From positions 1-64,000 of the forward strand of contig CALUWA010000001.1 of assembly GCA_944324365.1 (NCBI GenBank): 64,000 nucleotides of DNA. The letters run 5' to 3'. Numbering within the stretch: position 1 is the first letter of the stretch; the number at the start of each line of letters is the position of its first letter. This DNA comes from Candidatus Gastranaerophilales bacterium (GTDB taxonomy: Bacteria > Cyanobacteriota > Vampirovibrionia > Gastranaerophilales > Gastranaerophilaceae). This document shows positions 1 to 64,000 of the stretch, in pieces. Made by a program: the position numbers and the translations under genes. The notes under the pieces were generated by a model. It ran no database searches. It was given only the letters and a program-made list of their open reading frames with translations, and was not told where the DNA came from.

Positions 1-1
1 T

Positions 2-130
2 TGGAATGGCAACCGAGAATCCTTAAAGACCGGACAGTGGGGCTGTTATAAGGGTTGTGAAAATTGCAGTTATTGTATAAAATTAATACAGATAAACGGC
101 TGGAAGATACCTGATGATTATCCATGGTAA
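2..130 (+). CDS. C-terminal fragment of a cysteine-rich protein
   Basis: A reading frame open from the left edge gives 42 residues and a TAA stop at 128-130. It carries four cysteines spaced C-x3-C-x2-C-x2-C about residues 15-25 of the fragment, a spacing suited to zinc or an iron-sulfur cluster, and ends in a Trp/Pro/Asp-rich tail. A terminator hairpin follows immediately, which supports a real gene end. The family cannot be named from this fragment. Confidence 0.5.
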   Translation, partial: WNGNRESLKTGQWGCYKGCENCSYCIKLIQINGWKIPDDYPW

Positions 131-138
131 TGAGAATT

Positions 139-175
139 AAAAAGAACCGGACATTAAAAGTTCGGTTCTTTTAAT
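139..175. terminator. Bidirectional rho-independent terminator
   Basis: The arms at 139-152 and 160-174 form a stem around AAGAACCGGAC and GTTCGGTTCTT, with A-rich sequence on the left and T-rich on the right. It lies between two convergent coding ends, so it can serve both strands. Confidence 0.8.
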
Positions 176-177
176 TT

Positions 178-693
178 TTATCTGATGGATTTAATAATTT
201 CCAATACTTGTTTTTTTAATGACTCATAATCAGAATTGTTATCAATTATATAATCCCACTCTTTAATATTATCTAATCCGGTTTCAGTTATATCATTTTC
301 TCCGACAAGCTCCCCTCCGCGCTGAATTCTATTCTCCCGTGAGGCTTCTACGCGGATTGCTATTGCTCCGGCATTTTTAAATACTTCGTATTCGTGCGGA
401 ACCCGGACATCAGTTACAATAATATTTCCGTCCTGTTCAATAATCTTTTTAAGCCAGTAATCCGGATCCTGCGCACGCCCCCAGTTGCCGAGATTAATTA
501 AGTCCTGACGGTATATCGGCTTATTTTTCTCAATTTCTTCATAGGTTAATCCCTTTTCTTTCCCGTAGGTTAATTTTATGATGTCCCCCATAGCACATCT
601 TCTGTATTCAGGCATTTCTTCAAGCATAATTTTTGCTGCCGTATCTTTGCCGGAGAACTGCTTTCCGGAAAATATAATTATTTTATCTGCCAT
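178..693 (-). CDS. P-loop kinase of the dNMP kinase / phosphomevalonate kinase-like superfamily
   Basis: A 171-residue protein with an N-terminal Walker A variant GKQFSGKDT (residues 10-18) and an internal strand ending NIIVTDVRVPHE. The middle segment YRQDLINLGNWGRAQDPDYW and the C-terminal TETGLDNIKEWDYIIDNN resemble the corresponding blocks of animal-type phosphomevalonate kinase; related P-loop folds occur in phage deoxynucleoside monophosphate kinases. The reaction is therefore probably phosphoryl transfer from ATP to a small phosphate-bearing substrate, but the substrate is not settled. No mevalonate pathway gene is visible nearby. The ATG at 693 is preceded by a good ribosome site (AAGGAGA). 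Confidence 0.65.
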   Translation of the reverse strand: MADKIIIFSGKQFSGKDTAAKIMLEEMPEYRRCAMGDIIKLTYGKEKGLTYEEIEKNKPIYRQDLINLGNWGRAQDPDYWLKKIIEQDGNIIVTDVRVPHEYEVFKNAGAIAIRVEASRENRIQRGGELVGENDITETGLDNIKEWDYIIDNNSDYESLKKQVLEIIKSIR

Positions 694-865
694 GTTTCTC
701 TCCTTATTTTTATAAAAATATTAAACATCCAAATTCAATCATAATCAAGCTTTTCATAACTTTTTATTTCGTAAAGTTAAGATTTATGTAATTTTTCTTG
801 CAATTTGGTTGTGTTGGTTTTATGATGGACGAACTAGTGTATAAAATACAATATTGGAATAAGTT

Positions 866-1738
866 ATGGTGTTAAATTTTCAAGAACTGGTATTTAATTT
901 ACAAAAATTTTGGTCGGATTACGGATGTATAATCCAACAGCCTTATGATATAGAAAAAGGTGCTTCCACTATGAATCCGGCAACTTTTTTAAGAGCATTG
1001 GGGCCTGAGCCTTGGAATACAGCAATGATTGAACCTTGCAGACGTCCGACTGATGCCAGATATGGTGAAAACCCTAACCGTTTGGGCCACTATTTCCAAT
1101 TTCAGGTTATATTAAAACCATCTCCTGATAATGCACAGGAGCTCTATTTAAAGAGCCTCGAGGCTATGGGTATTGATTTGAGAGAACATGATGTCCGTTT
1201 TGTTGAGGACAACTGGGAATCACCTACCCTTGGTGCGGCAGGTGTCGGCTGGGAAGTTTGGCTTGACGGTATGGAAATTACACAGTTTACTTATTTCCAG
1301 CAGGTAGGCGGCTTGGAAGTTAAGCCTGTTGCTTTGGAATTGACTTACGGGCTAGAACGTATTGCTATGTATTTGCAAAATAAAGAATCTGTGTTCGATA
1401 TTATGTGGAACGATACTTTGAAATACGGCGATATATATTTACAAAACGAAATAGAACAATCTAAATATAACTTTGAAGTTTCTGATGCAAAATCTTTGTT
1501 TACAATGTTTGATTTGTACCAGAAAGAAGTTGATAATTGTATTAATGCAAAACTTGTTTTGCCGGCGTATGATTACGTATTAAAATGTTCCCATACTTTC
1601 AACCTGCTTGATGCACGCGGTGTTATCAGCAAAGACGAAAGAATTAATTTTATAAACAGAGTAAGAACAATGGCTTCTGCAGTTGCAAAATTGTACGTAG
1701 CCCAAAGAGAGGAACTGGGATTTCCTCTTTGCAAGTAA
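866..1738 (+). CDS. glyQ: Glycyl-tRNA synthetase alpha subunit
   Basis: 290 residues, full length for the catalytic alpha subunit of the bacterial alpha2-beta2 class II glycyl-tRNA synthetase, which charges tRNA-Gly with glycine in the cytosol. The near-invariant block running from [10 protein letters not shown] to [11 protein letters not shown] (about residues 24-50), the segment [18 protein letters not shown], and [15 protein letters not shown] are all present. The beta subunit gene glyS does not follow; two amino acid permeases do, 14 bp downstream. No strong ribosome site precedes the ATG at 866, but the family start at this residue is typical. Confidence 0.97.
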
Positions 1739-1752
1739 CAAAAGGAATATAA

Positions 1753-3351
1753 ATGGCTAAAAAATTTCATCACCCTACCTTTAGTAAGAATTTTTTGCGT
1801 AGAATTACTCAGGTAAAAAATCCTGATGCTATGCTTGAAGATGCAAAAACAGAAGGTTTGGAAAAAACACTCGGAGTTTGGGACTTAATTATTCTTGGCA
1901 TTGGTGCAATCATCGGTGCAGGAATTTTTGCGGTTGTAGGTATTGCTGCAGCCGGCGGCCCTGAAAGTGTCGGTGCCGGCCCTGCGTTAGCTGTATCTAT
2001 GATTATCGCGGCTTTTGCGTGTGTATTTTCTGCTTTATGTTATTGTGAATTCGCAGCAATGATACCTGTTGCCGGTGGTGCTTATACGTATACTTTCGCA
2101 ACATTGGGTGAATTTGCGGCTTGGATGGTAGGCTGGGTTTTGATGCTTGAATATGCAATCGGTTTTATTGTGGTTGCTTCTTCCTGGTCAAACCATTTGA
2201 TGCAGTTTTTAAGAGGTTTTTCAAATGTATTGCCTCACTGTATTTCAAATCCTCCGATTTGGCTTGTGAGTGATATCGGTTCGGCTACAAAAACACTGAC
2301 CGCTTCCGGAATTGATCCTCATTCAGTGATTCCTACAATCTTTGGAATGCCTGTTTGTATAAATCTGCCTGCTGCTGCAATAATTATATTGTCTACTTTG
2401 GTTCTGATTAAGGGAACGAAAGATTCGGCTAAAATGGCAGGGATAATGGTATTTATAAAACTTTTTGTAATTGCACTGTTTGTGCTTGTAGGTATGTTTT
2501 ACGTCAAACCTGCCAATTGGGTTCCTTTTGCGCCGAATGGTATGGAAGGTATTTGCATGGGAGCATTTTTAATATTCTTTGCATATATCGGGTTTGATGC
2601 TATTGCAACAGTTGCCGAAGAATGTAAAAATCCTCAGAGAGATTTGCCTATTGGTATTATCGGTTCATTAATTGCCGCAACTGTAGTTTATGTATTAGTT
2701 GCACTTGTAATGACAGGTATGTACCCGACTTCCGGCGAAGTTCCTGCTGCATTTTTGAAAGCTCCTATGGCTTTTGTAATGACAGAAATTGCTCATAAAG
2801 ATTGGGTAGCTGGTTTAATATCTGTCGGTTCATTGGCCGGGCTTACTTCCGTATTGCTCGTTATGCAGCTTGCGGCGGTTAGAATACTTTTTGCAATGAG
2901 CCGTGATAATTTTATCCCGAAAGGGTTGCAGGCATTACATCCAAAATATAAAACGCCTCACGTTCTGACTTGGTTAGTCGGTATATTGTCTATTGTTGGT
3001 GTTATGACTTTGGATTTGAATGTTGCGACCGAACTTTGTAATTTTGGTACATTTACTTCCTTCATAGTTGTCTGTGTTGCCGTATTAATATTACGCCATA
3101 CTGATCCGGATAGAGAAAGACCGTTTAAGGTTCCGTTTTCTCCTTGGTTCCCGGCTATGGGTATTATTTGCTGCGGCGGTTTGATGCTTTATTCAATGCA
3201 GTCTTTAACTACTTCTGCAATTTTATTCCCGGTTTGGTTGGGATTAGGCGGCATCATATACTTTAACTACGGTTTTAGAAGCAACAGAAAGTATGAAAAT
3301 GAAGTTCACTATGAAAAAGTTGAACATAGAAAACAGGAATTATTGAAATAA
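1753..3351 (+). CDS. APC-family amino acid permease (cationic amino acid transporter type)
   Basis: 532 residues with about 12-14 hydrophobic segments. The first membrane helix region GIGAIIGAGIF (about residues 49-59) is the unwound substrate-binding helix of the APC superfamily. The motifs IPVAGGAYTYTF, FIGFDAIATVAEE-like (here YIGFDAIATVAEE) and RPFKVPFSPWFP are characteristic of the YfnA/CAT branch. It should import amino acids across the inner membrane; the exact substrate is unknown. Its stop codon overlaps the start of the next permease in a TAATG junction, so the pair is almost certainly co-translated, and it lies 14 bp behind glyQ. Confidence 0.92.
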   Translation: MAKKFHHPTFSKNFLRRITQVKNPDAMLEDAKTEGLEKTLGVWDLIILGIGAIIGAGIFAVVGIAAAGGPESVGAGPALAVSMIIAAFACVFSALCYCEFAAMIPVAGGAYTYTFATLGEFAAWMVGWVLMLEYAIGFIVVASSWSNHLMQFLRGFSNVLPHCISNPPIWLVSDIGSATKTLTASGIDPHSVIPTIFGMPVCINLPAAAIIILSTLVLIKGTKDSAKMAGIMVFIKLFVIALFVLVGMFYVKPANWVPFAPNGMEGICMGAFLIFFAYIGFDAIATVAEECKNPQRDLPIGIIGSLIAATVVYVLVALVMTGMYPTSGEVPAAFLKAPMAFVMTEIAHKDWVAGLISVGSLAGLTSVLLVMQLAAVRILFAMSRDNFIPKGLQALHPKYKTPHVLTWLVGILSIVGVMTLDLNVATELCNFGTFTSFIVVCVAVLILRHTDPDRERPFKVPFSPWFPAMGIICCGGLMLYSMQSLTTSAILFPVWLGLGGIIYFNYGFRSNRKYENEVHYEKVEHRKQELLK

Positions 3352-4907
3352 TGGATATTAAAACAATAATAAAGAATGCTCTTACAAAAAGAAGCACGGA
3401 TGAACTTATTGCGACCAGTAAAAAATCCGAGTTGAAAAAGACATTGAATGTATTTGACTTGATTGTAATAGGGATTGGGGCCGTAGTTGGTACCGGCATC
3501 TTTACAATTATCGGTACGGCAATTCAGGGCGGGCCTGAAAATGTCGGGGCAGGGCCTGCGGTTATTGTGTCAATGGTTTTGGCTGCAATCGCGTGTGTAT
3601 TCTCGGCTCTATGCTATTCCGAAATTGCAGCAATGATACCTGTTGCGGGTAGTGCTTATACATACACTTATGCAACTATGGGTGAGTTTATGGCTTGGAT
3701 GGTCGGCTGGATTTTGATGCTTGAGTATGCCATCGGAAATATCACTGTTGCGAGTGCGTGGACAGGATATTTAACTCAATTTTTGAAAGGGTTTAAGCAT
3801 ATTCTTCCGTCTTTTATTGTTAATTTCCCGATGTGGCTCAGAAATGATTACAGGTATATGTATTCTTTCTGCGACAAGTACGGGTTTGATGTTCATGATA
3901 AAATGCCGTTTTTGTTCGGGCATATTCCTGTTGCGATTAATCTGCCTGCGATAATTATTGTGCTTGTGCTTACTTTACTTCTGATTAAGGGGGTTAAGGA
4001 GTCTACAAGATTCGCAAGTATTATGGTTGGCGTTAATATGTTTATGATTTTGTCCTTTATTATTTTCGGGGCATTTTATATCAAGCCTGAGAATTGGACT
4101 CCTTTTGCTCCAAACGGATTTGAAGGAATTTTTATGGGAGCTTTTCTGATATTCTTTGCATATATCGGGTTTGATGCAATTTCAACGACTGCCGAAGAAA
4201 CAGAAAATCCTCAGAGAGATTTGCCTATTGCAATTCTCGGTACATTAATTTTGTGTACGGTTTTATACGTATGTGTTGCGCTTGTATTAACCGGAACTGT
4301 TCCGTTAAATCATATTGATATTCAGGCTCCGATTGCTCATGCAATGAGGGTTATCGGAATGGATTGGCTTGCAGGATTTATTTCCATAGGCGCGCTTTGT
4401 GCCTTGACTTCCGTGCTTTTAATTTATCAGCTCGGTACAACAAGAATTTTGTATGCAATGAGCCGTGACAGATTTTTGCCTAAATCCTTAAGATTAATCC
4501 ATAAAAAATACAGAACTCCTCATGTTTTAACTTGGATTTCGGGTATTGTAGTTATTGTTTGTTCGTTATTTATGGATTTGAACATATCTGCCGAGTTATG
4601 CAATTTCGGAACCTTTACATCATTTATAATTATTTGTATTGCAGTTTTAATTTTAAGAAAAACCGAACCGAACAGAGAAAGACCGTTTAAAGTTCCGTTT
4701 TGTCCTTGGTTCCCTATTTTGGGGATTATTACCTGCGGCGGTTTGATGGTTTATTCTATGAAATTTTTGAGAACTTCATCAATATATTTTCCGTTATGGT
4801 TATTTATTGGCTTTATGATATATGCAGTCTACGGGTATAGCCAGAAGAGATATGAAGAGGATAAGCGTTTAAAAAAGATTGTTGTTAAACAAAAGTCAAA
4901 AGTATAG
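3351..4907 (+). CDS. APC-family amino acid permease, paralogue of the preceding gene
   Basis: 518 residues, clearly paralogous to the upstream permease along its whole length (shared GIGAVVGTGIF, IPVAGSAYTYTYATMGEF, ILRKTEPNRERPFKVPF). The loop between the fourth and fifth helices differs most between the two copies (RNDYRYMYSFCDKYGFD here), which suggests a tandem duplication followed by divergence of substrate or complex. The start codon overlaps the previous stop by one base. No terminator is evident behind it. Confidence 0.92.
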   Translation: MDIKTIIKNALTKRSTDELIATSKKSELKKTLNVFDLIVIGIGAVVGTGIFTIIGTAIQGGPENVGAGPAVIVSMVLAAIACVFSALCYSEIAAMIPVAGSAYTYTYATMGEFMAWMVGWILMLEYAIGNITVASAWTGYLTQFLKGFKHILPSFIVNFPMWLRNDYRYMYSFCDKYGFDVHDKMPFLFGHIPVAINLPAIIIVLVLTLLLIKGVKESTRFASIMVGVNMFMILSFIIFGAFYIKPENWTPFAPNGFEGIFMGAFLIFFAYIGFDAISTTAEETENPQRDLPIAILGTLILCTVLYVCVALVLTGTVPLNHIDIQAPIAHAMRVIGMDWLAGFISIGALCALTSVLLIYQLGTTRILYAMSRDRFLPKSLRLIHKKYRTPHVLTWISGIVVIVCSLFMDLNISAELCNFGTFTSFIIICIAVLILRKTEPNRERPFKVPFCPWFPILGIITCGGLMVYSMKFLRTSSIYFPLWLFIGFMIYAVYGYSQKRYEEDKRLKKIVVKQKSKV

Positions 4908-5004
4908 AATGTTTGTCGGCACGATATAGTTTGTAATACTTTCACTGGAGCTGATTCTAAGCTGCTCACTCAAATTCAATTAGTATAAAATATGAGGTAG
5001 CAAT

Positions 5005-5883
5005 GTGCAAAAGGTTTTAATGTTTTTATCCACGCATAAATTGACAGGCGCACTTATGAGTGAATATAACAAGATGAGCGGCATTTCCGGTTATGACAAT
5101 ATTATTGTCTTAGATAATTCTTCCGGTTTGGTTTCGTCAGAGTCCCCCATATGTGATGTTGAATTTGCCGGGGAAAAAATGAAATGTTTATTGTTTGATG
5201 AAAATACACATAATAGTTTAAAACTTCCGGCATATTCTCACGTTTTAAAGCGGGGAAAGTTTTCCGATGTTATGTGGGCAAATCATGATATGAGGTTTTA
5301 TTATGTTAGAAAATATTTCCCCGATTATGATTATTATTGGCAGTTCGATTATGATGTATTTTGCAATGGAACCTCATATGAGCCTTTTTTAAAGGCAAAT
5401 CAGTCAGACGCTGATTTATTAGCTCTTAAGTTCGGTAGGACATACGAAAATTCCGGTTGGCTTTGGGCTAAAAATGTCAGTTGGCTGTATAGTGATGATT
5501 GTATGTATGCTTCATTCGGGCCTGTAACTCGTTTGAGTTCTCAAGCTATTGACTTTTTATATAAGAGGCGGCTATTTATAGCAGAACGTTATAAAAAGGT
5601 AAAATCTAAAAAATGTGTATGGCCGATAGGGGAATTATTTATTCCCACAGAACTTATGCAAAATAACTTTACGTGTCAAAGAATTAAATATGAATCCTGT
5701 TCTATTCAGGAAATTGATTTAAATGAAACTCGGCTGTTTGAAAATCCTGATAATTATCTATACCATTCTGTTAAGGGAGATTTATTAAATCGTTTACAAA
5801 AAGCACAAACTCGGCGGACTTTATTTGTTAAAATTAGAGATAAGTTAATGGGATATCTTGCTAAATATAAAAAGTTTAAGTAA
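5005..5883 (+). CDS. Glycosyltransferase-like protein (GT-A type, putative)
   Basis: A 292-residue soluble protein without signal peptide or membrane helix. The segment YYWQFDYDVFCNG (about residues 112-124) looks like the D-x-D nucleotide-sugar and metal-binding strand of GT-A glycosyltransferases, and the aromatic-rich surroundings fit a sugar-active enzyme; the assignment remains an inference. The start chosen is GTG at 5005 after GAGGTAG; an out-of-frame ATG lies two bases earlier and an in-frame ATG at 5020 is an alternative. It stands alone between the permeases and pgi. Confidence 0.55.
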   Translation: MQKVLMFLSTHKLTGALMSEYNKMSGISGYDNIIVLDNSSGLVSSESPICDVEFAGEKMKCLLFDENTHNSLKLPAYSHVLKRGKFSDVMWANHDMRFYYVRKYFPDYDYYWQFDYDVFCNGTSYEPFLKANQSDADLLALKFGRTYENSGWLWAKNVSWLYSDDCMYASFGPVTRLSSQAIDFLYKRRLFIAERYKKVKSKKCVWPIGELFIPTELMQNNFTCQRIKYESCSIQEIDLNETRLFENPDNYLYHSVKGDLLNRLQKAQTRRTLFVKIRDKLMGYLAKYKKFK

Positions 5884-5911
5884 ATAAATTTTAAAACTAT
5901 TCGCCTGACTC

Positions 5912-5939
5912 TTGTTTTTTAGCCTTGAGTACATATAAT
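5912..5939 (+). promoter_or_regulatory. Sigma-70-like promoter ahead of pgi
   Basis: TTGTTT at 5912-5917 and a perfect TATAAT at 5934-5939 with a 16-base spacer, about 85 bp upstream of the pgi start. Confidence 0.5.
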
Positions 5940-6023
5940 AAGTGTATCACCAACGTATATTGAATCCGAAATATATTTATATAATAATAAGGTTAGAGAA
6001 AGAGTATTGTAAGAGGGGCATAA

Positions 6024-7412
6024 ATGATTAACTTGAACTATAAAAACGCTGATGCAATGGTTGTGGGTGAAGAAAACGGTCTTGATATAGAGCGTGAATT
6101 TACCAATTACCAGGATACCATTAAGCACATAATAGCAAATCTTAATCAGAGAAAGGATAAGCCGGGACAATGGCTTCAATGGATGAACCTTGGTTATAAT
6201 GAGGAAACCTTGTGGTACGTAAAAGAGTATGCTTCAATGGTTAAAGACAGATTTGAGAATGTTCTTGTTCTTGGTATCGGTGGTTCTGCCCTCGGAGGTG
6301 TTGCTCTTACAGAAGCGTTGTTGAAGCCTTACTGGAATTTGCTTTCGGAAGAGCAAAGAGAAGGTTTGCCTCGTATATTTTTCCTGGATAATATCGATCC
6401 TGATTCTATAACTGCATTGTTAGATATTTTGGATTTGAGTAAAACTCTTGTGAATGTTATTACAAAATCCGGCGATACTGCAGAAACAATGTCGCAGTTT
6501 ATGATTGTTAAAGACAGACTTGAAAAAGAATTAGGCGATAATTACAGATATAATATTGTTGCCACTACTGATAAAAAGACAGGTATCTTAAGACAGATTT
6601 CAGAGCAGGAAGGTTATAAAACGTTCGTTATCCCGGATGATGTGGGCGGACGTTTTTCTGTATTCTCTGCTGTCGGTTTTTTACCTTTGGCACTTGTCGG
6701 GATTGATATTGATTCTATTGTTAACGGTATTAAGGATATGGATCTTGCGTTGAAAAATACCGATATTAGAGAAAATATTGCCGCTCAAAATGCCTTAATA
6801 CATTATTTGCTTGATACGAAAAAAGGTAAAAATATATCTGTAATGATGCCGTATTCAAGCAGACTCAGATATGTTGCCGATTGGTATGCACAGCTTTGGG
6901 CTGAATCTCTTGGTAAGAATAAAGATAAAGACGGCAATGATGTCCATGTCGGCCCGACTCCGGTAAAGGCTTTAGGGGCAACTGACCAGCATTCGCAAAT
7001 TCAGCTTTATAACGAAGGGCCTAATAATAAGATTATTAATTTTATAAGAGTTGAAGAGTTTGATAATACCCTTGAAATTCCTAATATATTTGAGTATACA
7101 GGAATAGGGTATCTTGGCGGAAAGACTATTAACCAGCTTATTAATGCGGAAGCCGATTCCACAAGGGTTGCGCTTTCTGATTACGGCAGACCTACCGTGA
7201 CAATTACTCTGGATAAAGTTGACGGGTATAATTTAGGACAGCTGCTTTATATGTTTGAAGTTCAGACTGCTATTGCGGGCGAGCTGTATAATATTAATAC
7301 GTTTAATCAACCGGGTGTTGAACAGGCAAAAAATTATACTTACGCTTTGATGGGGCGTGCCGGATATGAAGAATCCGCACATGCTCTTCAGCAAAAAATG
7401 TCTGTAGTGTAA
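6024..7412 (+). CDS. pgi: Glucose-6-phosphate isomerase
   Basis: A 462-residue enzyme that interconverts glucose 6-phosphate and fructose 6-phosphate, of the shorter Bacillus/cyanobacterial type. Recognised by GIGGSALGG (about residues 79-87), the sugar-phosphate loop TKSGDTAET, and the active-site segment GATDQHSQIQLY. The ATG at 6024 follows a ribosome site AGAGGGG. With the downstream eda and KDG-type kinase it fits a sugar-catabolic set. A secreted small protein and trxB follow in the same direction with short gaps. Confidence 0.96.
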   Translation: MINLNYKNADAMVVGEENGLDIEREFTNYQDTIKHIIANLNQRKDKPGQWLQWMNLGYNEETLWYVKEYASMVKDRFENVLVLGIGGSALGGVALTEALLKPYWNLLSEEQREGLPRIFFLDNIDPDSITALLDILDLSKTLVNVITKSGDTAETMSQFMIVKDRLEKELGDNYRYNIVATTDKKTGILRQISEQEGYKTFVIPDDVGGRFSVFSAVGFLPLALVGIDIDSIVNGIKDMDLALKNTDIRENIAAQNALIHYLLDTKKGKNISVMMPYSSRLRYVADWYAQLWAESLGKNKDKDGNDVHVGPTPVKALGATDQHSQIQLYNEGPNNKIINFIRVEEFDNTLEIPNIFEYTGIGYLGGKTINQLINAEADSTRVALSDYGRPTVTITLDKVDGYNLGQLLYMFEVQTAIAGELYNINTFNQPGVEQAKNYTYALMGRAGYEESAHALQQKMSVV

Positions 7413-7448
7413 TTTGTCTTTTTTCGGATTGGTATTATTATAATAAGT

Positions 7449-7955
7449 ATGCTGAATAGAATTGTAAGTGTATTAATAGTATTTTTTACTGTAGTTAGTT
7501 TTGCTGTTCCTGTCTTTGCGGAACCGGTTAAGACATTATCTGCCGGAGTATCTTTAAATGCTCAGGTGCCGCCGGCGCTTATGGGAACCTGGCGAGTTGC
7601 TTCCGTCTTGAAAGATACAGACAGTCCTGCGAATTTTAAAAAATCCGGCGTTGATGTTTGGAACTTATCAAAATCATCTGACGTCATTACTCTTAGCAAT
7701 CCGTTTACCGGTGCAACTGCATCAATATCAGTTAAATACGTTAATAAAAATACTGTAAGATTTTCAAAAGAGGGTAATTATGATAATCAAAAACTTACTG
7801 ATACGGTTGAAATAACTATTGAGGGAGATAAGTTTACCGGAGTTAATACTCTAAAGCTTGAAGATTTTGAGGGCGGAGTTGCAATGAAGGTTAGAAATGC
7901 CACGTATGTCTTGCGTGGAGAAAAAATTTCTGGTACAAGTGTATTAGGTAAATAA
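7449..7955 (+). CDS. Secreted protein, lipocalin-like beta fold (putative)
   Basis: 168 residues. A hydrophobic N-terminus with an Ala-x-Ala-type end (FAVPVFAEP, cleavage near residue 25) is a clear signal peptide. The mature part contains MGTWRVASV followed by alternating beta-strand-like segments, reminiscent of the GxW start of lipocalin-like barrels; this is a weak resemblance. It lies between pgi and trxB and is probably exported across the inner membrane. No enzymatic motif was seen. Confidence 0.7.
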   Translation: MLNRIVSVLIVFFTVVSFAVPVFAEPVKTLSAGVSLNAQVPPALMGTWRVASVLKDTDSPANFKKSGVDVWNLSKSSDVITLSNPFTGATASISVKYVNKNTVRFSKEGNYDNQKLTDTVEITIEGDKFTGVNTLKLEDFEGGVAMKVRNATYVLRGEKISGTSVLGK

Positions 7956-7973
7956 GAGCAAGGATTTATTATT

Positions 7974-8918
7974 ATGCAAAAATATGAATTTGATACGGTT
8001 ATATTAGGAGGAGGTCCTGCGGGGTTGGCAGCAGGGATTTATGCAAGCCGCGGTGCTGTTTCTACAGCGGTTTTGGATATAAGCATGTTTGGCGGTCAGC
8101 CGTCAAATTATCTGGAACTGGAAAATTATCCGGGTTTTGGGACTGTCGGCGGATATGATTTAATGGAGAAATTTGAGGAGCATGCCGACAAATTTGGTAT
8201 TCAAAAATTTCCTATGCAGGAATTTTCAAAGATTGATTTGCTTTCATCTCCAAAGCATATTGTCACAAATGAAGCGGAATTTTTTGCTAAAACTGTAATT
8301 ATCGCAACCGGAGCGCAGCCGATGAAACTTGGCGTTCCGGGAGAAAAAGAATTTCTCGGCAGGGGGGTCAGCTACTGTGCGGTGTGTGACGGTGCTTTTT
8401 ATAAGGACAAGGTGGTTACTGTCGTTGGCGGAGGCAATGCTGCTGTTGAAGAAGCTATGTATTTGACTAAATTTGCAAGCAAAGTTTATCTTGTTCACCG
8501 ACGCGATGAACTCCGTGCGGATAAAATTGTTCAAGAGCGCGCTTTTAAAAATGATAAACTTGAATTTATCTGGAATAGTGTTGTTCTTGAAGTTAAAGGC
8601 GGGGATTTAGTTGACTCTGTTGTGTTGAAAAATGTAAAAACGGATGAAATATCCACTCTAAGTACTAACGGCGTTTTCCCTTATATTGGCATGACGCCAA
8701 ATGTAGAGCTTTTTAACGGTCAGTTGGAGCAGGATTCAAAAGGTTTTATTGTTACGGATGAAACTATGAAAACTTCTGTTGACGGAGTATATGCTGTTGG
8801 TGATGTCCGCACAACTCCTCTAAGGCAAGTTATAACAGCTGCATCTGACGGAGCTGTCGGAGCTGTTTATGCTGTTAAATATCTGGAAACTTTAAAAGAA
8901 GTTCCGCAGCGCGTTTGA
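7974..8918 (+). CDS. trxB: Thioredoxin reductase
   Basis: 314 residues, the normal length for low-molecular-weight NADPH-dependent thioredoxin reductase. FAD-binding GGGPAGLAAGIYA near the N-terminus, the redox-active pair in CAVCDG (about residues 133-138), NADPH-binding GGGNAAVEEA and the C-terminal FAD segment VYAVGDVR are all visible. The redox site reads CAVC rather than the more usual CATC; this variant is common. It keeps thioredoxin reduced in the cytosol. Confidence 0.95.
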   Translation: MQKYEFDTVILGGGPAGLAAGIYASRGAVSTAVLDISMFGGQPSNYLELENYPGFGTVGGYDLMEKFEEHADKFGIQKFPMQEFSKIDLLSSPKHIVTNEAEFFAKTVIIATGAQPMKLGVPGEKEFLGRGVSYCAVCDGAFYKDKVVTVVGGGNAAVEEAMYLTKFASKVYLVHRRDELRADKIVQERAFKNDKLEFIWNSVVLEVKGGDLVDSVVLKNVKTDEISTLSTNGVFPYIGMTPNVELFNGQLEQDSKGFIVTDETMKTSVDGVYAVGDVRTTPLRQVITAASDGAVGAVYAVKYLETLKEVPQRV

Positions 8919-8925
8919 TTTTTGC

Positions 8926-9056
8926 CAAAAAAAAGTTGCCTGAAAAATAGGCAACATTAAATAAACACGAGGATATTAAGAGAGAGAGTATAAAGTCTGA
9001 TATATTTTGCTTTTTCTATTCTTTACCTTTTCCAATTATAATGATTTGATTTCCCT
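8926..9056 (-). ncRNA. Candidate small RNA ended by a rho-independent terminator
   Basis: On the minus strand a promoter-like motif at 9065-9092 is followed by about 130 bases with no usable ATG reading frame, ending in GTTGCCT-loop-AGGCAAC (8934-8955) and then eight T residues. The T-run lies on the minus-strand side only, so the terminator serves a leftward transcript, yet no protein gene lies on this strand between 8919 and 9239. An independent short RNA is the simplest reading. Confidence 0.5.
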
Positions 9057-9064
9057 TACATTTA

Positions 9065-9092
9065 TATAAAGTATTCCGTGTGGTTAAAATTG
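9065..9092 (-). promoter_or_regulatory. CAATT-N12-AATACTTTATA promoter-like motif
   Basis: Reading leftward: CAATT (9092-9088), 12 bases, AATACTTTATA (9075-9065). The same two boxes with the same 12-base spacing occur at 31125-31152, 52186-52213 and 62307-62334, each pointing at an unusual gene. Here it points at the small-RNA candidate. Confidence 0.6.
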
Positions 9093-9172
9093 ACTTTTTA
9101 ATTTTCAATTGTTAAGAAATTGTAATCTTTTTAGTCAAAATATACTGCAAATAGTTGATTTATTTACAAATC

Positions 9173-9201
9173 TTGTCATAATCGGATTATGATGGTATAA
9201 T
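9173..9201 (+). promoter_or_regulatory. Sigma-70-like promoter of pilT-recO
   Basis: TTGTCA at 9173-9178, a 17-base spacer and TATAAT at 9196-9201, 38 bp ahead of the pilT start. A near-consensus housekeeping promoter. Confidence 0.75.
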
Positions 9202-9239
9202 AAAAAATGTAGAGAAGAGAGAACAAAGATAGGATAGTT

Positions 9240-10337
9240 ATGGAATTCGATATTGAAGATTTTTTGCGAAAAGCTGTTGCTATTGGAGCATCAGATGTTC
9301 ACCTTGCAGTTGGTGAACACCCCACAGTCCGTAAAGACGGTAGAATTTTGAAAATCAACATGCCGGTTTTGACGGATGATGATGTTGACAGAGCCTATGA
9401 CGCTTTGCTGCCTCGAACTACAAAAGATAGCATGGACAGTGTTTACGATTTGGATTTCGCTTATGAGATCCCGGGCGTTTCGCGTTTCAGGGTTAATTTG
9501 AGCCGTCAGTTAGGTAAAAATAAGCTTGTTATCAGGTTAATTCCTTACTATGTTCCTAAAATCAATGAATTAAACCTTCCTACTTCAATTGAGCAATTCG
9601 CTAAGTTAAATAACGGACTTGTTTTGATTACAGGGCCTACGGGTGCTGGTAAGTCAACTACAATCGCTTCTTTGATTGATTATATTAATACTAATTATCC
9701 TAAGCATATTATTACAATTGAAGATCCTATTGAATTTATATTCAATAATAAAAAGTGTATTATCTCACAGCGTCAAATCCTGGTTGATACGGCTTCTTTC
9801 CCTGACGGTGTTAAGTTTGCCTTAAGACAGGATCCGGATGTAATATTTATTGGTGAAATTCGTGACAGAGAAACTATCACTGCTGCTTTGAAAGCTGCAG
9901 AAACAGGGCACCTTGTTTTCGCGACTATTCACACAAATGATGCTGTTCAAACTGTTAACCGTATAATTAACATGTTTGAGCCATCTGACAGAGATGTTAT
10001 TCGCAGCCAGTTGGCCGGATTAATTAAGGGTACCGTTTCTCAGAAACTTGTGCCGTTGAAAGACAGTGCCGGCAGACGTCCTGCTTGTGAAGTCTTAGTT
10101 GTTACTTCTACCGTAAAAGACTTTATTGAAAAAGATGAACTTGATAACATTTATGATTTAGTTAAAAAAGGTTCGTTTAATTCCATGATTACTATGAATA
10201 TGTCTTTGTACAGCCTATATATAAACGGATTAATTTCAGAAGAAGTTGCTATGGAATTTTCTGATGATAAAAATGAATTGCAGCAGATGATGAAAGGTGT
10301 TTATAGCGGTGCAAACGGCGGTATGGATTTAGAGTAA
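9240..10337 (+). CDS. pilT: Type IV pilus retraction ATPase PilT-like
   Basis: A 365-residue cytosolic hexameric ATPase of the GspE/PilT secretion ATPase superfamily, here the retraction type. The N-terminal PAS-like region is followed by Walker A GPTGAGKST (about residues 132-140), the Asp box, Walker B DVIFIGEIRD (about 200-209) and the His box HLVFATIHTN. It would depolymerise pilin fibres made from prepilins such as those at 17.2 and 26.5 kb. recO follows after six bases, forming an operon. Confidence 0.92.
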   Translation: MEFDIEDFLRKAVAIGASDVHLAVGEHPTVRKDGRILKINMPVLTDDDVDRAYDALLPRTTKDSMDSVYDLDFAYEIPGVSRFRVNLSRQLGKNKLVIRLIPYYVPKINELNLPTSIEQFAKLNNGLVLITGPTGAGKSTTIASLIDYINTNYPKHIITIEDPIEFIFNNKKCIISQRQILVDTASFPDGVKFALRQDPDVIFIGEIRDRETITAALKAAETGHLVFATIHTNDAVQTVNRIINMFEPSDRDVIRSQLAGLIKGTVSQKLVPLKDSAGRRPACEVLVVTSTVKDFIEKDELDNIYDLVKKGSFNSMITMNMSLYSLYINGLISEEVAMEFSDDKNELQQMMKGVYSGANGGMDLE

Positions 10338-10343
10338 TTTTTA

Positions 10344-11105
10344 ATGGAATCTTTTGTTACTGATGCTATAAATTTAAAGTCTTATAATCTCAGTGAATCT
10401 GACAAGATTATTGTCATGTATTCGCGTGATAAAGGATTAATCCGCGGTGTTGCTAAAGGTGTAAAAAAGCCTAAGAGTAAGCTGGGTGCTCGCATGGACT
10501 TGCTTGTGGCTAATAAATTGATGCTTCATAAGGGCAAAAATTTGGCAACTATTTCCCAGGCTGAGGCTTTGAATACTTTTAACAAAACCCGGCAGAATAT
10601 GGATAAAATATTCTATTCAATTTATGTTTCTGAGGTTGTGAACAATTTCGGGGTTGAAGATGATCCGTGTTCTTCAGTTATTTACGATCTTTTGTATGAA
10701 ACATTGAATACAATTGCATTAGCAGATGATAAAATTGCGATTATTAATGCTGTTTTGAAATTTCAGTTAAAAATGATGAGGGTTTCCGGATTTTCATTGG
10801 AGCTTGACAGGTGCCTTTGCTGCGGAAATCCTATCGGAGAAGAAAATATGTATTTTTCCGCAAAATTAGGCGGTGTTGTCTGCTTAGAGTGCAATCATAA
10901 CTACGGTCTGAGCGATGTTATGCATTATAAGCTTCGAGATTTCCTTTCAGTTCTAGCCAATTCCGAATTTGACGAAGTGACAGAATATGAAAAGAAAGCT
11001 ACTGAAAAAGTTTGTATTGTCTGTTTTGAGCTTTTAAAATCTTATATTAATTCGCATTCTGCCAAGAAATTTAAGTCAACTAATATACTTCAGGAAGTAG
11101 TTTAG
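10344..11105 (+). CDS. recO: DNA repair protein RecO
   Basis: 253 residues, full length. The N-terminal OB-fold region (AINLKSYNLSESDKIIVMYS) and the zinc-binding cysteines in the pattern C-x2-C (CLCC, about residue 158) and C-x2-C (CLEC, about residue 186) match RecO. It works with RecF/RecR to load RecA on gaps. It is co-transcribed behind pilT, an arrangement that appears to be convenience rather than function. Confidence 0.92.
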   Translation: MESFVTDAINLKSYNLSESDKIIVMYSRDKGLIRGVAKGVKKPKSKLGARMDLLVANKLMLHKGKNLATISQAEALNTFNKTRQNMDKIFYSIYVSEVVNNFGVEDDPCSSVIYDLLYETLNTIALADDKIAIINAVLKFQLKMMRVSGFSLELDRCLCCGNPIGEENMYFSAKLGGVVCLECNHNYGLSDVMHYKLRDFLSVLANSEFDEVTEYEKKATEKVCIVCFELLKSYINSHSAKKFKSTNILQEVV

Positions 11106-11261
11106 ATTAAGGCAAATTTTTAAAATAATCTTTTTCAGTTAAGGCTCTATATGTACACCCCATGCCATTGTTGCGTTCGCTGCTTGTTAAACTGCATTCA
11201 AAACCGTTCCAAAATCATGTTGGTATTAATGTCAAGATACTAAGTTAATAGTATTAATATT

Positions 11262-11489
11262 GTGGATAATTTAATGAATATAAATCAAAAGGTTGCAGAA
11301 CGTATTAAAGCATTGAGAAAAGAGCACCATCTGACGGCGGAAAAGCTTGCATGGTACTCTGACTTATCAAAGAGCTGCATTACATATGCAGAAAAGGCTC
11401 AACGTGACATCAGAATGTCAACAATTGAAGCCATCTGCAAAGGTTTTAATATAACTATAGCTGAATTCTTTTCTTCATTTAAGAATTGA
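11262..11489 (+). CDS. Small XRE-family HTH regulator
   Basis: 75 residues forming little more than one Cro/C1-type helix-turn-helix (INQKVAERIKALRKEHHLTAEKLAWYSDLSKSC region, then DIRMSTIEAICKGFNITIAEFF). The first in-frame start is GTG at 11262; an ATG at 11274 would remove four residues and may be the true start. The last 11 bases overlap the end of the convergent PfkB kinase. Its target is unknown; no operator was recognised. Confidence 0.85.
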   Translation: MDNLMNINQKVAERIKALRKEHHLTAEKLAWYSDLSKSCITYAEKAQRDIRMSTIEAICKGFNITIAEFFSSFKN

Positions 11490-12528
11490 GTTTTTGGTAC
11501 GTATATTCAGGATGCTGTTTTAATTTTTCTTCTATTTGTTCAAATGTCAGCAGTCCTTGAGTAGCTCCGAATTCAGAAACAACTCCTGCAGAATTAACTG
11601 ATGCCATCATTAAGGATTCACCTATGTTAATTTTGGTTTTTCCGAGCGCGGCACAGAATGTTGAGGCAAAAGCGTCTCCTGCGCCGAGAGTTGAAACGAC
11701 AGGGCCTTCAAATACGGGACAGTAGTAAAAATGTTTGCCGTCATATGCGTAAGCGCCTTTTCCGCCGTCCGTAATTACGATTATTTGATAATCTTTTACT
11801 TTTAATTTCTTGAACATTTCTTTTATGTCAGGGTGTATGAGTTCTTCCGAATATTTTACCTCCCTTGTGTCAGGTCTGACCTGAATTTGGGTGGCCATAG
11901 AAGCTTCTTCTTTGTTCATAACAACGATTTGTGCGGTTTCAAGTATTTGTTTCAGATAATTAAAACCTCTTTTAATACTTGTTGTACCGGCATTGAAACA
12001 TACATAAACATCGTTTTTTCCAGCAAACTTCACAATATCATCAAGAACTTTATTACTGTCGCCGTTTAGCGGGGCGATATAAAGTAATTTTGAATTTTTA
12101 ATAGCTTCAAAATTTATATCTGATTTTGTTATATGAGCATTAGCGCCGCGGTGTGCAAGAACGGTTCTGTCGCCCTGGAAGCTTACCAGAATAATTGAAA
12201 AACCCGTGCTGTCTTGTGCATCCTGTATTTTATTTGATAAATCTACATTTTTATTTTTGAATGAGTCTAAAATTCCTTCGGAATATATATCATCGCCTAT
12301 TTTAAATATTGCGCTTGTTTTCAATCCTAAATTTGCAAAGTTCACGGCAGTATTAATGCCGCCTCCGCCGACATTTGAAGCGAAATCTGAAATTTCAACT
12401 TTTGCGCCGTACGGATAACTCATAAATTCAGATTTTTTACTTTTAGAATATACTGATACAATATTGGCATCTTCACATTCAACAAAAACATCCATTGTTG
12501 CGCTGCCGATAGTTATAACATCAAACAT
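11479..12528 (-). CDS. PfkB-family carbohydrate or nucleoside kinase
   Basis: A ribokinase-fold kinase. The N-terminal GSATMDVF, the double-glycine region NVGGGGINTAVNFANLG and the C-terminal anion hole and catalytic base in TLGAGDAFAS define the PfkB family. The start is set at 12528, where ATG follows AAGGGAGATAAA; a longer frame begins at 12564 but lacks a ribosome site. The product is then 349 residues, slightly longer than ribokinase. Substrate not identifiable; a sugar or nucleoside is likely. It converges on the XRE gene. Confidence 0.85.
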   Translation of the reverse strand: MFDVITIGSATMDVFVECEDANIVSVYSKSKKSEFMSYPYGAKVEISDFASNVGGGGINTAVNFANLGLKTSAIFKIGDDIYSEGILDSFKNKNVDLSNKIQDAQDSTGFSIILVSFQGDRTVLAHRGANAHITKSDINFEAIKNSKLLYIAPLNGDSNKVLDDIVKFAGKNDVYVCFNAGTTSIKRGFNYLKQILETAQIVVMNKEEASMATQIQVRPDTREVKYSEELIHPDIKEMFKKLKVKDYQIIVITDGGKGAYAYDGKHFYYCPVFEGPVVSTLGAGDAFASTFCAALGKTKINIGESLMMASVNSAGVVSEFGATQGLLTFEQIEEKLKQHPEYTYQKLNS

Positions 12529-12680
12529 TTTATCTCCCTTGCTATATTTACTCCATATATCCACATATTAACACAAAAAAATTTGATTTTTGTAAACATA
12601 TTGATATATATTGGCAAAAAATTTTTTTTAGGATTTTATAATAGAACTGTAGATATACATTTATTAAAAGGAAATTTATC

Positions 12681-14930
12681 ATGCAGATACAAAAGGTTAG
12701 CTATTTACCCCTTACGGCGCGTTATACGCAAAATAAACCCGCAAAAAATTGCAGAACTACCAATTCAAATTCTATGCCTTATTTGACTCAATTTGCATAT
12801 AGGGACTACGGAATTTCATTTGCCGGACAAATAAACCGTTCTCCTGCAAATTTTTATGAATTTAACAAGAAAAATCTGCCAGATACAATGAAAGAATATT
12901 TAAATGCGGATTACGAGGACAGGCAGAATATGCCGCCGGCTCAGATGATGAAGCTTGTATACGGTGATTTGAACGAAATAAATTCTTTGGATTTTGTGCC
13001 GAGACTTTTCCCGGATGAGCCTTTGTTTGCCGATTTGACAGACCGCCCGAAAAGAAATGCAAGAAAAGGCTTGGTTTCTGAATTTGAGGCTCTCAGAGAT
13101 GAGATGAAAGATGAACCGCTATTTAAGGATGGTTCTTCTAACCTTGGTATGTATCTTTTAAGAAAAATATATTTGGAAGGTAAGCAAAGAAAAGAGATAA
13201 ATAAAGATTTTTATAATGATTTATCAGATACTTACAAGGGGCTTATAACGAGTCCTGTGGATTATTCCACATTCAGTGCTTATGGTATAAAATTCCCTAA
13301 AACTCCGTTCTGGAATTCTTTTGTAGTAACCCGTGACGACTGGAATTATGTTTATAAACCGCGAAAAGCGTTTGAACGCAGCGGCATTTCTCAAAAGCAC
13401 GAATTATCCTTTGAAGATTTGAAAAAAGAAAGTATTCAGCAGAAAATACCTCCAAAGTTTAAATTAAATGATTTTGAAGTAGATAAAATGACGGATGCTA
13501 TTGTTGACGGTTCCGGCAGTCTGAATGCCGCAAGAAAAAATTTGAAGCGGAAAGGAATAAAAGATCCTGAAAAATTGACTTTTGTGAGCAAGTATTTCGG
13601 TGAGATAATGAGTGTTGCATTAGAAAAAATTCATGCTTCTGATGAAATGAAAGACTTTTTTGCAAATTATGACAGCTTGAATAAAAAGCAACGCGAAAAA
13701 TTTAATGCATATTGGCATAGCAATAGCCAAATGCGTACGCTGCAGTCAATTGCTGTTTCAGATACCATAAAATTATTCTTTGAGGCATACGGAGCAGACG
13801 GTAACAACGAGGAGTTCAGAGATTTACTTAATTATGCAGCATCTATTAAGCCGGAACGTGAAGCCAGAAAAGCGGAGCATGACAGAATACAGGCCGAATA
13901 TGAAGAGCTTTTTGCACAGCTTGACGATGAGCAGGAAGTTCAGGAAAAGCCGCTCGTTCCTTTAAGTCAGGAAAAACTTAATGAAATGTTGAAGGAAGAA
14001 GCAATTAAAGGCGGCGCGGAAGTGTTTGAATTTATTTCACCGGAGGGCGATCATTATTCTTGTGTATGTAATGTTGATGAAGTTTTTACGAGAAATTTGA
14101 AAGCTGAAACTCTGCTTTTACCGTCCTCATTTGTTAATAAATACACTAGATTTATGCTTTCTTCACCTCTGGCTACTCCGGAGTATAAAAAATCCATAGC
14201 ATTAATGGTAGATGTTCCGGATTTTGCGAAAGAACAGCTTATGCAGCCCGATGACTACCGCAAAATTTCTGCGAATATCAATCGGGAATTCGGTTTAAAA
14301 TTCCCGAAAATTATGCTTGCTGATGAGCAGGCACTTGCGGTCAGAATATTGGATCGTCTTGGATTTCCTCCTAAATATTCAATGATGATAGCTTTTGATG
14401 CGCAAAAGTTGATGAATTTTGCTGCTGATACTTTGAAAATTAAAGATTGGACGCCTGAAGAGCGTGCAAAGCTGGATAAAGATTACCAAAGTTATCTTGC
14501 ACCGCTTAAAGACAAGAAAGAAATAAATAAAATTAATGAAGATTTAGTTAATTACTTCTCTAAAGTGGATTTGAATGCCCCGTGTGATACTGAGGACGAA
14601 TTTTATGATGATTTGATAAAGCTTACTGCAGCAAATATGCAGAGATATCCTCAAGTTAAAGGAATGATTTCAAAACTTATAAGACAGACTAAGTATCTGG
14701 AAGAATACGGCGGTTCAGCAAGGCTTTTGTTACAGGACAATATTCCTGAATCTGTCAAGGATATAAAACGTAGACTTATGATTGAGGATTTGATTGCAAG
14801 AAACTCTCAGGATCTTATTCCTGTTTTTGCACTTAGTTCCGTAAACGCAAAGAAATATGTGCATGACGAGTCCCTTGCAAGTATGCTTGTTGCCAAGGCC
14901 GTGAGATTGCATGGCAATTTCTTTAATTAA
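12681..14930 (+). CDS. Large protein of unknown family with F-A-G leader
   Basis: 749 residues, no membrane helix and no recognised domain. Charged and helix-rich (for example a Lys/Glu stretch around residues 390-430). The first 50 residues are polar, start MQIQK and end in GISFAG (about residues 43-48), a leader type also found in the proteins ending at 19088 and 28476. A ribosome site AAAAGGAAA precedes the ATG. A clean terminator follows. The function is unknown; the leader could be a sorting or secretion signal. Confidence 0.8.
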   Translation: MQIQKVSYLPLTARYTQNKPAKNCRTTNSNSMPYLTQFAYRDYGISFAGQINRSPANFYEFNKKNLPDTMKEYLNADYEDRQNMPPAQMMKLVYGDLNEINSLDFVPRLFPDEPLFADLTDRPKRNARKGLVSEFEALRDEMKDEPLFKDGSSNLGMYLLRKIYLEGKQRKEINKDFYNDLSDTYKGLITSPVDYSTFSAYGIKFPKTPFWNSFVVTRDDWNYVYKPRKAFERSGISQKHELSFEDLKKESIQQKIPPKFKLNDFEVDKMTDAIVDGSGSLNAARKNLKRKGIKDPEKLTFVSKYFGEIMSVALEKIHASDEMKDFFANYDSLNKKQREKFNAYWHSNSQMRTLQSIAVSDTIKLFFEAYGADGNNEEFRDLLNYAASIKPEREARKAEHDRIQAEYEELFAQLDDEQEVQEKPLVPLSQEKLNEMLKEEAIKGGAEVFEFISPEGDHYSCVCNVDEVFTRNLKAETLLLPSSFVNKYTRFMLSSPLATPEYKKSIALMVDVPDFAKEQLMQPDDYRKISANINREFGLKFPKIMLADEQALAVRILDRLGFPPKYSMMIAFDAQKLMNFAADTLKIKDWTPEERAKLDKDYQSYLAPLKDKKEINKINEDLVNYFSKVDLNAPCDTEDEFYDDLIKLTAANMQRYPQVKGMISKLIRQTKYLEEYGGSARLLLQDNIPESVKDIKRRLMIEDLIARNSQDLIPVFALSSVNAKKYVHDESLASMLVAKAVRLHGNFFN

Positions 14931-14949
14931 ATTCTATAAAACAGCAGCA

Positions 14950-14980
14950 AAAAAGCCGGTTATAATTAACCGGCTTTTTA
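14950..14980. terminator. Bidirectional rho-independent terminator
   Basis: AAAAGCCGGTTA and TAACCGGCTTTTT (14951-14979) form a strong hairpin with flanking A and T runs between the convergent ends of the 749-residue gene and pnp. Confidence 0.9.
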
Positions 14981-14998
14981 TGTTATAAGCTGAATTTA

Positions 14999-17140
14999 TT
15001 AGTTAAACTGAGCTTTTTCTTCTTCGCTTACACCTTTGATTGTAAGATTTACTCTGCCTTTATCATCAATTTTGATAACTTTAACGATAACTTCATCTCC
15101 GATGTGTAAGTGAGGTTCAATTGTTTCAATGCGTTCCTGGCAAACTTGGGAGATATGTACCATTCCGTCTTTGCCCGGAGCAAGTTCAACAAAAGCCCCG
15201 ATAGGTATTATTCTTACAACTTTACCTTTAACAACCATTCCAGGTTCAGGCTTGAATGTAAGTTCCTTAATCATTCTTCTGGCAATTTCGGCGCCTTCCT
15301 GGTCGTTAGAAGTAATTGTTACAACACCATTGTCCTGAATATCTATTTCGGCACCTGATGCGTCTATAATTGCACGGATTTGTTTTCCGCCAGGTCCGAT
15401 GACTGTTCCTATATCTTCAACAGGGATTGTCATTGTAGAAATGCTTGGAGCATAAGGTGACAATGGGCCAGGTTCCGTGATTGCTTCTCTCATTTTTGAT
15501 AAGATATGTAATCTGCCTTCTTTCGCCTGGAATAAAGCTTTTCTTAAGGTTTCATTCGGAATGCCTTTTGCTTTCATATCCATTTGAAGAGCGGTAATTC
15601 CGGTATCATTGCCGGTAACTTTAAAGTCCATATCACCGAGGAAGTCCTCAATGCCCTGAATATCAGTAAGAACAACAGGTTCGTATCCTTCTTCCTTAAT
15701 CATACCCATAGCAACACCGCCAATCATGCATTTTACAGGAACTCCTGCATTCATCAATGCCATTGAAGAGCCGCAAGTTGATGCCATTGAGGTAGAACCG
15801 TTAGATTCTAATACATCTGATGTTACTCTGATTGTATATCCGAATTCTTCTTGTGAAGGTAATGCCGGAATATTAGCTCTTTCTGCCAATGCACCGTGGC
15901 CTACTTCACGTCTGCCAGGGCCTCTGAGCGCTTTAACTTCACCTACTGAAAATCCCGGGAATATGTATTTGTGCATATAAGTTTTTTCAGTTTGAGGATC
16001 AACGCCGTCAAGTTCCTGTTTCATGCCAGGGCCTGCAAGTGTTGCAACTGACAGAACTTGGGTTTGGCCTCTTGTGAATACTGCTGAACCGTGAGCGCGA
16101 GGAATTACCCCAACTTCGCACCAGATAGGACGAACTTCGTTTGGTTTTCTTCCGTCAGCTCTGACGCCTTCATCCAAAATCATTGCACGCATTACATGTT
16201 TTTCTGCGGCTTTGAATTCTTCCGCAACAAAGTCAACACCGGTTTCTTCAATCATTTTCTTAATATTATGATCTTCCGGCAGGGCTTCTATTTTTTCCTT
16301 GACTAACTTTTTAGCTTCTTCAAGTTTTTCTTGACGGTAGTTCCTGTCAAAGTTATGATATGCATCAAAAATCATATCGTGAGCGGTTTCTTCTATTATG
16401 TTTTTAATTTCGGTTGTATCATAAGGGTTAACAAACTCTTCTTTTACAACGCCGCAAGCTTTGACAAATTCAACCTGAGCTTCGCACTGTTTTCTTATTT
16501 CGTTTTGAGCAAATTCAACAGCGTTCATTATATCATCTTCAGTTACGAATTTACATCCAGCTTCAACCATAATAACGCTGTCGTGAGTACCTGCTACAAC
16601 TATATCAAGATCAGATTTTGCAGCCTGCTGGTGTGTAGGGTTAGCAATCATATTGCCCTGTTCATCACGACCAACTCTGACTGCCCCGATTGGGCCTTCA
16701 AAAGGTGCTCCTGAAAGCATTAATGCACATGATGCACCGAGCATTGCAAGTGTATCAGGTTGATTTTGCTGATCATAGCTGAATAACTGCGCTACAATTT
16801 GTATATCGTTTCTGTAACCTTTAGGGAATAAAGGTCTAATAGGTCTGTCGATTAAGCGTGAAATAAGAATAGCTTTATCGCTGGCTTTTCCTTCTGAACG
16901 GTTATAACCGCCCGGAATTCTGCCAATAGCTGACATTCTTTCTTCATAATCAATCAATAACGGGAAGAAGTCTATACCCACTCTCGGTTCTTTTGAAACT
17001 ACGCAGTGAACAAATAGCATTGTATCACCGCATCTTACTGTAACAGAACCGTTTGTAGATAGAGCATACTTTCCGGTTTCAACGGTAACTGTTTTACCGC
17101 CGATTTCAATTTCGAATTTTTTTGTTTCCGGTATTGTCAT
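14999..17140 (-). CDS. pnp: Polynucleotide phosphorylase
   Basis: 713 residues, full length. Two RNase PH-like domains, the catalytic metal-site region DIQGIEDFLGDMDFKVTG (about residues 480-497), then a KH domain (GTVIGPGGKQIRAI, about 563-576) and an S1 domain at the C-terminus (VVRIIPIGAFVEL onward). It degrades RNA 3' to 5' with phosphate and is a core degradosome enzyme. The ATG at 17140 follows AAAGGTAAGT. It lies downstream of a prepilin-like gene on the same strand. Confidence 0.97.
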   Translation of the reverse strand: MTIPETKKFEIEIGGKTVTVETGKYALSTNGSVTVRCGDTMLFVHCVVSKEPRVGIDFFPLLIDYEERMSAIGRIPGGYNRSEGKASDKAILISRLIDRPIRPLFPKGYRNDIQIVAQLFSYDQQNQPDTLAMLGASCALMLSGAPFEGPIGAVRVGRDEQGNMIANPTHQQAAKSDLDIVVAGTHDSVIMVEAGCKFVTEDDIMNAVEFAQNEIRKQCEAQVEFVKACGVVKEEFVNPYDTTEIKNIIEETAHDMIFDAYHNFDRNYRQEKLEEAKKLVKEKIEALPEDHNIKKMIEETGVDFVAEEFKAAEKHVMRAMILDEGVRADGRKPNEVRPIWCEVGVIPRAHGSAVFTRGQTQVLSVATLAGPGMKQELDGVDPQTEKTYMHKYIFPGFSVGEVKALRGPGRREVGHGALAERANIPALPSQEEFGYTIRVTSDVLESNGSTSMASTCGSSMALMNAGVPVKCMIGGVAMGMIKEEGYEPVVLTDIQGIEDFLGDMDFKVTGNDTGITALQMDMKAKGIPNETLRKALFQAKEGRLHILSKMREAITEPGPLSPYAPSISTMTIPVEDIGTVIGPGGKQIRAIIDASGAEIDIQDNGVVTITSNDQEGAEIARRMIKELTFKPEPGMVVKGKVVRIIPIGAFVELAPGKDGMVHISQVCQERIETIEPHLHIGDEVIVKVIKIDDKGRVNLTIKGVSEEEKAQFN

Positions 17141-17241
17141 ACTTACCTTTCATCTTTCTGCGTGTACTCCCACGCCTTTTGTTATACACTTCTGTTGTTC
17201 GTATTTATTATACCGCAAACATGATTTTTAGTATATTTTTA

Positions 17242-18078
17242 TTAAGGTAGACACTCAAAGTACCCTTTGCTTTCATCACCAGGACATCTGTCAAGTATTG
17301 CAAAATTGGCACATGTAGCCCCGTTGAGAGCGGAAGGCGAAGTTGGCGAGCATTTGTCTTTGTTTTCTTCAGTATTGTTGTATACGGGTATTCCGTTTTC
17401 TGTGTATACTTTATTTCCTTCATCATCAAGTTTTATTTCTGATTCAGAGTATGCGGGTTTTAGTGCATTATTGGTTGAATTTTTATCTATTCTGAATATA
17501 AAAATATCATGTCCAAGTGCATTTGGTTTTTTGAGCCCATTGGTATCTATTGTGAACCATAGAGCGCCGCAATTTTGCATAATCGAAAGCATACTTCCGT
17601 CCATAGTTACAAAAGCATTGTCAGCATTCATTGATTGCGAGCATTGAGGGTACTGTCCAGTTCGTTTTCGAGAATAGTTAAGCATTGAGCTGTGATATTT
17701 TGTTTTTTGTATAGGAGTTAATTTCTTCAATTGTCTGTAGTTAGAAAGGATTGCTTGCGCATATGCAGAATTACCATCCGGATCACCGTCTGGTCTTTCT
17801 TCTGTCGGATTAAGTACATATACCGGTATTTCTTCTGCGTTAACAAGATTGACTGCGTTTGCCAGATTTGAGTATGATTTTTTAAATGCTGTTTCAAGTT
17901 CTTTGTGCCGCGTATTGTTGATAACTGTCGGCAAGGTCATGGCGGCAACGATACCGATAATGCCGAGTGTGATAAGTACTTCTGCAAGCGTGAATGCAGC
18001 TTTCTTTTTCAGATCGCGGACGAACCTTCGGTTTTCCGCGTTGCCATACGGTTGGCAGAATGTACCAAAACATGTCAT
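17242..18078 (-). CDS. Type IV prepilin-like protein (pseudopilin)
   Basis: The coding core has an N-terminal KKKAAFTLAEVLITLGI motif followed by a hydrophobic helix, the class III signal of prepilins cleaved and N-methylated by a PilD-type peptidase, then a Cys-containing globular domain of about 230 residues. The residue before the cleaved Phe is Ala, not Gly. The only ATG close to the signal is at 18078, giving 278 residues, but it falls inside a palindromic repeat (18077-18098) and has no ribosome site, so the true start is uncertain. Translation upstream of 18078 reads repeat DNA. Confidence 0.75.
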   Translation of the reverse strand: MTCFGTFCQPYGNAENRRFVRDLKKKAAFTLAEVLITLGIIGIVAAMTLPTVINNTRHKELETAFKKSYSNLANAVNLVNAEEIPVYVLNPTEERPDGDPDGNSAYAQAILSNYRQLKKLTPIQKTKYHSSMLNYSRKRTGQYPQCSQSMNADNAFVTMDGSMLSIMQNCGALWFTIDTNGLKKPNALGHDIFIFRIDKNSTNNALKPAYSESEIKLDDEGNKVYTENGIPVYNNTEENKDKCSPTSPSALNGATCANFAILDRCPGDESKGYFECLP

Positions 18079-18530
18079 CGCGCACTTCGTTGCGCGATCT
18101 TTTCTTCTGGATTGCTTCACTTCGTTCGCAATGACGCCTGATGTAAGTCTGGCGAACGTGCACGAAGTGCGATAGTGAGCCCTGAAAGAATTTGAGCTTT
18201 GCTCAAATAACATTTGTGCATTGAGCGTCAGCGAAATGCAGGGAACGTTTGCGTGTTTTCTCTTTCTTTGGTTCATTTCTTTCTCTTTGCTTCGCAAATA
18301 AAGAGAAAGAAATGAACATAAACGGTACCTTTGCATATCAAAAGAGGTACCAATAACATGAATTATGTTACTAAAGTGTCGTGCCTCAGGCACAGAGATT
18401 CTTCGGACTTCGTCCTCAGAATGACGGAATTGGGCTTTACACTCAAAATGTCGACATAGCAGGGATTTTAACTTGCCTAAAAGGCTGAAACCCTCTCCAA
18501 AAGCGGAGAGCTTAGCCCCCCCCCCCTGGA
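18077..18530. repeat. Cluster of intergenic palindromic repeats
   Basis: A stretch of about 450 bp without a credible gene, packed with short inverted repeats: ATCGCGCA-loop-TGCGCGAT (18077-18098), a TTGCTTCACTTCGTTCGCAA unit near 18111-18131, GCACGAAGTGC near 18160-18170, and ATTCTTCGGAC-loop-GTCCTCAGAAT (18398-18422). Translated, the first units read HCERSEAIQ, a signature of dispersed repeat DNA seen in many bacterial genomes. A run of 11 C residues lies at 18516-18526. Confidence 0.75.
18272..18316. repeat. Perfect 17-bp inverted repeat
   Basis: TTCATTTCTTTCTCTTT at 18272-18288 is exactly complementary to 18300-18316, with an 11-base loop. There is no T-run to make it a typical terminator. 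Confidence 0.85.
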
Positions 18531-18636
18531 GAATATAGGTATAATCGGTATTTTCAGATTTTAACATTTGATATATCCTCCGTAAATTCTACTCTATATT
18601 AGATTATAATATATTTTTGAATGCTTATCAAGTGCA

Positions 18637-18664
18637 ACAAAAAAGCCTTATTGCTAAGGCTTAT
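18637..18664 (-). terminator. Rho-independent terminator
   Basis: On the minus strand AAGCCTTA-GCAA-TAAGGCTT (18662-18643) is followed by a run of T residues. It ends the leftward transcript carrying the gene that stops at 18707. Confidence 0.8.
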
Positions 18665-18706
18665 AAAATTAGTGTTAGGTAAGTGTAGGTAGTAAATAAT
18701 CCTTTA

Positions 18707-19003
18707 TTAAAAATGCATATCAAACTTCGGCGGCATACCGTTTGTTTTTTCATCTTCCATACGCATTGCCGAACCTATCGTGAAGTTTTGTGCAAATAGT
18801 TTGTTAATCTCAAAGTTTATATCCCCGTTAAATACTTTTTCATTTTCTTCCAAAAAGTTAAATAACGGTTCGACCGGAGCTCCGACAATTCCCGAAAGTG
18901 TCCCTTCCGCAAGTTTTAAGGTTCTTTCGCCGATTTCCGGAACTTTTACGTTCATCCCGAATGGTTTATAGGGTCTGTTAAATGAAGCTCCTGTATCTGT
19001 CAT
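18707..19003 (-). CDS. Small protein of unknown function
   Basis: 98 residues from the ATG at 19003, which follows AAAGGG at a fitting distance; a longer frame starting at 19042 lacks this. No signal peptide or membrane helix; a Pro/Gly-rich start (TGASFNRPYKPFGMN) and an acidic helical C-terminal half. It lies 84 bp behind the HNH-like gene on the same strand and ends at a strong terminator, so the two may be co-transcribed. Not recognised. Confidence 0.65.
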   Translation of the reverse strand: MTDTGASFNRPYKPFGMNVKVPEIGERTLKLAEGTLSGIVGAPVEPLFNFLEENEKVFNGDINFEINKLFAQNFTIGSAMRMEDEKTNGMPPKFDMHF

Positions 19004-19087
19004 CTTTCTATCCCTTTCTAAAGACATTTTATGTATCGGCATTTGTTTTAGAAAAGTTTAATTTTTAAAAGAAAGATGTTACATTTA

Positions 19088-20401
19088 TTAATAATTGGTT
19101 TTTGATTTTTTTGCCATGTGTTTTGCCAGTTTTCGCTTCAAATTTTCTTTTCTTTGGGCGCGTCTTTCAGCTTTTGTCGGTGTTACTCCGTCATTTTGTT
19201 TGTGTTTTACTGTGCGCTTAAGCGGTTTATTTAATGCTGTAAGATCGGCATCAAGTATTCCGAGTGACAAAGAACTGTATGTTCTATTTGTTTGTTTTAT
19301 GTAGTTCTTTTCCAATTTTCCGTTTTTGTGGAGTTCAACTAATCTGCTCATGTAACGCGGATAGTTAATTATCATTTGTGGATTTTCTACTACTTGGCTT
19401 ATTAAAGATTCATGCCGTCTTCTGTTATTATCTCCTGCACATTCCAGAGCCAAATTCTCAGGACTTGTACCGCCCTTTAGCTTACTTGGTTTTATATGTT
19501 CAATTGTTGCAAGCGAATTGCTAAGCATTCTGAGTGCAATTTTTTGATCAGGATTTGCTTTGCCGTAATTCCTTTTTGCATATTTTACAATAAAGGCATC
19601 AGGGTTGTTGTGTGCCATAGGAAGTTTTGCGGCCTCGGCAATTATATCTCTTGCGGTTTGTGAAACTTGTGATATTGGTTTAAAATTAACTTTTTGTATG
19701 GAATTTAGGTCATTATAATTGATTGGAGGTTCGTTTAAAAGCAAGGTTTTAAGCTTTTCTATAAATATCATTCTTGAAAAACGTGAAGTTTCGCGTTTGT
19801 CTAAAATTCGGGCATATGTTTCCTGGATTAATTTATTAACGTTTTCTCTTTCTTCATCCGGTAATTTCCTGCTCATAATCCCTATATTCGTAAATATTCT
19901 GGATTGTTCATGGATAATTTTTTTCTCTGCTTTCGGAAGTTTTGAGCGCAGCATATCATGAAGTGTCATATCCGGGTTATCATAATGCTTCGATACCATC
20001 ATTGAATAGATTTTTGATTCAACCGGATGGAGATATTGTTTAAGTTCTCCTATGTATTTTAAAATTTCCCCCGGGTCGGTGGTACTTAAAACTTTTTCTT
20101 CAAATTTGTTAAATTTGTCAACGTCAAGCATTATATGTCCGCAGCAAGGGCATGGAATACCGTATTTTGCAAGCCGTAAAATGTTAAATCTTAAAACATC
20201 TACAGCTTTTGTCCGATTTACAAGGTCTTCCATTGTAGGAGTAACAATACTTGGAATTTTTCCGCTGAAGCTTACAGTATCTGATTTGAGCGGTTGTAAA
20301 ACAGAGACTCTGTTTTGAGAATAATCTTGCAGATTATTCTCAATATTCTGTCGCGGTTGTAAAATATTAAATTTTAGCGGATTTATTGCAAATATTTTCA
20401 T
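19088..20401 (-). CDS. Diverged HNH-nuclease-like protein with F-S-G leader
   Basis: 437 residues. The N-terminal 47 residues form a polar leader starting MKIFAIN and ending VSFSG. A CPCCG knuckle follows at residues 84-88. About residues 290-325 read TIEHIKPSKLKGG, then ENLALEC and DNNRRRH, which matches the layout of HNH endonucleases: (E/D)H-x2-P, GG, NL, C, N, R/H. The tail is strongly basic. The same scaffold recurs in the 37921-38982 gene, without the leader and with CPYRG in place of CPCCG. Nuclease activity is inferred, not established. Confidence 0.65.
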   Translation of the reverse strand: MKIFAINPLKFNILQPRQNIENNLQDYSQNRVSVLQPLKSDTVSFSGKIPSIVTPTMEDLVNRTKAVDVLRFNILRLAKYGIPCPCCGHIMLDVDKFNKFEEKVLSTTDPGEILKYIGELKQYLHPVESKIYSMMVSKHYDNPDMTLHDMLRSKLPKAEKKIIHEQSRIFTNIGIMSRKLPDEERENVNKLIQETYARILDKRETSRFSRMIFIEKLKTLLLNEPPINYNDLNSIQKVNFKPISQVSQTARDIIAEAAKLPMAHNNPDAFIVKYAKRNYGKANPDQKIALRMLSNSLATIEHIKPSKLKGGTSPENLALECAGDNNRRRHESLISQVVENPQMIINYPRYMSRLVELHKNGKLEKNYIKQTNRTYSSLSLGILDADLTALNKPLKRTVKHKQNDGVTPTKAERRAQRKENLKRKLAKHMAKKSKTNY

Positions 20402-20447
20402 TTAATTTATTATCCCTAATGTTTTATAAAGTGTGTATATAAAAAAT

Positions 20448-20480
20448 TTTGCCGGATTATTAAGAAAAATAACCGGCAAA
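20448..20480 (-). terminator. Rho-independent terminator behind tsaB
   Basis: On the minus strand GCCGG..CCGGC arms (20477-20473 and 20455-20451) extend through AT pairs and are followed by AAAATTTTTT. It directly follows the tsaB stop. Confidence 0.75.
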
Positions 20481-20481
20481 T

Positions 20482-21108
20482 TTATCCCATTGGCGGGGGC
20501 TGAATATATAACGGCTTCAATGTGCGCCAGTTACAGTCAGCAGTCTTGGCCTTTTCTATGGCAAGCTTTGCAAGAATTTCTCCCAGCGGAGCTCCCGTTT
20601 CCTGATATGAAATCCCGTTAAACAGAGATTGTAGTTTGTTGTCCGTAATGATTTTTTTATCTTTACAGAGTGTTTTTACTTCTTCAAGCGGTACTGCACC
20701 TTTTATTTCATTATCTATATACAGATAAGCTTTATCTTTTCTTGCGTCAAGTGCTACCGTTTGAACTCCCGGTTCAATGTTAGATAAAATTTCCAATGAA
20801 GAAATTCCTGTTGCTTTGCAATTTAATTGTTGAGCCATAACCCGAGCAACAGTTGTGCAGGCCCGTATTCCTGTAAAACTGCCCGGACCGATGTTTGTTG
20901 CAATAAGTTCTATATCCTGAGGTCTTAAATTATTTTCTTTCAAAACCTCTTTAATTGTTGAAATTAAAAATGCTGAATGATATTTTTCATCATGGTTTTC
21001 AACTATTTTTGACGATAAAACGTTTTTTCCGGAAAGCAGAGTGACGTACATCTTATCAAGACATGTGTCAAAAGCTAAAGTTATTTGGTTTTCTCCGCCC
21101 ATAGTCAT
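20482..21108 (-). CDS. tsaB: tRNA threonylcarbamoyladenosine biosynthesis protein TsaB
   Basis: A 208-residue ASKHA-fold protein with the N-terminal LAFDTCLDKMYV and the signature GPGSFTGIRACTTVARVMA (about residues 72-90). It is the scaffold partner of TsaD and TsaE in making t6A37 on ANN-decoding tRNAs. Its start overlaps the end of tsaE by four bases (ATGA), giving translational coupling. TsaD is not in the window. Confidence 0.92.
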   Translation of the reverse strand: MTMGGENQITLAFDTCLDKMYVTLLSGKNVLSSKIVENHDEKYHSAFLISTIKEVLKENNLRPQDIELIATNIGPGSFTGIRACTTVARVMAQQLNCKATGISSLEILSNIEPGVQTVALDARKDKAYLYIDNEIKGAVPLEEVKTLCKDKKIITDNKLQSLFNGISYQETGAPLGEILAKLAIEKAKTADCNWRTLKPLYIQPPPMG

Positions 21109-21572
21109 TCTTTTTGGAGTCCTTCTACTACCTTTATAATATCACGGTCGTCCGCTTCAAAGGAATAGGTTCTTGCATCATCGTTACGATACGTAACATT
21201 TATACGAAGATGTTTGAAAGGTATTTCGTCTTGTGAAAATTCCGCCCATTCAACAAATGTAACGTTTTTGCCTTCCGAATATTCTCTTAATTCGTCAAGA
21301 ATTGTTTTAACACCTTCATTTTCAAGTCTGTATAGGTCAAAGTGGTATACCGGCAGAATGCCGCTATGATATTCATTAAGGATTACAAACGTAGGGCTTG
21401 TAACTTTTTCTTTAACGTTAAGTGCTTCCGCGACCAGTTTTACAAAAGCTGTTTTGCCGGCTCCGATTTCACCGTAAAGGCTTATAAAACAGCCGTCAGT
21501 AACCAGCTTTGCAAATTTTTGCGCTAATTTTTTAGTATCATCCAATGTTTTGCAAACAATTTCGTATTTCAT
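21105..21572 (-). CDS. tsaE: tRNA threonylcarbamoyladenosine biosynthesis ATPase TsaE
   Basis: 155 residues, the usual size. Walker A GEIGAGKTAFVK (about residues 35-46), TSPTFVILNEY, and the DLYRL and EWAE motifs of the YjeE/TsaE family. It provides the ATP-driven step of the t6A pathway and overlaps tsaB by four bases. Confidence 0.95.
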   Translation of the reverse strand: MKYEIVCKTLDDTKKLAQKFAKLVTDGCFISLYGEIGAGKTAFVKLVAEALNVKEKVTSPTFVILNEYHSGILPVYHFDLYRLENEGVKTILDELREYSEGKNVTFVEWAEFSQDEIPFKHLRINVTYRNDDARTYSFEADDRDIIKVVEGLQKE

Positions 21573-21687
21573 TTTTGAACCCTTTTTGATTATGTTAACA
21601 CAAACAATCTAAATGTTAACCTGTTCCGGATGGGGCTGAGTTTTGCAACCAACCTTACTGTAAGCTGCAAAGCGTAAAGACTTATTA

Positions 21688-22950
21688 TTACAAAATCACA
21701 ACTCTGTTTCTGCCAGTTTCTTTTGCCTTGTATAATGCCTTATCTGCATTCAGTAGTAAATCTTCAGTATTATCCGCAGGCTTGTATTCATATACTCCAA
21801 GACTTATTGTAACCGATATATTCTTTGTATTATTTTTGGTGTTAACTTTTTCAATATCTATGGATTTTTTTTCGACTGCACGGCGCAGACGTTCTGCTAC
21901 AACAACAGCTTCGTCTAACTTTGTATATGGCAGAAGAATTACAAATTCTTCTCCGCCGTAGCGTCCAGCTATATCGTATTCTCTTAATTGCGAGCGCATA
22001 ATTTTAGCAACATTTTTTAAAACGATATCTCCTGCAGCGTGTCCGTATGTATCGTTAACTTTTTTAAAGAAATCTATATCTGTCATAATTGCGCAAAGAG
22101 GGGTGTGCTTACGTTTAGTTTCTGCTGTTTCCTGCTTAATACGTTCATCAAGCTGTCTCCTGTTGTAAAATCCTGTAAGGGCATCAAGGGTTGCGTGTTT
22201 TAAAATATCGGCATAGATGTTTGCGCGTGTTATGGTTGATGCGCTTTGTTTTGCCAGCTGCTGCATATAATATATTTCCTGCGGAGTAATTTCTCCTTCC
22301 GTACTTTTTGTGACAAGACAGCCGATTGTGTTGTTTTCGCTTATAAGCGGGAAATAGCCTGTTTTTTTATTTTGTGTTAATTCGTATTCCGTTGTTATAT
22401 GGTCAACATTTTCCAAAATAGTTTTATCAAGACAAGCTTTTGGGTAAGCAAGCTTATTTTTGCCGTTGTGTTTCAGAAATAAATATATCAGATGGTTTGC
22501 GATAAAAGTGTCAAGAACTTCACCTATGATTGGAATGATGTAGTTTAATTCATATTGAGTTTCAATTATTGTTGCAATATTTTTCATTGCGTTATGAAAT
22601 TCTATATTTGTTTGTATTCTTCCAGAAAGGTTGAGGTGGTCAATCTTTAGGGCAACCACAGGTGCGGCCAGTTCAAGGGTTTCGCAGTCAGAATCAAGAG
22701 GAGCAATGATTTTGCCGGTTAAATGGGATTTTATAATAAGCGGCACTGTTACGGTTTTCTCATCTGTTATTACTTTCCCGTCTGAAAGTCTGTTATAGTC
22801 GGGGATTTCAATATTACTCAAATTGTTGTCGTATACTATAATCTCGATATTTTTATTAAAAAAATCCCTGAGAATTGCTTCTATACTTTCTATAGTTGAG
22901 CATTCATTCAGGGATTTAAATAAAATTGTTAATTTTTTATTATCAGCCAA
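21688..22950 (-). CDS. Diguanylate cyclase with N-terminal sensory region
   Basis: 420 residues. The C-terminal 170 residues are a GGDEF domain with the active-site variant GGEEF (in GRYGGEEFVILL) and DIDFFKKVNDTYGHAAGD; it should make cyclic di-GMP from GTP. The first 250 residues hold a probable GAF-like sensor (HNAMKNIATIIETQYEL onward) and no membrane helix, so sensing is cytosolic. No R-x-x-D inhibitory site is evident before GGEEF. Four bases separate it from yebC upstream. Confidence 0.92.
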   Translation of the reverse strand: MADNKKLTILFKSLNECSTIESIEAILRDFFNKNIEIIVYDNNLSNIEIPDYNRLSDGKVITDEKTVTVPLIIKSHLTGKIIAPLDSDCETLELAAPVVALKIDHLNLSGRIQTNIEFHNAMKNIATIIETQYELNYIIPIIGEVLDTFIANHLIYLFLKHNGKNKLAYPKACLDKTILENVDHITTEYELTQNKKTGYFPLISENNTIGCLVTKSTEGEITPQEIYYMQQLAKQSASTITRANIYADILKHATLDALTGFYNRRQLDERIKQETAETKRKHTPLCAIMTDIDFFKKVNDTYGHAAGDIVLKNVAKIMRSQLREYDIAGRYGGEEFVILLPYTKLDEAVVVAERLRRAVEKKSIDIEKVNTKNNTKNISVTISLGVYEYKPADNTEDLLLNADKALYKAKETGRNRVVIL

Positions 22951-22954
22951 AAAG

Positions 22955-23704
22955 TTAGCCCTCTAATTTTTGCATAATTTCATCAGGAATATCGAAATTA
23001 GCATATACATTTTGAACGTCGTCATGTTCTTCAAGTTTATCAAGAAGTTTCATAATTTGATCTGCAGTTTTTTCGTCGGTTACTTCTATTGTGTTTTGCG
23101 GAATTCTTGTAAGTTCTGCAGTTTCAGATTTGAATCCTTCTTTTTCAAGTCCTTCAACTACGTTTTGGAAGTTTTCAACGCTTGTAATAACTTTATACTG
23201 TCCTTCTTCTTCCGTTACATCTTCCGCATCAAGGTTAATTGCAGCTTCAAAAAGTTTGTCGAAATCTGTGTCCTCACTGAATGTTATAACACCTTTCTGG
23301 TCAAACATCCATCCTACGCAGCCTGTTGCACCTAAGCTTCCGTTGTATTTGGTAAAATAACTTCTTACATCGCCGGCTGTTCTGTTGCGGTTGTCCGTCA
23401 TAGCTTCTACAAATACGGCAACCCCGCCTGCAGCGTAGCCTTCATAAGTTAATTCTTCGTAATTTTCAGCCCCGGCAGAGCCTGCACCTTTCTCGATGGC
23501 ACGTTTGATGTTGTCATTAGGCAGTCCTGCCGCCTTTGCTTTTTCAATAGCAGTTCTTAATCTGAAGTTGCCGGCAGGATCCGGGCCGCCGAGTCTTGCT
23601 GCCACAATTAATTCTCTTGAATATTTCTGAAATACAACTGCACGTTGTGAATCTACTTTTGCTTTTTTATGTTTAATGGTTGACCATTTTGAGTGTCCTG
23701 ACAT
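22955..23704 (-). CDS. yebC: YebC/PmpR-family protein
   Basis: 249 residues, full length. The N-terminal [17 protein letters not shown] and the stretches [20 protein letters not shown] and [19 protein letters not shown] are diagnostic. Members act as DNA-binding regulators or, as more recently shown for some, help ribosomes through difficult motifs. Co-directional with the GGDEF gene. Confidence 0.96.
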
Positions 23705-23855
23705 AATTCTTTCCTCTTTTCTGTGTTACTGATTGAATTCTAGCAAAAACAATGCCAGGTTGCAAATATTAATTAATCGTTAATTTAATATGACTTCTTT
23801 CAAAATAACGTTAAAATATTTATATAGATATTATTTTGAATGGAGTTGATAATTT

Positions 23856-26456
23856 ATGGCAGATTTTAACAAATTTACTAATTATTCCCAGGAAATTATC
23901 TCATCTGCAAGCGCTCTTATGAACGAATATAAAAATTCGGAACTTCAACCTGAGCATATTATGCTTGCGATGATTAAGGATAACGGAATTATTAAAGATT
24001 ACCTTACCGAGTTGAACTTGTTAAGTCAAGGTTTTATCAACAAGGTTATGGCTGCGGTTAAAAGCTTCCCGACAATATCAGGGCCGCCGAATACACAGCA
24101 GTTGTTCCTTTCTACTGATACTTACAGGCTGCTTGACTTGGCCGTCGGAGAAGCGGAAAAGCTTAAAGACGAATATATCAGTATTGAAACAATTCTGCTT
24201 GCTATGACTATGCTTGATAATTCAAATATTCAACGAATTTTAAAAGAAGCAGGCGTAACACCAAATGCCGTTTTAAATGCTATGAAGAAAGTAAGAGGTA
24301 ATAATAAAGTGGATAATAAAAATGCAGAAGAAAATATGAAAGCTCTTGAAAAATATTCAACTGATTTAACAGAAAGAGCAAGAAAAGGAAAATTAGATCC
24401 TGTAATCGGCCGAGATGAAGAAGTAAGGCGTATTATACAGGTTTTAAACAGAAGAACAAAAAATAACCCTGTTCTTATAGGTGAGCCGGGTGTAGGTAAA
24501 ACTGCTATAGTCGAAGGACTTGCACAGCGTATTGTAAGGGGTGATGTTCCGGAAAGCCTGAAAGATGTAAAGCTTGTTGCACTTGATATGGGTGCCCTTG
24601 TTGCCGGTGCAAAGTTCAGAGGTGAATTTGAAGAACGTTTGAAGGCTGTTCTTAAAGAAGTTGAAAATTCAAACGGTGCAATCGTAATGTTTATAGATGA
24701 ACTTCATACCGTTGTAGGTGCCGGGGCTACAGAAGGCTCAATGGATGCAGGCAACCTCTTAAAGCCGATGCTTGCGCGTGGTGTGTTGAGGACAATCGGT
24801 GCAACAACAATTAACGAATATCGTAAATATATTGAAAAGGATCCGGCATTAGAAAGACGTTTCCAGCCTGTATTTGTTGATGAGCCGTCTGTTGAGGATA
24901 CTATAAGTATCTTAAGAGGTTTGAAAGAAAAATATGAAGTACATCACGGAATTCGTATTTTAGACAGTGCGCTTATTGCGGCGGCTAAACTTTCTGACAG
25001 GTATATAACGGACAGATTTCTTCCTGATAAAGCAATTGACTTGATAGATGAAGCGGCTTCCGCTTTGCGTATTGAAATTGATTCTATGCCGGAAGAGATT
25101 GATACGCTGTTACGTCAGAAAATTCAGCTTGAAATTGAACGTGAGGCTTTGAAGAAAGAAACCTCCGAAGAATCACAGGCCAAGATTGCCGATTTAACAA
25201 AACAAATTAATGAATATGAAAGTAAAATCGCCGTATTAAAAGAACAATGGGAAAAAGAAAAAGCTTCCATCACGGGAGAAGCCGGCATAAAGGAAGAAAT
25301 CCAAAAAGTTCAGGCAAAAATAGAAGAAGCTGAACGCAATACCGATCTTCAAACTGCGGCCGAACTGAAATACGGAAAACTCCTAGAATTGCAAAAACAG
25401 TTAAAAGCTGTTCAATCTCAGGAAAAAACTTCCAACAGACTTTTGAAAGAAGAAATAGATGATGAAGATATCGCAAACGTTGTAAGTAAGTGGACGGGTA
25501 TCCCTGTTTCAAAACTTGTCGAAAGTGAAAAACAAAAACTTATTAACATGGAAGAAATCCTGCACAAACGGCTTGTCGGCCAAGATGAGGCAGTTACAAC
25601 AGTTTCCGATGCAATCCGCCGTGCACGTTCGGGCTTAAAAGATCCGAAACGTCCGATTGGGACTTTCTTGTTCCTCGGACCTACGGGGGTTGGTAAAACC
25701 GAACTTGCAAAATCGTTGGCAGAATTTATGTTTAACGATGAAGACGCACTTATCCGTATTGATATGTCTGAATATATGGAAAAACATAACGTATCAAGGC
25801 TTGTTGGAGCTCCTCCGGGATATGTCGGGTATGATGAAGGCGGTCAGTTGACAGAAGCTGTCAGAAGAAAACCTTATTCGGTTGTTCTTTTTGATGAAAT
25901 CGAAAAAGCTCACCCGGATGTGTTTAACATAATGCTCCAAATCTTTGATGACGGACGTTTGACAGATTCTAAGGGCAGAACTGTTGATTTCAAAAACACT
26001 CTGATAATTATGACTTCTAACATAGGCAGCGATATAATCCTTGAAGATTCACTCAAATCTATAGGAACAGAGGCTGATTTTGAAGCTACAAAAGAAAAAG
26101 TTCTTGAAATTCTGAGAAGCAGATTTAAACCGGAATTTTTAAACAGAATTGATGAAACTATATTCTTTAGGGCATTAACACTGCAGCAGTTGTCTAAGAT
26201 AGTTGATATTCAGGCGGATTACCTCAGAAGATTGTTGAAAGATCAGGAAATCGAACTTGAAATCACTGATGATGCAAAAGAACTTCTTGCAACACGCGGA
26301 TTTAATCCGGTTTACGGGGCTAGACCTCTGAAAAGAGTAATCAGACAGATGGTTGAAAATCCGCTTTCAAAAGAATTGTTGTCCGGTAAGTTTATGCGCG
26401 GCGATAAGCTTGTTATAGATGTCAAAGACGACGAAATCGTTTTCAGGAAAGCGTAA
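23856..26456 (+). CDS. clpB: Protein disaggregase ClpB
   Basis: 866 residues. N-terminal Clp repeat domain, first AAA+ module with Walker A GEPGVGKT (about residues 208-215), a coiled-coil middle domain (about 410-540), and a second AAA+ module with GPTGVGKT (about 609-616) and sensor motifs. The long middle domain separates it from ClpA/ClpC. With DnaK it resolves protein aggregates. A possible promoter TTTCAA-17-TATATA lies just upstream; no CIRCE operator was seen. Confidence 0.96.
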
Positions 26457-26470
26457 TAAAACAAAAAGTA

Positions 26471-26496
26471 CGGGAGGTTTCGACCTCCCGTTTTTT
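26471..26496 (+). terminator. Rho-independent terminator of clpB
   Basis: CGGGAGGT-TTCG-ACCTCCCG (26471-26490) followed by six T residues; the TTCG tetraloop makes it very stable. Confidence 0.95.
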
Positions 26497-26497
26497 A

Positions 26498-27214
26498 TTA
26501 GTATAACGCATTGCAGGCATTTAGATTGTAGTAAAAGATATCTTTGCCGAATGTGTTTGGTTTATTGCTTGAATTTACATCAATAATTGCTGCTGCACAT
26601 TGGGTTTTGGATTTGTTTTTTGGAATAGTTATATTTGGAATGCCTTGGAAATAACTGTTTATCGAGCTGTCTTCACATTCAGGATTATATGTGATAAGCA
26701 TAGACGTTCCGTTGTTTAAGACAATTCCCATAGTGTCATATATATCAAAGCCCATCATCATAGGGATATCGGCTATGCCGCTGTCACCCAGCAGTCCGGC
26801 GACTTCAGAGTTTTCCGGCGGAGGGTTCATTACTCTGTTTGCGCGCGCCAGAATACTGCTTGAGCACATATTAAAATCAGAATTGAATTTATAATTATTA
26901 GGCCCGAGAATTACATCTTGCGGAAAACATTTGGATAATTCGCTGTTTTTACATACTTTTGCAACAGCCAAGTGTTTTTGTAATTCTTTTACAAAATCTT
27001 CTGTTCCCTCAAGGTTGTCAAGTCCATCTGATGCGTATATTTTATTAACTGCTTGGGCAAATTTTGAGGTTTCTGTTTGATATTTTGTGTAATTTGCTTT
27101 ATCTCTGTACGAAGATACAAGCTGCGGCAATGTTAATGCTGCAACTATTCCAATTATGCCGAGAGTAACTAAAACTTCGGCTAAGGTAAATGCTTTTCTG
27201 CTATATCTATCCAT
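26498..27214 (-). CDS. Type IV prepilin-like protein (pseudopilin)
   Basis: 238 residues. It begins MDRYSRKAFTLAEVLVTLG, a class III prepilin signal with a six-residue basic leader, followed by the hydrophobic stalk helix. As in the protein at 17242-18078, Ala and not Gly precedes the cleaved Phe. The globular part has several Cys residues that may pair outside the cytosol. It stands alone, converging on clpB. It would be a minor pilin or a pseudopilin of a type II-like secretion system. Confidence 0.88.
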   Translation of the reverse strand: MDRYSRKAFTLAEVLVTLGIIGIVAALTLPQLVSSYRDKANYTKYQTETSKFAQAVNKIYASDGLDNLEGTEDFVKELQKHLAVAKVCKNSELSKCFPQDVILGPNNYKFNSDFNMCSSSILARANRVMNPPPENSEVAGLLGDSGIADIPMMMGFDIYDTMGIVLNNGTSMLITYNPECEDSSINSYFQGIPNITIPKNKSKTQCAAAIIDVNSSNKPNTFGKDIFYYNLNACNALY

Positions 27215-27317
27215 ATATCCTCGCAGATTTTTTCTTTAGTATTTACAGTATAACCTATCGGGGTAATTTTTTAATCATTCTTAAGAATTATTTTTAATTT
27301 TGTGTTAGTATTTAAGT

Positions 27318-28484
27318 ATGAATGGTAAAAATGATGTAAAACCCCAGATTTGGCTAAATGCAGCACATTTTGTGAATGATATATATACAGGGATGCTTAA
27401 CCCGATTATGCCGTTTGTTGCGATGAAGTTAGGGATTACAATGGCTGTTGCAACAATTGTTTTAAGTTTATCTCATATTTGTGCTTCTCTTTTACAGCCT
27501 ATATTCGGATTTTTTGCTGATAATATGCGCAAACGTATGTTTATTTTTTGGGGGCTGCTGTCTACGGCTTTGTTTATATCTCTTGCGCCAAGTGCTCCGG
27601 CTTTAATTCCGTTGATTGTCTTTGTAATTTTGGGCAGCCTCGGCTCAAGCCTTTTCCATCCGCAGGCATTGGGGTTTGTTGTGAAATTTTCAAATCCCGA
27701 AAATGTTTCTAAATATATGGGGATTTTTATGGGATGCGGAACTTTGGGGTTTGCTTTAGGGCCTATTGTATCTTCGGGGATTACACAATTTCTCGGGCTT
27801 GAAAAAATGCCTTTTCTCGCAATTCTTGGTGTAAGTGTTGCGTTTTTGATGTTTGCTTTTGTTCCTAAGACAAGCCACATTTCCGCAAACAAATCTCATA
27901 AAGAATTTATAACAACGTTTAAAACAATACTTTCTAATCGAAAACTTAATTTATTGAATGTAATTGCAATGCTCAAAACCCTTGTTACAACTTCATCCTG
28001 TATTCTTCTTCCGTTTTTGTGGAAAGATATGGGATATAACCCGTTTTATATAGGTTTTGCGCTGTTTGCGTATAATTTTGCAGGTGGTATTGGGTCATTT
28101 ATTAGCAGAAAATTTGAAATGAAAGTCGGAACCCAAAATGTATTTTATTTTTCTATGATGCTAACTTTTCCGATGATGATTTTGTTTATGCTGTTATATA
28201 AATCTCATCCGACAGCCGCACTTGTAACCTTTATTCTTATGGGTTTAATTCAGTGGATGGCAGTTCCTGTTACAATGGTTATGGCGCAGTGCGTGCTCCC
28301 TGAATACAAAAGTATTATCGGCGGGTTTATAAACGGCTTTTCCTGGGGTGTAGTTGCAATTGCAATGACAGTTATTGGTTTCATTGCCCAGGCAAAAGGT
28401 ATTATCCCGGTTTTGCTCGTTGTGTCAGCTATTCCTGCACTTTTATCTTATCCTATTGTTAAAAAGCTTTTTTCACTACGCTAA
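27318..28484 (+). CDS. MFS transporter, fosmidomycin-resistance (Fsr) type
   Basis: 388 residues with about 12 membrane helices. The N-terminal NAAHFVNDIYTGMLNPIMPF and the GSLGSSLFHPQALGF motif in the fourth to fifth helix are typical of the Fsr/Major facilitator branch. Members export drugs or sugar derivatives; the substrate here is unknown. Its last nine bases overlap the end of the convergent 728-residue gene. Confidence 0.88.
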   Translation: MNGKNDVKPQIWLNAAHFVNDIYTGMLNPIMPFVAMKLGITMAVATIVLSLSHICASLLQPIFGFFADNMRKRMFIFWGLLSTALFISLAPSAPALIPLIVFVILGSLGSSLFHPQALGFVVKFSNPENVSKYMGIFMGCGTLGFALGPIVSSGITQFLGLEKMPFLAILGVSVAFLMFAFVPKTSHISANKSHKEFITTFKTILSNRKLNLLNVIAMLKTLVTTSSCILLPFLWKDMGYNPFYIGFALFAYNFAGGIGSFISRKFEMKVGTQNVFYFSMMLTFPMMILFMLLYKSHPTAALVTFILMGLIQWMAVPVTMVMAQCVLPEYKSIIGGFINGFSWGVVAIAMTVIGFIAQAKGIIPVLLVVSAIPALLSYPIVKKLFSLR

Positions 28485-30662
28485 TTTATACAAGTTTGTC
28501 TGAAACGGGTATTTGCAGATTTTATCAGTATCCCTCCAGCCGCCGAATGTATCAAGATAGGAATCTTCGGAGTTTTCATCTCTAAGTTCTCCGATGAATT
28601 TTAGGCGAGCTTCTTTCTTTATTAATAAGTCTTCAGTAGGTACATCGTTATAATTTTTGCCCAGATAAATCGGAGTATTTGCCTGCCCTGTAACTTCTTT
28701 ATTTAATCTTTTGCCGTATTCTTTTAAACCTTCTCTTATGTATTTGCACGATAAATCCGATGGCTTGAAAGAATTGTTGATTTCAATATTGTCCAGTACC
28801 AGAACTGGTGTGTCGTATTCTTTTGCATAGTAGCATAATGCGTTACCGACTGTCTCTCCGGTAGTGTTGTCTATGATTTCAATCATATTAAATGCAGTTT
28901 TCTTCAAATATTCCGGCATTGCATAACTGTTTACATTTCCGAGTCCAATGCAGCAGGTGGAATAATTGCCCTGAAAAAGGTCGTGCTGCGGAAATCTGTT
29001 CCACATTTTTATTGTTAAATCCAAATCTTTTTTGTCGTGTATTGTTTCAATATTCTCTGCAGCTTTAATGAATGTTTTGAAATGATCTTTTATTGTGAGA
29101 GTATGGAGAGCCTGTTCCCGTTTTGCTCCGGTTTTATTGTGTTCGGCGCGCTCCCAAACCGGCTCCAACTCCTTTATAAAGTTTTTCATAAACTCTATCA
29201 TCATGGACTTGCTTTCCGTTATTTCTTTTGGAAGCTCAAATATTTCTTTTTGGGTATATTGAGGGTATTTTTTTCTGATATACCCTTTTACCGGACTATC
29301 CAATAATTCGTTAACATTTTCCGTAAAAGCCCTTTCAATATTTCTCAATTGGGTTGCGTTGTTGTCGACAATTTTTATGCGTACGTCGCTTTTGTTTGAC
29401 GGGGTAAGCCATTTATCATAGTCAAGTCCGTTTTCGTCGAATATGTTTGCTGTTTGAATATTTTCGGGGGTGTTTTTAATCAAAGTTTTAAATTCTTCAG
29501 GTCTGTTTGCAAGTTTTATAATGGTTTTAAACTCTTCCTTGCCGGCTTTTTGCAGCTCTTTCGAAAGTAAATAAGCATTATTTGTATCCCAGGCCTGTAC
29601 CTTGTCACATGACGTCATAGCTTGAAATTGTTCGCTGTTTTCATAGCAGTTGTTCATTACCTGGGTAATAATATCTTCTTTTATTTGATATATGTTTATC
29701 TCTCCGGTATTAATCATTTCTGCAAAATTGTCATATCCCATTTGGCATATAGATAGTGCATTGATTAATTTAATCATCTCAAGTTTTTCCGGTGGTGTAA
29801 GTTTTTTCCCTTCTGGAGAATTGCAGTTTAGAGCTTTTTTTAGCATATCCATTTGCTCTTTATCAAATTTTTTAAGTATGGCTAAATATGTTTTGCAGCC
29901 CGAAAATCTTTTTCTAAGTAAAATGTCATTGAGTTCATTATTCTGTAGTGAGCATAATTTGAATAATTCATTTGGATTGGAACGGAAAAATCGGCTGACT
30001 GCACACTTTTCGTCAATATTGCTATCTTCTGCGCTAATGTAGGCCTCCGGGTTCTTTTGACATTGCTGGTACATTTTTACAAAATATGGAATACCCTGTA
30101 CTTCTTCGTGTCCGTATTTTTCTACTGAATCCGCGAGAATAATTAAGATTATCGGAAACATTTCCCGCGGAAAATCTTTTGTATCCCAGAGTTTTTCTAC
30201 AAAATTAATATTTTTGGGTGTCAGGTGGTTAATAGTATGTGTAATTCCAGTGGCACCAAATGGTTTTTCCTTGCAAATCTTTCTGGCAACTGAAATGTTG
30301 TAGTCCTCAACAGCCGCGATTATCCCTGGAATGTCATTGTTTTTGTACCGGTTATCTCTTATTAGTTGGTATGCCAAAAGAATTTTTTCATCATTAAAAT
30401 CTTTGTATCTGTTTGAAATTCGCTCTATTGTTTCCGCGTCAAATCCTTGTTCTTCATATACGCTTTTTATAGTTTCAATAACTTCGTTTCGAATCTCGTC
30501 CCTATTTTTAGGCATTGAACCGGTAAAATATGTATAATGCAAGTTCCGGCTTTTGCACGGTATAGTTTGCACCTCTGTATTTTCCGGGTATTTATTCATA
30601 TTTTTAACCGGATGATAATGTAAATTGACAGGGTAACTTAAATTTATTTTACTGATTTGCAT
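28476..30662 (-). CDS. Large protein of unknown family with F-T-G leader
   Basis: 728 residues without membrane helices. A polar leader starts MQISKIN and ends YTYFTG (about residues 44-49), the same architecture as in the proteins at 12681 and 20401. The middle is helix-rich. The C-terminal quarter contains NYSTCCIGLGN, then IIDNTTGETVGNALCYYA and VLVLDNIEIN, a block that resembles acetyltransferase-like or other phage and bacterial effector domains with a CC and DNxE signature; this is only a suspicion. The start has no strong ribosome site. Confidence 0.75.
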   Translation of the reverse strand: MQISKINLSYPVNLHYHPVKNMNKYPENTEVQTIPCKSRNLHYTYFTGSMPKNRDEIRNEVIETIKSVYEEQGFDAETIERISNRYKDFNDEKILLAYQLIRDNRYKNNDIPGIIAAVEDYNISVARKICKEKPFGATGITHTINHLTPKNINFVEKLWDTKDFPREMFPIILIILADSVEKYGHEEVQGIPYFVKMYQQCQKNPEAYISAEDSNIDEKCAVSRFFRSNPNELFKLCSLQNNELNDILLRKRFSGCKTYLAILKKFDKEQMDMLKKALNCNSPEGKKLTPPEKLEMIKLINALSICQMGYDNFAEMINTGEINIYQIKEDIITQVMNNCYENSEQFQAMTSCDKVQAWDTNNAYLLSKELQKAGKEEFKTIIKLANRPEEFKTLIKNTPENIQTANIFDENGLDYDKWLTPSNKSDVRIKIVDNNATQLRNIERAFTENVNELLDSPVKGYIRKKYPQYTQKEIFELPKEITESKSMMIEFMKNFIKELEPVWERAEHNKTGAKREQALHTLTIKDHFKTFIKAAENIETIHDKKDLDLTIKMWNRFPQHDLFQGNYSTCCIGLGNVNSYAMPEYLKKTAFNMIEIIDNTTGETVGNALCYYAKEYDTPVLVLDNIEINNSFKPSDLSCKYIREGLKEYGKRLNKEVTGQANTPIYLGKNYNDVPTEDLLIKKEARLKFIGELRDENSEDSYLDTFGGWRDTDKICKYPFQTNLYKLA

Positions 30663-30724
30663 ACAAAAAATCTAACCAAGCTGAAGAAAATTAATTGTTA
30701 TAATTTAATAAAAATTTACAATAC

Positions 30725-31003
30725 TTAAGCTAAAACATTTAGTTTATTTTGTTTTAACTCTTGTGCCTGGTGTTTTGCTATAGCTTTTTCCTGTAGGTAT
30801 GCTAACTTATATAAAAGAGAATTAGATGCTAAATCGAGACTAAGCTTTTTATCCATTTCATGAAGCATGCTCAAATTATGCTCGCCGCCGAATGCGCTGG
30901 AATTCATCGCTCCCATCATTGAATTTGATGCATTCATCATGTTATACGCTGCATTATTCATTGTATTAATTGCATTAAATCTCGCTATCGACGATACTAA
31001 CAT
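30725..31003 (-). CDS. Small Asn/Met-rich protein of unknown function
   Basis: 92 residues. The N-terminal half is rich in Asn, Met, Ala and Ser (NNAAYNMMNASNSMMGAMN); the C-terminal half is an amphipathic helix with many Gln/Lys. No signal peptide. The ATG follows GAGGTTAGT, and a good sigma-70-like promoter lies 28 bases upstream. It is probably expressed, but the family is not recognised. Confidence 0.7.
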   Translation of the reverse strand: MLVSSIARFNAINTMNNAAYNMMNASNSMMGAMNSSAFGGEHNLSMLHEMDKKLSLDLASNSLLYKLAYLQEKAIAKHQAQELKQNKLNVLA

Positions 31004-31030
31004 ACTAACCTCAAAAATACCTACCCATAA

Positions 31031-31059
31031 ATTATACTACCACTTAAAATTTTTTGCAA
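31031..31059 (-). promoter_or_regulatory. Sigma-70-like promoter of the 92-residue gene
   Basis: On the minus strand TTGCAA (31059-31054), a 17-base spacer and TATAAT (31036-31031). Confidence 0.65.
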
Positions 31060-31124
31060 TAGTCAGTTATGCAGATTTTTAAAATTTATATGTAAACTTT
31101 TGTAACGAATTTTCGAACTTTAGG

Positions 31125-31152
31125 CAATTCTTTGGATAAAAAATACTTTATA
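31125..31152 (+). promoter_or_regulatory. CAATT-N12-AATACTTTATA promoter-like motif
   Basis: CAATT at 31125-31129, 12 bases, AATACTTTATA at 31142-31152, followed by GATATATAAGAG. It lies 63 bp ahead of the 68-residue gene and is the only promoter-like signal there. Confidence 0.65.
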
Positions 31153-31215
31153 GATATATAAGAGATATATTGTATATCTATGCACGAAATCTAACTAATC
31201 ACAAAGGAGTCTGAT

Positions 31216-31422
31216 ATGGCGTACAACGGAGATTATGGCAATTATGCAATTGGAACGGATTCTGCCCGCAGAAAACGCCCTTTAGAAGAGTTGAAATCAT
31301 ATACCCGTGGAGCAAATGCAAATGATTTTAAATCAACATTTGTTCAAATGGGCACTATGATTGGTGATGCTTTAAGAACAGGGCAAGTAAGAGAAAGCTC
31401 TTCAGCTGCTTCTTCGTTATAG
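31216..31422 (+). CDS. Small Tyr/Ser-rich protein of unknown function
   Basis: 68 residues beginning MAYNGDYGNYAIGTDSARRK and ending in a Ser/Ala-rich tail. No signal peptide or membrane helix. A strong ribosome site AAAGGAG precedes the ATG, which supports real expression. It shares its upstream promoter-like motif with the glycine-zipper protein at 51322-52140 and the EF-hand protein at 61451-62287. Not recognised. Confidence 0.75.
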   Translation: MAYNGDYGNYAIGTDSARRKRPLEELKSYTRGANANDFKSTFVQMGTMIGDALRTGQVRESSSAASSL

Positions 31423-31475
31423 CTTTGCATAAGTATTTGTTTATTATAAAATAATCCTTGAAAGAGGATTATTTT

Positions 31476-32249
31476 ATGCTACTTACTGCGGATATAGGAA
31501 ATACAAGTATAACACTCGGGCTGTTTGATGATGCGGCTCTTGTGGAAGATTTCAGACTGGCTTCGGACAAAGATTTGTCCGGGGAAGAGTATGAAGTGCT
31601 TTTGAAATCGTTATTTAAGAATTACAAAATTGACGGTTGTATTATATCTTCCGTTGTGGAGGAGCTTAATAAAAAATTTAAGTCGGCGGTTGATAATGTT
31701 TTAAAAGTCGACTCAATACTTTTGAGTGCATTTTCCAATACAGGTATTAAAATTGCGCTTAAAAACAAGAAAGAAATCGGAGCTGACAGAATTGCAAATG
31801 CCGCGGGTGCATACGTTTTGTACGGGCATCCGGTAATTGTTGTGGATTTTGGTACTGCAACTTCTTTTGATATTGTAAATAAGGATGGAGAATTTGTCGG
31901 CGGGGTGATTGCTCCTGGGGTAAATCTTCAATTGAAAACACTTAATAAATTTACATCAAAGCTTCCACGGATAGATGTTGCGAAATCCCCTACCGCAATT
32001 GGAGCTAATACAACCGATGCAATATTATCCGGTGTTATAAGAGGCTGCGCCTGTATGATTGACGGGCTTGTGGAACAGTGCGAAAAAGAACTGGGTTCAA
32101 AGGCGGTTTTGGTTGCAACCGGCGGTTATGCAAATATCGTTGCTGATTATATGAAAAGACCGTTTGACTTCATAAATCCGACTCTTACGCTTGAAGGGCT
32201 GAGGCATTTGTATTATTTAAACAGCTCGGTTCCTGTATTGTCAGCTTAA
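31476..32249 (+). CDS. coaX: Type III pantothenate kinase
   Basis: 257 residues from the ATG at 31476, which follows AAGAGG; a TTG start 18 bases earlier is less likely. The N-terminal LTADIGNTSITLGLFDD (phosphate 1 motif), GADRIANAAGA, and VVDFGTATSFDIV are diagnostic of CoaX. It phosphorylates pantothenate, the first step of coenzyme A synthesis. Its stop overlaps the end of the convergent rex gene. Confidence 0.95.
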   Translation: MLLTADIGNTSITLGLFDDAALVEDFRLASDKDLSGEEYEVLLKSLFKNYKIDGCIISSVVEELNKKFKSAVDNVLKVDSILLSAFSNTGIKIALKNKKEIGADRIANAAGAYVLYGHPVIVVDFGTATSFDIVNKDGEFVGGVIAPGVNLQLKTLNKFTSKLPRIDVAKSPTAIGANTTDAILSGVIRGCACMIDGLVEQCEKELGSKAVLVATGGYANIVADYMKRPFDFINPTLTLEGLRHLYYLNSSVPVLSA

Positions 32250-32860
32250 ATGTTATAAGTAAATTGCAGGAAGTTTCCCATAATATTTTCGTTCCATACC
32301 TGTACGTTTTCGGGAACATCAAGAACGGTCGGGGTAAAATTCCAGATATATTTTATATTTGCTTTGACAAGGTAATCTGCCATAAGCTGGGCATATTTGC
32401 GCGGAACTGTAAGAATTGCGATATCAACATTTGTTTTTCTTGAAAGATTAGGCAGTTTGGAAATATCCAAAATCATTTTGTTATTAATTACTTTGCCTAT
32501 TTTATTTTTGTCGTTGTCAAAAAGTGCGAGGATATTAAGTCCGTAGTTTTGGAAGTTATCGTATTTCGCAAGCGCCATCCCAAGGTTTCCCGCGCCGATA
32601 ATAAAAGCCTTTTTATTTTTTGAAAATCCAAGGTTTTTTTCAATCGAACTTTTTAACTCTTTTACGATATATCCGACATTGCTTTTCCCGGGGTTGTTTA
32701 GCACGCTGATATCTTTTCTTACCTGGGAATCATCAATTTTAAGCAGAACCGCAAGCTGTTTGCTTGATATGTATTCGATATTCTGCTCTATGTAGTCTGT
32801 TAATATACAATGATACAGAGTAAGCCTGTTGATTACTTTTTCGGAAATTTTTTTATCCAT
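32246..32860 (-). CDS. rex: Redox-sensing transcriptional repressor Rex
   Basis: 204 residues, standard length. A winged helix (residues about 1-75, with the recognition segment DSQVRKDISVL) is joined to a Rossmann domain with GAGNLGMALAKYD. It represses fermentative and respiratory genes when NAD+ is high and releases DNA on binding NADH. The start overlaps a 51-residue reading frame upstream, suggesting coupling. Confidence 0.95.
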   Translation of the reverse strand: MDKKISEKVINRLTLYHCILTDYIEQNIEYISSKQLAVLLKIDDSQVRKDISVLNNPGKSNVGYIVKELKSSIEKNLGFSKNKKAFIIGAGNLGMALAKYDNFQNYGLNILALFDNDKNKIGKVINNKMILDISKLPNLSRKTNVDIAILTVPRKYAQLMADYLVKANIKYIWNFTPTVLDVPENVQVWNENIMGNFLQFTYNI

Positions 32861-33008
32861 TCTTTTTCCCCATATCCTCCGGATGGTTTGAATTTGAAAG
32901 TTTTATTTCAAAAAATTCGTTTTTATCAATATCAACTCCCATATTTTTAGTGTTTAGCGAAAATTTTTTCTTTTTATTTTTCAAAATATTATCAATAAAA
33001 CTTTTCAT
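32853..33008 (-). CDS. Short reading frame coupled to rex (putative small protein)
   Basis: A 51-residue frame, starting ATG at 33008 and ending TAA at 32853-32855, eight bases inside rex. It begins MKSFIDNILKNKKKKF, then a mixed polar segment and ends HPEDMGKKNG. The end overlaps the rex ATG, and its last codons contain the rex ribosome site (GGAGG). No ribosome site of its own is visible. It may be a genuine small protein or merely a coupling leader. Confidence 0.4.
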   Translation of the reverse strand: MKSFIDNILKNKKKKFSLNTKNMGVDIDKNEFFEIKLSNSNHPEDMGKKNG

Positions 33009-33177
33009 ATAAAAATGATATCATGAAAAAGTATAACGGAATATAAACATTTTTTAAAATGCTACTTGAAATTTTTGCGTGTTTATAATACGATTACTTA
33101 GTGCGTCGGTGATTTTTGTGGATAAGCCGATTAGGAATTTAAATAGTATTAATTAAAAATTATAAAGGAACAGGAAA

Positions 33178-33534
33178 ATGAATCACCCAATTATTGACGA
33201 ATTAGAAAAACCATATATGGAAAAAGAAGTACCTGATGTAAATCCTGGTGATACTGTCAGAGTATTCGTAAGAATTGTTGAAGGTAATAAAGAAAGAATT
33301 CAGGCTTTCGAAGGTACTATTATTAAAAAACACGGCTCAGGAATTAACAAAACAATTACAGTTAGAAAAGTATTCCAGGGTGTTGGTGTAGAACGTGTAT
33401 TCTTACTTCACTCACCAAGAATTGATAAAATCTCTATTATCAGACGCGGTGATGTTAAACGTGCAAAATTGTACTACTTGAGAGAACGTTCAGGTAAGGC
33501 AACTCGTATCAAGGAAAAAATTGAAAAAAGATAA
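33178..33534 (+). CDS. rplS: 50S ribosomal protein L19
   Basis: 118 residues, full length. [41 protein letters not shown] and [13 protein letters not shown] are conserved in L19, which sits at the 30S-50S interface. A ribosome site AAAGGA precedes the ATG. It overlaps rbgA by 14 bases. Confidence 0.97.
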
Positions 33535-34360
33535 GACACATATTCACTGGTATCCGGGGCATATTGCCAAGGCTGAAAGAAAGTTAAAAGAACAGCTTTC
33601 TTTAGTGGATGCCGTGATTGAAGTATTGGATGCGAGAATACCTGTTTCAAGCAGTTATACAAATATTACGGGGCTTTTAGGACAAAAGCCCCGCTTAATT
33701 TTGCTTAATAAATCCGATTTGGCGGATAAAAACGAACTTAAAAAATGGGTTAAAGTTTTAGAAGAAAAGTATAATTCTGCGGTAATGCTTTCTGACGCAA
33801 AAAATTCAAACGATTTGAATTTAATTATTAAAAAAGTTATAGAGCTTTCCGAACCGCGTATTCAGGCATTGATGAAAAAAGGACTTCTTCGCCGCCCGGC
33901 ACGTGTTATGGTTGTCGGAATGCCGAATGTCGGAAAATCCAGTATAATTAATAAGCTTACAAAATCATCAAAAACAAAAATTGGTGCCAAAGCCGGTGTA
34001 ACGCGCCAGCAGCAGTGGGTAAGGATTAATCCGCAGCTTGAGCTGCTCGATACCCCCGGAATTATTCCGATGAAGCAGGAAAATCAGGAAGTTGCAAATA
34101 AGTTGGCTTTTGTCAATTCTGTTTCCGAGAATGCATATTCAAATGAGCTTGTGGCAAAAGAGCTTTTGGCATTGCTTGAGGTAAAATATCCGGATATTGT
34201 AAGAGATTACTACAAGCTTGAGGGGGATTTTACCTTAGAAGATATTGCACTTGCAAGAAATTGGATTATTTCGGGCGGGGAGCCTGATATTGCGCGCACT
34301 GCTGTGTATCTTTTAAGAGATTTCAGAGAAGGCAGAATTGGTAAGTTTATTTTGGACTAA
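33521..34360 (+). CDS. rbgA: Ribosome biogenesis GTPase (RbgA/YlqF type)
   Basis: 279 residues, a circularly permuted GTPase: G4 NKSDLAD comes first, then G1 GMPNVGKSS and G3 DTPGI. The N-terminal [14 protein letters not shown] is typical. It helps late assembly of the 50S subunit. The start is TTG at 33521 after AAGGA, inside the rplS gene, an arrangement fitting translational coupling of a ribosomal protein with an assembly factor. Confidence 0.93.
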
Positions 34361-34369
34361 GAGGATATT

Positions 34370-35050
34370 TTGAAAAAACTTGATACAAAACTTAGTGTTG
34401 AATCGCATATAATTCAGTTATTTGTTTTTGATTATAATCAAAAACGTACAGTTGTCGGCACTGATGAGGCTGGCAGGGGGCCGGCTGCGGGAGGAGTGTT
34501 TGCAAGTGCGGTTTGTTTTAATAAGCGCAGCCAAAAGTTGGTTGAAGATTTGGAAGCTCTGAATGACAGCAAACAGCTTTCAAAGAAAAAAAGAGAAGCT
34601 TTATACGAAATAATAAAAAATGAAACAATTAATGCTACCGTGTGCATTGAAGTTGAAGAAATTGAGCGAATTAACATCTTAAATGCCTCATTAAAGGCTA
34701 TGAAACTTGCCTGCGAAGATGTAATTAAGCGAATTGACTATGAAAAACTTATGGTTCTTGTTGACGGAAATAAAATGATTAAGGATTTTCCTTATTCACA
34801 AAAATATGTAATAAAAGGCGACAGCCGCTCAGCTTCTATTGCCGCCGCGAGTATTTTGGCAAAAGTTACGCGCGACAGATATATGGAAGAACTTGATGCA
34901 AAGTATCCGCAATATGGCTGGGCTCATAATGCGGGATATTTGACCAAGGAACATCTTGCCGCAATTGATAAATACGGTTTGTGTGAATTTCATCGCCCGT
35001 CGTTTTTAAAAAAACATTTTGAGGCTCAAAAGCAGCTTTCTTTGTTTTAA
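34370..35050 (+). CDS. rnhB: Ribonuclease HII
   Basis: 226 residues. The active-site segment GTDEAGRGP (about residues 28-36), the second acidic site in VLVDGN, and the KGDSRSASIAAASILAKVTRD block are diagnostic. It removes ribonucleotides from DNA and RNA-DNA hybrids. The start is TTG at 34370 after GAGGA. Third gene of the rplS-rbgA-rnhB operon. Confidence 0.95.
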   Translation: MKKLDTKLSVESHIIQLFVFDYNQKRTVVGTDEAGRGPAAGGVFASAVCFNKRSQKLVEDLEALNDSKQLSKKKREALYEIIKNETINATVCIEVEEIERINILNASLKAMKLACEDVIKRIDYEKLMVLVDGNKMIKDFPYSQKYVIKGDSRSASIAAASILAKVTRDRYMEELDAKYPQYGWAHNAGYLTKEHLAAIDKYGLCEFHRPSFLKKHFEAQKQLSLF

Positions 35051-35307
35051 TTTGCAATAGCTGCAATTATTCCTCCGATAGCGGCACCTGCTATAATCCC
35101 GCCAATAACGTTATTATTGTGGTATGTTTTTCTGTATTTGTGTATTCGTTTTACCGGCGGTCTGTAATTTGGTGCATTATAATATTCTTTTACTATCACA
35201 GGCTGGTTATATCCAACAGTTTGATAATAACAGTTTCCTCTTGCAAGTGCCGGAGTCATGCTTGAAATCAGTGTAATTAAACTAAAAATGACTAAAAACT
35301 TTTTCAT
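35047..35307 (-). CDS. Small exported glycine-zipper protein
   Basis: 86 residues from the ATG at 35307, preceded by GGAAGG. The first 22 residues form a signal peptide (FLVIFSLITLISSMTPALA). A Tyr/Arg/Lys-rich middle is followed by a C-terminal glycine-zipper helix (GGIIAGAAIGGIIAAIA), as in small outer-membrane or envelope-associated proteins. It is the last gene behind two matrixin-like proteases on the same strand. Confidence 0.75.
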   Translation of the reverse strand: MKKFLVIFSLITLISSMTPALARGNCYYQTVGYNQPVIVKEYYNAPNYRPPVKRIHKYRKTYHNNNVIGGIIAGAAIGGIIAAIAN

Positions 35308-35366
35308 AACAACCTTCCTTACTTTTTCTGCTACACTTATAGTAACGAAGAGAAATTCAAAAATGT

Positions 35367-35891
35367 TCATTTTGTATAGAGGCTGTTAAAGGCGTTTAAA
35401 TCACCTATTGTTAGCATTTTTTGGTTATTGGTGGAATAATACATTACATCAAGCGGGTTGTTTGAATGTCCAAGTCCCAGTGCGTGTCCTATTTCATGCA
35501 GGGCTACTATATAGATTTGGCTGTCATACATTCTGACATTTTTTCCCGGAATATTTGACTTAATTGTTATTATTGAATTATGGATATAGCCGTCATTTGA
35601 CGGTAAGTTCATATTTGTGCCGGCAACATAGCTTTCCCCTTTGCCTACAGCAGCCTGTTCTTCAAATTTGACAATGATATTCGCGGTTTCTTTATCATTT
35701 GTGTATTGAAACTTTGCAACTCTTGTCATATTCGCCCAGGAAGAAAACGCTTGTTTAATCATGGGTTTGTGTGTAGAAGATTCGATAAAGACAGTTATCG
35801 GAAATTCCTTATAACGTCTGGTTTCTGCTGCAGTTGCCAAGTTTCCGGCAAAAAATATTATGGTATATATTAATAATAAAAATTTTTTCAT
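35367..35891 (-). CDS. Secreted matrixin-like zinc metalloprotease
   Basis: 174 residues. An N-terminal signal peptide (about 22 residues) is followed by a compact domain with the zinc site HEIGHALGLGHS (H-E-x2-H-x5-H-like, about residues 138-149) and a downstream Met-turn in DVMYY. This is the M10 matrixin-type catalytic core without pro-domain or hemopexin repeats. It probably cleaves protein outside the inner membrane. It is 13 bases behind a similar gene. Confidence 0.85.
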   Translation of the reverse strand: MKKFLLLIYTIIFFAGNLATAAETRRYKEFPITVFIESSTHKPMIKQAFSSWANMTRVAKFQYTNDKETANIIVKFEEQAAVGKGESYVAGTNMNLPSNDGYIHNSIITIKSNIPGKNVRMYDSQIYIVALHEIGHALGLGHSNNPLDVMYYSTNNQKMLTIGDLNAFNSLYTK

Positions 35892-35904
35892 CTTTAATCC
35901 TTAG

Positions 35905-36435
35905 TTATGGTGTGTAAATAAGTTTGAATCTTTCTATATCATTTTGAGAAAGCGATGTTTGGCCGTGTTCTATAGGAAACATTATATCAGTGTTAATCGG
36001 AGAGTGGCCCAGCCCCATAGCATGTCCTATTTCATGCAGTGCAATTCCGTAAATTTGATTATCGGAAAGCGGTGTTCCTCCACCCGGGGATGTGAGATAT
36101 ATTGTAATTGTTGCTTTTGCGTAAAACCCGAGCGGAGTGTAAGAATATGCAAGACCCACAGCATTTTCAAAGTTTGAACCTTTTTGATTCGGATTTTTAT
36201 CCGCAAATTTTACGACGATATTCGGATAGTATTTTTCGGAAGTTACGTATCTGAATTTTGCAATGCCTGATTCACTTTGCCATGTGCTAAATGCCTTTTC
36301 AACAAGTGCTTTTTTGCTGTGCGGTTCAATATAAACGTTCAGCGGAAAATACCCCCAGCGCGGATTAATATACGCAAAGACGCTGCCGGCAGATAAGATT
36401 ATTATTGAAAATAGTAAAAATAGTATCTTTTTCAT
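35905..36435 (-). CDS. Secreted matrixin-like zinc metalloprotease, paralogue
   Basis: 176 residues, signal peptide then a catalytic domain with HEIGHAMGLGHS and the Met-turn DIMFP. The gene is a tandem paralogue of its downstream neighbour (shared IVVKFADKN/IVVKFEEQ strand and matching C-terminal helix LxxFxxLYT). First gene of a three-gene leftward set of exported proteins. Substrate unknown. Confidence 0.85.
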   Translation of the reverse strand: MKKILFLLFSIIILSAGSVFAYINPRWGYFPLNVYIEPHSKKALVEKAFSTWQSESGIAKFRYVTSEKYYPNIVVKFADKNPNQKGSNFENAVGLAYSYTPLGFYAKATITIYLTSPGGGTPLSDNQIYGIALHEIGHAMGLGHSPINTDIMFPIEHGQTSLSQNDIERFKLIYTP

Positions 36436-36497
36436 AATGCCATTATATAAACTTATCGCCCGTTTGTCTAAATATTAATTAATTTAACGCTTATCAC

Positions 36498-36526
36498 TTG
36501 ACAAATATTTTCAAATCTGTTATCTT
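36498..36526 (+). promoter_or_regulatory. Sigma-70-like promoter of the leader RNA
   Basis: TTGACA at 36498-36503, 17-base spacer, TATCTT at 36521-36526. Confidence 0.7.
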
Positions 36527-36532
36527 GCATTT

Positions 36533-36650
36533 ATGAATTTGCATTTAGTATCTAAATTAAATAGATCTTGGTGGCGCCTGTAGTTTGGTACAGGTGTATT
36601 TAGCATAAAAGTTTTCTAAATTACCTGTACATAGGATGTGCAGGTTTTTT
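36533..36650 (+). promoter_or_regulatory. Attenuator-like structured leader RNA
   Basis: A perfect terminator hairpin ACCTGTACA-TAGGA-TGTGCAGGT followed by TTTTTT ends at 36650, 22 bases before the next start codon. Upstream, CCTGTA (36577-36582) pairs with TACAGG (36589-36594). The segment TACAGGTGTATTTA can instead pair with TAAATTACCTGTA, the left part of the terminator. Two mutually exclusive folds make a terminator/antiterminator switch likely. The ligand or trigger is unknown and no riboswitch class was recognised; a free small RNA is the alternative. Confidence 0.6.
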
Positions 36651-36672
36651 AGTATTTTGAAAGGAAATTTTT

Positions 36673-37875
36673 ATGCAAGTTACATTATTTAATACATTAT
36701 CCCAGCCTCTAAAAGCAGCAGCTAAGTTTGTAAATTCACAAGAGCAGGCGTCAGGTCTTTCTACGACCCGTTTTATTCAAGATACCGGTACATGTCTTGT
36801 TCCGAAAGCTACTTTTGCAAGAAGTAAGGCTGATTTGGCGGAAAATGCTTTTCTTGAACTTTCTGAAAGCGCACTGGTTTATTTCGTACCAGCATTGTTG
36901 GGCGAAAATGTTGCACGTAAAATTTTTTCAAAAGGACTTAGTGTTAAGGAAAAATCCCTTGTTGCAGCGTCAGCTTCAGAATTAATGAAAATGAATAATG
37001 CCGCATCGAAAAAAGTTCTTCCTGTAAAAGCTGCAATAGCTTTAACTTCTCTTTTTATTCCGCTGACAGAATTTACACTAAATTATTTTAAAAATCTTTT
37101 TACGCTGAAAGTATTTAAAAAGGGTGATTTTAACAATATTGCAAACCTTAACCGTGATGTTGAGGACGCGAAACATAAACAGAAAGTAAAAGACAGCGCC
37201 GTAAAAAATATTAAAAGAGCGGGACTTGCCTTTGGAACTGCGCTTGGCGGGGCTGCATTGATTGCAAAACGCGGAGCAAAATCAAATGTTTTGCAGAATT
37301 TGAGCGAATTAATTCTGGCTCCCGGTACAAAGTTGTTTAAAAATAATGAAAATATGAAAAACTTTTTGAACAAATATGCGAGTATTGATTTTGCATCTCA
37401 GGATGGTAAACTTGTTTTAAGCCGCGGTCAGTTGACATCTTGCGTTTTGATAGGCGGAGCCGGATATTTCGGAGCTTCAAAAGACAGAGGAAAACAGAAT
37501 TTCCTTGAAACTCTTTACCGTTACCCGCTTGTTGGGTTTTATATAATTACCGGCAGCGATTTGTTTGAAAAAGGATTTAAAAAATTGCTTGTAAAAGCCG
37601 GAAAATGTAAAGAAACCATAGGTAAAAATCTTGAAACGCCTTCTTTTGACAAATTGGAAGAACTTGCCAAAACTCTTGCAAAGCAAAACGGCACTTCCGT
37701 CAATAAAGAATTTAAAAAACTTGCAAAGCAAAAAACTCTTATATTCGGTGTTCCGTTTCTGTTTAGTATAGGTTTTATGGGCTTTTTCGTTGCTGGTATC
37801 TCCAATTACTTTACTAAATTCCGGTACAATCAGGATAAGCAAAATTCTGCAGGCGGAAATATGAAAACTAATTGA
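36673..37875 (+). CDS. Membrane-associated protein of unknown family
   Basis: 400 residues. Hydrophobic segments lie about residues 112-135 (AAIALTSLFIPLTEFTLNYF), 180-200, 262-275, and 355-378 (ILFGVPFLFSIGFMGFFVAG type), separated by basic Lys-rich regions. No known domain. It starts MQVTLFN, like the leaders of the other lineage proteins, but without the F-x-G end. Ribosome site AAAGGAAA. It is controlled by the attenuator-like leader directly upstream. Confidence 0.75.
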   Translation: MQVTLFNTLSQPLKAAAKFVNSQEQASGLSTTRFIQDTGTCLVPKATFARSKADLAENAFLELSESALVYFVPALLGENVARKIFSKGLSVKEKSLVAASASELMKMNNAASKKVLPVKAAIALTSLFIPLTEFTLNYFKNLFTLKVFKKGDFNNIANLNRDVEDAKHKQKVKDSAVKNIKRAGLAFGTALGGAALIAKRGAKSNVLQNLSELILAPGTKLFKNNENMKNFLNKYASIDFASQDGKLVLSRGQLTSCVLIGGAGYFGASKDRGKQNFLETLYRYPLVGFYIITGSDLFEKGFKKLLVKAGKCKETIGKNLETPSFDKLEELAKTLAKQNGTSVNKEFKKLAKQKTLIFGVPFLFSIGFMGFFVAGISNYFTKFRYNQDKQNSAGGNMKTN

Positions 37876-37920
37876 TAATATTGTCATGCAGGCTTGCGGG
37901 ACAGTGAATTATCTGTTATC

Positions 37921-38982
37921 ATGAGTATAAGGAGTTTGGGGCAGGCTATGTTTTCAAAAAATATTAAGCGGATTACGGCTGAGAATTATTTGAAATATTA
38001 TTATGATATTCCTTATGAAGGAAAAACTTCTGCCGGCAAGCCGCTTAGAAAACTTAAAAATATAACCTGCCCATACCGCGGGGTAAAGATTATTCCAAGC
38101 GAAATGATAAAGGGGTTTGAAAAAAATCTTGAAAAGTGTAAAACAGCTCAGGAAGCTGTTACACTGCTTTCAAAATATCAGGAACATATGCTTGAAGTTG
38201 AAAAAGCAATGTACGCTATTTTTAGTGATTTTGCACGCATAAACCCTGATGATAATTTGCAAAGCTGTCTGCAAATGATAAAGACAAATTGTCTGATAAG
38301 GTTAAAACTTGAAGAAATGGAAGTTCTTGATGAAGTTGACGCGATGACAAGACGACTTTCAGCGCAGACTGCCCTTACTATACGTGATAAAACAACTCGA
38401 TGCAGACAGATTATTTTAAGTTCTCATGATACTTTTAAGAGAAAAGTCTTTCTTAATTCGTTGGAAGAAGTTATTCCAAACCAGAATGAGCGTGAAATAT
38501 TTAGTTATATAAAGAATAAAGCCCTTTTTCTGCCGACATCTGAAAGCAGCCGAAATGCATTTGTTGTTAAGTATTCAACCAGAAGCCATACGGAAATTGT
38601 GCGGCGTTTATTTATTGCATCTACCGGTTCAATAGAGCATGTTACACCTGCTTCCAACGGCGGGCTTAATACAATCGGAAACTTTTTGCTCACGACCGCA
38701 AGCGGAAACAGATATCGTGAAAATATGCCGCTGCTTGAATATATTAAAAGGCATCCAAAAATTCCTAAATATATGCAAATGTATATTAATGATGTAATCC
38801 GAGAAATTCATGCCGGCAATATGTGCGGAAATGAAACATATCCTTACAAAATAAAAAGGAAGCTTCTTGAAGAATCAGAAGGCCGTATTGCTATAAGCCT
38901 TTCTGCATATAAATATACGGAAGAAGATGCCGCAAAAGCCGTTGAAGAATATGAACACAGATGGTTAAATGTAAGAAAATAA
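37921..38982 (+). CDS. Diverged HNH-nuclease-like protein, paralogue of the 19088-20401 gene
   Basis: 353 residues from the ATG at 37921. An in-frame TTG at 37894 and an ATG at 37948 (after GGGG) are alternatives. It aligns through its length with the 19088-20401 protein: CPYRG in place of CPCCG, a helical middle, FVVKYSTRS for FIVKYAKRN, and SIEHVTPASNGGLNTIGNF for TIEHIKPSKLKGG and its flank. The HNH-type His and Gly-Gly are kept, whereas the Cys knuckle and the trailing Cys are lost. It may be inactive or bind RNA or DNA without cutting. It lies 45 bp behind the membrane-protein gene. Confidence 0.65.
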   Translation: MSIRSLGQAMFSKNIKRITAENYLKYYYDIPYEGKTSAGKPLRKLKNITCPYRGVKIIPSEMIKGFEKNLEKCKTAQEAVTLLSKYQEHMLEVEKAMYAIFSDFARINPDDNLQSCLQMIKTNCLIRLKLEEMEVLDEVDAMTRRLSAQTALTIRDKTTRCRQIILSSHDTFKRKVFLNSLEEVIPNQNEREIFSYIKNKALFLPTSESSRNAFVVKYSTRSHTEIVRRLFIASTGSIEHVTPASNGGLNTIGNFLLTTASGNRYRENMPLLEYIKRHPKIPKYMQMYINDVIREIHAGNMCGNETYPYKIKRKLLEESEGRIAISLSAYKYTEEDAAKAVEEYEHRWLNVRK

Positions 38983-39050
38983 GTCTTAAGTATTCTTTAT
39001 AAAAATTGAAATTATCTCTGAAATGGAGCTGACACGTTTAGTATAATTTT

Positions 39051-39647
39051 TTACCAGTATAAATATGCTAAAATAACACAAAAAATAGCAAAAATGATAA
39101 TATTTTTTATAAAATGAGGAGGATAAGGTGCAATATCGTCTATATTCCCATCTATTGAGTAGTTTATATCGCACTCTTTTAGTAATTTTAAAATTTTCTT
39201 AGCTTGACTTCTAATATGTATTGACAAACTTATGATTTTTCCGTTATTTAGTCTAAAATCAAGTCTGGAATTGAGTATAAGCCAATAGTATTGAGTTATC
39301 CAAATCAAGTCAGTCGGGAGTGGCAGTATACATAATTCTGCATTTAGTATGTCTGCAGCCGGTATTTTTAATTGCTCATCAAGAGTGATTAATTTCTTGT
39401 CTGTGTCAATTTCAAGTTTGGAATAGCCGCCATCATCCCACTGTGAAAGTATATTTTTTTTATACCATTTGAACGCAATAAAGGATATAATATAGAAAAT
39501 TAACAAACCAGGCAGAAGTATTTTGGCACTGCCATCCTGTAATGAAGGCGGTGTGCATACAATAATATACAATAAAGCTATAATATGCAGCAGTTTTTCA
39601 TTTGCTATGGGATAATTTTTTATTTGTGGTTTGAAAATTTTTTTCAT
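39051..39647 (-). CDS. Membrane protein of unknown function
   Basis: 198 residues with two N-terminal helices (about 20-35 and 47-62) and one at the extreme C-terminus, around a soluble beta-rich domain (WDDGGYSKLEIDTDKKLITLDEQ). The arrangement resembles PH-like membrane proteins, but no family is assigned. A near-consensus promoter lies so close to the start that the message may be nearly leaderless. Confidence 0.7.
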   Translation of the reverse strand: MKKIFKPQIKNYPIANEKLLHIIALLYIIVCTPPSLQDGSAKILLPGLLIFYIISFIAFKWYKKNILSQWDDGGYSKLEIDTDKKLITLDEQLKIPAADILNAELCILPLPTDLIWITQYYWLILNSRLDFRLNNGKIISLSIHIRSQAKKILKLLKECDINYSIDGNIDDIAPYPPHFIKNIIIFAIFCVILAYLYW

Positions 39648-39653
39648 TCTTTA

Positions 39654-39681
39654 ATTGTATTGATTTTGTTGTGTTTGTCAA
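39654..39681 (-). promoter_or_regulatory. Sigma-70-like promoter of the 198-residue membrane-protein gene
   Basis: On the minus strand TTGACA (39681-39676), a 16-base spacer, TACAAT (39659-39654); the ATG begins six bases later at 39647. Confidence 0.65.
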
Positions 39682-39754
39682 GATTTTAATGTTCTTGATT
39701 CTCTCAAAAACTCTGGGAAGGCTTGCAAGAGGAACGTTCTTTTATACAAAATTA

Positions 39755-39846
39755 CAGTTCCCCATCCCAGCCTTCCCCAAGCCGGGGAAGGAGTTTTATT
39801 TTTTATTCCCTCCACTACTTGGGGAGGGCTAGGGTGGGGAGTTTTG
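39755..39846. repeat. Imperfect inverted repeat, MITE-like
   Basis: CAGTTCCCCATCCCAGCC and following bases (39755-39778) match the complement of GGGGAGGGCTAGGGTGGGGA (39821-39840) with few mismatches; each arm also holds an inner CCCC/GGGG hairpin. The unit of about 92 bp is much richer in G+C than its surroundings. Confidence 0.65.
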
Positions 39847-39864
39847 ATGATAAAATATAAAAAT

Positions 39865-40050
39865 AAAAATGTCGAAGAAGGGACTTTCTTGCTCGGTCGC
39901 GTATAACGTGTCTTCGGTTGCTTGCTCCATAATTTTAATTATTCCGCAATCAATCCTCCGCACTCAGCTCCCTCGCGCTCGAACCCAAGTCCAAACTCCG
40001 TTTGGAAGGGTTCTCATTCCTTATGATTAGTAAATCCAAAATAAAAAAAT
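39865..40050 (-). repeat. Cassette of about 180 bp bounded by copies of the tRNA-Leu(CAG) 3' end
   Basis: The last 16 bases of the tRNA (AGTCCCTTCTTCGACA on the minus strand) and the flanking T-rich tail recur at 39865-39885, exactly 180 bp further along. The 21 bases at 39865-39885 equal those at 40045-40065. The inserted DNA encodes nothing credible and carries short palindromes. Confidence 0.75.
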
Positions 40051-40131
40051 GTCGAAGAAGGGACTCGAACCCTCAAGGAATTACCCACATGAACCTGAAT
40101 CATGCGCGTCTACCAATTCCGCCACTTCGAC
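40050..40131 (-). tRNA. tRNA-Leu (anticodon CAG)
   Basis: On the minus strand a seven-pair acceptor stem GTCGAAG/CTTCGAC, a D arm with GGTAGACGC, an anticodon arm CATGA-TTCAGGT-TCATG (anticodon CAG), a long class II variable arm and a T arm with GGGTTCGAGTCCC are all present. The discriminator is A; CCA is not encoded. It reads CUG leucine codons. Confidence 0.95.
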
Positions 40132-40218
40132 ACTCTATAAAATCTATTAAATTGTCATTTATTTTGACAAGAGCTAAGCCCCTTCTAAATAATACCATGT
40201 CCAAACCAAATGTAAATA

Positions 40219-40818
40219 TTATTTGATTTTCTTAAAAAATTCTTCAGCCAAAAGCTGTGAATATTTTGAGTCTTCATTGGCAGATATTAGTATCCTGTCC
40301 TCGCCGTCTTTGTTTTTAGCTACCGCTATAACTCCGCCGACTTCACCTACAGGGAATCTGCTTATTTTTGCTTTAAATCTTACGTACGGAACAACTTTTT
40401 CAAAAGAACTCATTTCTCCATGCTTCGTTACTGAAAAATTCTCTATTCCGATTGCCTGATATTTTATTTTCCCTAATACGGATTGCAGTTTCGGTTCAAT
40501 ATTCCCTGAAATTATATCGTCTCTAGTAAGCAATGGCTTGTTATTCGCATCTATCACAACCATTTTCTGACCTGTTGCCTTATGTTCCGCTACAACTCCG
40601 TTGTATCCCATCATGCCCGTCGCCTTTTCAAGTTCAAATTCTTCATTAATATTTGAAAAATCTCCGACTTTTTGAGCTTTTTGCATCATAGTTTCGTGTG
40701 ATGTGTGAAGATATTTATTAAAAATATTAACAACCCAGTCTTTGCCCCCAATGGATAAAAACCCAATTATAGCAAGTGCAAGCAAGATTGATTGAAATAT
40801 TTTTTTTAAACAGCCCAT
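40219..40818 (-). CDS. Membrane-anchored protein of unknown function
   Basis: 199 residues from the ATG at 40818, after a GAGG ribosome site; a TTG six bases upstream is possible. An N-terminal hydrophobic helix (IFQSILLALAIIGFLSI) anchors a soluble beta-rich domain ending in a Lys-rich helix. A Cys sits at residue 3, but the context is not a normal lipobox. The start is only 40 bp from that of mutS on the other strand, so the two are divergently transcribed. Confidence 0.7.
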   Translation of the reverse strand: MGCLKKIFQSILLALAIIGFLSIGGKDWVVNIFNKYLHTSHETMMQKAQKVGDFSNINEEFELEKATGMMGYNGVVAEHKATGQKMVVIDANNKPLLTRDDIISGNIEPKLQSVLGKIKYQAIGIENFSVTKHGEMSSFEKVVPYVRFKAKISRFPVGEVGGVIAVAKNKDGEDRILISANEDSKYSQLLAEEFFKKIK

Positions 40819-40845
40819 TTGCAAAACCTCAATTCATGATATAAT
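40818..40845 (+). promoter_or_regulatory. Probable mutS promoter giving a very short leader
   Basis: TTTGCA at 40818-40823, a 16-base spacer and TATAAT at 40840-40845, ending 12 bases before the mutS ATG. Confidence 0.5.
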
Positions 40846-40857
40846 TCTATTATAACT

Positions 40858-43443
40858 ATGTCAAAAAATGAAATCAATAATATAACTACATCTGAATTGG
40901 AAATGGATAAGCTGACTCCGGTCATGCAGCAGTATTTGACCATAAAAAGGGAAAATCCCGATGCAATATTGCTATACAGACTGGGTGATTTCTATGAAAC
41001 TTTTTTCGAAGACGCCGTTACCCTTTCCAAGGAACTTGAGCTCACTTTGACAGGCCGCGATGCCGGGGCTACCTACGGCAGAGTTCCTCTTGCGGGTATT
41101 CCTTATAAGGCTGTGACCTCTTACATTGAACGACTGGTTGATAAGAATTATAAAGTTGCGCTCTGTGATCAGCTTGAAGATCCGAAATTTGCTAAAGGTA
41201 TTGTTAAACGCGGAGTTACCCGTATAATTACTGCCGGTACTTTGACGGAAAGTGATTTTCTCCAGCAGAACTCAAATAACTATATCTGTGCAATGTTTAA
41301 AGATGAAAAAAGTGATTTGTACGGATTTTCTTATGCAGATATTTCGACCGGTGAGTTAAAAGTTACCCAGGCGCCTTTGAATATGATTATGGCGGAACTT
41401 GCAAGAATTTCTCCTGCAGAAATTGTTGCACCGGCAGTTAACCAGAAAATTATGCCTTTTCAGATTGTTCCGGAACAAAAAATTGATTTGCCGGATGATA
41501 TTCAAAAGCTCTATAATTGCTCTAAAATTCCGGCTAATGTTTTTGATTTGGGCTTTGCCGAAGCTAATTTGAAGGCTGTATTTCAGGCTTCTAACCTGGA
41601 ATCTTTCGGCTTTTCAAAGTATAAAATCGGATTTAGAGCATGCGGAGCTCTCCTTGCATACGTATGGGAAAATTTAAAAGAGAATGTTCCGAAATTTGAA
41701 AGAGTTGAAGCTTATGAGCTCTCGGAATATATGATTTTAGACGGGGCTACACGCAGAAACTTAGAATTGACGGAAACTCTAAGAGAAAAAAGCAAGTACG
41801 GCTCATTGCTGTGGGCAATTGACAGAACAAAAACAAACATGGGCGCAAGACTTTTGAAAAATTGGGTTTGCCAGCCTTTGAAAGATGTTGATTCAATAAT
41901 GACCCGTCAAAATTCTGTAACGGAACTTGTTGAAAAAGTTCATGTAAGAAAAAATCTTATTGACATGTTTGAAAAAGTTTACGATATTCAGCGCTTGGCT
42001 ACGCGTATGAGTAACGGTTCCGCTTCACCAAGAGATTTTCTGGGGCTTAAAGAGTCGCTTTTCATGCTGCCGGGAATTTTGGATATTGTAAAAGAGCTTG
42101 AGTTTAACCCGTTTGTTAATGTGGAAACTTACAAAGATGAAATTTCCGATTATGCGGCTTTAATTGACAGAACGATTAAAGAAGATCCGCCTATACAGCT
42201 TAAAGAGGGCGGAATTATTAATGACGGTGTCAGCGGTGAGCTTGATTATTACAGAGATTTGTTAACCGGCGGCGAGGACTGGCTTGTTAAATACGCAGAA
42301 CAAGAGCGCGAAAAAACCGGTATTAAAAATTTAAAAGTTTCTTTTAATAAAGTCTTTGGCTACTTTATTGAAGTTACAAATTCAAATTTGAATCTTGTAC
42401 CGCCAAATTACGTCCGCAAACAGACTATCGCAAACGGTGAACGTTTTATCACGGATGAGTTGAAAAAGCACGAAGATGACGTTCTGTCTGCAAAATTCAA
42501 ATCAACAGAGTTGGAATATCGTTTGTTTACGGATTTTAGGGAATATTCAAAGGAATTTGTTTCTAAAGTAAGAGAAATTGCAGATTGTATTGCAAGATTG
42601 GATGTATATACTTCTCTTGCAGAAGTTGCGGCGGAAAATAACTATTGCAGACCGGAACTTGATGAGTCTGGCGATTTCGTTGTCAGAAACGGCCGTCATC
42701 CTGTTTTGGAAAAGATTTTACCGCTTGGCGAATATGTTTCAAATGATTTGGATTTAAAGAGTAATTCGCTTGATGCAACGCAGTTTATGATTTTAACCGG
42801 GCCTAATATGGCCGGAAAATCCACTTATATGCGTCAAAATGCATTGATTGTTCTTTTGGCGCAAATTGGTTCCTGGGTTCCCGCCGATTATGTAAAACTC
42901 GGGATTGTGGATAAAATCTTTACCCGTGTCGGCGCATCCGATGATTTAACGCTTGGGCAGTCAACTTTTATGGTTGAAATGGTGGAAACTTCTTACATCT
43001 TAAATTCCGCAACTGAAAAAAGCTTTATATTATTGGATGAAATCGGGCGCGGTACAAGTACTTATGATGGTGTTGCAATAGCTTGGGCGGTTGCTGAGTA
43101 TATTGCAACGAAAATTAAAGCGCGCTGTATTTTTGCAACCCATTACCACGAACTGAATGTAATGACCGCAACTTATCCGCAAATTAAGAATTTCCGTATA
43201 ACTGTTGCAGAAGAAAACGGTGAGATCCAATTCTTAAGAAAAATAGTTCAGGGTGGTGCCAGTAAGAGTTACGGTATACAGGTAGCAAAAATGGCAGGTT
43301 TGCCTTCATCTGTTGTAAAGCGTTCTCAGGATTTGATGAGCAGAATGCAAAAAGATTATTCCAATAATCTTTCAACGCGGAAAAAATCCTCTGATGTTCC
43401 GCAGGTTGACGTTCCGCAGCTAAATTTGTTTACTTCCAATTAA
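40858..43443 (+). CDS. mutS: DNA mismatch repair protein MutS
   Basis: 861 residues, full length. The N-terminal mismatch-binding motif DFYETFFEDA (Phe-x-Glu), Walker A GPNMAGKSTYMRQ (about residues 650), DEIGRGTSTYDG and FATHYHEL define MutS. It recognises mispairs and starts repair with MutL, which is absent from the window. No ribosome site precedes the ATG, and the promoter is very close. Confidence 0.97.
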   Translation: MSKNEINNITTSELEMDKLTPVMQQYLTIKRENPDAILLYRLGDFYETFFEDAVTLSKELELTLTGRDAGATYGRVPLAGIPYKAVTSYIERLVDKNYKVALCDQLEDPKFAKGIVKRGVTRIITAGTLTESDFLQQNSNNYICAMFKDEKSDLYGFSYADISTGELKVTQAPLNMIMAELARISPAEIVAPAVNQKIMPFQIVPEQKIDLPDDIQKLYNCSKIPANVFDLGFAEANLKAVFQASNLESFGFSKYKIGFRACGALLAYVWENLKENVPKFERVEAYELSEYMILDGATRRNLELTETLREKSKYGSLLWAIDRTKTNMGARLLKNWVCQPLKDVDSIMTRQNSVTELVEKVHVRKNLIDMFEKVYDIQRLATRMSNGSASPRDFLGLKESLFMLPGILDIVKELEFNPFVNVETYKDEISDYAALIDRTIKEDPPIQLKEGGIINDGVSGELDYYRDLLTGGEDWLVKYAEQEREKTGIKNLKVSFNKVFGYFIEVTNSNLNLVPPNYVRKQTIANGERFITDELKKHEDDVLSAKFKSTELEYRLFTDFREYSKEFVSKVREIADCIARLDVYTSLAEVAAENNYCRPELDESGDFVVRNGRHPVLEKILPLGEYVSNDLDLKSNSLDATQFMILTGPNMAGKSTYMRQNALIVLLAQIGSWVPADYVKLGIVDKIFTRVGASDDLTLGQSTFMVEMVETSYILNSATEKSFILLDEIGRGTSTYDGVAIAWAVAEYIATKIKARCIFATHYHELNVMTATYPQIKNFRITVAEENGEIQFLRKIVQGGASKSYGIQVAKMAGLPSSVVKRSQDLMSRMQKDYSNNLSTRKKSSDVPQVDVPQLNLFTSN

Positions 43444-43481
43444 AACTTGCTTAGAGCTGTTAAATATGTTAAAATCAGGCT

Positions 43482-44729
43482 ATGAATAAGAAGAAAGTTT
43501 TAATAGTCGGATCTTGTGCAAAAGAATATGCACTGGCAAAGTATTTATCCAAGAATAATGAAATCGAAAAAGTTTATATTGCTCCGGGGAATGTTGCTTC
43601 GGGTGAATTTGCAGAACGTATTGACATCAGAGAAAATGATGTTCAGGGGCTTTTGGAATTTGCGATTAAAGAAGAAATTAATTTGACAATTGCTCCTTCA
43701 CAGGATGCCATAAGAGCTGATATTGCGGGGCTTTTTCAGGCAAATTCCCAGCTTATTTTTGCTCCGAGTGCAGAATCTTATAAGTTTGCTATATCACGCG
43801 CCGCAGCTAAAAAATTTCTGTATAAGCTGCATATTCCGACTCCAAAGTTTGGGATATTTGAGAAAAATTCTCTGGCGCTTGATTATGTTAAAGACTCTAA
43901 AATGCCGATACTTATAACTGCTGATGTTGATAATGAGAATTCTGTGCGTTCTGTTTGTACGACTTCGGAACTTTCAAAAACTTGTGTAAATGATTTGTTT
44001 TTGCGAGAAGAGCCGAGAGTTGTTATTGAGGAATATGCATATGGTCATCCGTTTACTGTTTATGTAATGACTGATGGGTATTGCGCGTTGCCGTTTGCGG
44101 CAGTTGGGGATTATAAGTTTATGGAAGACGGCGGAGCCGGAATTTTTACGCGAGGTATGGGTGCGTATGTTCCTGATTATAAGGTTTCGCTTGATGTTGT
44201 CGGTAATATTACGGAAAATGTTGTTAATCCTGTAATTAAAAATCTTGAAAAGCGAAATTGTCCGTATTTAGGAATACTTGGTGTAGAATGCGTTTTGACA
44301 GGTGATAATAATTATACCGTAACTGGTTTTACTCCGTTTTTAAAAGAACATGATACCCAGGCGGTTTTAAACTCGCTTGATACTGATTTATACAGACTTT
44401 TTGAAGCGTGTGCGGTTGGCTCGTTTGCGGATGATTATACGGAAATAAGGGTTAATGATTTGAGTACTGTTTCTTGTGTTTTGTATGCTCGAAATGCCGG
44501 GGCTGTTATTACCGGGCTAGAAATGGTAGATGATTCTACCGAAGTAACTCATTTCAATACTTCCCAAAATAATTATTTTGAATATTTAACAAACAAGGGC
44601 AGAACTCTTGTTTTGACCCAGACTGCTTCAACGTTATCCAGGGCAAGGGAGCTTTTATACGATAACGTAGAAGATATTTATTTCGAAGGTAAAAAATACC
44701 GCAGAGATATTTGTGCAGAAACTGTGTAA
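43482..44729 (+). CDS. Diverged PurD-like ATP-grasp protein
   Basis: 415 residues that keep the overall order of phosphoribosylamine-glycine ligase: N-terminal KVLIVGSCAKEYALAKYLS, VYIAPGNVASGEFAERIDI, RAAAKKFLYKLHIPTPKFG and GAGIFTRGMGAYVP. Two active-site regions are altered. The ATP-binding strand usually reading VKADGLAAGKGV here reads ITADVDNENSVRSV. The metal-binding EVNxRFGDPETQ is replaced by a stretch reading VTGFTPFLKEHDTQ. It may have a different reaction or be regulatory. It stands between mutS and gpmI. Confidence 0.75.
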   Translation: MNKKKVLIVGSCAKEYALAKYLSKNNEIEKVYIAPGNVASGEFAERIDIRENDVQGLLEFAIKEEINLTIAPSQDAIRADIAGLFQANSQLIFAPSAESYKFAISRAAAKKFLYKLHIPTPKFGIFEKNSLALDYVKDSKMPILITADVDNENSVRSVCTTSELSKTCVNDLFLREEPRVVIEEYAYGHPFTVYVMTDGYCALPFAAVGDYKFMEDGGAGIFTRGMGAYVPDYKVSLDVVGNITENVVNPVIKNLEKRNCPYLGILGVECVLTGDNNYTVTGFTPFLKEHDTQAVLNSLDTDLYRLFEACAVGSFADDYTEIRVNDLSTVSCVLYARNAGAVITGLEMVDDSTEVTHFNTSQNNYFEYLTNKGRTLVLTQTASTLSRARELLYDNVEDIYFEGKKYRRDICAETV

Positions 44730-44784
44730 CTATCAGTAGAACATACATAAATTCTATTATATCTATTCACGCTTAATATGCCTC

Positions 44785-44813
44785 TTGTAATTATTTTATG
44801 TCCTTTATATAAT
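44785..44813 (+). promoter_or_regulatory. Sigma-70-like promoter of gpmI
   Basis: TTGTAA at 44785-44790, 17-base spacer, TATAAT at 44808-44813, 36 bp before the ATG. Confidence 0.75.
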
Positions 44814-44849
44814 TGTGCCATAGTACGAATATAAATAGGGGATTTTATT

Positions 44850-46376
44850 ATGACAAAGAGAGTATTATTGTGTATTATGGATGGTTGGGGAATAAGTAAA
44901 AATCACCCCGAATATGATGCAACAAAACTTGCTCATCCAATACATGTTGATAAATTAGAAAAAGAATATCCGTCAATTTCTATCCACGCGGACGGAGAAT
45001 ATGTAGGACTTCCGGCCGGGCAAATGGGTAACAGCGAAGTAGGTCACCTAAACCTTGGTGCCGGAAGAATTGTATACCAGGATTTATCGAGAATTAACAA
45101 TGCGATCAAGGACGGTTCATTCTTTAAAAACGAAAAATTCTTAATGGCTATGAACCACGCAAAAGAGCATAATTCAGCTCTGCACATATACGGTCTTGTT
45201 TCAACAGGCGGAGTGCACTCATCTTTAGATCATCTGCTTGCATTAATTAAAATGGCAGCAGATGAAGGATTGAAAAAAGTTTATGTACACGCATTTCTTG
45301 ACGGCCGTGACACACCGCCTCAAAGTGCATGCACATACCTTGAAAAAGTCGAAGAAGAACTTAAAAAATATAACCTTCCTCCGATTGCTACGGTAATTGG
45401 CAGATACTATATTATGGATAGAGATAACCGCTGGGAAAGAGTTGAAAAAGGTTATAACGCGCTTCTTTTCGGAGAAGGTGAAAAAGCCGCTTCTGCTTGC
45501 GAAGGCGTAAAAGCTTCTTATGCCAGAGGGGATAACGATGAATTTGTTCTTCCGACAGTTATCGGCGGAGAAGAAAGCAGAATACATGATAATGATGCAA
45601 TAATCTTTATAAACTTCCGTCCTGACCGTGCAAGAGAAATTACAAAAGCTATTAACTTTACGGATTTTGACGGATTTGAAAGAAAGAAAGTTCTTAAAAA
45701 CATTTGCTACATAACAATGACAAGCTACAACGAAGATTTCACATTCCCGGTAGCATTTCCGAAAGAGCATCTTGTAAATATATTGGGAGATGTTTTGGAA
45801 GCAAACGGTATACACCAGTTCAGAACTGCGGAAACCGAAAAATATGCACACGTAACATTCTTCTTTAACGGCGGCATTGATGAACCTCAGCCTCATGAAA
45901 CAAGAGTACTTGTTCCGTCACCGAAAGTTGCAACATATGATTTGCAGCCGGAAATGAGTGCACCGGAAGTTTGCAAAAATGTACTTGAAGCAATCGAAAA
46001 ACCTGAATATCAATTTATTTTAGTTAACTTTGCAAACCCGGATATGGTTGGTCATACCGGCGTAATTGATGCTGCAACAAAAGCTTGTCACGTTGTTGAT
46101 GAATGTGTCGGAAAAATTGCAGATGCTTGCGTAAAAAATAACATAATCATGCTTTTGACAGCTGATCACGGAAACTCTGAAGTTATGGTTAATGCAGACA
46201 CCTGCAAACCGCAGACAGCTCACACTACAAACAAAGTTCCGTTTGTGTTAATAAATGCACCAAAAGACATCGAACTAAAAGACGACGGAGCTTTGTGTAA
46301 TATTGCACCGACAATACTTCAATTATTCGGTATCCAAAAACCTGCTGAAATGACAGCAGATTCATTAATAAAGTAA
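44850..46376 (+). CDS. gpmI: 2,3-bisphosphoglycerate-independent phosphoglycerate mutase
   Basis: 508 residues, full length. The metal site DGWG near the N-terminus, the phosphoserine region MGNSEVGHLNLGAGR (active Ser near residue 65), and the C-terminal TADHGNSE (metal ligands D-H) are present. It interconverts 3- and 2-phosphoglycerate in lower glycolysis. Terminated by a clean hairpin. Confidence 0.97.
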   Translation: MTKRVLLCIMDGWGISKNHPEYDATKLAHPIHVDKLEKEYPSISIHADGEYVGLPAGQMGNSEVGHLNLGAGRIVYQDLSRINNAIKDGSFFKNEKFLMAMNHAKEHNSALHIYGLVSTGGVHSSLDHLLALIKMAADEGLKKVYVHAFLDGRDTPPQSACTYLEKVEEELKKYNLPPIATVIGRYYIMDRDNRWERVEKGYNALLFGEGEKAASACEGVKASYARGDNDEFVLPTVIGGEESRIHDNDAIIFINFRPDRAREITKAINFTDFDGFERKKVLKNICYITMTSYNEDFTFPVAFPKEHLVNILGDVLEANGIHQFRTAETEKYAHVTFFFNGGIDEPQPHETRVLVPSPKVATYDLQPEMSAPEVCKNVLEAIEKPEYQFILVNFANPDMVGHTGVIDAATKACHVVDECVGKIADACVKNNIIMLLTADHGNSEVMVNADTCKPQTAHTTNKVPFVLINAPKDIELKDDGALCNIAPTILQLFGIQKPAEMTADSLIK

Positions 46377-46382
46377 ATTAGC

Positions 46383-46412
46383 AGGCAGACGGCATAAGCG
46401 CCGTCTGCCTTT
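46383..46412 (+). terminator. Rho-independent terminator of gpmI
   Basis: AGGCAGACGGC (46383-46393) pairs with GCCGTCTGCCT (46400-46410), followed by a short T tract. It precedes the helicase gene by 17 bp. Confidence 0.85.
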
Positions 46413-46428
46413 ATAAGAAAGATAATAT

Positions 46429-49398
46429 ATGACAACAGAAAACGTTTTAAACATAGATTTTTCAATAAAAAAGAACAATGTAGACGAATTATTTTTTAAT
46501 CTTTCCGAAAATCCGGAAGGGTTTAAAAACAAAGATTTTCGTTATACATTAAGTTTGATATACCAGACTATTGAAGATGAATTTAAAGACGTTTTTGTAA
46601 GCCCGCATTCGCCGGCAAGAAATACAGACTTCTTTCTTGTGAATGAAGGCGGAAAGCTGTCATTTTTCATTACTCCGACAAACAACTTTGAATATTACCT
46701 GAAATCAAAAGGATCCCTTTTCAGATTCCGCTCTCAGGTTCTCGGGGAATATGTGGGCTACGCAATGAGCCTTGATTTAGTTATGGATTATTTTGGAGGA
46801 TTCGGCGAAGTCATAGATATGGATTCACTGACTCCTACATTTATTTATATGAATTCGCTGGCACACTTTGTTATGAAACTAATTGAAAAATTATATTTCA
46901 TACCGGTTGTAAAAACCAAAGGTGCAATGTTTAAAATCGTTTATGAACCGATTATTCCAAACCAGCAGGTTGCAAGAATTATAAACCAGTTTGAAGAAAA
47001 TATTCCAGAAAATTTATTTATCAAAGGCGAAAAACCGGATAATTTTGTAAGAGATTTTATTCACAATTATATGAATTATGTCATATATAAATTCTTGAGC
47101 ATAAAAGCATACAAATTCAAGGACGTAAAATCCGGTACATATATGATAAAAGATCTGGAACAGCGTGCTTCAATGCGCGGTGTTGAAATTGCTGAGAATT
47201 TTTCACAATGGTTTGACGAATTGTATCTTGGCAAATACGATGTTATTCCGTTCTTTAAAATAGAAAAAGTTGAAGACGAATTATTCAGGCTAAAAGTTCA
47301 TATCAAAAACAGAAAAACCGGAGAAAGTGTTCTAATTGATGATCTTTACCATAAAGATACAATTTTTGATGCGAACTCTTCCGATATAGCTAAAATAGTT
47401 GAAAAACAGCTTAATTATGCAATCAAATATATGCCGGAACTTGAAGATTTATTCGAAGATGAAGAAAAACTTGCACTCGATTTAAACCTTAACGAAGTCT
47501 ACAAAATTATCACACAAACCGCTTATTACTTGCAAAAGGCGCAAATAGAGGTGATTTTACCGAAAGAACTCGTAAATATCGTAGTTCCGCGAGCTTCTAT
47601 TAATGCAAAAGTCAAAGCATCACGTTCAAAAGATTTGGCGGATATATTTAACAATACAGCTTCTAATAAAATGTCGCTGGATGATATTCTTGATTTTTCA
47701 TACGAAATTGCAATCGGGAACGAAAAAATTTCCGTAGAAGAGTTTAACAAACTTGTCGAAAACAACAACGGATTAATCAAGTACAAAAACAAATACGTAC
47801 TGATTGATAAAGAAGAAAGCAAAAAGATATTTGAGCAGATTGCAAAAGCAAACTTCAAGTCACTTTCAAGAATGGAGCTTATACATGCTTCTATGTCAGG
47901 CCAGCTTGCACAATACGAATTTGACTATGACGATGCATACGCAAGGATTATCCAAGACTTTACAAAACCTGTGGATGTCACTCCGCCAAAGACTTTAAAC
48001 GGAGAATTAAGACCATATCAGCTCACAGGTCTTAAATGGCTATGGACAAACGTTACAAAAGGTTTCGGCGTCTGTATGGCAGATGATATGGGGCTTGGAA
48101 AAACAATTCAAATTATCAGCTTAATTCTGAAATTAAAAGAAGAAGATAAACTTAAAAAACCGGTTCTTGTAATATGCCCTACAACTTTAATGGGTAACTG
48201 GATGAAAGAACTTCAAATGTTTGCGCCGAGCCTGGATGCCGTTGTTTATCACGGAACAGAGCGCAAACTTGAGGTTAATCACGATATAATTTTGACGACA
48301 TACGCTATTATGAGAATTGACGTTGAAGAGTTAAAGAAACATCAATGGGGAATGGTTATTGTTGACGAAGCTCAAAACATCAAAAACCCGGACACTGCGC
48401 AAACTCTTGCGATTAAAACATTAAAAGCAGATACTAAAGTTGCGATGACAGGTACCCCTGTAGAAAACAGATTAACAGAATTGTGGAGTATATTTGACTT
48501 TATTAACCAGGGATATCTCGGAAGCCTCAGGGAATTTCAAAAAAGCTATGCAATTCCTATTGAAAGGTTTAAAGAAAATTCACGTGCTGCAAAATTGAAA
48601 ATGTCAATTTCACCGTTTGTATTAAGACGTCTGAAAACCGATAAACACGTTATATCTGATTTGCCTGAAAAAATGGTGCTTAATGAATACTGCTATTTAT
48701 CAAAATCGCAGGCTGTATTATATGAAAAAACACTTAATGAAATGATGGCAAAAATCAGTGAATTTTCAGGCATTAACAGACGCGGAAATATATTTAAACT
48801 TATCACTGCTCTGAAACAAATCTGTAATCACCCATACCAGTTCTTAAAATCCGGTGATATGAACAGAGAAATGTCAGGGAAAATGGATAAATGTATTTCT
48901 ACAGTCGAAAGCATTCTTGAAAACGGTGAAAAAACACTTATCTTTACGCAATACAAAGAAATGGGTGATATCCTCTGCAAAGTAATAAAAGAAGAATGCG
49001 ATACCGAACCGCTCTTCTTCCATGGTTCATTGACCGTTCCGCAAAGGGAAGATTTAATTAACCGTTTCCAAAATGATGATGACGCAAAAATTATGATATT
49101 GTCATTAAAAGCCGGCGGTACAGGATTAAACCTAACAAGTGCAACCAACGTTATTCACTACGACCTTTGGTGGAATCCGGCAGTTGAAGACCAGGCAACG
49201 GACAGAACTTATAGAATAGGTCAAGATAAAAACGTAATGGTTCACCGAATGATTACACTCGGCACATTTGAAGAAAAAATAGATGAAATGCTGAAAACCA
49301 AAAAAGAACTGGCAAATCTTGCAGTTTACGAAGGCGAAAAAATTATCACAGAACTTTCAGACGAAGAAATTTACGAAATATTTACTTTATCTGCTTAG
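46429..49398 (+). CDS. SNF2-family DEAD/H-box helicase
   Basis: 989 residues. The C-terminal half is a Swi2/Snf2 ATPase: DDMGLGKTIQ (motif I, about residue 550), DEAQN (motif II, about 645), TGTPVEN, and in the second lobe SLKAGGTGLNLTSA and QATDRTYRIGQ. The N-terminal half, about 500 residues, has no recognised domain. It probably remodels nucleoprotein or RNA polymerase complexes. Its last four bases overlap the end of the convergent glycine-zipper gene. Confidence 0.9.
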   Translation: MTTENVLNIDFSIKKNNVDELFFNLSENPEGFKNKDFRYTLSLIYQTIEDEFKDVFVSPHSPARNTDFFLVNEGGKLSFFITPTNNFEYYLKSKGSLFRFRSQVLGEYVGYAMSLDLVMDYFGGFGEVIDMDSLTPTFIYMNSLAHFVMKLIEKLYFIPVVKTKGAMFKIVYEPIIPNQQVARIINQFEENIPENLFIKGEKPDNFVRDFIHNYMNYVIYKFLSIKAYKFKDVKSGTYMIKDLEQRASMRGVEIAENFSQWFDELYLGKYDVIPFFKIEKVEDELFRLKVHIKNRKTGESVLIDDLYHKDTIFDANSSDIAKIVEKQLNYAIKYMPELEDLFEDEEKLALDLNLNEVYKIITQTAYYLQKAQIEVILPKELVNIVVPRASINAKVKASRSKDLADIFNNTASNKMSLDDILDFSYEIAIGNEKISVEEFNKLVENNNGLIKYKNKYVLIDKEESKKIFEQIAKANFKSLSRMELIHASMSGQLAQYEFDYDDAYARIIQDFTKPVDVTPPKTLNGELRPYQLTGLKWLWTNVTKGFGVCMADDMGLGKTIQIISLILKLKEEDKLKKPVLVICPTTLMGNWMKELQMFAPSLDAVVYHGTERKLEVNHDIILTTYAIMRIDVEELKKHQWGMVIVDEAQNIKNPDTAQTLAIKTLKADTKVAMTGTPVENRLTELWSIFDFINQGYLGSLREFQKSYAIPIERFKENSRAAKLKMSISPFVLRRLKTDKHVISDLPEKMVLNEYCYLSKSQAVLYEKTLNEMMAKISEFSGINRRGNIFKLITALKQICNHPYQFLKSGDMNREMSGKMDKCISTVESILENGEKTLIFTQYKEMGDILCKVIKEECDTEPLFFHGSLTVPQREDLINRFQNDDDAKIMILSLKAGGTGLNLTSATNVIHYDLWWNPAVEDQATDRTYRIGQDKNVMVHRMITLGTFEEKIDEMLKTKKELANLAVYEGEKIITELSDEEIYEIFTLSA

Positions 49399-51179
49399 TA
49401 CATACCGCCAAGCGCCCACGGATTTTGCATCATCATTGAGTAATCAGGCACCATAGAAGTTTGCGCGCCGCCGTTAATTCTTTCTTTAAATTTTCTCATT
49501 GTGGCCTGGAGCGGAGTTTCTGACGGCTGCTGGGCAGTTTGTTCTTGTGATGCTGTCTGATTATCAGGATTTTGAGAATCAGAAGCAGTACCAGACTGTT
49601 GAGATGAAGTATCTGCATCATTCATGCCTAAATCTGTTGCTATATCCTGCATAAGTTCCGGATCATCTTCCGCAATATTTTGCAGTGAGACTGCTGCTTT
49701 TTCCATCCGTTCTTTCATAACAGGGTTTGACATCTTAGGATCTTTTTGCCCTTGTTGTTCAAGCTGTTGTGCAGCCTGCATATCCTGAGCAAGCGTCAGA
49801 GCAGATTCTTTAACAAGATTTTCTCTTGTGCTTCTGCTGTATTTAGCTCTTAAGGCTCTTAATTTAGCTTTTTTAGTTCCAATCTTATCAGCTTCTGATA
49901 CATCGCAGCCCAATGCTTTATGCGCAAGCTTACCTAATCCCCAGCTTGCAAGACCGCCTATAACAGCACCGGCAATACCGCCTACAATATTTCCGACACC
50001 AGGAACAACTGAGCCGACTGCAGTACCAATTGCAGCCCCTGCTTTCATACCGGCCATAAATCCGACAGCTTCAACAGCCGCAACACCAGTTGATTTTGCA
50101 ATTTCTTTTGTCATTGCCTTTGTTCCGCCGGCTTGCTTAGCTGCTGCAAACTTATCATAATCAGCCGCTACAGATAACGCTGCAAATGCCGCATTTCCTT
50201 TAACAAATTTCCCTGCAACACGGAATGCCTTAGAACCTGCATTTAAAGATTTTACGGCCGTGTTTGCAGCTCTTACACCTGTTACCGTTTTTGCTGTATT
50301 TTTTACTTTACCTAAGACGGATTTTGGTTTTAAATTTCCGTTATATTTCGCTTTGTAGGCGTCGAGTTTTGCCTGTGCAATAAGTTGTTCAGCTTCTTTG
50401 AGCTTTTTAACCTGAGCTGCGCCTTTTAAGCCCTTTGCTTCGCTTAACGCTTGTCTTGCCTGATTATAATAATTAGCCTTTAATTCAGGAAGAAGATTTT
50501 TATTTAATAATTTATCCGCCTGCTTAATTTTCTTTGATAAAGCTGAACCTGAAAGCCCCTTAGCCTCATCAAATAACTTTTTAACGTCTGCATAATATTG
50601 AGTTGAATTAACTTTTATTTTTGCGGCATCGTAAACCTTTTTTAACTCTGCAAGCTTTGCTCTGCGCGCAGAACCGGTTAAATTGTTAGCCTCAGCAAGC
50701 AGTTTTCTTGCTTCTTTGTAGTAAACATCTTTTGCCGCTTTTAAATTTGCCGCATCAAAGAGCTTTGCAGCCTCCTGGAATTTTGCAGCCTGTGCTGCAC
50801 CTTTTAATTTAGACGCTTCTGCCAATGCTTTTTGAGCTTCTTTAAAATAATCAGCTTTTCCTGCAACAGCACGCGGAATAGATTTTTCCATTTCAAGGAT
50901 TGTATTATATCTGCTGGCATTTTTATAAGTTTCAAAAGCACTTTTGCCCTTTAACTGCCGCAATTCAATTTGTTTTCTCAGCTGGGTAAATTTTGAAGGT
51001 TTGTTTTTGGAAAAGGTATTGTAAAGCTTGCCGCCACCGTAACGTGCAAGCTCAATTCCGGAACCTATAGCACCGTTAAGTAATACCCCATCGGTAAAGG
51101 ACATATAGCTGTTATCCAGCCCAGTCGTATTCAGGTACATTGCTAAATTATAGTAATCATTATATCCATTAACTGACAT
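49395..51179 (-). CDS. Helical-repeat and glycine-zipper protein
   Basis: 594 residues from the ATG at 51179, which follows AAGGAAA; a longer frame from 51248 is unsupported. About residues 90-275 hold four repeats of about 42 residues (pattern YxxEARKLLAEAxxLxGxA). A Gly-zipper membrane segment follows (GFMAGMKAGAAIGTAVG, then VGNIVGGIAGAVIGGLAS), and the C-terminal third is Gln/Ser-rich and ends in MMQNPWALGGMY. The zipper and the MMQNP tail recur in the next gene. No signal peptide. The repeats, zipper and low-complexity tail suggest an envelope-associated or secreted protein. Confidence 0.75.
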   Translation of the reverse strand: MSVNGYNDYYNLAMYLNTTGLDNSYMSFTDGVLLNGAIGSGIELARYGGGKLYNTFSKNKPSKFTQLRKQIELRQLKGKSAFETYKNASRYNTILEMEKSIPRAVAGKADYFKEAQKALAEASKLKGAAQAAKFQEAAKLFDAANLKAAKDVYYKEARKLLAEANNLTGSARRAKLAELKKVYDAAKIKVNSTQYYADVKKLFDEAKGLSGSALSKKIKQADKLLNKNLLPELKANYYNQARQALSEAKGLKGAAQVKKLKEAEQLIAQAKLDAYKAKYNGNLKPKSVLGKVKNTAKTVTGVRAANTAVKSLNAGSKAFRVAGKFVKGNAAFAALSVAADYDKFAAAKQAGGTKAMTKEIAKSTGVAAVEAVGFMAGMKAGAAIGTAVGSVVPGVGNIVGGIAGAVIGGLASWGLGKLAHKALGCDVSEADKIGTKKAKLRALRAKYSRSTRENLVKESALTLAQDMQAAQQLEQQGQKDPKMSNPVMKERMEKAAVSLQNIAEDDPELMQDIATDLGMNDADTSSQQSGTASDSQNPDNQTASQEQTAQQPSETPLQATMRKFKERINGGAQTSMVPDYSMMMQNPWALGGMY

Positions 51180-51216
51180 AACCAATTTCCTTAAAATTAT
51201 ATATCCCCTGTATTTA

Positions 51217-51244
51217 TATAAAGGAAATTTAAAAGCAAAAAATG
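51217..51244 (-). promoter_or_regulatory. Weak variant of the CAATT-N12 promoter-like motif
   Basis: On the minus strand CATTT, 12 bases, TTTCCTTTATA, followed by TAAATACAGGGG. It keeps the spacing and the CTTTATA core but not the AATAC half, about 38 bases ahead of the chosen start. Confidence 0.35.
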
Positions 51245-51321
51245 CCAATTTATTAAGAAAAGTAAACAGTCTGCTATAATTTTAGCAGACTGTTCCGGGT
51301 TTTATTAATACTTCCCCCGAG

Positions 51322-52140
51322 TTAAGCTTTGCTTGCTGCATAATACTGTGCGAACAACTCCGGATTTTGCATCATAGCCATCTGCAGCTGCTGCATCATA
51401 TACTGATCTGCATTCATTGCAAATGGGTTTGTTGTTCCTGTATCAAACCCTTGTGTCATAGCTTTTTGAGCTTGTTCCTGCTGCTCAGCCTTCTTTTCGG
51501 AATAGCTTTTACCTACAATTTTACTTGTAACCCATTCCCCGATTAAACCGCCTATGATACCACCGACAATTGGAATAGGACATAATGCCTGACCGATACA
51601 GAAACCTGCCATACTACCAACAGCTCTTGAACCGGCTTTAACAAGCTCGGCACCGCCATCCACAATTCCTCCATCCATAGTAGCTTTGACTATATTAGGA
51701 GTTTCAAATGCCAAGAAGAGCAATGAACCTATTAAAGGCATCTTTGTGCCCAAAGTCTTTCCTACGCCTTTTATACTGCCCCAAAGTCCGGATTTCCCGG
51801 CTGCCTTTGCAGCAGTTGCTCCTTCAGTCCATGCTTTTGAAACACTTGACGGAATATCAGTCAAATTTTTCTTCATAGCTTTCCAAAAGCCGCCTTCTTG
51901 CTTTATTAACTGCTCATTATGAGCTTCTGATGCTTTAAATGCATTTTTTAATTTAGTCCAAAAATTCTTATAACCGGTACCGCCGACATATTTACCATCA
52001 GCACCTTTTACACCGCGCACAGCCTCACGCAAAGACTTTTCAAAAGCCTCACCGCCGGTACCTAATGCAAAATCAGGAGCCATTTTTAAACCGCGTTTTG
52101 CGTAATTCCATACTCTGTTTAAAGTAACAGGATTAATCAT
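51322..52140 (-). CDS. Glycine-zipper protein of unknown family
   Basis: 272 residues. A basic N-terminal region (WNYAKRGLKMAPDFALGTGG, FWTKLKNAFKAS) leads to hydrophobic segments GSLLFLAFETPNIV and GSMAGFCIGQALCPIPI, then VGGIIGGLIGEWV, matching the zipper of the adjacent protein. The end is Gln/Met-rich with MMQNPELF. The ATG at 52140 follows AGGTAGG. With its neighbour it probably forms a related pair; both use a similar upstream motif. No function is known. Confidence 0.75.
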   Translation of the reverse strand: MINPVTLNRVWNYAKRGLKMAPDFALGTGGEAFEKSLREAVRGVKGADGKYVGGTGYKNFWTKLKNAFKASEAHNEQLIKQEGGFWKAMKKNLTDIPSSVSKAWTEGATAAKAAGKSGLWGSIKGVGKTLGTKMPLIGSLLFLAFETPNIVKATMDGGIVDGGAELVKAGSRAVGSMAGFCIGQALCPIPIVGGIIGGLIGEWVTSKIVGKSYSEKKAEQQEQAQKAMTQGFDTGTTNPFAMNADQYMMQQLQMAMMQNPELFAQYYAASKA

Positions 52141-52185
52141 AACCTACCTACCTTTTTACAACACATTTATTACCTAACTTACTTA

Positions 52186-52213
52186 TATAAAGTATTTTGT
52201 TATTTATAAATTG
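52186..52213 (-). promoter_or_regulatory. CAATT-N12-AATACTTTATA promoter-like motif
   Basis: On the minus strand CAATT (52213-52209), 12 bases, AATACTTTATA (52196-52186), followed by TAAGTAAG. It lies 46 bases ahead of the glycine-zipper gene start at 52140. Confidence 0.65.
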
Positions 52214-52311
52214 CTTTAAATTAAACATGTGTAACAAAAATTAACAAAACTGCTTACTTTACTCTATAGTTTTTTCTGGTAAAATACACACATAATGAAA
52301 GAGAGGGATAT

Positions 52312-53352
52312 ATGTTAAAAAAAATATTAACATTCAAAAATATAATATTTTTAATATTAGTAGTTGTTTTACTGTTAATCCTGCCTAAAATAGTTAATAT
52401 ATTACTTCTCTTTTTTGCGGCATACGTAATTGCCTGTGCCCTCAACCCTTTTGTTGTAAAAATGCAAAAACATATGAGCCGGAATCTTGCATCAATAATA
52501 GCGGTTCTTTTCAGTTGTATAGCAATATTTGCATTATTTATTCCTATACTTATTATGACATTTAAGGAAGTTCGAACATTTTTAGTAAGTCTTCCTACCA
52601 AAATAAGCAGTTTAATAAGCTATATAAATTCAACCACAGTTTTCGGTAAAAGACTTTCCGATTTATTAAGCACAAACAATATCCTTTCAAACAGCAGCGA
52701 TATTGCAGGAAATTTAGTTAACCAGTCCTGGAGTTTTACAATGGGAATATTTGAAGTTGCGGTAATCGCTGTAGCACTAATGATGATCGTATACTACCTG
52801 CTTGTTGATAAAGATTATCTGCGCAAAAAATTTATCGAATTTTTTCCGCAGGACATAAAAGATAAAGCAAACCAAATACTTTCAACTATCAGCAACAAAG
52901 TTGGCGGTTATGTTGGAGCACAATTGTTATCAATGGCTGCTGTCGGTGTTATGACAACAATATTATTAGCACTATTGGGGGTAAATTACTCATTATTGCT
53001 TGGTCTAATTACGGGTATTTTGGATATCGTTCCATTGGTCGGACCTACAATTGCGATTGGTATAATTCTGCTTGTTGCATATCCTTTCGGGCTGGTTAAA
53101 GCAATTCTTATAATAGCAGCATTTTTACTTGTTCAGCAATTATCAAACTATATCGTAAGGCCAATAGTATTCGGGAAATATATGCAATTGCATCCGCTTA
53201 TGATATTCCTTGCGCTGTTTTTGGCACAGCAGTTTTTAGGTTTCTGGGGAGTAATCCTGTCACCGGCAATTGCTGCCACAATCGGCGTTCTTATAGATGA
53301 ATTATATTTAAATCAAATAAACGAAACAAACGAGGCAGAAAATAATGCATAA
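52312..53352 (+). CDS. AI-2E family permease
   Basis: 346 residues with about eight membrane helices in the PerM/YdiK layout: paired N-terminal helices, a soluble region (LPTKISSLISYINS), then LLALLGVNYSLLLGLITGILDIVPLVGPTI, the family's best conserved block (positions about 220-250), and RPIVFGKYMQLHPL. Despite the name, most members have no proven autoinducer role; some transport Na+/Li+ or metabolites. Overlaps the radical SAM gene by eight bases. Confidence 0.88.
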   Translation: MLKKILTFKNIIFLILVVVLLLILPKIVNILLLFFAAYVIACALNPFVVKMQKHMSRNLASIIAVLFSCIAIFALFIPILIMTFKEVRTFLVSLPTKISSLISYINSTTVFGKRLSDLLSTNNILSNSSDIAGNLVNQSWSFTMGIFEVAVIAVALMMIVYYLLVDKDYLRKKFIEFFPQDIKDKANQILSTISNKVGGYVGAQLLSMAAVGVMTTILLALLGVNYSLLLGLITGILDIVPLVGPTIAIGIILLVAYPFGLVKAILIIAAFLLVQQLSNYIVRPIVFGKYMQLHPLMIFLALFLAQQFLGFWGVILSPAIAATIGVLIDELYLNQINETNEAENNA

Positions 53353-54892
53353 TTCGGAATTATTCTTATATAATCCGATTAACAAAAAAAATGCAACCTG
53401 CAGTATCTGGATGGCATTTCCGGGACCTGAGAGCTTTGCGATGTCATCTTTGGGATATCTGTGGCTATTTAAAAGCATTGACGAATTTAAAGATGTAAAT
53501 ATTGAACGCATATACTCAGACACACTAAATCCGCATTTTAAACCTGATGAAATTAATTTTATGGGTTTTTCGTTTTCATTTGACACCGATTTTTTAACAA
53601 TTTTTGCAATGCTAGAAAAATACAATATTCCGTTAAAAACCGGCGAACGTACAAACAGTCATCCCATGATTTTTGCCGGAGGACCCGTTGTCACAGCAAA
53701 CCCAGCACCGTACGAAAGCTACTTTGATTTCTTTATAATAGGCGACGGGGAAGCTGTAAACTTTGAGATTATAAAAGAATACCAAACTCACAAAGAGTTA
53801 AACAAACACGATTTCTTAAAGTTAATATCACAAATCGAAGGGGTATATGTCCCGGGCATAACAAAAGACAAAGTCAAAAAAATAACAAAAAAACTTGATG
53901 AATGTATTTATACCCCAATCTTGAGCGAAAAAGCCTTTTTCCCAAATACGTTTATAATGGAGGTTGCAAGAGGCTGCGCAAATCGCTGCGGATTCTGTAT
54001 TGCATCATATCTGAATTTACCTCTCAGATTTATGCCATATGAAGATATAATCAGTACAATTGATTTTGGACTTTCGCATACAAATAAAATCGCACTTCTT
54101 GGAGCTCAATTAAGCGCACATCCGCAGTTTGATAAAATTTGTGATTATATTTACGAAAAAATAAAAAGCGGACAAAATATTGAAATGAGCGTTTCATCTC
54201 TGAGAGTGGATGCTATAACTCCTGAAATAATGAAAACTCTTGTAGCCTGCGGGCAAAAAAATATAACTCTGGCAATTGAAGCCGGAAGTGAACGGTTAAG
54301 AAAAGTTATAAACAAAAACCTTACAAAAGAACAAATATTTAACGCGGCAAAAATCGCAAAAGAAGCAGGACTGAAAGGCTTTAAATTTTACGGAATGCTC
54401 GGACTACCGACCGAAACGTATGAAGATCTTGATGAAATGATAAACCTGGCGAAAGAGCTCAAAACAATATATAAAGGATTTGATATATCATTCGGATTTT
54501 CAACATTTGTTCCAAAACCAAACACCCCATTCCAATGGTGCGGAAGAGAAAGCACTAAACTTTTGGAAGGAAAAACAGCATACATCAAAAAAGAAATGCA
54601 TAAAATCGGTGTCACAGCAACTGTATCAAGTGCAAAATGGGACTACTGGCAGGCAGTGCTCTCAAGAGGAGACAGCTCATTGGGCGATTTTCTTGAAGAA
54701 ACTTACAGACTTGGCGGAAAACTCGGGGCATTCAAAAAAGCTGCTAAAAAATATAATATAAATACCGATTACTATGCCTGCGAAAACTGGAGTTTTGAAA
54801 CAAACTTGCCATGGGATTTTATAGAGATAAAGCCCGGTAAAGAATTTCTGATAAATGAAAGTAAACGCTTGCTAAGCGGTGACTCAAATTAA
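53345..54892 (+). CDS. B12-binding radical SAM protein
   Basis: 515 residues. The first 170 resemble a cobalamin-binding Rossmann domain (FAGGPVVTANPAPYESYFDFF). The radical SAM core has the cluster cysteines in RGCANRCGFC (C-x3-C-x2-C, about residues 210-219), then AIEAGSERLRKVINK and FYGMLGLPTET. Such enzymes do methyl transfer or C-C chemistry; the substrate is unknown. It overlaps the preceding permease and converges on the acyltransferase. Confidence 0.9.
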   Translation: MHNSELFLYNPINKKNATCSIWMAFPGPESFAMSSLGYLWLFKSIDEFKDVNIERIYSDTLNPHFKPDEINFMGFSFSFDTDFLTIFAMLEKYNIPLKTGERTNSHPMIFAGGPVVTANPAPYESYFDFFIIGDGEAVNFEIIKEYQTHKELNKHDFLKLISQIEGVYVPGITKDKVKKITKKLDECIYTPILSEKAFFPNTFIMEVARGCANRCGFCIASYLNLPLRFMPYEDIISTIDFGLSHTNKIALLGAQLSAHPQFDKICDYIYEKIKSGQNIEMSVSSLRVDAITPEIMKTLVACGQKNITLAIEAGSERLRKVINKNLTKEQIFNAAKIAKEAGLKGFKFYGMLGLPTETYEDLDEMINLAKELKTIYKGFDISFGFSTFVPKPNTPFQWCGRESTKLLEGKTAYIKKEMHKIGVTATVSSAKWDYWQAVLSRGDSSLGDFLEETYRLGGKLGAFKKAAKKYNINTDYYACENWSFETNLPWDFIEIKPGKEFLINESKRLLSGDSN

Positions 54893-55344
54893 AATTTGTT
54901 TAAATTAAGTTGAGCATATTTCTTTTCCGCCTTCAGCTGTTCATATTTTTCCTTATCACGCGTTTTAAAAACTTTAGCAGGATTACCGCCTGCAATAGAT
55001 AAAGGCGGGATATAACCATGAACAACAGAGCCGGCTTGAATTATAGAACCTTCACCGATATGAGTTCCGGGCAGTAATGTTACATGAGCCCCAATCCAAC
55101 AAGCATCTTCGACAATAACATCTTTTTGTATCCATTTTTCATCAAACGGCAGCATATCTCCTTTATAATTATGATTGCCGGTAAGCACCAATAAGTCTTC
55201 CCCAACAGCGCAAAATGAACCAATTTCAAACTTGCACGGTCCTAATACTCTTATATTACCCAAATGCACATAATCGTGTATCAGTGTCTGCTTTGTAATA
55301 TAAGCACTGCCGCCAATACTGACACCTTTGCCAACATATGCCAA
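54889..55344 (-). CDS. Left-handed beta-helix acyltransferase (hexapeptide repeat)
   Basis: 151 residues of hexapeptide repeats ending IVEDACWIGAHVTLLPGTHIGEGSIIQAGSVV and SIAGGNPAKVFKTRD, as in the sugar O-acetyltransferases. The likely active His lies in GNHNYKG. The first codon available is TTG at 55344, with a stop codon a little upstream in frame, so the start cannot be extended far. It shares its first bases with a ribbon-helix-helix gene on the other strand. It would acetylate a sugar, perhaps in capsule or surface polysaccharide. Confidence 0.85.
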   Translation of the reverse strand: MAYVGKGVSIGGSAYITKQTLIHDYVHLGNIRVLGPCKFEIGSFCAVGEDLLVLTGNHNYKGDMLPFDEKWIQKDVIVEDACWIGAHVTLLPGTHIGEGSIIQAGSVVHGYIPPLSIAGGNPAKVFKTRDKEKYEQLKAEKKYAQLNLNKF

Positions 55345-55490
55345 TAAAACCCGAAAAGACCGTAATCAGCATACGGCTAAATGTCAGTATGCTGCAGGAA
55401 ATAGATAAATTATCGCAGAAAACAGATATCAGCCGCAATGAACTGATTGTGCAATGTATTGAATATGCGCTGAATAATTTTAAAGAATAA
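55338..55490 (+). CDS. Ribbon-helix-helix (CopG/Arc-type) small protein
   Basis: 50 residues: a basic strand TVISIRLNVSMLQEIDKLS followed by DISRNELIVQCIEYALNNF, which is the beta-alpha-alpha layout of ribbon-helix-helix DNA-binding proteins. The ATG at 55338 lies inside the first codons of the divergent acyltransferase gene and has no ribosome site, so its expression is uncertain, but the fold signature is clear. The stop falls one base before the end of the convergent phosphatase gene. A possible antitoxin without a visible toxin partner. Confidence 0.6.
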   Translation: MPIKPEKTVISIRLNVSMLQEIDKLSQKTDISRNELIVQCIEYALNNFKE

Positions 55491-56111
55491 TTATAGCGGT
55501 GTATAATCTGAATAAATCAAACTTTTCCAGCTTTCAAAATAACTAATTTGTGTTGCTGAGCCGGTTTTTATATATATATGCTGAAAAGATGAATGCGGAA
55601 TATCCAAAGCGTCACAAATAGCAGCCTTAATTACATCTGGATGAGTAACAACAATAACACGATTTCCGCTGTTTTCAGCAACGATTTCATCAATTTTAGC
55701 TGATACGCGATTAATAAAATCAGTAATACTTTCAGCATCTTCAGGAGTACTTATATCAGGTTCATATATTAAACGGTGAAGTAAGTCAGGGGTCTTAACT
55801 TCCACCTGCTCAAATGCCATACCGCTGAATGAACCGCAGTTTCTCGGCGGCAAATCTATGTATTCAAACAACTTTTTATAAACCTTCGAAACATATTTTG
55901 CAGTTTGTACACAACGTGCAGCATAGGATGTATATATTTTATCGTTTTTAACACCGCGCTGTCTTAAATATTCGCAAATCTTTTCAACTTCCTCTACTCC
56001 GTTCTCATTTAACGGCGGATAATTATCCTTATCAGAAAATCTGTTTTCTTCTGAATAAATCGTTGCCCCATGGCTTATAAAAGTTATTTTACATTTTCTG
56101 TCAAAATACAT
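55491..56111 (-). CDS. Histidine phosphatase superfamily protein, altered signature
   Basis: 206 residues of the phosphoglycerate-mutase/alpha-ribazole phosphatase type. The layout is normal: ENRFSDKDNYPPLNENG, YTSYAARCVQTAKYV, and VIVVTHPDVIKAAICDAL with the second catalytic His. The RHG signature at the N-terminus reads SHGAT (FISHGATIYS), lacking the Arg that binds phosphate. Activity is therefore doubtful, or it may act on an unusual substrate. Confidence 0.8.
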   Translation of the reverse strand: MYFDRKCKITFISHGATIYSEENRFSDKDNYPPLNENGVEEVEKICEYLRQRGVKNDKIYTSYAARCVQTAKYVSKVYKKLFEYIDLPPRNCGSFSGMAFEQVEVKTPDLLHRLIYEPDISTPEDAESITDFINRVSAKIDEIVAENSGNRVIVVTHPDVIKAAICDALDIPHSSFQHIYIKTGSATQISYFESWKSLIYSDYTPL

Positions 56112-56193
56112 AATATTCCTGTCCTTTTGAACTTATTGTATCACAAATTAAAATTTTGTAGTAATATAAATGTATGAGTCTAAGGAGAAAATC

Positions 56194-56691
56194 ATGAGAG
56201 GTAAAGCATTTAAATTCGGGGATAATATTTCAACAGACCACATTGCACCGGGAAGGTTATTTCACCTAAGATCAAATCTGCCGGAATTTGCAAAGCACGT
56301 ATTAGAGGATGCGGATCCTGATTTTGCCTCTAAAATGAGTAAAGGAGATTTTGTTGTTGCAGGCTCTAACTTCGGACTTGGTTCTTCAAGAGAACACGCA
56401 CCGCAAATAATTAAAATAGCAGGAGTCGGAGCGGTTATTGCTAAATCATTTGCGAGAATTTTTTACAGAAATGCAATTAATATCGGTCTTTTGGCAATTG
56501 AATGCGATACTGACGGAATAGATGCCGGAGATGAGTTGGATTTGGATATAGAAAAAGGTATATTGACCGATTTAACAAACGGAGCAATTATACCCATTGA
56601 ACCTTTACCGCCTGTTATGATAAAAATGCTTAATGACGGCGGACTTGTTGAACATATCAAGAAAAACGGCGGCTTTAAGCTGGATAATTAG
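56194..56691 (+). CDS. leuD: 3-isopropylmalate dehydratase small subunit (LeuD)
   Basis: 165 residues from the ATG at 56194, after AAGGAG; a longer frame from 56170 lacks this. KFGDNISTDHIAPGR and GSNFGLGSSREHAP (YLRP-loop region) are conserved in the small subunit of the leucine-pathway isomerase/homoaconitase family. It isomerises isopropylmalate in leucine synthesis as a partner of LeuC, not in this window. A role in another aconitase-like reaction is not excluded. Confidence 0.9.
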   Translation: MRGKAFKFGDNISTDHIAPGRLFHLRSNLPEFAKHVLEDADPDFASKMSKGDFVVAGSNFGLGSSREHAPQIIKIAGVGAVIAKSFARIFYRNAINIGLLAIECDTDGIDAGDELDLDIEKGILTDLTNGAIIPIEPLPPVMIKMLNDGGLVEHIKKNGGFKLDN

Positions 56692-56873
56692 TTAAAAATC
56701 AAAGTCGTTGCTCCACGTTTACTACCCATTTCTTACTATGGTAGAATTCACAGTTTTGTATTCAGGAGTATTATAACAAAGTTTCTCACCGCTGAACAAA
56801 AATCTATACACAAATCCATCGTAAAAAGCTTTGGATTATGTGCCATACAGTTTTGAAGTTTCTTATTAAATTT

Positions 56874-58826
56874 TTATAACTCATTAATTCTCAAAACTTC
56901 ATAAATATCCATTTTTCTGGATTTACCGCGTATTGTAACATCGCTGATTTTTATGACATCTGCGATGTTACTTACGTATGAATATGTTGAACTGCTTATT
57001 AAAAAGTTTGTATGATAAACTTTATTATAACTTTCGATTCTGCTTGCGAGGTTTACGGTGTCCCCAATAACCGTATATTCAAGCCTTTTTTCGGAGCCGA
57101 TATTACCGACAAAGGCTTCTCCTGTATTTATTCCTATTCCGATTTCTATTTTTGGTTTTCCTTCAAAAAGCCATTTATCCCGAAGTTCATCGACTTTTTT
57201 TAACATAGCGTATGCGCATTTAACGGCATTTATCGGGTGGTTAATATCCTGCGTCGGTTCTCCGAAAATTGCCATAACCGCATCGCCTATAAATTTGTTT
57301 ATAACTCCGTTATAGCTTGTTATAATCGGTTCAATTTCCGTGAAATATTCGTTTAGAATGTTTGAAACTTCTTCCGCGGTCATTTTTTCACTCATGCTTG
57401 TAAAACCGCGGATATCTGCAAAAAGTACCGTTACGGTTGCACGCTTCCCGCCTAACTTGATATCATCTATGTTTTGTACAACGTTTTTCATAATATCCTG
57501 TGAAAGATATTTGCCCATAGCCTGTTTAATTTTTTCTTTATTCTTGCCTTCAAGGATAAAGCGGTATGAGTATCCGAAAATTGTTGTTACAGCCTGAATA
57601 ACAAGCGGGGTTATAATATCTACTGCAATATTATGCCTGAAGCAGATTACTGCGCTTGCAAAGTAAGTCAGATACAGCAGTATAATAAGGCTTAATGATA
57701 TTGTAAACGAAAACCGGTAGATAATAATAAATGTTAATACGGATAACGCAATAAGTATCAGAAATTTTTGTCCGAAAGATATATTTCTGATAAAGTCATT
57801 GTTCATTATGTTGTCAAAATTTGTTGCCTGGATATCAACACCGGGTTGATTGCCTGCAATCGGTGTTGGCATCGCATCTTCGAGTCCTAGGGCTGCTGCT
57901 TTTGCATTAGCACCTACAAAAACGACTTTTCCGTCAAATTCTTTCGGGTCGATAATCGGTTTTTTCCCTTGTTTAATATTATCGTAAGAGCGCACAATAT
58001 CGGATGCTGAATATTTTTTATGGGTATACTCGCTGCCGTCTATAAAATCGTAATACCGTATCTGGGTTATAAGTCCGGTTGTACTCGCAATTGTCGGGAT
58101 ATAGAGCTTACTGTTGTCTGTAATACTATTATGATTAAGATACAATGTATCTATATTATTTATAAGCATGTAGAGTCTTAATCCAAGTGACGGGTATTGT
58201 TTTCCGTCCACAAAAACAATCTGGCTCATATGTGTTAAGTAGCCGTTGCTGTTAGGGATAACGTTAACTGAACCGTTATTTTTTACTGCATTAAAATATT
58301 CATCCGGATATTCAGAGATACTCGGATATACTACAGGGTCATAAAAATTTGTGCTGCTTACAGTGTTTATGTGAAATTTGTTATAGAATTTTTTATTATA
58401 ATTTTTGTTTCTTTCGTTATCAAATGCAGGTTTCGTTATTGCCTGAAATCCGACTACAAGGTTTTTTGTTCTGTTAACCGCATCAAGAAATTTTTTGTCA
58501 GATTCGGGATTGTCCTTGTCAGAACTTTGGATGAGAGCATCAAATGCTATCCCCTTTGTTTTTGAATATGTGTTTAAGTAATCTATAATTTTGCCGTAGT
58601 ATTCTCTTGGCCATGGCCATCTGTGATATGAAATTGATTTGTCATCAATTGCGATGATTACGATATCTTCGGAACCGCTTTTTATGCTTGCCGTAAAATG
58701 TTTCATTGCAAAGTTATATGTATAGCGTTCAAAAAGCGTCCAGGAAATAATAGCTGTAATCAGCGCAAACAATATATAAAACAAAAACGATTTTATAAAA
58801 AAGCCTTTTGATTTAAGTATTTTCAT
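56874..58826 (-). CDS. Adenylate/guanylate cyclase with CHASE2 sensor
   Basis: 650 residues. One N-terminal membrane helix, an extracytoplasmic CHASE2 domain (about residues 35-330), three membrane helices (about 345-410), and a C-terminal class III cyclase domain with FADIRGFTSMSEK, NKFIGDAVMAIFGEP and EYTVIGDTVNLASRIE. The metal-binding aspartates are present. Typical of cyanobacterial and other bacterial cyclases that convert ATP to cAMP on sensing extracellular ligand. Its end lies 182 bp from the leuD stop; no gene lies between. Confidence 0.92.
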   Translation of the reverse strand: MKILKSKGFFIKSFLFYILFALITAIISWTLFERYTYNFAMKHFTASIKSGSEDIVIIAIDDKSISYHRWPWPREYYGKIIDYLNTYSKTKGIAFDALIQSSDKDNPESDKKFLDAVNRTKNLVVGFQAITKPAFDNERNKNYNKKFYNKFHINTVSSTNFYDPVVYPSISEYPDEYFNAVKNNGSVNVIPNSNGYLTHMSQIVFVDGKQYPSLGLRLYMLINNIDTLYLNHNSITDNSKLYIPTIASTTGLITQIRYYDFIDGSEYTHKKYSASDIVRSYDNIKQGKKPIIDPKEFDGKVVFVGANAKAAALGLEDAMPTPIAGNQPGVDIQATNFDNIMNNDFIRNISFGQKFLILIALSVLTFIIIYRFSFTISLSLIILLYLTYFASAVICFRHNIAVDIITPLVIQAVTTIFGYSYRFILEGKNKEKIKQAMGKYLSQDIMKNVVQNIDDIKLGGKRATVTVLFADIRGFTSMSEKMTAEEVSNILNEYFTEIEPIITSYNGVINKFIGDAVMAIFGEPTQDINHPINAVKCAYAMLKKVDELRDKWLFEGKPKIEIGIGINTGEAFVGNIGSEKRLEYTVIGDTVNLASRIESYNKVYHTNFLISSSTYSYVSNIADVIKISDVTIRGKSRKMDIYEVLRINEL

Positions 58827-58883
58827 GATTTTTTCATATCCCCTTATTTTATGATATAATAAATTTTGAAAAAAGGATAGATT

Positions 58884-59492
58884 ATGAACAAAAATTTGAT
58901 AGATATGCTGGGAGAGGAAAAAATCTTCCCTATAATAAGAAGCAAAAATGCTCAGGAAGTTATTGATACTGCAAAAGCTCTTGTAGAGGGCGGTATTAAA
59001 ATTATGGAAATCAATGTAGAATCCGTTGAGGTTTATAAGGCTATTGAAGAAGTGTCAAAGTTTGCTGTTGTTTGTGCCGGAGGTATAATTACTTCACTTC
59101 AAGCGGATACTGCGCTTGCTGCCGGAGCGCAGGTATTTTCGTCACCGATTTTTCATATGAATCTTGTTAAAATTTCAAAGGATCGTCGAATTCCTTTTAT
59201 TGCAGGGGCCTCCACGCCGAATGAGGCTTATAAAGCTTGGAAAGCACGCGTACCTTTGATAAAGTTGTATCCTGTCACAGCTATGGGCGGTGTGCTTTAT
59301 GTTGAGGATATTTTACGACCGATGCCGTTTTTAAAGATTTTGCCGCAGGGTAATGTTAAATTGAATGAGGTTAAAGCGTATATTGATGCCGGGGCTTATG
59401 CTGTCGGCGTTGGCAGAGATTTTTATGAAGGTCACTCTTATTCCGAAATTACTGCGCGTGCAAAAAATATTGTTTCCGAACTAAAGGGGTAA
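58884..59492 (+). CDS. eda: 2-keto-3-deoxy-6-phosphogluconate aldolase
   Basis: 202 residues. IIRSKNAQEVIDTAKALVEGGIK, GASTPNEAYKAW and the Schiff-base Lys in LIKLYPV (about residue 130) match the KDPG/KHG aldolase family. It splits KDPG to pyruvate and glyceraldehyde 3-phosphate. It begins a tight run with a sugar kinase one base later. Confidence 0.9.
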   Translation: MNKNLIDMLGEEKIFPIIRSKNAQEVIDTAKALVEGGIKIMEINVESVEVYKAIEEVSKFAVVCAGGIITSLQADTALAAGAQVFSSPIFHMNLVKISKDRRIPFIAGASTPNEAYKAWKARVPLIKLYPVTAMGGVLYVEDILRPMPFLKILPQGNVKLNEVKAYIDAGAYAVGVGRDFYEGHSYSEITARAKNIVSELKG

Positions 59493-59493
59493 T

Positions 59494-60438
59494 ATGGAAG
59501 AACAACTGGATATTATAGCGATAGGTGAAAGTTTAGTTGAATTGTCGTCGGATTCAAAGCTGAGTACAAGCCAATGCCTGTTTAAATACTATGGCGGTGA
59601 TGCGCTTGTATGTGCGATAGCTGCACAAAGACTCGGTGCGAAAGTGGGTTTTGTTACCCGTGTTGGTAATGATGCGTTTAAAGATTTTTTGATGGACAGC
59701 TGGCAGGCTGAAGGACTTGATATTTCACAAGTTAAAGTTGCAGAAGAACCAAACGGGCTCTATATTATCGCAACTCCTCCAAATAGCGAACCGGAGCTTA
59801 TATATTACCGAAAAAAAATTGCGCCTTCAAAACTTTCTATTGAAGATGTTCCGGAAGATTATATTAAAAAATCACGCCTTGTTTATGCAAGCGGTATTAC
59901 CCAATCTCTCTCGCTTTCTGCCAAGGAAGCGGTATTTAAAATGTTTGAAATTGCGCATGCAAACGGTATTCTGACTGCATACGATCCGAATTATTCTTCT
60001 GCGATAAATACTCCTGAAAATGCCAAAGAGAATTTTTATGATATTGCCCAAAATCTGGATGTCCTCTTTATGAGTACAAAGTATGATACAAACAGTATTC
60101 TTGAACTAGATTCTATCGAAAATATTATAAAGAAACTTTGGGATATGGGTATAAGCATTGTCGTATTGAAGTCAAAAGAAAAAGGCGGATATTATACGGG
60201 ATATAACGGCAGTATTACATTTAAGGAATTTTATACAAAAGATGTTGTTGATACGACTTGTTCCGGGGATGCTTTTAACGGAGCTTTTCTGTATGCTCTA
60301 ACAAACGGTTATACTCCGACGGAAGCAACTAAACTTGCTTCAATTGCCGCTGGGCTTCAGGCAAAAGGTGTCGGTGCCGTAAAATCTGTGCCGCATGCAG
60401 ATGATGTTTTTGCTGTCTATACGAAAGGTGAGAATTGA
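59494..60438 (+). CDS. PfkB-family sugar kinase, likely 2-keto-3-deoxygluconate kinase
   Basis: 314 residues. The PfkB signatures are GESLVELSS near the start, FKYYGGDALVCAIAAQRLGAKVGF and DTTCSGDAFNGAF (catalytic base). The gene starts one base after eda stops. Linking a PfkB kinase to eda points to phosphorylation of 2-keto-3-deoxygluconate, the preceding step of pectin or Entner-Doudoroff degradation; the enzyme activity itself cannot be proved from sequence. Confidence 0.85.
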   Translation: MEEQLDIIAIGESLVELSSDSKLSTSQCLFKYYGGDALVCAIAAQRLGAKVGFVTRVGNDAFKDFLMDSWQAEGLDISQVKVAEEPNGLYIIATPPNSEPELIYYRKKIAPSKLSIEDVPEDYIKKSRLVYASGITQSLSLSAKEAVFKMFEIAHANGILTAYDPNYSSAINTPENAKENFYDIAQNLDVLFMSTKYDTNSILELDSIENIIKKLWDMGISIVVLKSKEKGGYYTGYNGSITFKEFYTKDVVDTTCSGDAFNGAFLYALTNGYTPTEATKLASIAAGLQAKGVGAVKSVPHADDVFAVYTKGEN

Positions 60439-60442
60439 TAAT

Positions 60443-61459
60443 ATGACTAAAAATGTTGTGGTGTCGGGTTATTACGGATACGATAATTTTGGTGATGATG
60501 CAATTTTGTCTGTTATTGTTGATCATTTACATCAGCTTAGAGCTAATATCACAGTGTTGTCACACGATCCCGGAAAAACCTCTTATTATTATCAGGTTAA
60601 TTCTGTTAAGAATTTTAATTTGCTTTGGGTAATATTTGCTATAAAAAACTGTGATGTTTTGATATCGGGCGGTGGCAGCTTGCTGCAGGATGTTACGAGT
60701 CTGAAAAGTTTGCTTTATTATTCTTTTGTAATATGGCTTGCGAAGGCTTTCAATAAGCAGGTTATAATCTTTGCACAAGGGATAGGCCCGCTTCAAAGAC
60801 CGATTTCACAAAATATTGTAAGAAATTTAATCTCAAGATGTGAACTTGTAACGGTAAGAGATCCAAAAAGTGCAGATTACCTTGCAGCCTGGGGGATTAA
60901 TGCACAGCTCGTGAGTGATCCCGTGTTTTCTCTCGATCTTCCGCGGAGCAAGCCGGAACCGACTGTTGGAATTCAATTGAGGGCTTTTAAAACACTTAAT
61001 GATGCATTTTTGGCTAAACTTGCGCAAAAAGTCGTGACTGAATTTGCAGATAAAAAAATAGAGCTGTATGTGTTCCAAAATGCTCTTGATATGCGTATAA
61101 GCCAAGTCTTTGAAAAGATGCTTAAAAAACTTTGCCCTGAAATTCAGACGGAAATTGTTCATTCTTTGTCGCAAAATGATTTTATAGTTAAAATTTCGAG
61201 GCTTGAATATATGATTGCAATGCGTTTTCATGCCGTTCTTGTTGCGGTTAAAACCGGTGTTCCTACGATTGCAATAAATTATGATGCCAAAGTTGCCAAA
61301 TTGGCTTATGAAGCATGTTTGCCTCTTTTAACAATTTCTGTAGACGAGGATTTCGAAGAAGCCTTTGTAAAATTGAAGGAACTTAGCCCTCAGGATTTGC
61401 TGGAGTATTCTAAAACAAAGAACTTTGACTGGTCAGAGTTTGATAAAATTCTAAGATAG
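60443..61459 (+). CDS. csaB: Polysaccharide pyruvyl transferase (CsaB)
   Basis: 338 residues from the ATG at 60443 after AAGGTGAG; a longer frame from 60395 overlaps the kinase and has no such site. SGYYGYDNFGDDAIL, SGGGSLLQDVTSLKSLLYY, FAQGIGPL and AMRFHAVLVAVKTGVP are conserved. CsaB adds pyruvate ketals to cell-wall polysaccharide, enabling surface protein anchoring. Its end overlaps the convergent EF-hand gene by nine bases. Confidence 0.92.
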   Translation: MTKNVVVSGYYGYDNFGDDAILSVIVDHLHQLRANITVLSHDPGKTSYYYQVNSVKNFNLLWVIFAIKNCDVLISGGGSLLQDVTSLKSLLYYSFVIWLAKAFNKQVIIFAQGIGPLQRPISQNIVRNLISRCELVTVRDPKSADYLAAWGINAQLVSDPVFSLDLPRSKPEPTVGIQLRAFKTLNDAFLAKLAQKVVTEFADKKIELYVFQNALDMRISQVFEKMLKKLCPEIQTEIVHSLSQNDFIVKISRLEYMIAMRFHAVLVAVKTGVPTIAINYDAKVAKLAYEACLPLLTISVDEDFEEAFVKLKELSPQDLLEYSKTKNFDWSEFDKILR

Positions 61460-62287
61460 CATATTAAACAGGTTGTTGTAATTTTCCTTAACCTTGGTTT
61501 CAGCTCCGGTTCCGGCATTTAACAGTGTTTGCATGCTTTTTATAGCATCTTCGTTTTTGATGGTTCCGTCGTATTTACCGTTTGCACCGGCTGCATCTGC
61601 AAAACTCATTAGAGTTGCGACTTCTTTCCAATCTAATTTGCCTTCTTTTGTCAAATCAAGACTGTCAAAAATTTTATCCGCATCGGCTTCCAGTTGTGCA
61701 GTGTTTGTTTGTGATGCAGCATTGTTGCTTACCTGTGATATATAATATGCCCTGAACTCTGCCTTTGATAAATATCCGTCTTTATCACCGAGCGCGCTTT
61801 GATCAATAAATGCAGTTACGGATTTTCCTAAGTTGCCGATAAAATCACGGTATTTTGTATGCATTTGCAAGTGTTCGTATTGATTTTTATTAGTTTTTGC
61901 ATTCAGTTGCTTCCATCTGTTTGAGACAAATTGTGTTTCCGGTGCACCAACAAGATTTTCTCCTAATGATTTAGCTTGAGATGAGCTTACGGCACCGGCA
62001 TCAGTGGCAGTAAAAGTTCTACCCGGCTGTACATAAGGGTTTGTACTCAATGGCGGTACTGATGCGTACGGCGAATTATAGACCGGATACGTCGGTGTGT
62101 ACTGCTGATAAGGCATGTACGATTGATATGGAGTATAGTATGACCTTGCTATCGGGAATACACTCCAACCCAGCGGAAATAAACTGCGCGGATTTGTCAT
62201 GATTTCTGCACCAAGACATAATGCTGACGTTTGTTTTAGAAAATTTGGCAGTCTATTCAATACATTGTTCCAGTATTGTGAAGTCAT
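61451..62287 (-). CDS. EF-hand calcium-binding protein, possibly exported
   Basis: 278 residues. The N-terminal 110 are Pro/Tyr-rich (YTPYQSYMPYQQYTPTYPVY). The C-terminal half holds EF-hand-like loops: one ending GDKDGYLSKAEF (first ligand position not acidic), one at DLTKEGKLDWKE, and a degenerate third. No signal peptide, but the start MTSQYWNNVLN resembles leader regions of other small lineage proteins. A ribosome site GAGAGG and the CAATT-N12 motif precede the ATG. The role is unknown. Confidence 0.75.
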   Translation of the reverse strand: MTSQYWNNVLNRLPNFLKQTSALCLGAEIMTNPRSLFPLGWSVFPIARSYYTPYQSYMPYQQYTPTYPVYNSPYASVPPLSTNPYVQPGRTFTATDAGAVSSSQAKSLGENLVGAPETQFVSNRWKQLNAKTNKNQYEHLQMHTKYRDFIGNLGKSVTAFIDQSALGDKDGYLSKAEFRAYYISQVSNNAASQTNTAQLEADADKIFDSLDLTKEGKLDWKEVATLMSFADAAGANGKYDGTIKNEDAIKSMQTLLNAGTGAETKVKENYNNLFNMLS

Positions 62288-62306
62288 ACTTATCCTCTCT
62301 TATATA

Positions 62307-62334
62307 TATAAAGTATTTTATTTATATATAATTG
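62307..62334 (-). promoter_or_regulatory. CAATT-N12-AATACTTTATA promoter-like motif
   Basis: On the minus strand CAATT (62334-62330), 12 bases, AATACTTTATA (62317-62307), followed by TATATAAGAG. It ends about 20 bases before the EF-hand gene start. Confidence 0.65.
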
Positions 62335-62456
62335 CTATTTTAATATATGTAATGCTTAATATTCCTTAATAAATTAAAGTTTAAATTTCAATTGACAACA
62401 GAATATGTTTCTACTAAAATACCAAATGTGGCTGTCTTGATGGCAGTGTATCACCT

Positions 62457-62768
62457 GCCCTCGAGGTAGGAACTCCGCAAGAATGATGAAGTATCTTTGA
62501 GTGGAGGTGAGTAGAAGCGTTTAGCTTTGGCTCTTGATTGAAATCTAAATAATCCCAGCCCTTGTGGCAAGGACTCCGCGAGAATGATGTAGTATCTTCG
62601 GGTGGAGAAGAGTAGAAGCGTTTAGCTTCCAGCTCTTGATTGAAATCTAAATAATCCCTGCCCTTGTGGCAAGGACTCCGCGAGGACGATTGAGTATCGT
62701 CCGAGATGGAGGGGAGAGTAGACGCGCGTCTAGCGTTCCGCTCTCGGGTTAAAATTAAATAGTCGCTT
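62457..62768 (+). repeat. Three tandem units of 101-109 bp starting with a copy of the tRNA-Leu 5' end
   Basis: Units begin at 62457, 62558 and 62660; the tRNA itself begins at 62769. The second and third begin GCCCTTGTGGC, identical to the first 11 bases of the tRNA, and continue with AAGGACTCCGCGAG; the first is diverged (GCCCTCGAGGTAGG). The 312 bp encode no credible protein; an antisense frame runs through them and into the tRNA. Confidence 0.8.
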
Positions 62769-62858
62769 GCCCTTGTGGCGGAATCGGTAGACGCGTTGGA
62801 CTTAAAATCCAATCGGGGCTCAACCTCGGTGCCAGTTCAAGTCTGGCCAAGGGCACCA
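62769..62858 (+). tRNA. tRNA-Leu (anticodon UAA)
   Basis: A perfect seven-pair acceptor GCCCTTG/CAAGGGC, D arm with GGTAGACGC, anticodon arm TTGGA-CTTAAAA-TCCAA (anticodon TAA), long class II variable arm, T arm GCCAG-TTCAAGT-CTGGC, discriminator A and encoded CCA (62856-62858). It reads UUA. Confidence 0.96.
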
Positions 62859-63302
62859 TAAAAGACCTGAAAGGGTCTTTTTTTCTGCCATCCTTTCACA
62901 CGCAGGTCTAAATTCGAGCGAAGCTCTCATTAAGACCTGGCGGTTTACCGTCAGATTTTTTCAAAATCTGCGGCATGTGGTCTTGCCGCCAATCGCCTTC
63001 GGCTCTTGGGCAATCCCGCACAAGTCTGGCCAAGGGCATTATAAAAGACCTGAAAGGGTCTTTTTTTTCTGCCATCCTTTCACACGCAGGTCTAAATTCG
63101 AGCGAAGCTCTCATTAAGACCTGGCGGTTTACCGTCAGATTTTTTCAAAATCTGCGGCATGTGGTCTTGCCGCCAATCGCCTTCGGCTCTTGGGCAATCC
63201 CGCACAAGTCTGGCCAAGGGCATTATAAAAGACCTGAAAGGGTCTTTTTTTTCTGCCATCCTTTCACACGCAGGTCTAAATTCGAGCGAAGCTCTCATTA
63301 AG
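62838..63302 (+). repeat. Tandem cassettes of 183-184 bp bounded by the tRNA-Leu 3' end
   Basis: The last 18 bases of the tRNA (CAAGTCTGGCCAAGGGCA) recur at 63021 and 63205, so two full units and a partial third are present. Within each unit lie a terminator hairpin, a CAGGTCT/AGACCTG stem-loop, and an AGATTTT/AAAATCT hairpin flanked by GGCGG/CCGCC. Copies differ by one T and by CCA versus TTA after the tRNA end. No protein is encoded. Confidence 0.9.
62860..62884 (+). terminator. Rho-independent terminator of tRNA-Leu(UAA)
   Basis: AAAAGACC, loop TGAAA, GGGTCTTT and further T residues immediately after the CCA end. It is repeated in each downstream cassette. Confidence 0.85.
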
Positions 63303-63320
63303 GTTTGATAAGTATTGTTC

Positions 63321-63349
63321 TCGACAAGTTAAATATATTATTCTACAAT
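63321..63349 (+). promoter_or_regulatory. Sigma-70-like promoter of the rightward small-RNA candidate
   Basis: TCGACA at 63321-63326, a 17-base spacer and TACAAT at 63344-63349. Confidence 0.55.
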
Positions 63350-63355
63350 GAATTC

Positions 63356-63517
63356 TGGGTAAGTGCCCGTCACTTCCTCGGACACACGCAATATACGAAG
63401 AAAGCGGTCTGAAAGGAGGTGATGCAGATGAGATTATGGACTGAATTTCTTATGTATTCTTTTTGTAGAATATGTAAAGAAAAAGTTCCAGAACTCGAGA
63501 TTCTGGAACTTTTTTTA
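63356..63517 (+). ncRNA. Candidate rightward small RNA, possibly carrying a short peptide
   Basis: A promoter at 63321-63349 and a perfect terminator at 63482-63517 bound about 160 bases. The region holds GGGTAAGTGCCC and a perfect anti-16S ribosome site AAAGGAGG (63412-63419). It may be a small RNA, a short-peptide message or both. No known class was recognised. Confidence 0.55.
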
Positions 63518-63535
63518 AGTCACTAATCTTATAGG
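63428..63535 (+). CDS. Short reading frame behind a perfect ribosome site
   Basis: 35 residues beginning MRLWTEFLMYSFCRICKEK, eight bases after AGGAGG, an ideal spacing. The frame runs through the terminator stem, so the last third could not be made from a terminated transcript. A short leader or toxin-like peptide is possible; the membrane-helix pattern of known type I toxins is not present. Real coding is unproven. Confidence 0.3.
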
Positions 63536-63586
63536 GTACGAAGTGAAGTCCTAAGGAAACACAACTTCTTTAGGGCTTCCCCCTAT
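63480..63586 (-). ncRNA. Candidate leftward small RNA, strongly folded
   Basis: From a promoter at 63593-63621 the minus strand reads TATAGGG (63587-63581), then GAAGCCCTAA paired with TTAGGACTTC (63579-63570 with 63554-63545), then CCCTATA (63537-63531), giving a closed outer stem, before the shared terminator. No protein frame begins here. No known RNA class was recognised. Confidence 0.5.
63482..63517. terminator. Bidirectional rho-independent terminator
   Basis: AAAAGTTCCAGAA and TTCTGGAACTTTTTTT around loop CTCGAGA; A-run on one side and T-run on the other, so it can serve both convergent small-RNA candidates. Confidence 0.9.
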
Positions 63587-63592
63587 ATGGAT

Positions 63593-63621
63593 ATTATTTA
63601 TGGTTTTGTTGTATTTGTCAA
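63593..63621 (-). promoter_or_regulatory. Sigma-70-like promoter of the leftward small-RNA candidate
   Basis: On the minus strand TTGACA (63621-63616), 17-base spacer, AATAAT (63598-63593). The 22 bases around the -35 box also occur with two changes at 39661-39682, near the other tRNA cassette. Confidence 0.5.
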
Positions 63622-63639
63622 GTCTTGTTTGTTTTACAT

Positions 63640-63703
63640 CTCATTAAGACCTGGCGGTTTACCGTCAGATTTTCAAAATCTGCGGCATGTGCTCTTGCAG
63701 CCA
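63640..63703 (+). repeat. Detached fragment of the 184-bp cassette
   Basis: CTCATTAAGACCTGGCGG and the following bases match the middle of the cassette, with two T residues missing in the loop and a few changes towards the right end. Confidence 0.85.
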
Positions 63704-63720
63704 GCTGTATTCACTTCTAC

Positions 63721-63749
63721 TTGCGCAGTACTGTGATTTTTGTTATAAT
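63721..63749 (+). promoter_or_regulatory. Sigma-70-like promoter of rsfS
   Basis: TTGCGC at 63721-63726, 17-base spacer, perfect TATAAT at 63744-63749, 20 bp before the ATG. Confidence 0.7.
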
Positions 63750-63769
63750 AACTTTCAAGAGAGGTTTTT

Positions 63770-64000
63770 ATGACTGAAAATATGGATTCAAAACAGTTTG
63801 CTTGTATTATTGCACGCTTTTTGGATGATAAGTTGGGTAAAAATATTTCTATATTAAATATCGGGCACGTTTCTTCTTTGGCGGATTATTTCGTTATTGT
63901 TACCGGAGATTCAACTCCGCATGTTAAGGCTTTAATGGAAACTGTTAAGGAACAAACCAAAAAGCAGCTTGGGCGCATGCCTGTCCGTATGGAAAATGAT
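63770..64000 (+). CDS. rsfS: Ribosomal silencing factor RsfS (5' part)
   Basis: The first 77 residues of a gene running off the right edge. The segment SSLADYFVIVTGDSTPHVKAL (residues about 35-55) is the diagnostic core of the RsfS/Iojap family, which binds L14 and blocks subunit joining in starved cells. The ATG at 63770 follows GAGAGG. Confidence 0.92.
   Translation, partial: MTENMDSKQFACIIARFLDDKLGKNISILNIGHVSSLADYFVIVTGDSTPHVKALMETVKEQTKKQLGRMPVRMEND

Follow-up and report, generated by a model that had tools for sequence, protein, structure and literature searches.

Gastranaerophilales, a non-photosynthetic group within the cyanobacterial line whose members are mostly gut bacteria, are common in the intestines of animals and humans, yet hardly studied. 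A search of the literature finds no paper in which a promoter class, a sigma regulon or a small RNA is described for Gastranaerophilales or Melainabacteria. The closest described systems come from other settings. One of them is the sigma-28 (FliA) regulon, which resembles the regulon described here in its extended -10 alternative-sigma promoter and its genes for exported proteins; the genome studied also encodes FliA and a flagellar-type apparatus. The two promoters differ, however (TAAA-N15-GCCGATAA, common to flagellin genes, versus GCAATT-N12-AATACTTTATA here), and in relatives the motif is missing from the flagellin genes.

In the enterobacterial sigma-E regulon, a single promoter class drives protein genes together with trans-acting small RNAs (sRNAs) such as MicA and RybB. 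The regulon proposed here likewise combines protein genes and sRNAs under one promoter class. The sigma-E sRNAs silence genes outside their own regulon, whereas complementarity in the present case points to leaders of the same regulon. Type III effectors and exported flagellar muramidases (FlgJ) have no signal peptide and carry muramidase-type domains. The regulon proteins are similar in that they lack signal peptides, have disordered N-termini rich in S, T, N, G and P, and include muramidase-type and GDPD/AvrBs2-type domains; they differ in showing no sequence relation to type III effectors beyond weak domain matches, and their export is presumptive.

Yfr1 of photosynthetic cyanobacteria is an RNA of 54-69 nt with two hairpins and an unpaired ACUCCUCACAC (PMC2190773). 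The small RNA found here, sRNA-B, shares with Yfr1 the short length, a stretch rich in C and U that is ultra-conserved, unpaired and similar to an anti-Shine-Dalgarno sequence, a terminator hairpin and a lineage-wide distribution. In contrast to Yfr1, sRNA-B is about 130 nt long, carries CUCUCUUAAUAUCCUCGUG and has no Rfam match; an unpaired ACUCCUCACAC between two hairpins was sought in its sequence and is absent.

The motif and its distribution

The window is the whole stretch of DNA analysed, 64,000 nucleotides from the contig CALUWA010000001.1 of a Candidatus Gastranaerophilales bacterium. The preliminary description reported a bipartite element, CAATT-N12-AATACTTTATA, at four loci with a fixed 12-nt spacing, as well as a weaker form at a fifth. 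Pattern matching places the AATACTTTATA box 12 nt from CAATT with zero mismatches at all four loci, and the weaker form is recovered by a 40-column matrix trained on the promoters of sRNA-B, an orthologous RNA, in other genomes. The training set consists of the best motif match near the sRNA-B core, which makes the matrix independent of the window, not of the motif definition. Exactly five sites in the window exceed 16 bits, and shuffled windows reach at most 15.6.

9065-9092, minus strand: predicted promoter of sRNA-B, with CAATT at 9088-9092, N12 and AATACTTTATA at 9065-9075; exact match, matrix score 30.5
31125-31152, plus strand: predicted promoter CAATT-N12-AATACTTTATA; exact match, matrix score 34.5
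51217-51244, minus strand: weaker predicted promoter GGCATTTTTT-N-CCTTTATATAAATA; matrix score 19.3, above all shuffled windows
52186-52213, minus strand: predicted promoter CAATT-N12-AATACTTTATA; exact match, matrix score 32.9
62307-62334, minus strand: predicted promoter CAATT-N12-AATACTTTATA; exact match, matrix score 26.2

The genome of the window (2.05 Mb in 36 contigs) harbors nine exact sites, four of which fall inside the window, compared with none for a reversed-pattern control and an expectation of 0.012 under an order-1 Markov model. The 34 genomes of its family (f1) contain 219 exact sites versus 5 control sites. An exact-site search detects the motif in 46 of 57 relatives and not in the outgroup G056, and 24 exact matches are present among the 2.9 million viral contigs scanned. 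When the spacer is left free from N6 to N18, about 9 of the roughly 150 matches listed differ from N12 (∼94% N12). The motif is thus confirmed as real and over-represented far beyond chance, and it survives the comparison with chance frequency that the preliminary description had proposed. That the motif arises by chance or from the composition of AT-rich intergenic DNA has next to no probability: the motif itself is AT-rich and comes near background once three mismatches are allowed (185 versus 156 controls), but the hundreds-fold excess of exact sites and the almost empty reversed controls refute such an origin.

Promoter anatomy

The conserved motif, A-R-G-CAATTTTT-N7-AAAATACTTTATATAWAT, is longer than previously described, and 114 distinct exact sites with their surroundings yield the fuller element A-R-G-CAATTTTT-N7-AAAATACTTTATA-TA-W-AT. 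Comparison of 45 promoters with matched start codons, and of the orthologous promoters of two sRNAs, reveals a conserved -35 box, AAG[GT][CA]AATTTT, and a -10 core, [C/G]TTTAT[A/T], in which [C/G]TTTAT is the most change-resistant part of the motif. The AATA located 5' of the core is softer, as AATTAC, AAAAC, AACG and AATTG are also seen. Start codons lie mostly 18-54 nt 3' of TTTATA (mode 31-33, median 36), distances that fit a promoter whose transcript begins a few bases after TTTATA, while a smaller class of genes has leaders of 127-156 nt.

The two boxes, their near-constant spacing and their over-representation 5' of genes are the features of an alternative promoter of the sigma70 family, and the boxes differ from the housekeeping arrangement TTGACA-N17-TATAAT. 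A housekeeping RpoD polymerase assisted by a dedicated, CAATT-binding activator is an unlikely reader. TTTATA can serve as a poor -10 box, and one shared activator would account for one conserved upstream box; nevertheless, the rigidity of both boxes and of the spacing suits a single protein that reads both, the -10 region is atypical and conserved, and no housekeeping genes are recognised among the 96 downstream proteins scanned against Pfam. Judged from sequence, the motif constitutes a -35/-10 promoter class that serves a dedicated regulon. The system extends across the order Gastranaerophilales, with promoter variants outside the family of the window. The earlier suggestion of a regulon controlled by an alternative sigma factor or a shared activator agrees with the rigid spacing, the orientation, the start-codon distance and the coherent gene set, all of which fit a promoter.

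Small RNAs

The motif stands before at least three small-RNA genes, and none of the three RNAs listed here matches Rfam at threshold.

8927-9060, minus strand: sRNA-B, about 130 nt (5' end estimated), ...UAUACUCUCUCUCUUAAUAUCCUCGUGUUUAUUUAAU, terminator GUUGCC-loop-GGCAAC-U8 at 8927-8955
L089:3584-3690 (C29 of the genome): sRNA-A, about 90 nt, motif-driven, body AUAUAAAGCUCUCUCUUCUUAUUUAAACGGAUAGGCCUUGA followed by a terminator
L025:1501-1660 (C17:6362 of the genome): sRNA-C, motif-driven, CACUACCUACUACACACUAACCUUC, rich in CUACC/CUAACC, with a terminator

The transcript of the site at 9065 is likely the small RNA sRNA-B. A scan of GTDB genomes turns up the sRNA-B core, CUCUCUUAAUAUCCUCGUGU, on at least 118 contig stretches; with few exceptions, the records listed carry the label Gastranaerophilales, Melainabacteria, Cyanobacteria or unnamed bacterium. 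The motif, with up to three mismatches, lies 5' of 104 of 121 copies, mostly 103-175 nt before the core, and several of the remaining copies are cut by a contig end. Core and promoter are conserved jointly across the order, and an alignment of 50 copies shows no change in the core. The terminator arms co-vary, with 14 arm pairs such as GTTGCC/GGCAAC, GTTTGC/GCAAAC and GTTGCT/AGCAAC; since these variable terminators cannot be aligned, RNAalifold yields no consensus structure for sRNA-B.

sRNA-A adjoins the gene of a divergent sigma factor (the C29 sigma, discussed below) in 15 genomes of f1, where its body is invariant, its promoter conserved and the spacer drifting. Relatives of sRNA-C are present at L136, L238, L039 and probably L036. 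At L006 (C15:2322 of the genome), the motif is followed by ∼40 nt, a strong terminator (GGAAAGGGGCGACGAGCCCCUUCC-U7) and then an ORF, an arrangement consistent with a very short RNA or an attenuator.

Proteins encoded downstream of the motif

The four exact sites of the window precede the gene types claimed in the preliminary description, namely a small-RNA candidate, a 68-aa protein, a 272-aa protein and an EF-hand protein. The protein genes of the window, including the one associated with the weaker site, are as follows.

31216-31422, plus strand: 68-aa protein MAYNGDYGNYAIGTDSARRK..., with no Pfam match
49395-51179, minus strand: protein of about 594 aa, ATG at 51179, with no significant Pfam match for the one N-terminal variant scanned
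51322-52140, minus strand: 272-aa protein without a signal peptide, with a glycine-rich hydrophobic segment
61451-62287, minus strand: 278-aa EF-hand protein without a signal peptide, leader AAGAGAGGAUAAG

The 278-aa protein matches Pfam EF-hand_7 with E=1.7e-6, just under the Pfam cut-off. Behind exact motif sites, 101 proteins are readable, of which 96 were scanned against Pfam. Fifty-one of the 101 have no relative in the set, and 20 Pfam families occur among the 96, in keeping with the earlier view that the genes are lineage-specific. The domains detected are CHAP (6), HD (4), SLT transglycosylase (2) and tail lysozyme (2), with single cases of GDPD, peptidase M23, subtilase, EF-hand, CheR and RHH, and a comparison with NCBIfam contributes weak matches to the type III system proteins AvrBs2 and IagB. 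Proteins with known domains are mostly enzymes of extracytoplasmic type (CHAP, SLT, M23, GDPD). The matrix detects another regulon member at L088:12404-12470 (C1 of the genome), an HD-domain protein of the family found at L187, L218, L228 and L229.

Signal peptides, as assessed by a crude hydropathy test, are found in none of the 101 regulon proteins versus 28 of 176 background proteins (p=1.5e-6). The N-termini of the regulon proteins are rich in S, T, N, Q, G and P and poor in L, I, V and in K and R.

Proposed export route and flagellar-type apparatus

That enzymes acting on cell wall and phospholipid lack signal peptides points to an exporter other than Sec or to release by lysis. The regulon proteins are probably exported by a non-Sec route, as suggested by the missing signal peptides and the domain types. 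The genome of the window encodes FliE, FliF, a complete FlhA and another protein limited to the FHIPEP C-terminal part, and rod-type genes adjoin FliA. Flagellin is not found in this genome, in any genome of its genus or in most of f1. With regulon proteins that lack signal peptides and with FliE, FliF and FlhA encoded, a flagellar-type apparatus without flagellin is a candidate for their export route.

Two parts of the genome, C10 (L087) and C21 (L071), carry fliE, fliF, flhA, flgB/C/F/G-like genes and fliA, the composition of a filament-less flagellar apparatus. The FHIPEP protein at L086:8711-10189 (minus strand) consists of 492 aa and has the C-terminal half only (the FlhA cytoplasmic domain, E=2e-44), with no membrane half; its gene adjoins that of a 4-alpha-glucanotransferase. 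Among genomes of this group, some have complete flagella and others have partial sets (PMC3787301, PMC4040986, PMC5877343).

Candidate sigma factors

Eight sigma70-family genes are present in the genome of the window: RpoD, two RpoD-like genes, a divergent RpoD-family gene (C29), two ECF genes, a FliA/WhiG-type gene and a SigF-type gene. All eight are broadly order-wide, and presence or absence alone therefore cannot single out the reader of the motif. A Sigma70_r2 family search over relatives returns mostly RpoD-family matches. The SigF-type sigma was considered as the reader and rejected, since it is absent from the motif-bearing, near-complete genomes G002 and G019.

The divergent C29 sigma is the first choice as the reader, put forward tentatively and with a little under half of our confidence.

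L089:4374-5288 (locus L063): gene of the C29 sigma, in which the residues predicted to read the -10 and -35 boxes are unlike those of RpoD

Region 4.2 of this sigma reads KECIRQTE versus RERIRQIE in RpoD and does not differ among 45 aligned orthologs from across the order. Regions 2.4 and 3.0 are altered as well, and region 2.4 varies between families where the promoters vary too: the -10 variants are ACTTTATA versus GTTTATA, and the region 2.4 residue is F versus N, Y or L. The outgroup G056 has no close ortholog, which counts in favor of this sigma, as does the motif-driven sRNA-A beside its gene. The C29 sigma is not found in the motif-bearing genomes G014 (93% complete) and G001 (84%), both of which may be incomplete, and the motif does not occur upstream of the C29 sigma gene itself.

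An initial hypothesis of FliA as the reader was set aside, as the flagellin promoters of relatives are motif-free and partly sigma-28-like. If the FliA/WhiG-type sigma (contig C21) did read the motif, expression of exported proteins would be tied to completion of the flagellar-type apparatus, a regulatory logic that suits exported substrates. Almost all f1 genomes with the motif, most of them flagellin-less, retain FliA at 58-91% identity, and its gene adjoins rod genes of the flgB/C/F/G type. Nonetheless, its DNA-reading regions are FliA-like (RIRGA..PRSVR, ESRVCQLHAQAI), and it passes the NCBIfam FliA cut-offs. Several flagellin promoters of relatives resemble TAAA-N15-GCCGATTA, one of them in the f1 member G027, which is itself motif-bearing, and the motif, with up to three mismatches, is absent upstream of 20 flagellin-type genes of f1. 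A canonical-looking sigma-28 site also precedes an effector-like gene in the genome of the window. FliA is accordingly improbable as the reader.

In the DNA of the window's genome that was examined, sigma-28 sites are not clearly enriched (N15, one mismatch, 11 versus 11 in the control). At L075 on the minus strand (C2 of the genome), a sigma-28-like TAAAGTTT-N11-GCCGATAT lies 64 nt before the ORF MAISVYEQLNNMGLSIDRTTLQQ... and is possibly a remaining FliA target. The upstream regions of flagellin genes in relatives (for example L274, L276 and L283) contain repeated CTAAAGTAT / ATACTTTAGTAT before many of these genes; the repeats are perhaps a regulator site as well as the sigma-28 -35 box.

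ECF promoters have a layout that a -35 box, a T tract and 16 nt to a CTTTAT-like box would resemble, and the genes of ECF sigmas are as a rule autoregulated. Of the two ECF sigmas, either C1 or C22 could on this basis read the motif, since GGCAATTTT-N-CTTTAT resembles the ECF architecture (GGAACTT-N16-) and both genes are order-wide. Their involvement is doubtful, however: the motif, with up to two mismatches, occurs in none of 30 C1-ECF loci, and an ortholog of the C1 ECF (47%) is present in G056, the outgroup without an exact motif. The C22 ECF adjoins a putative anti-sigma and a Spy/CpxP-like gene, an envelope-stress setting, and has no motif upstream. An ECF promoter would be expected to have an AAC-type -35 box and a CGTC-like -10 box and to serve its own sigma gene, a profile that the motif, missing from the loci of both ECF genes, does not fit.

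Complementarity between small RNAs and regulon leaders

Complementarity was scored against conserved stretches of sRNAs chosen after inspection. sRNA-B has at least 9 bp of perfect complementarity in 11 of 87 regulon leaders versus 7 of 363 background leaders (p=8e-5), and none of 300 shuffled RNAs equals this count. The corresponding values for sRNA-C are 9 of 87 versus 2 of 363 (p=1e-5), equalled by 1 of 300 shuffled RNAs; in both comparisons orthologous genes are counted, and the independent cases are fewer. sRNA-A displays no significant complementarity in the same 87 regulon and 363 background leaders. The signal was weaker in a first test with 40-nt leaders.

Within the window, the leader of the gene at 31216 forms a predicted duplex of -20.7 kcal/mol with sRNA-B that spans the Shine-Dalgarno sequence and the start (AGUCUGAUAU, 10 bp), the leader AAGAGAGGAUAAG at 62287 one of -17.8 kcal/mol with sRNA-B, and the leader at 52140 one of -24.0 kcal/mol with sRNA-C; the shuffled-RNA control applies to the 87-leader counts, not to these three energies. 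The two sRNAs are also mutually complementary over 9 bp (predicted -15.4 kcal/mol). These matches suggest that the sRNAs may control regulon mRNAs through RNA-RNA pairing.

Proposed mechanism and significance

Sequence comparison establishes the promoter class and its regulon, conserved RNAs included. From these we infer the sigma factor, the export route and the RNA-RNA control. Taken jointly, a dedicated-regulon promoter, a specialised sigma that is most likely C29, products exported by a non-Sec route and two sRNAs, B and C, that tune translation of the regulon form a probable reading. RNA polymerase with the specialised sigma, most likely the divergent RpoD-family C29, would read the -35/-10 motif. 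The regulon would yield proteins without signal peptides, whose exit may most simply proceed via the flagellar-type export apparatus, which this genus retains in the absence of flagellin. As co-transcribed RNAs, sRNA-B and sRNA-C would pair with regulon leaders over or near the ribosome-binding site, probably adjusting translation.

A bolder version is speculative and on balance doubtful: the flagellar exporter, its filament lost, would have turned into a general secretion machine in gut Gastranaerophilales, its substrates would make up a single regulon under the divergent sigma with a promoter code of its own, and the two regulon-encoded anti-RBS sRNAs would sort substrate mRNAs into subsets by pairing with the leaders. 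In any genome of the order, the promoter alone serves to find candidate secreted proteins that would face the host or other microbes, even though these proteins share little sequence. The system also provides an order-wide, conserved small-RNA family, together with a testable code of sRNA-mRNA pairing within one regulon.
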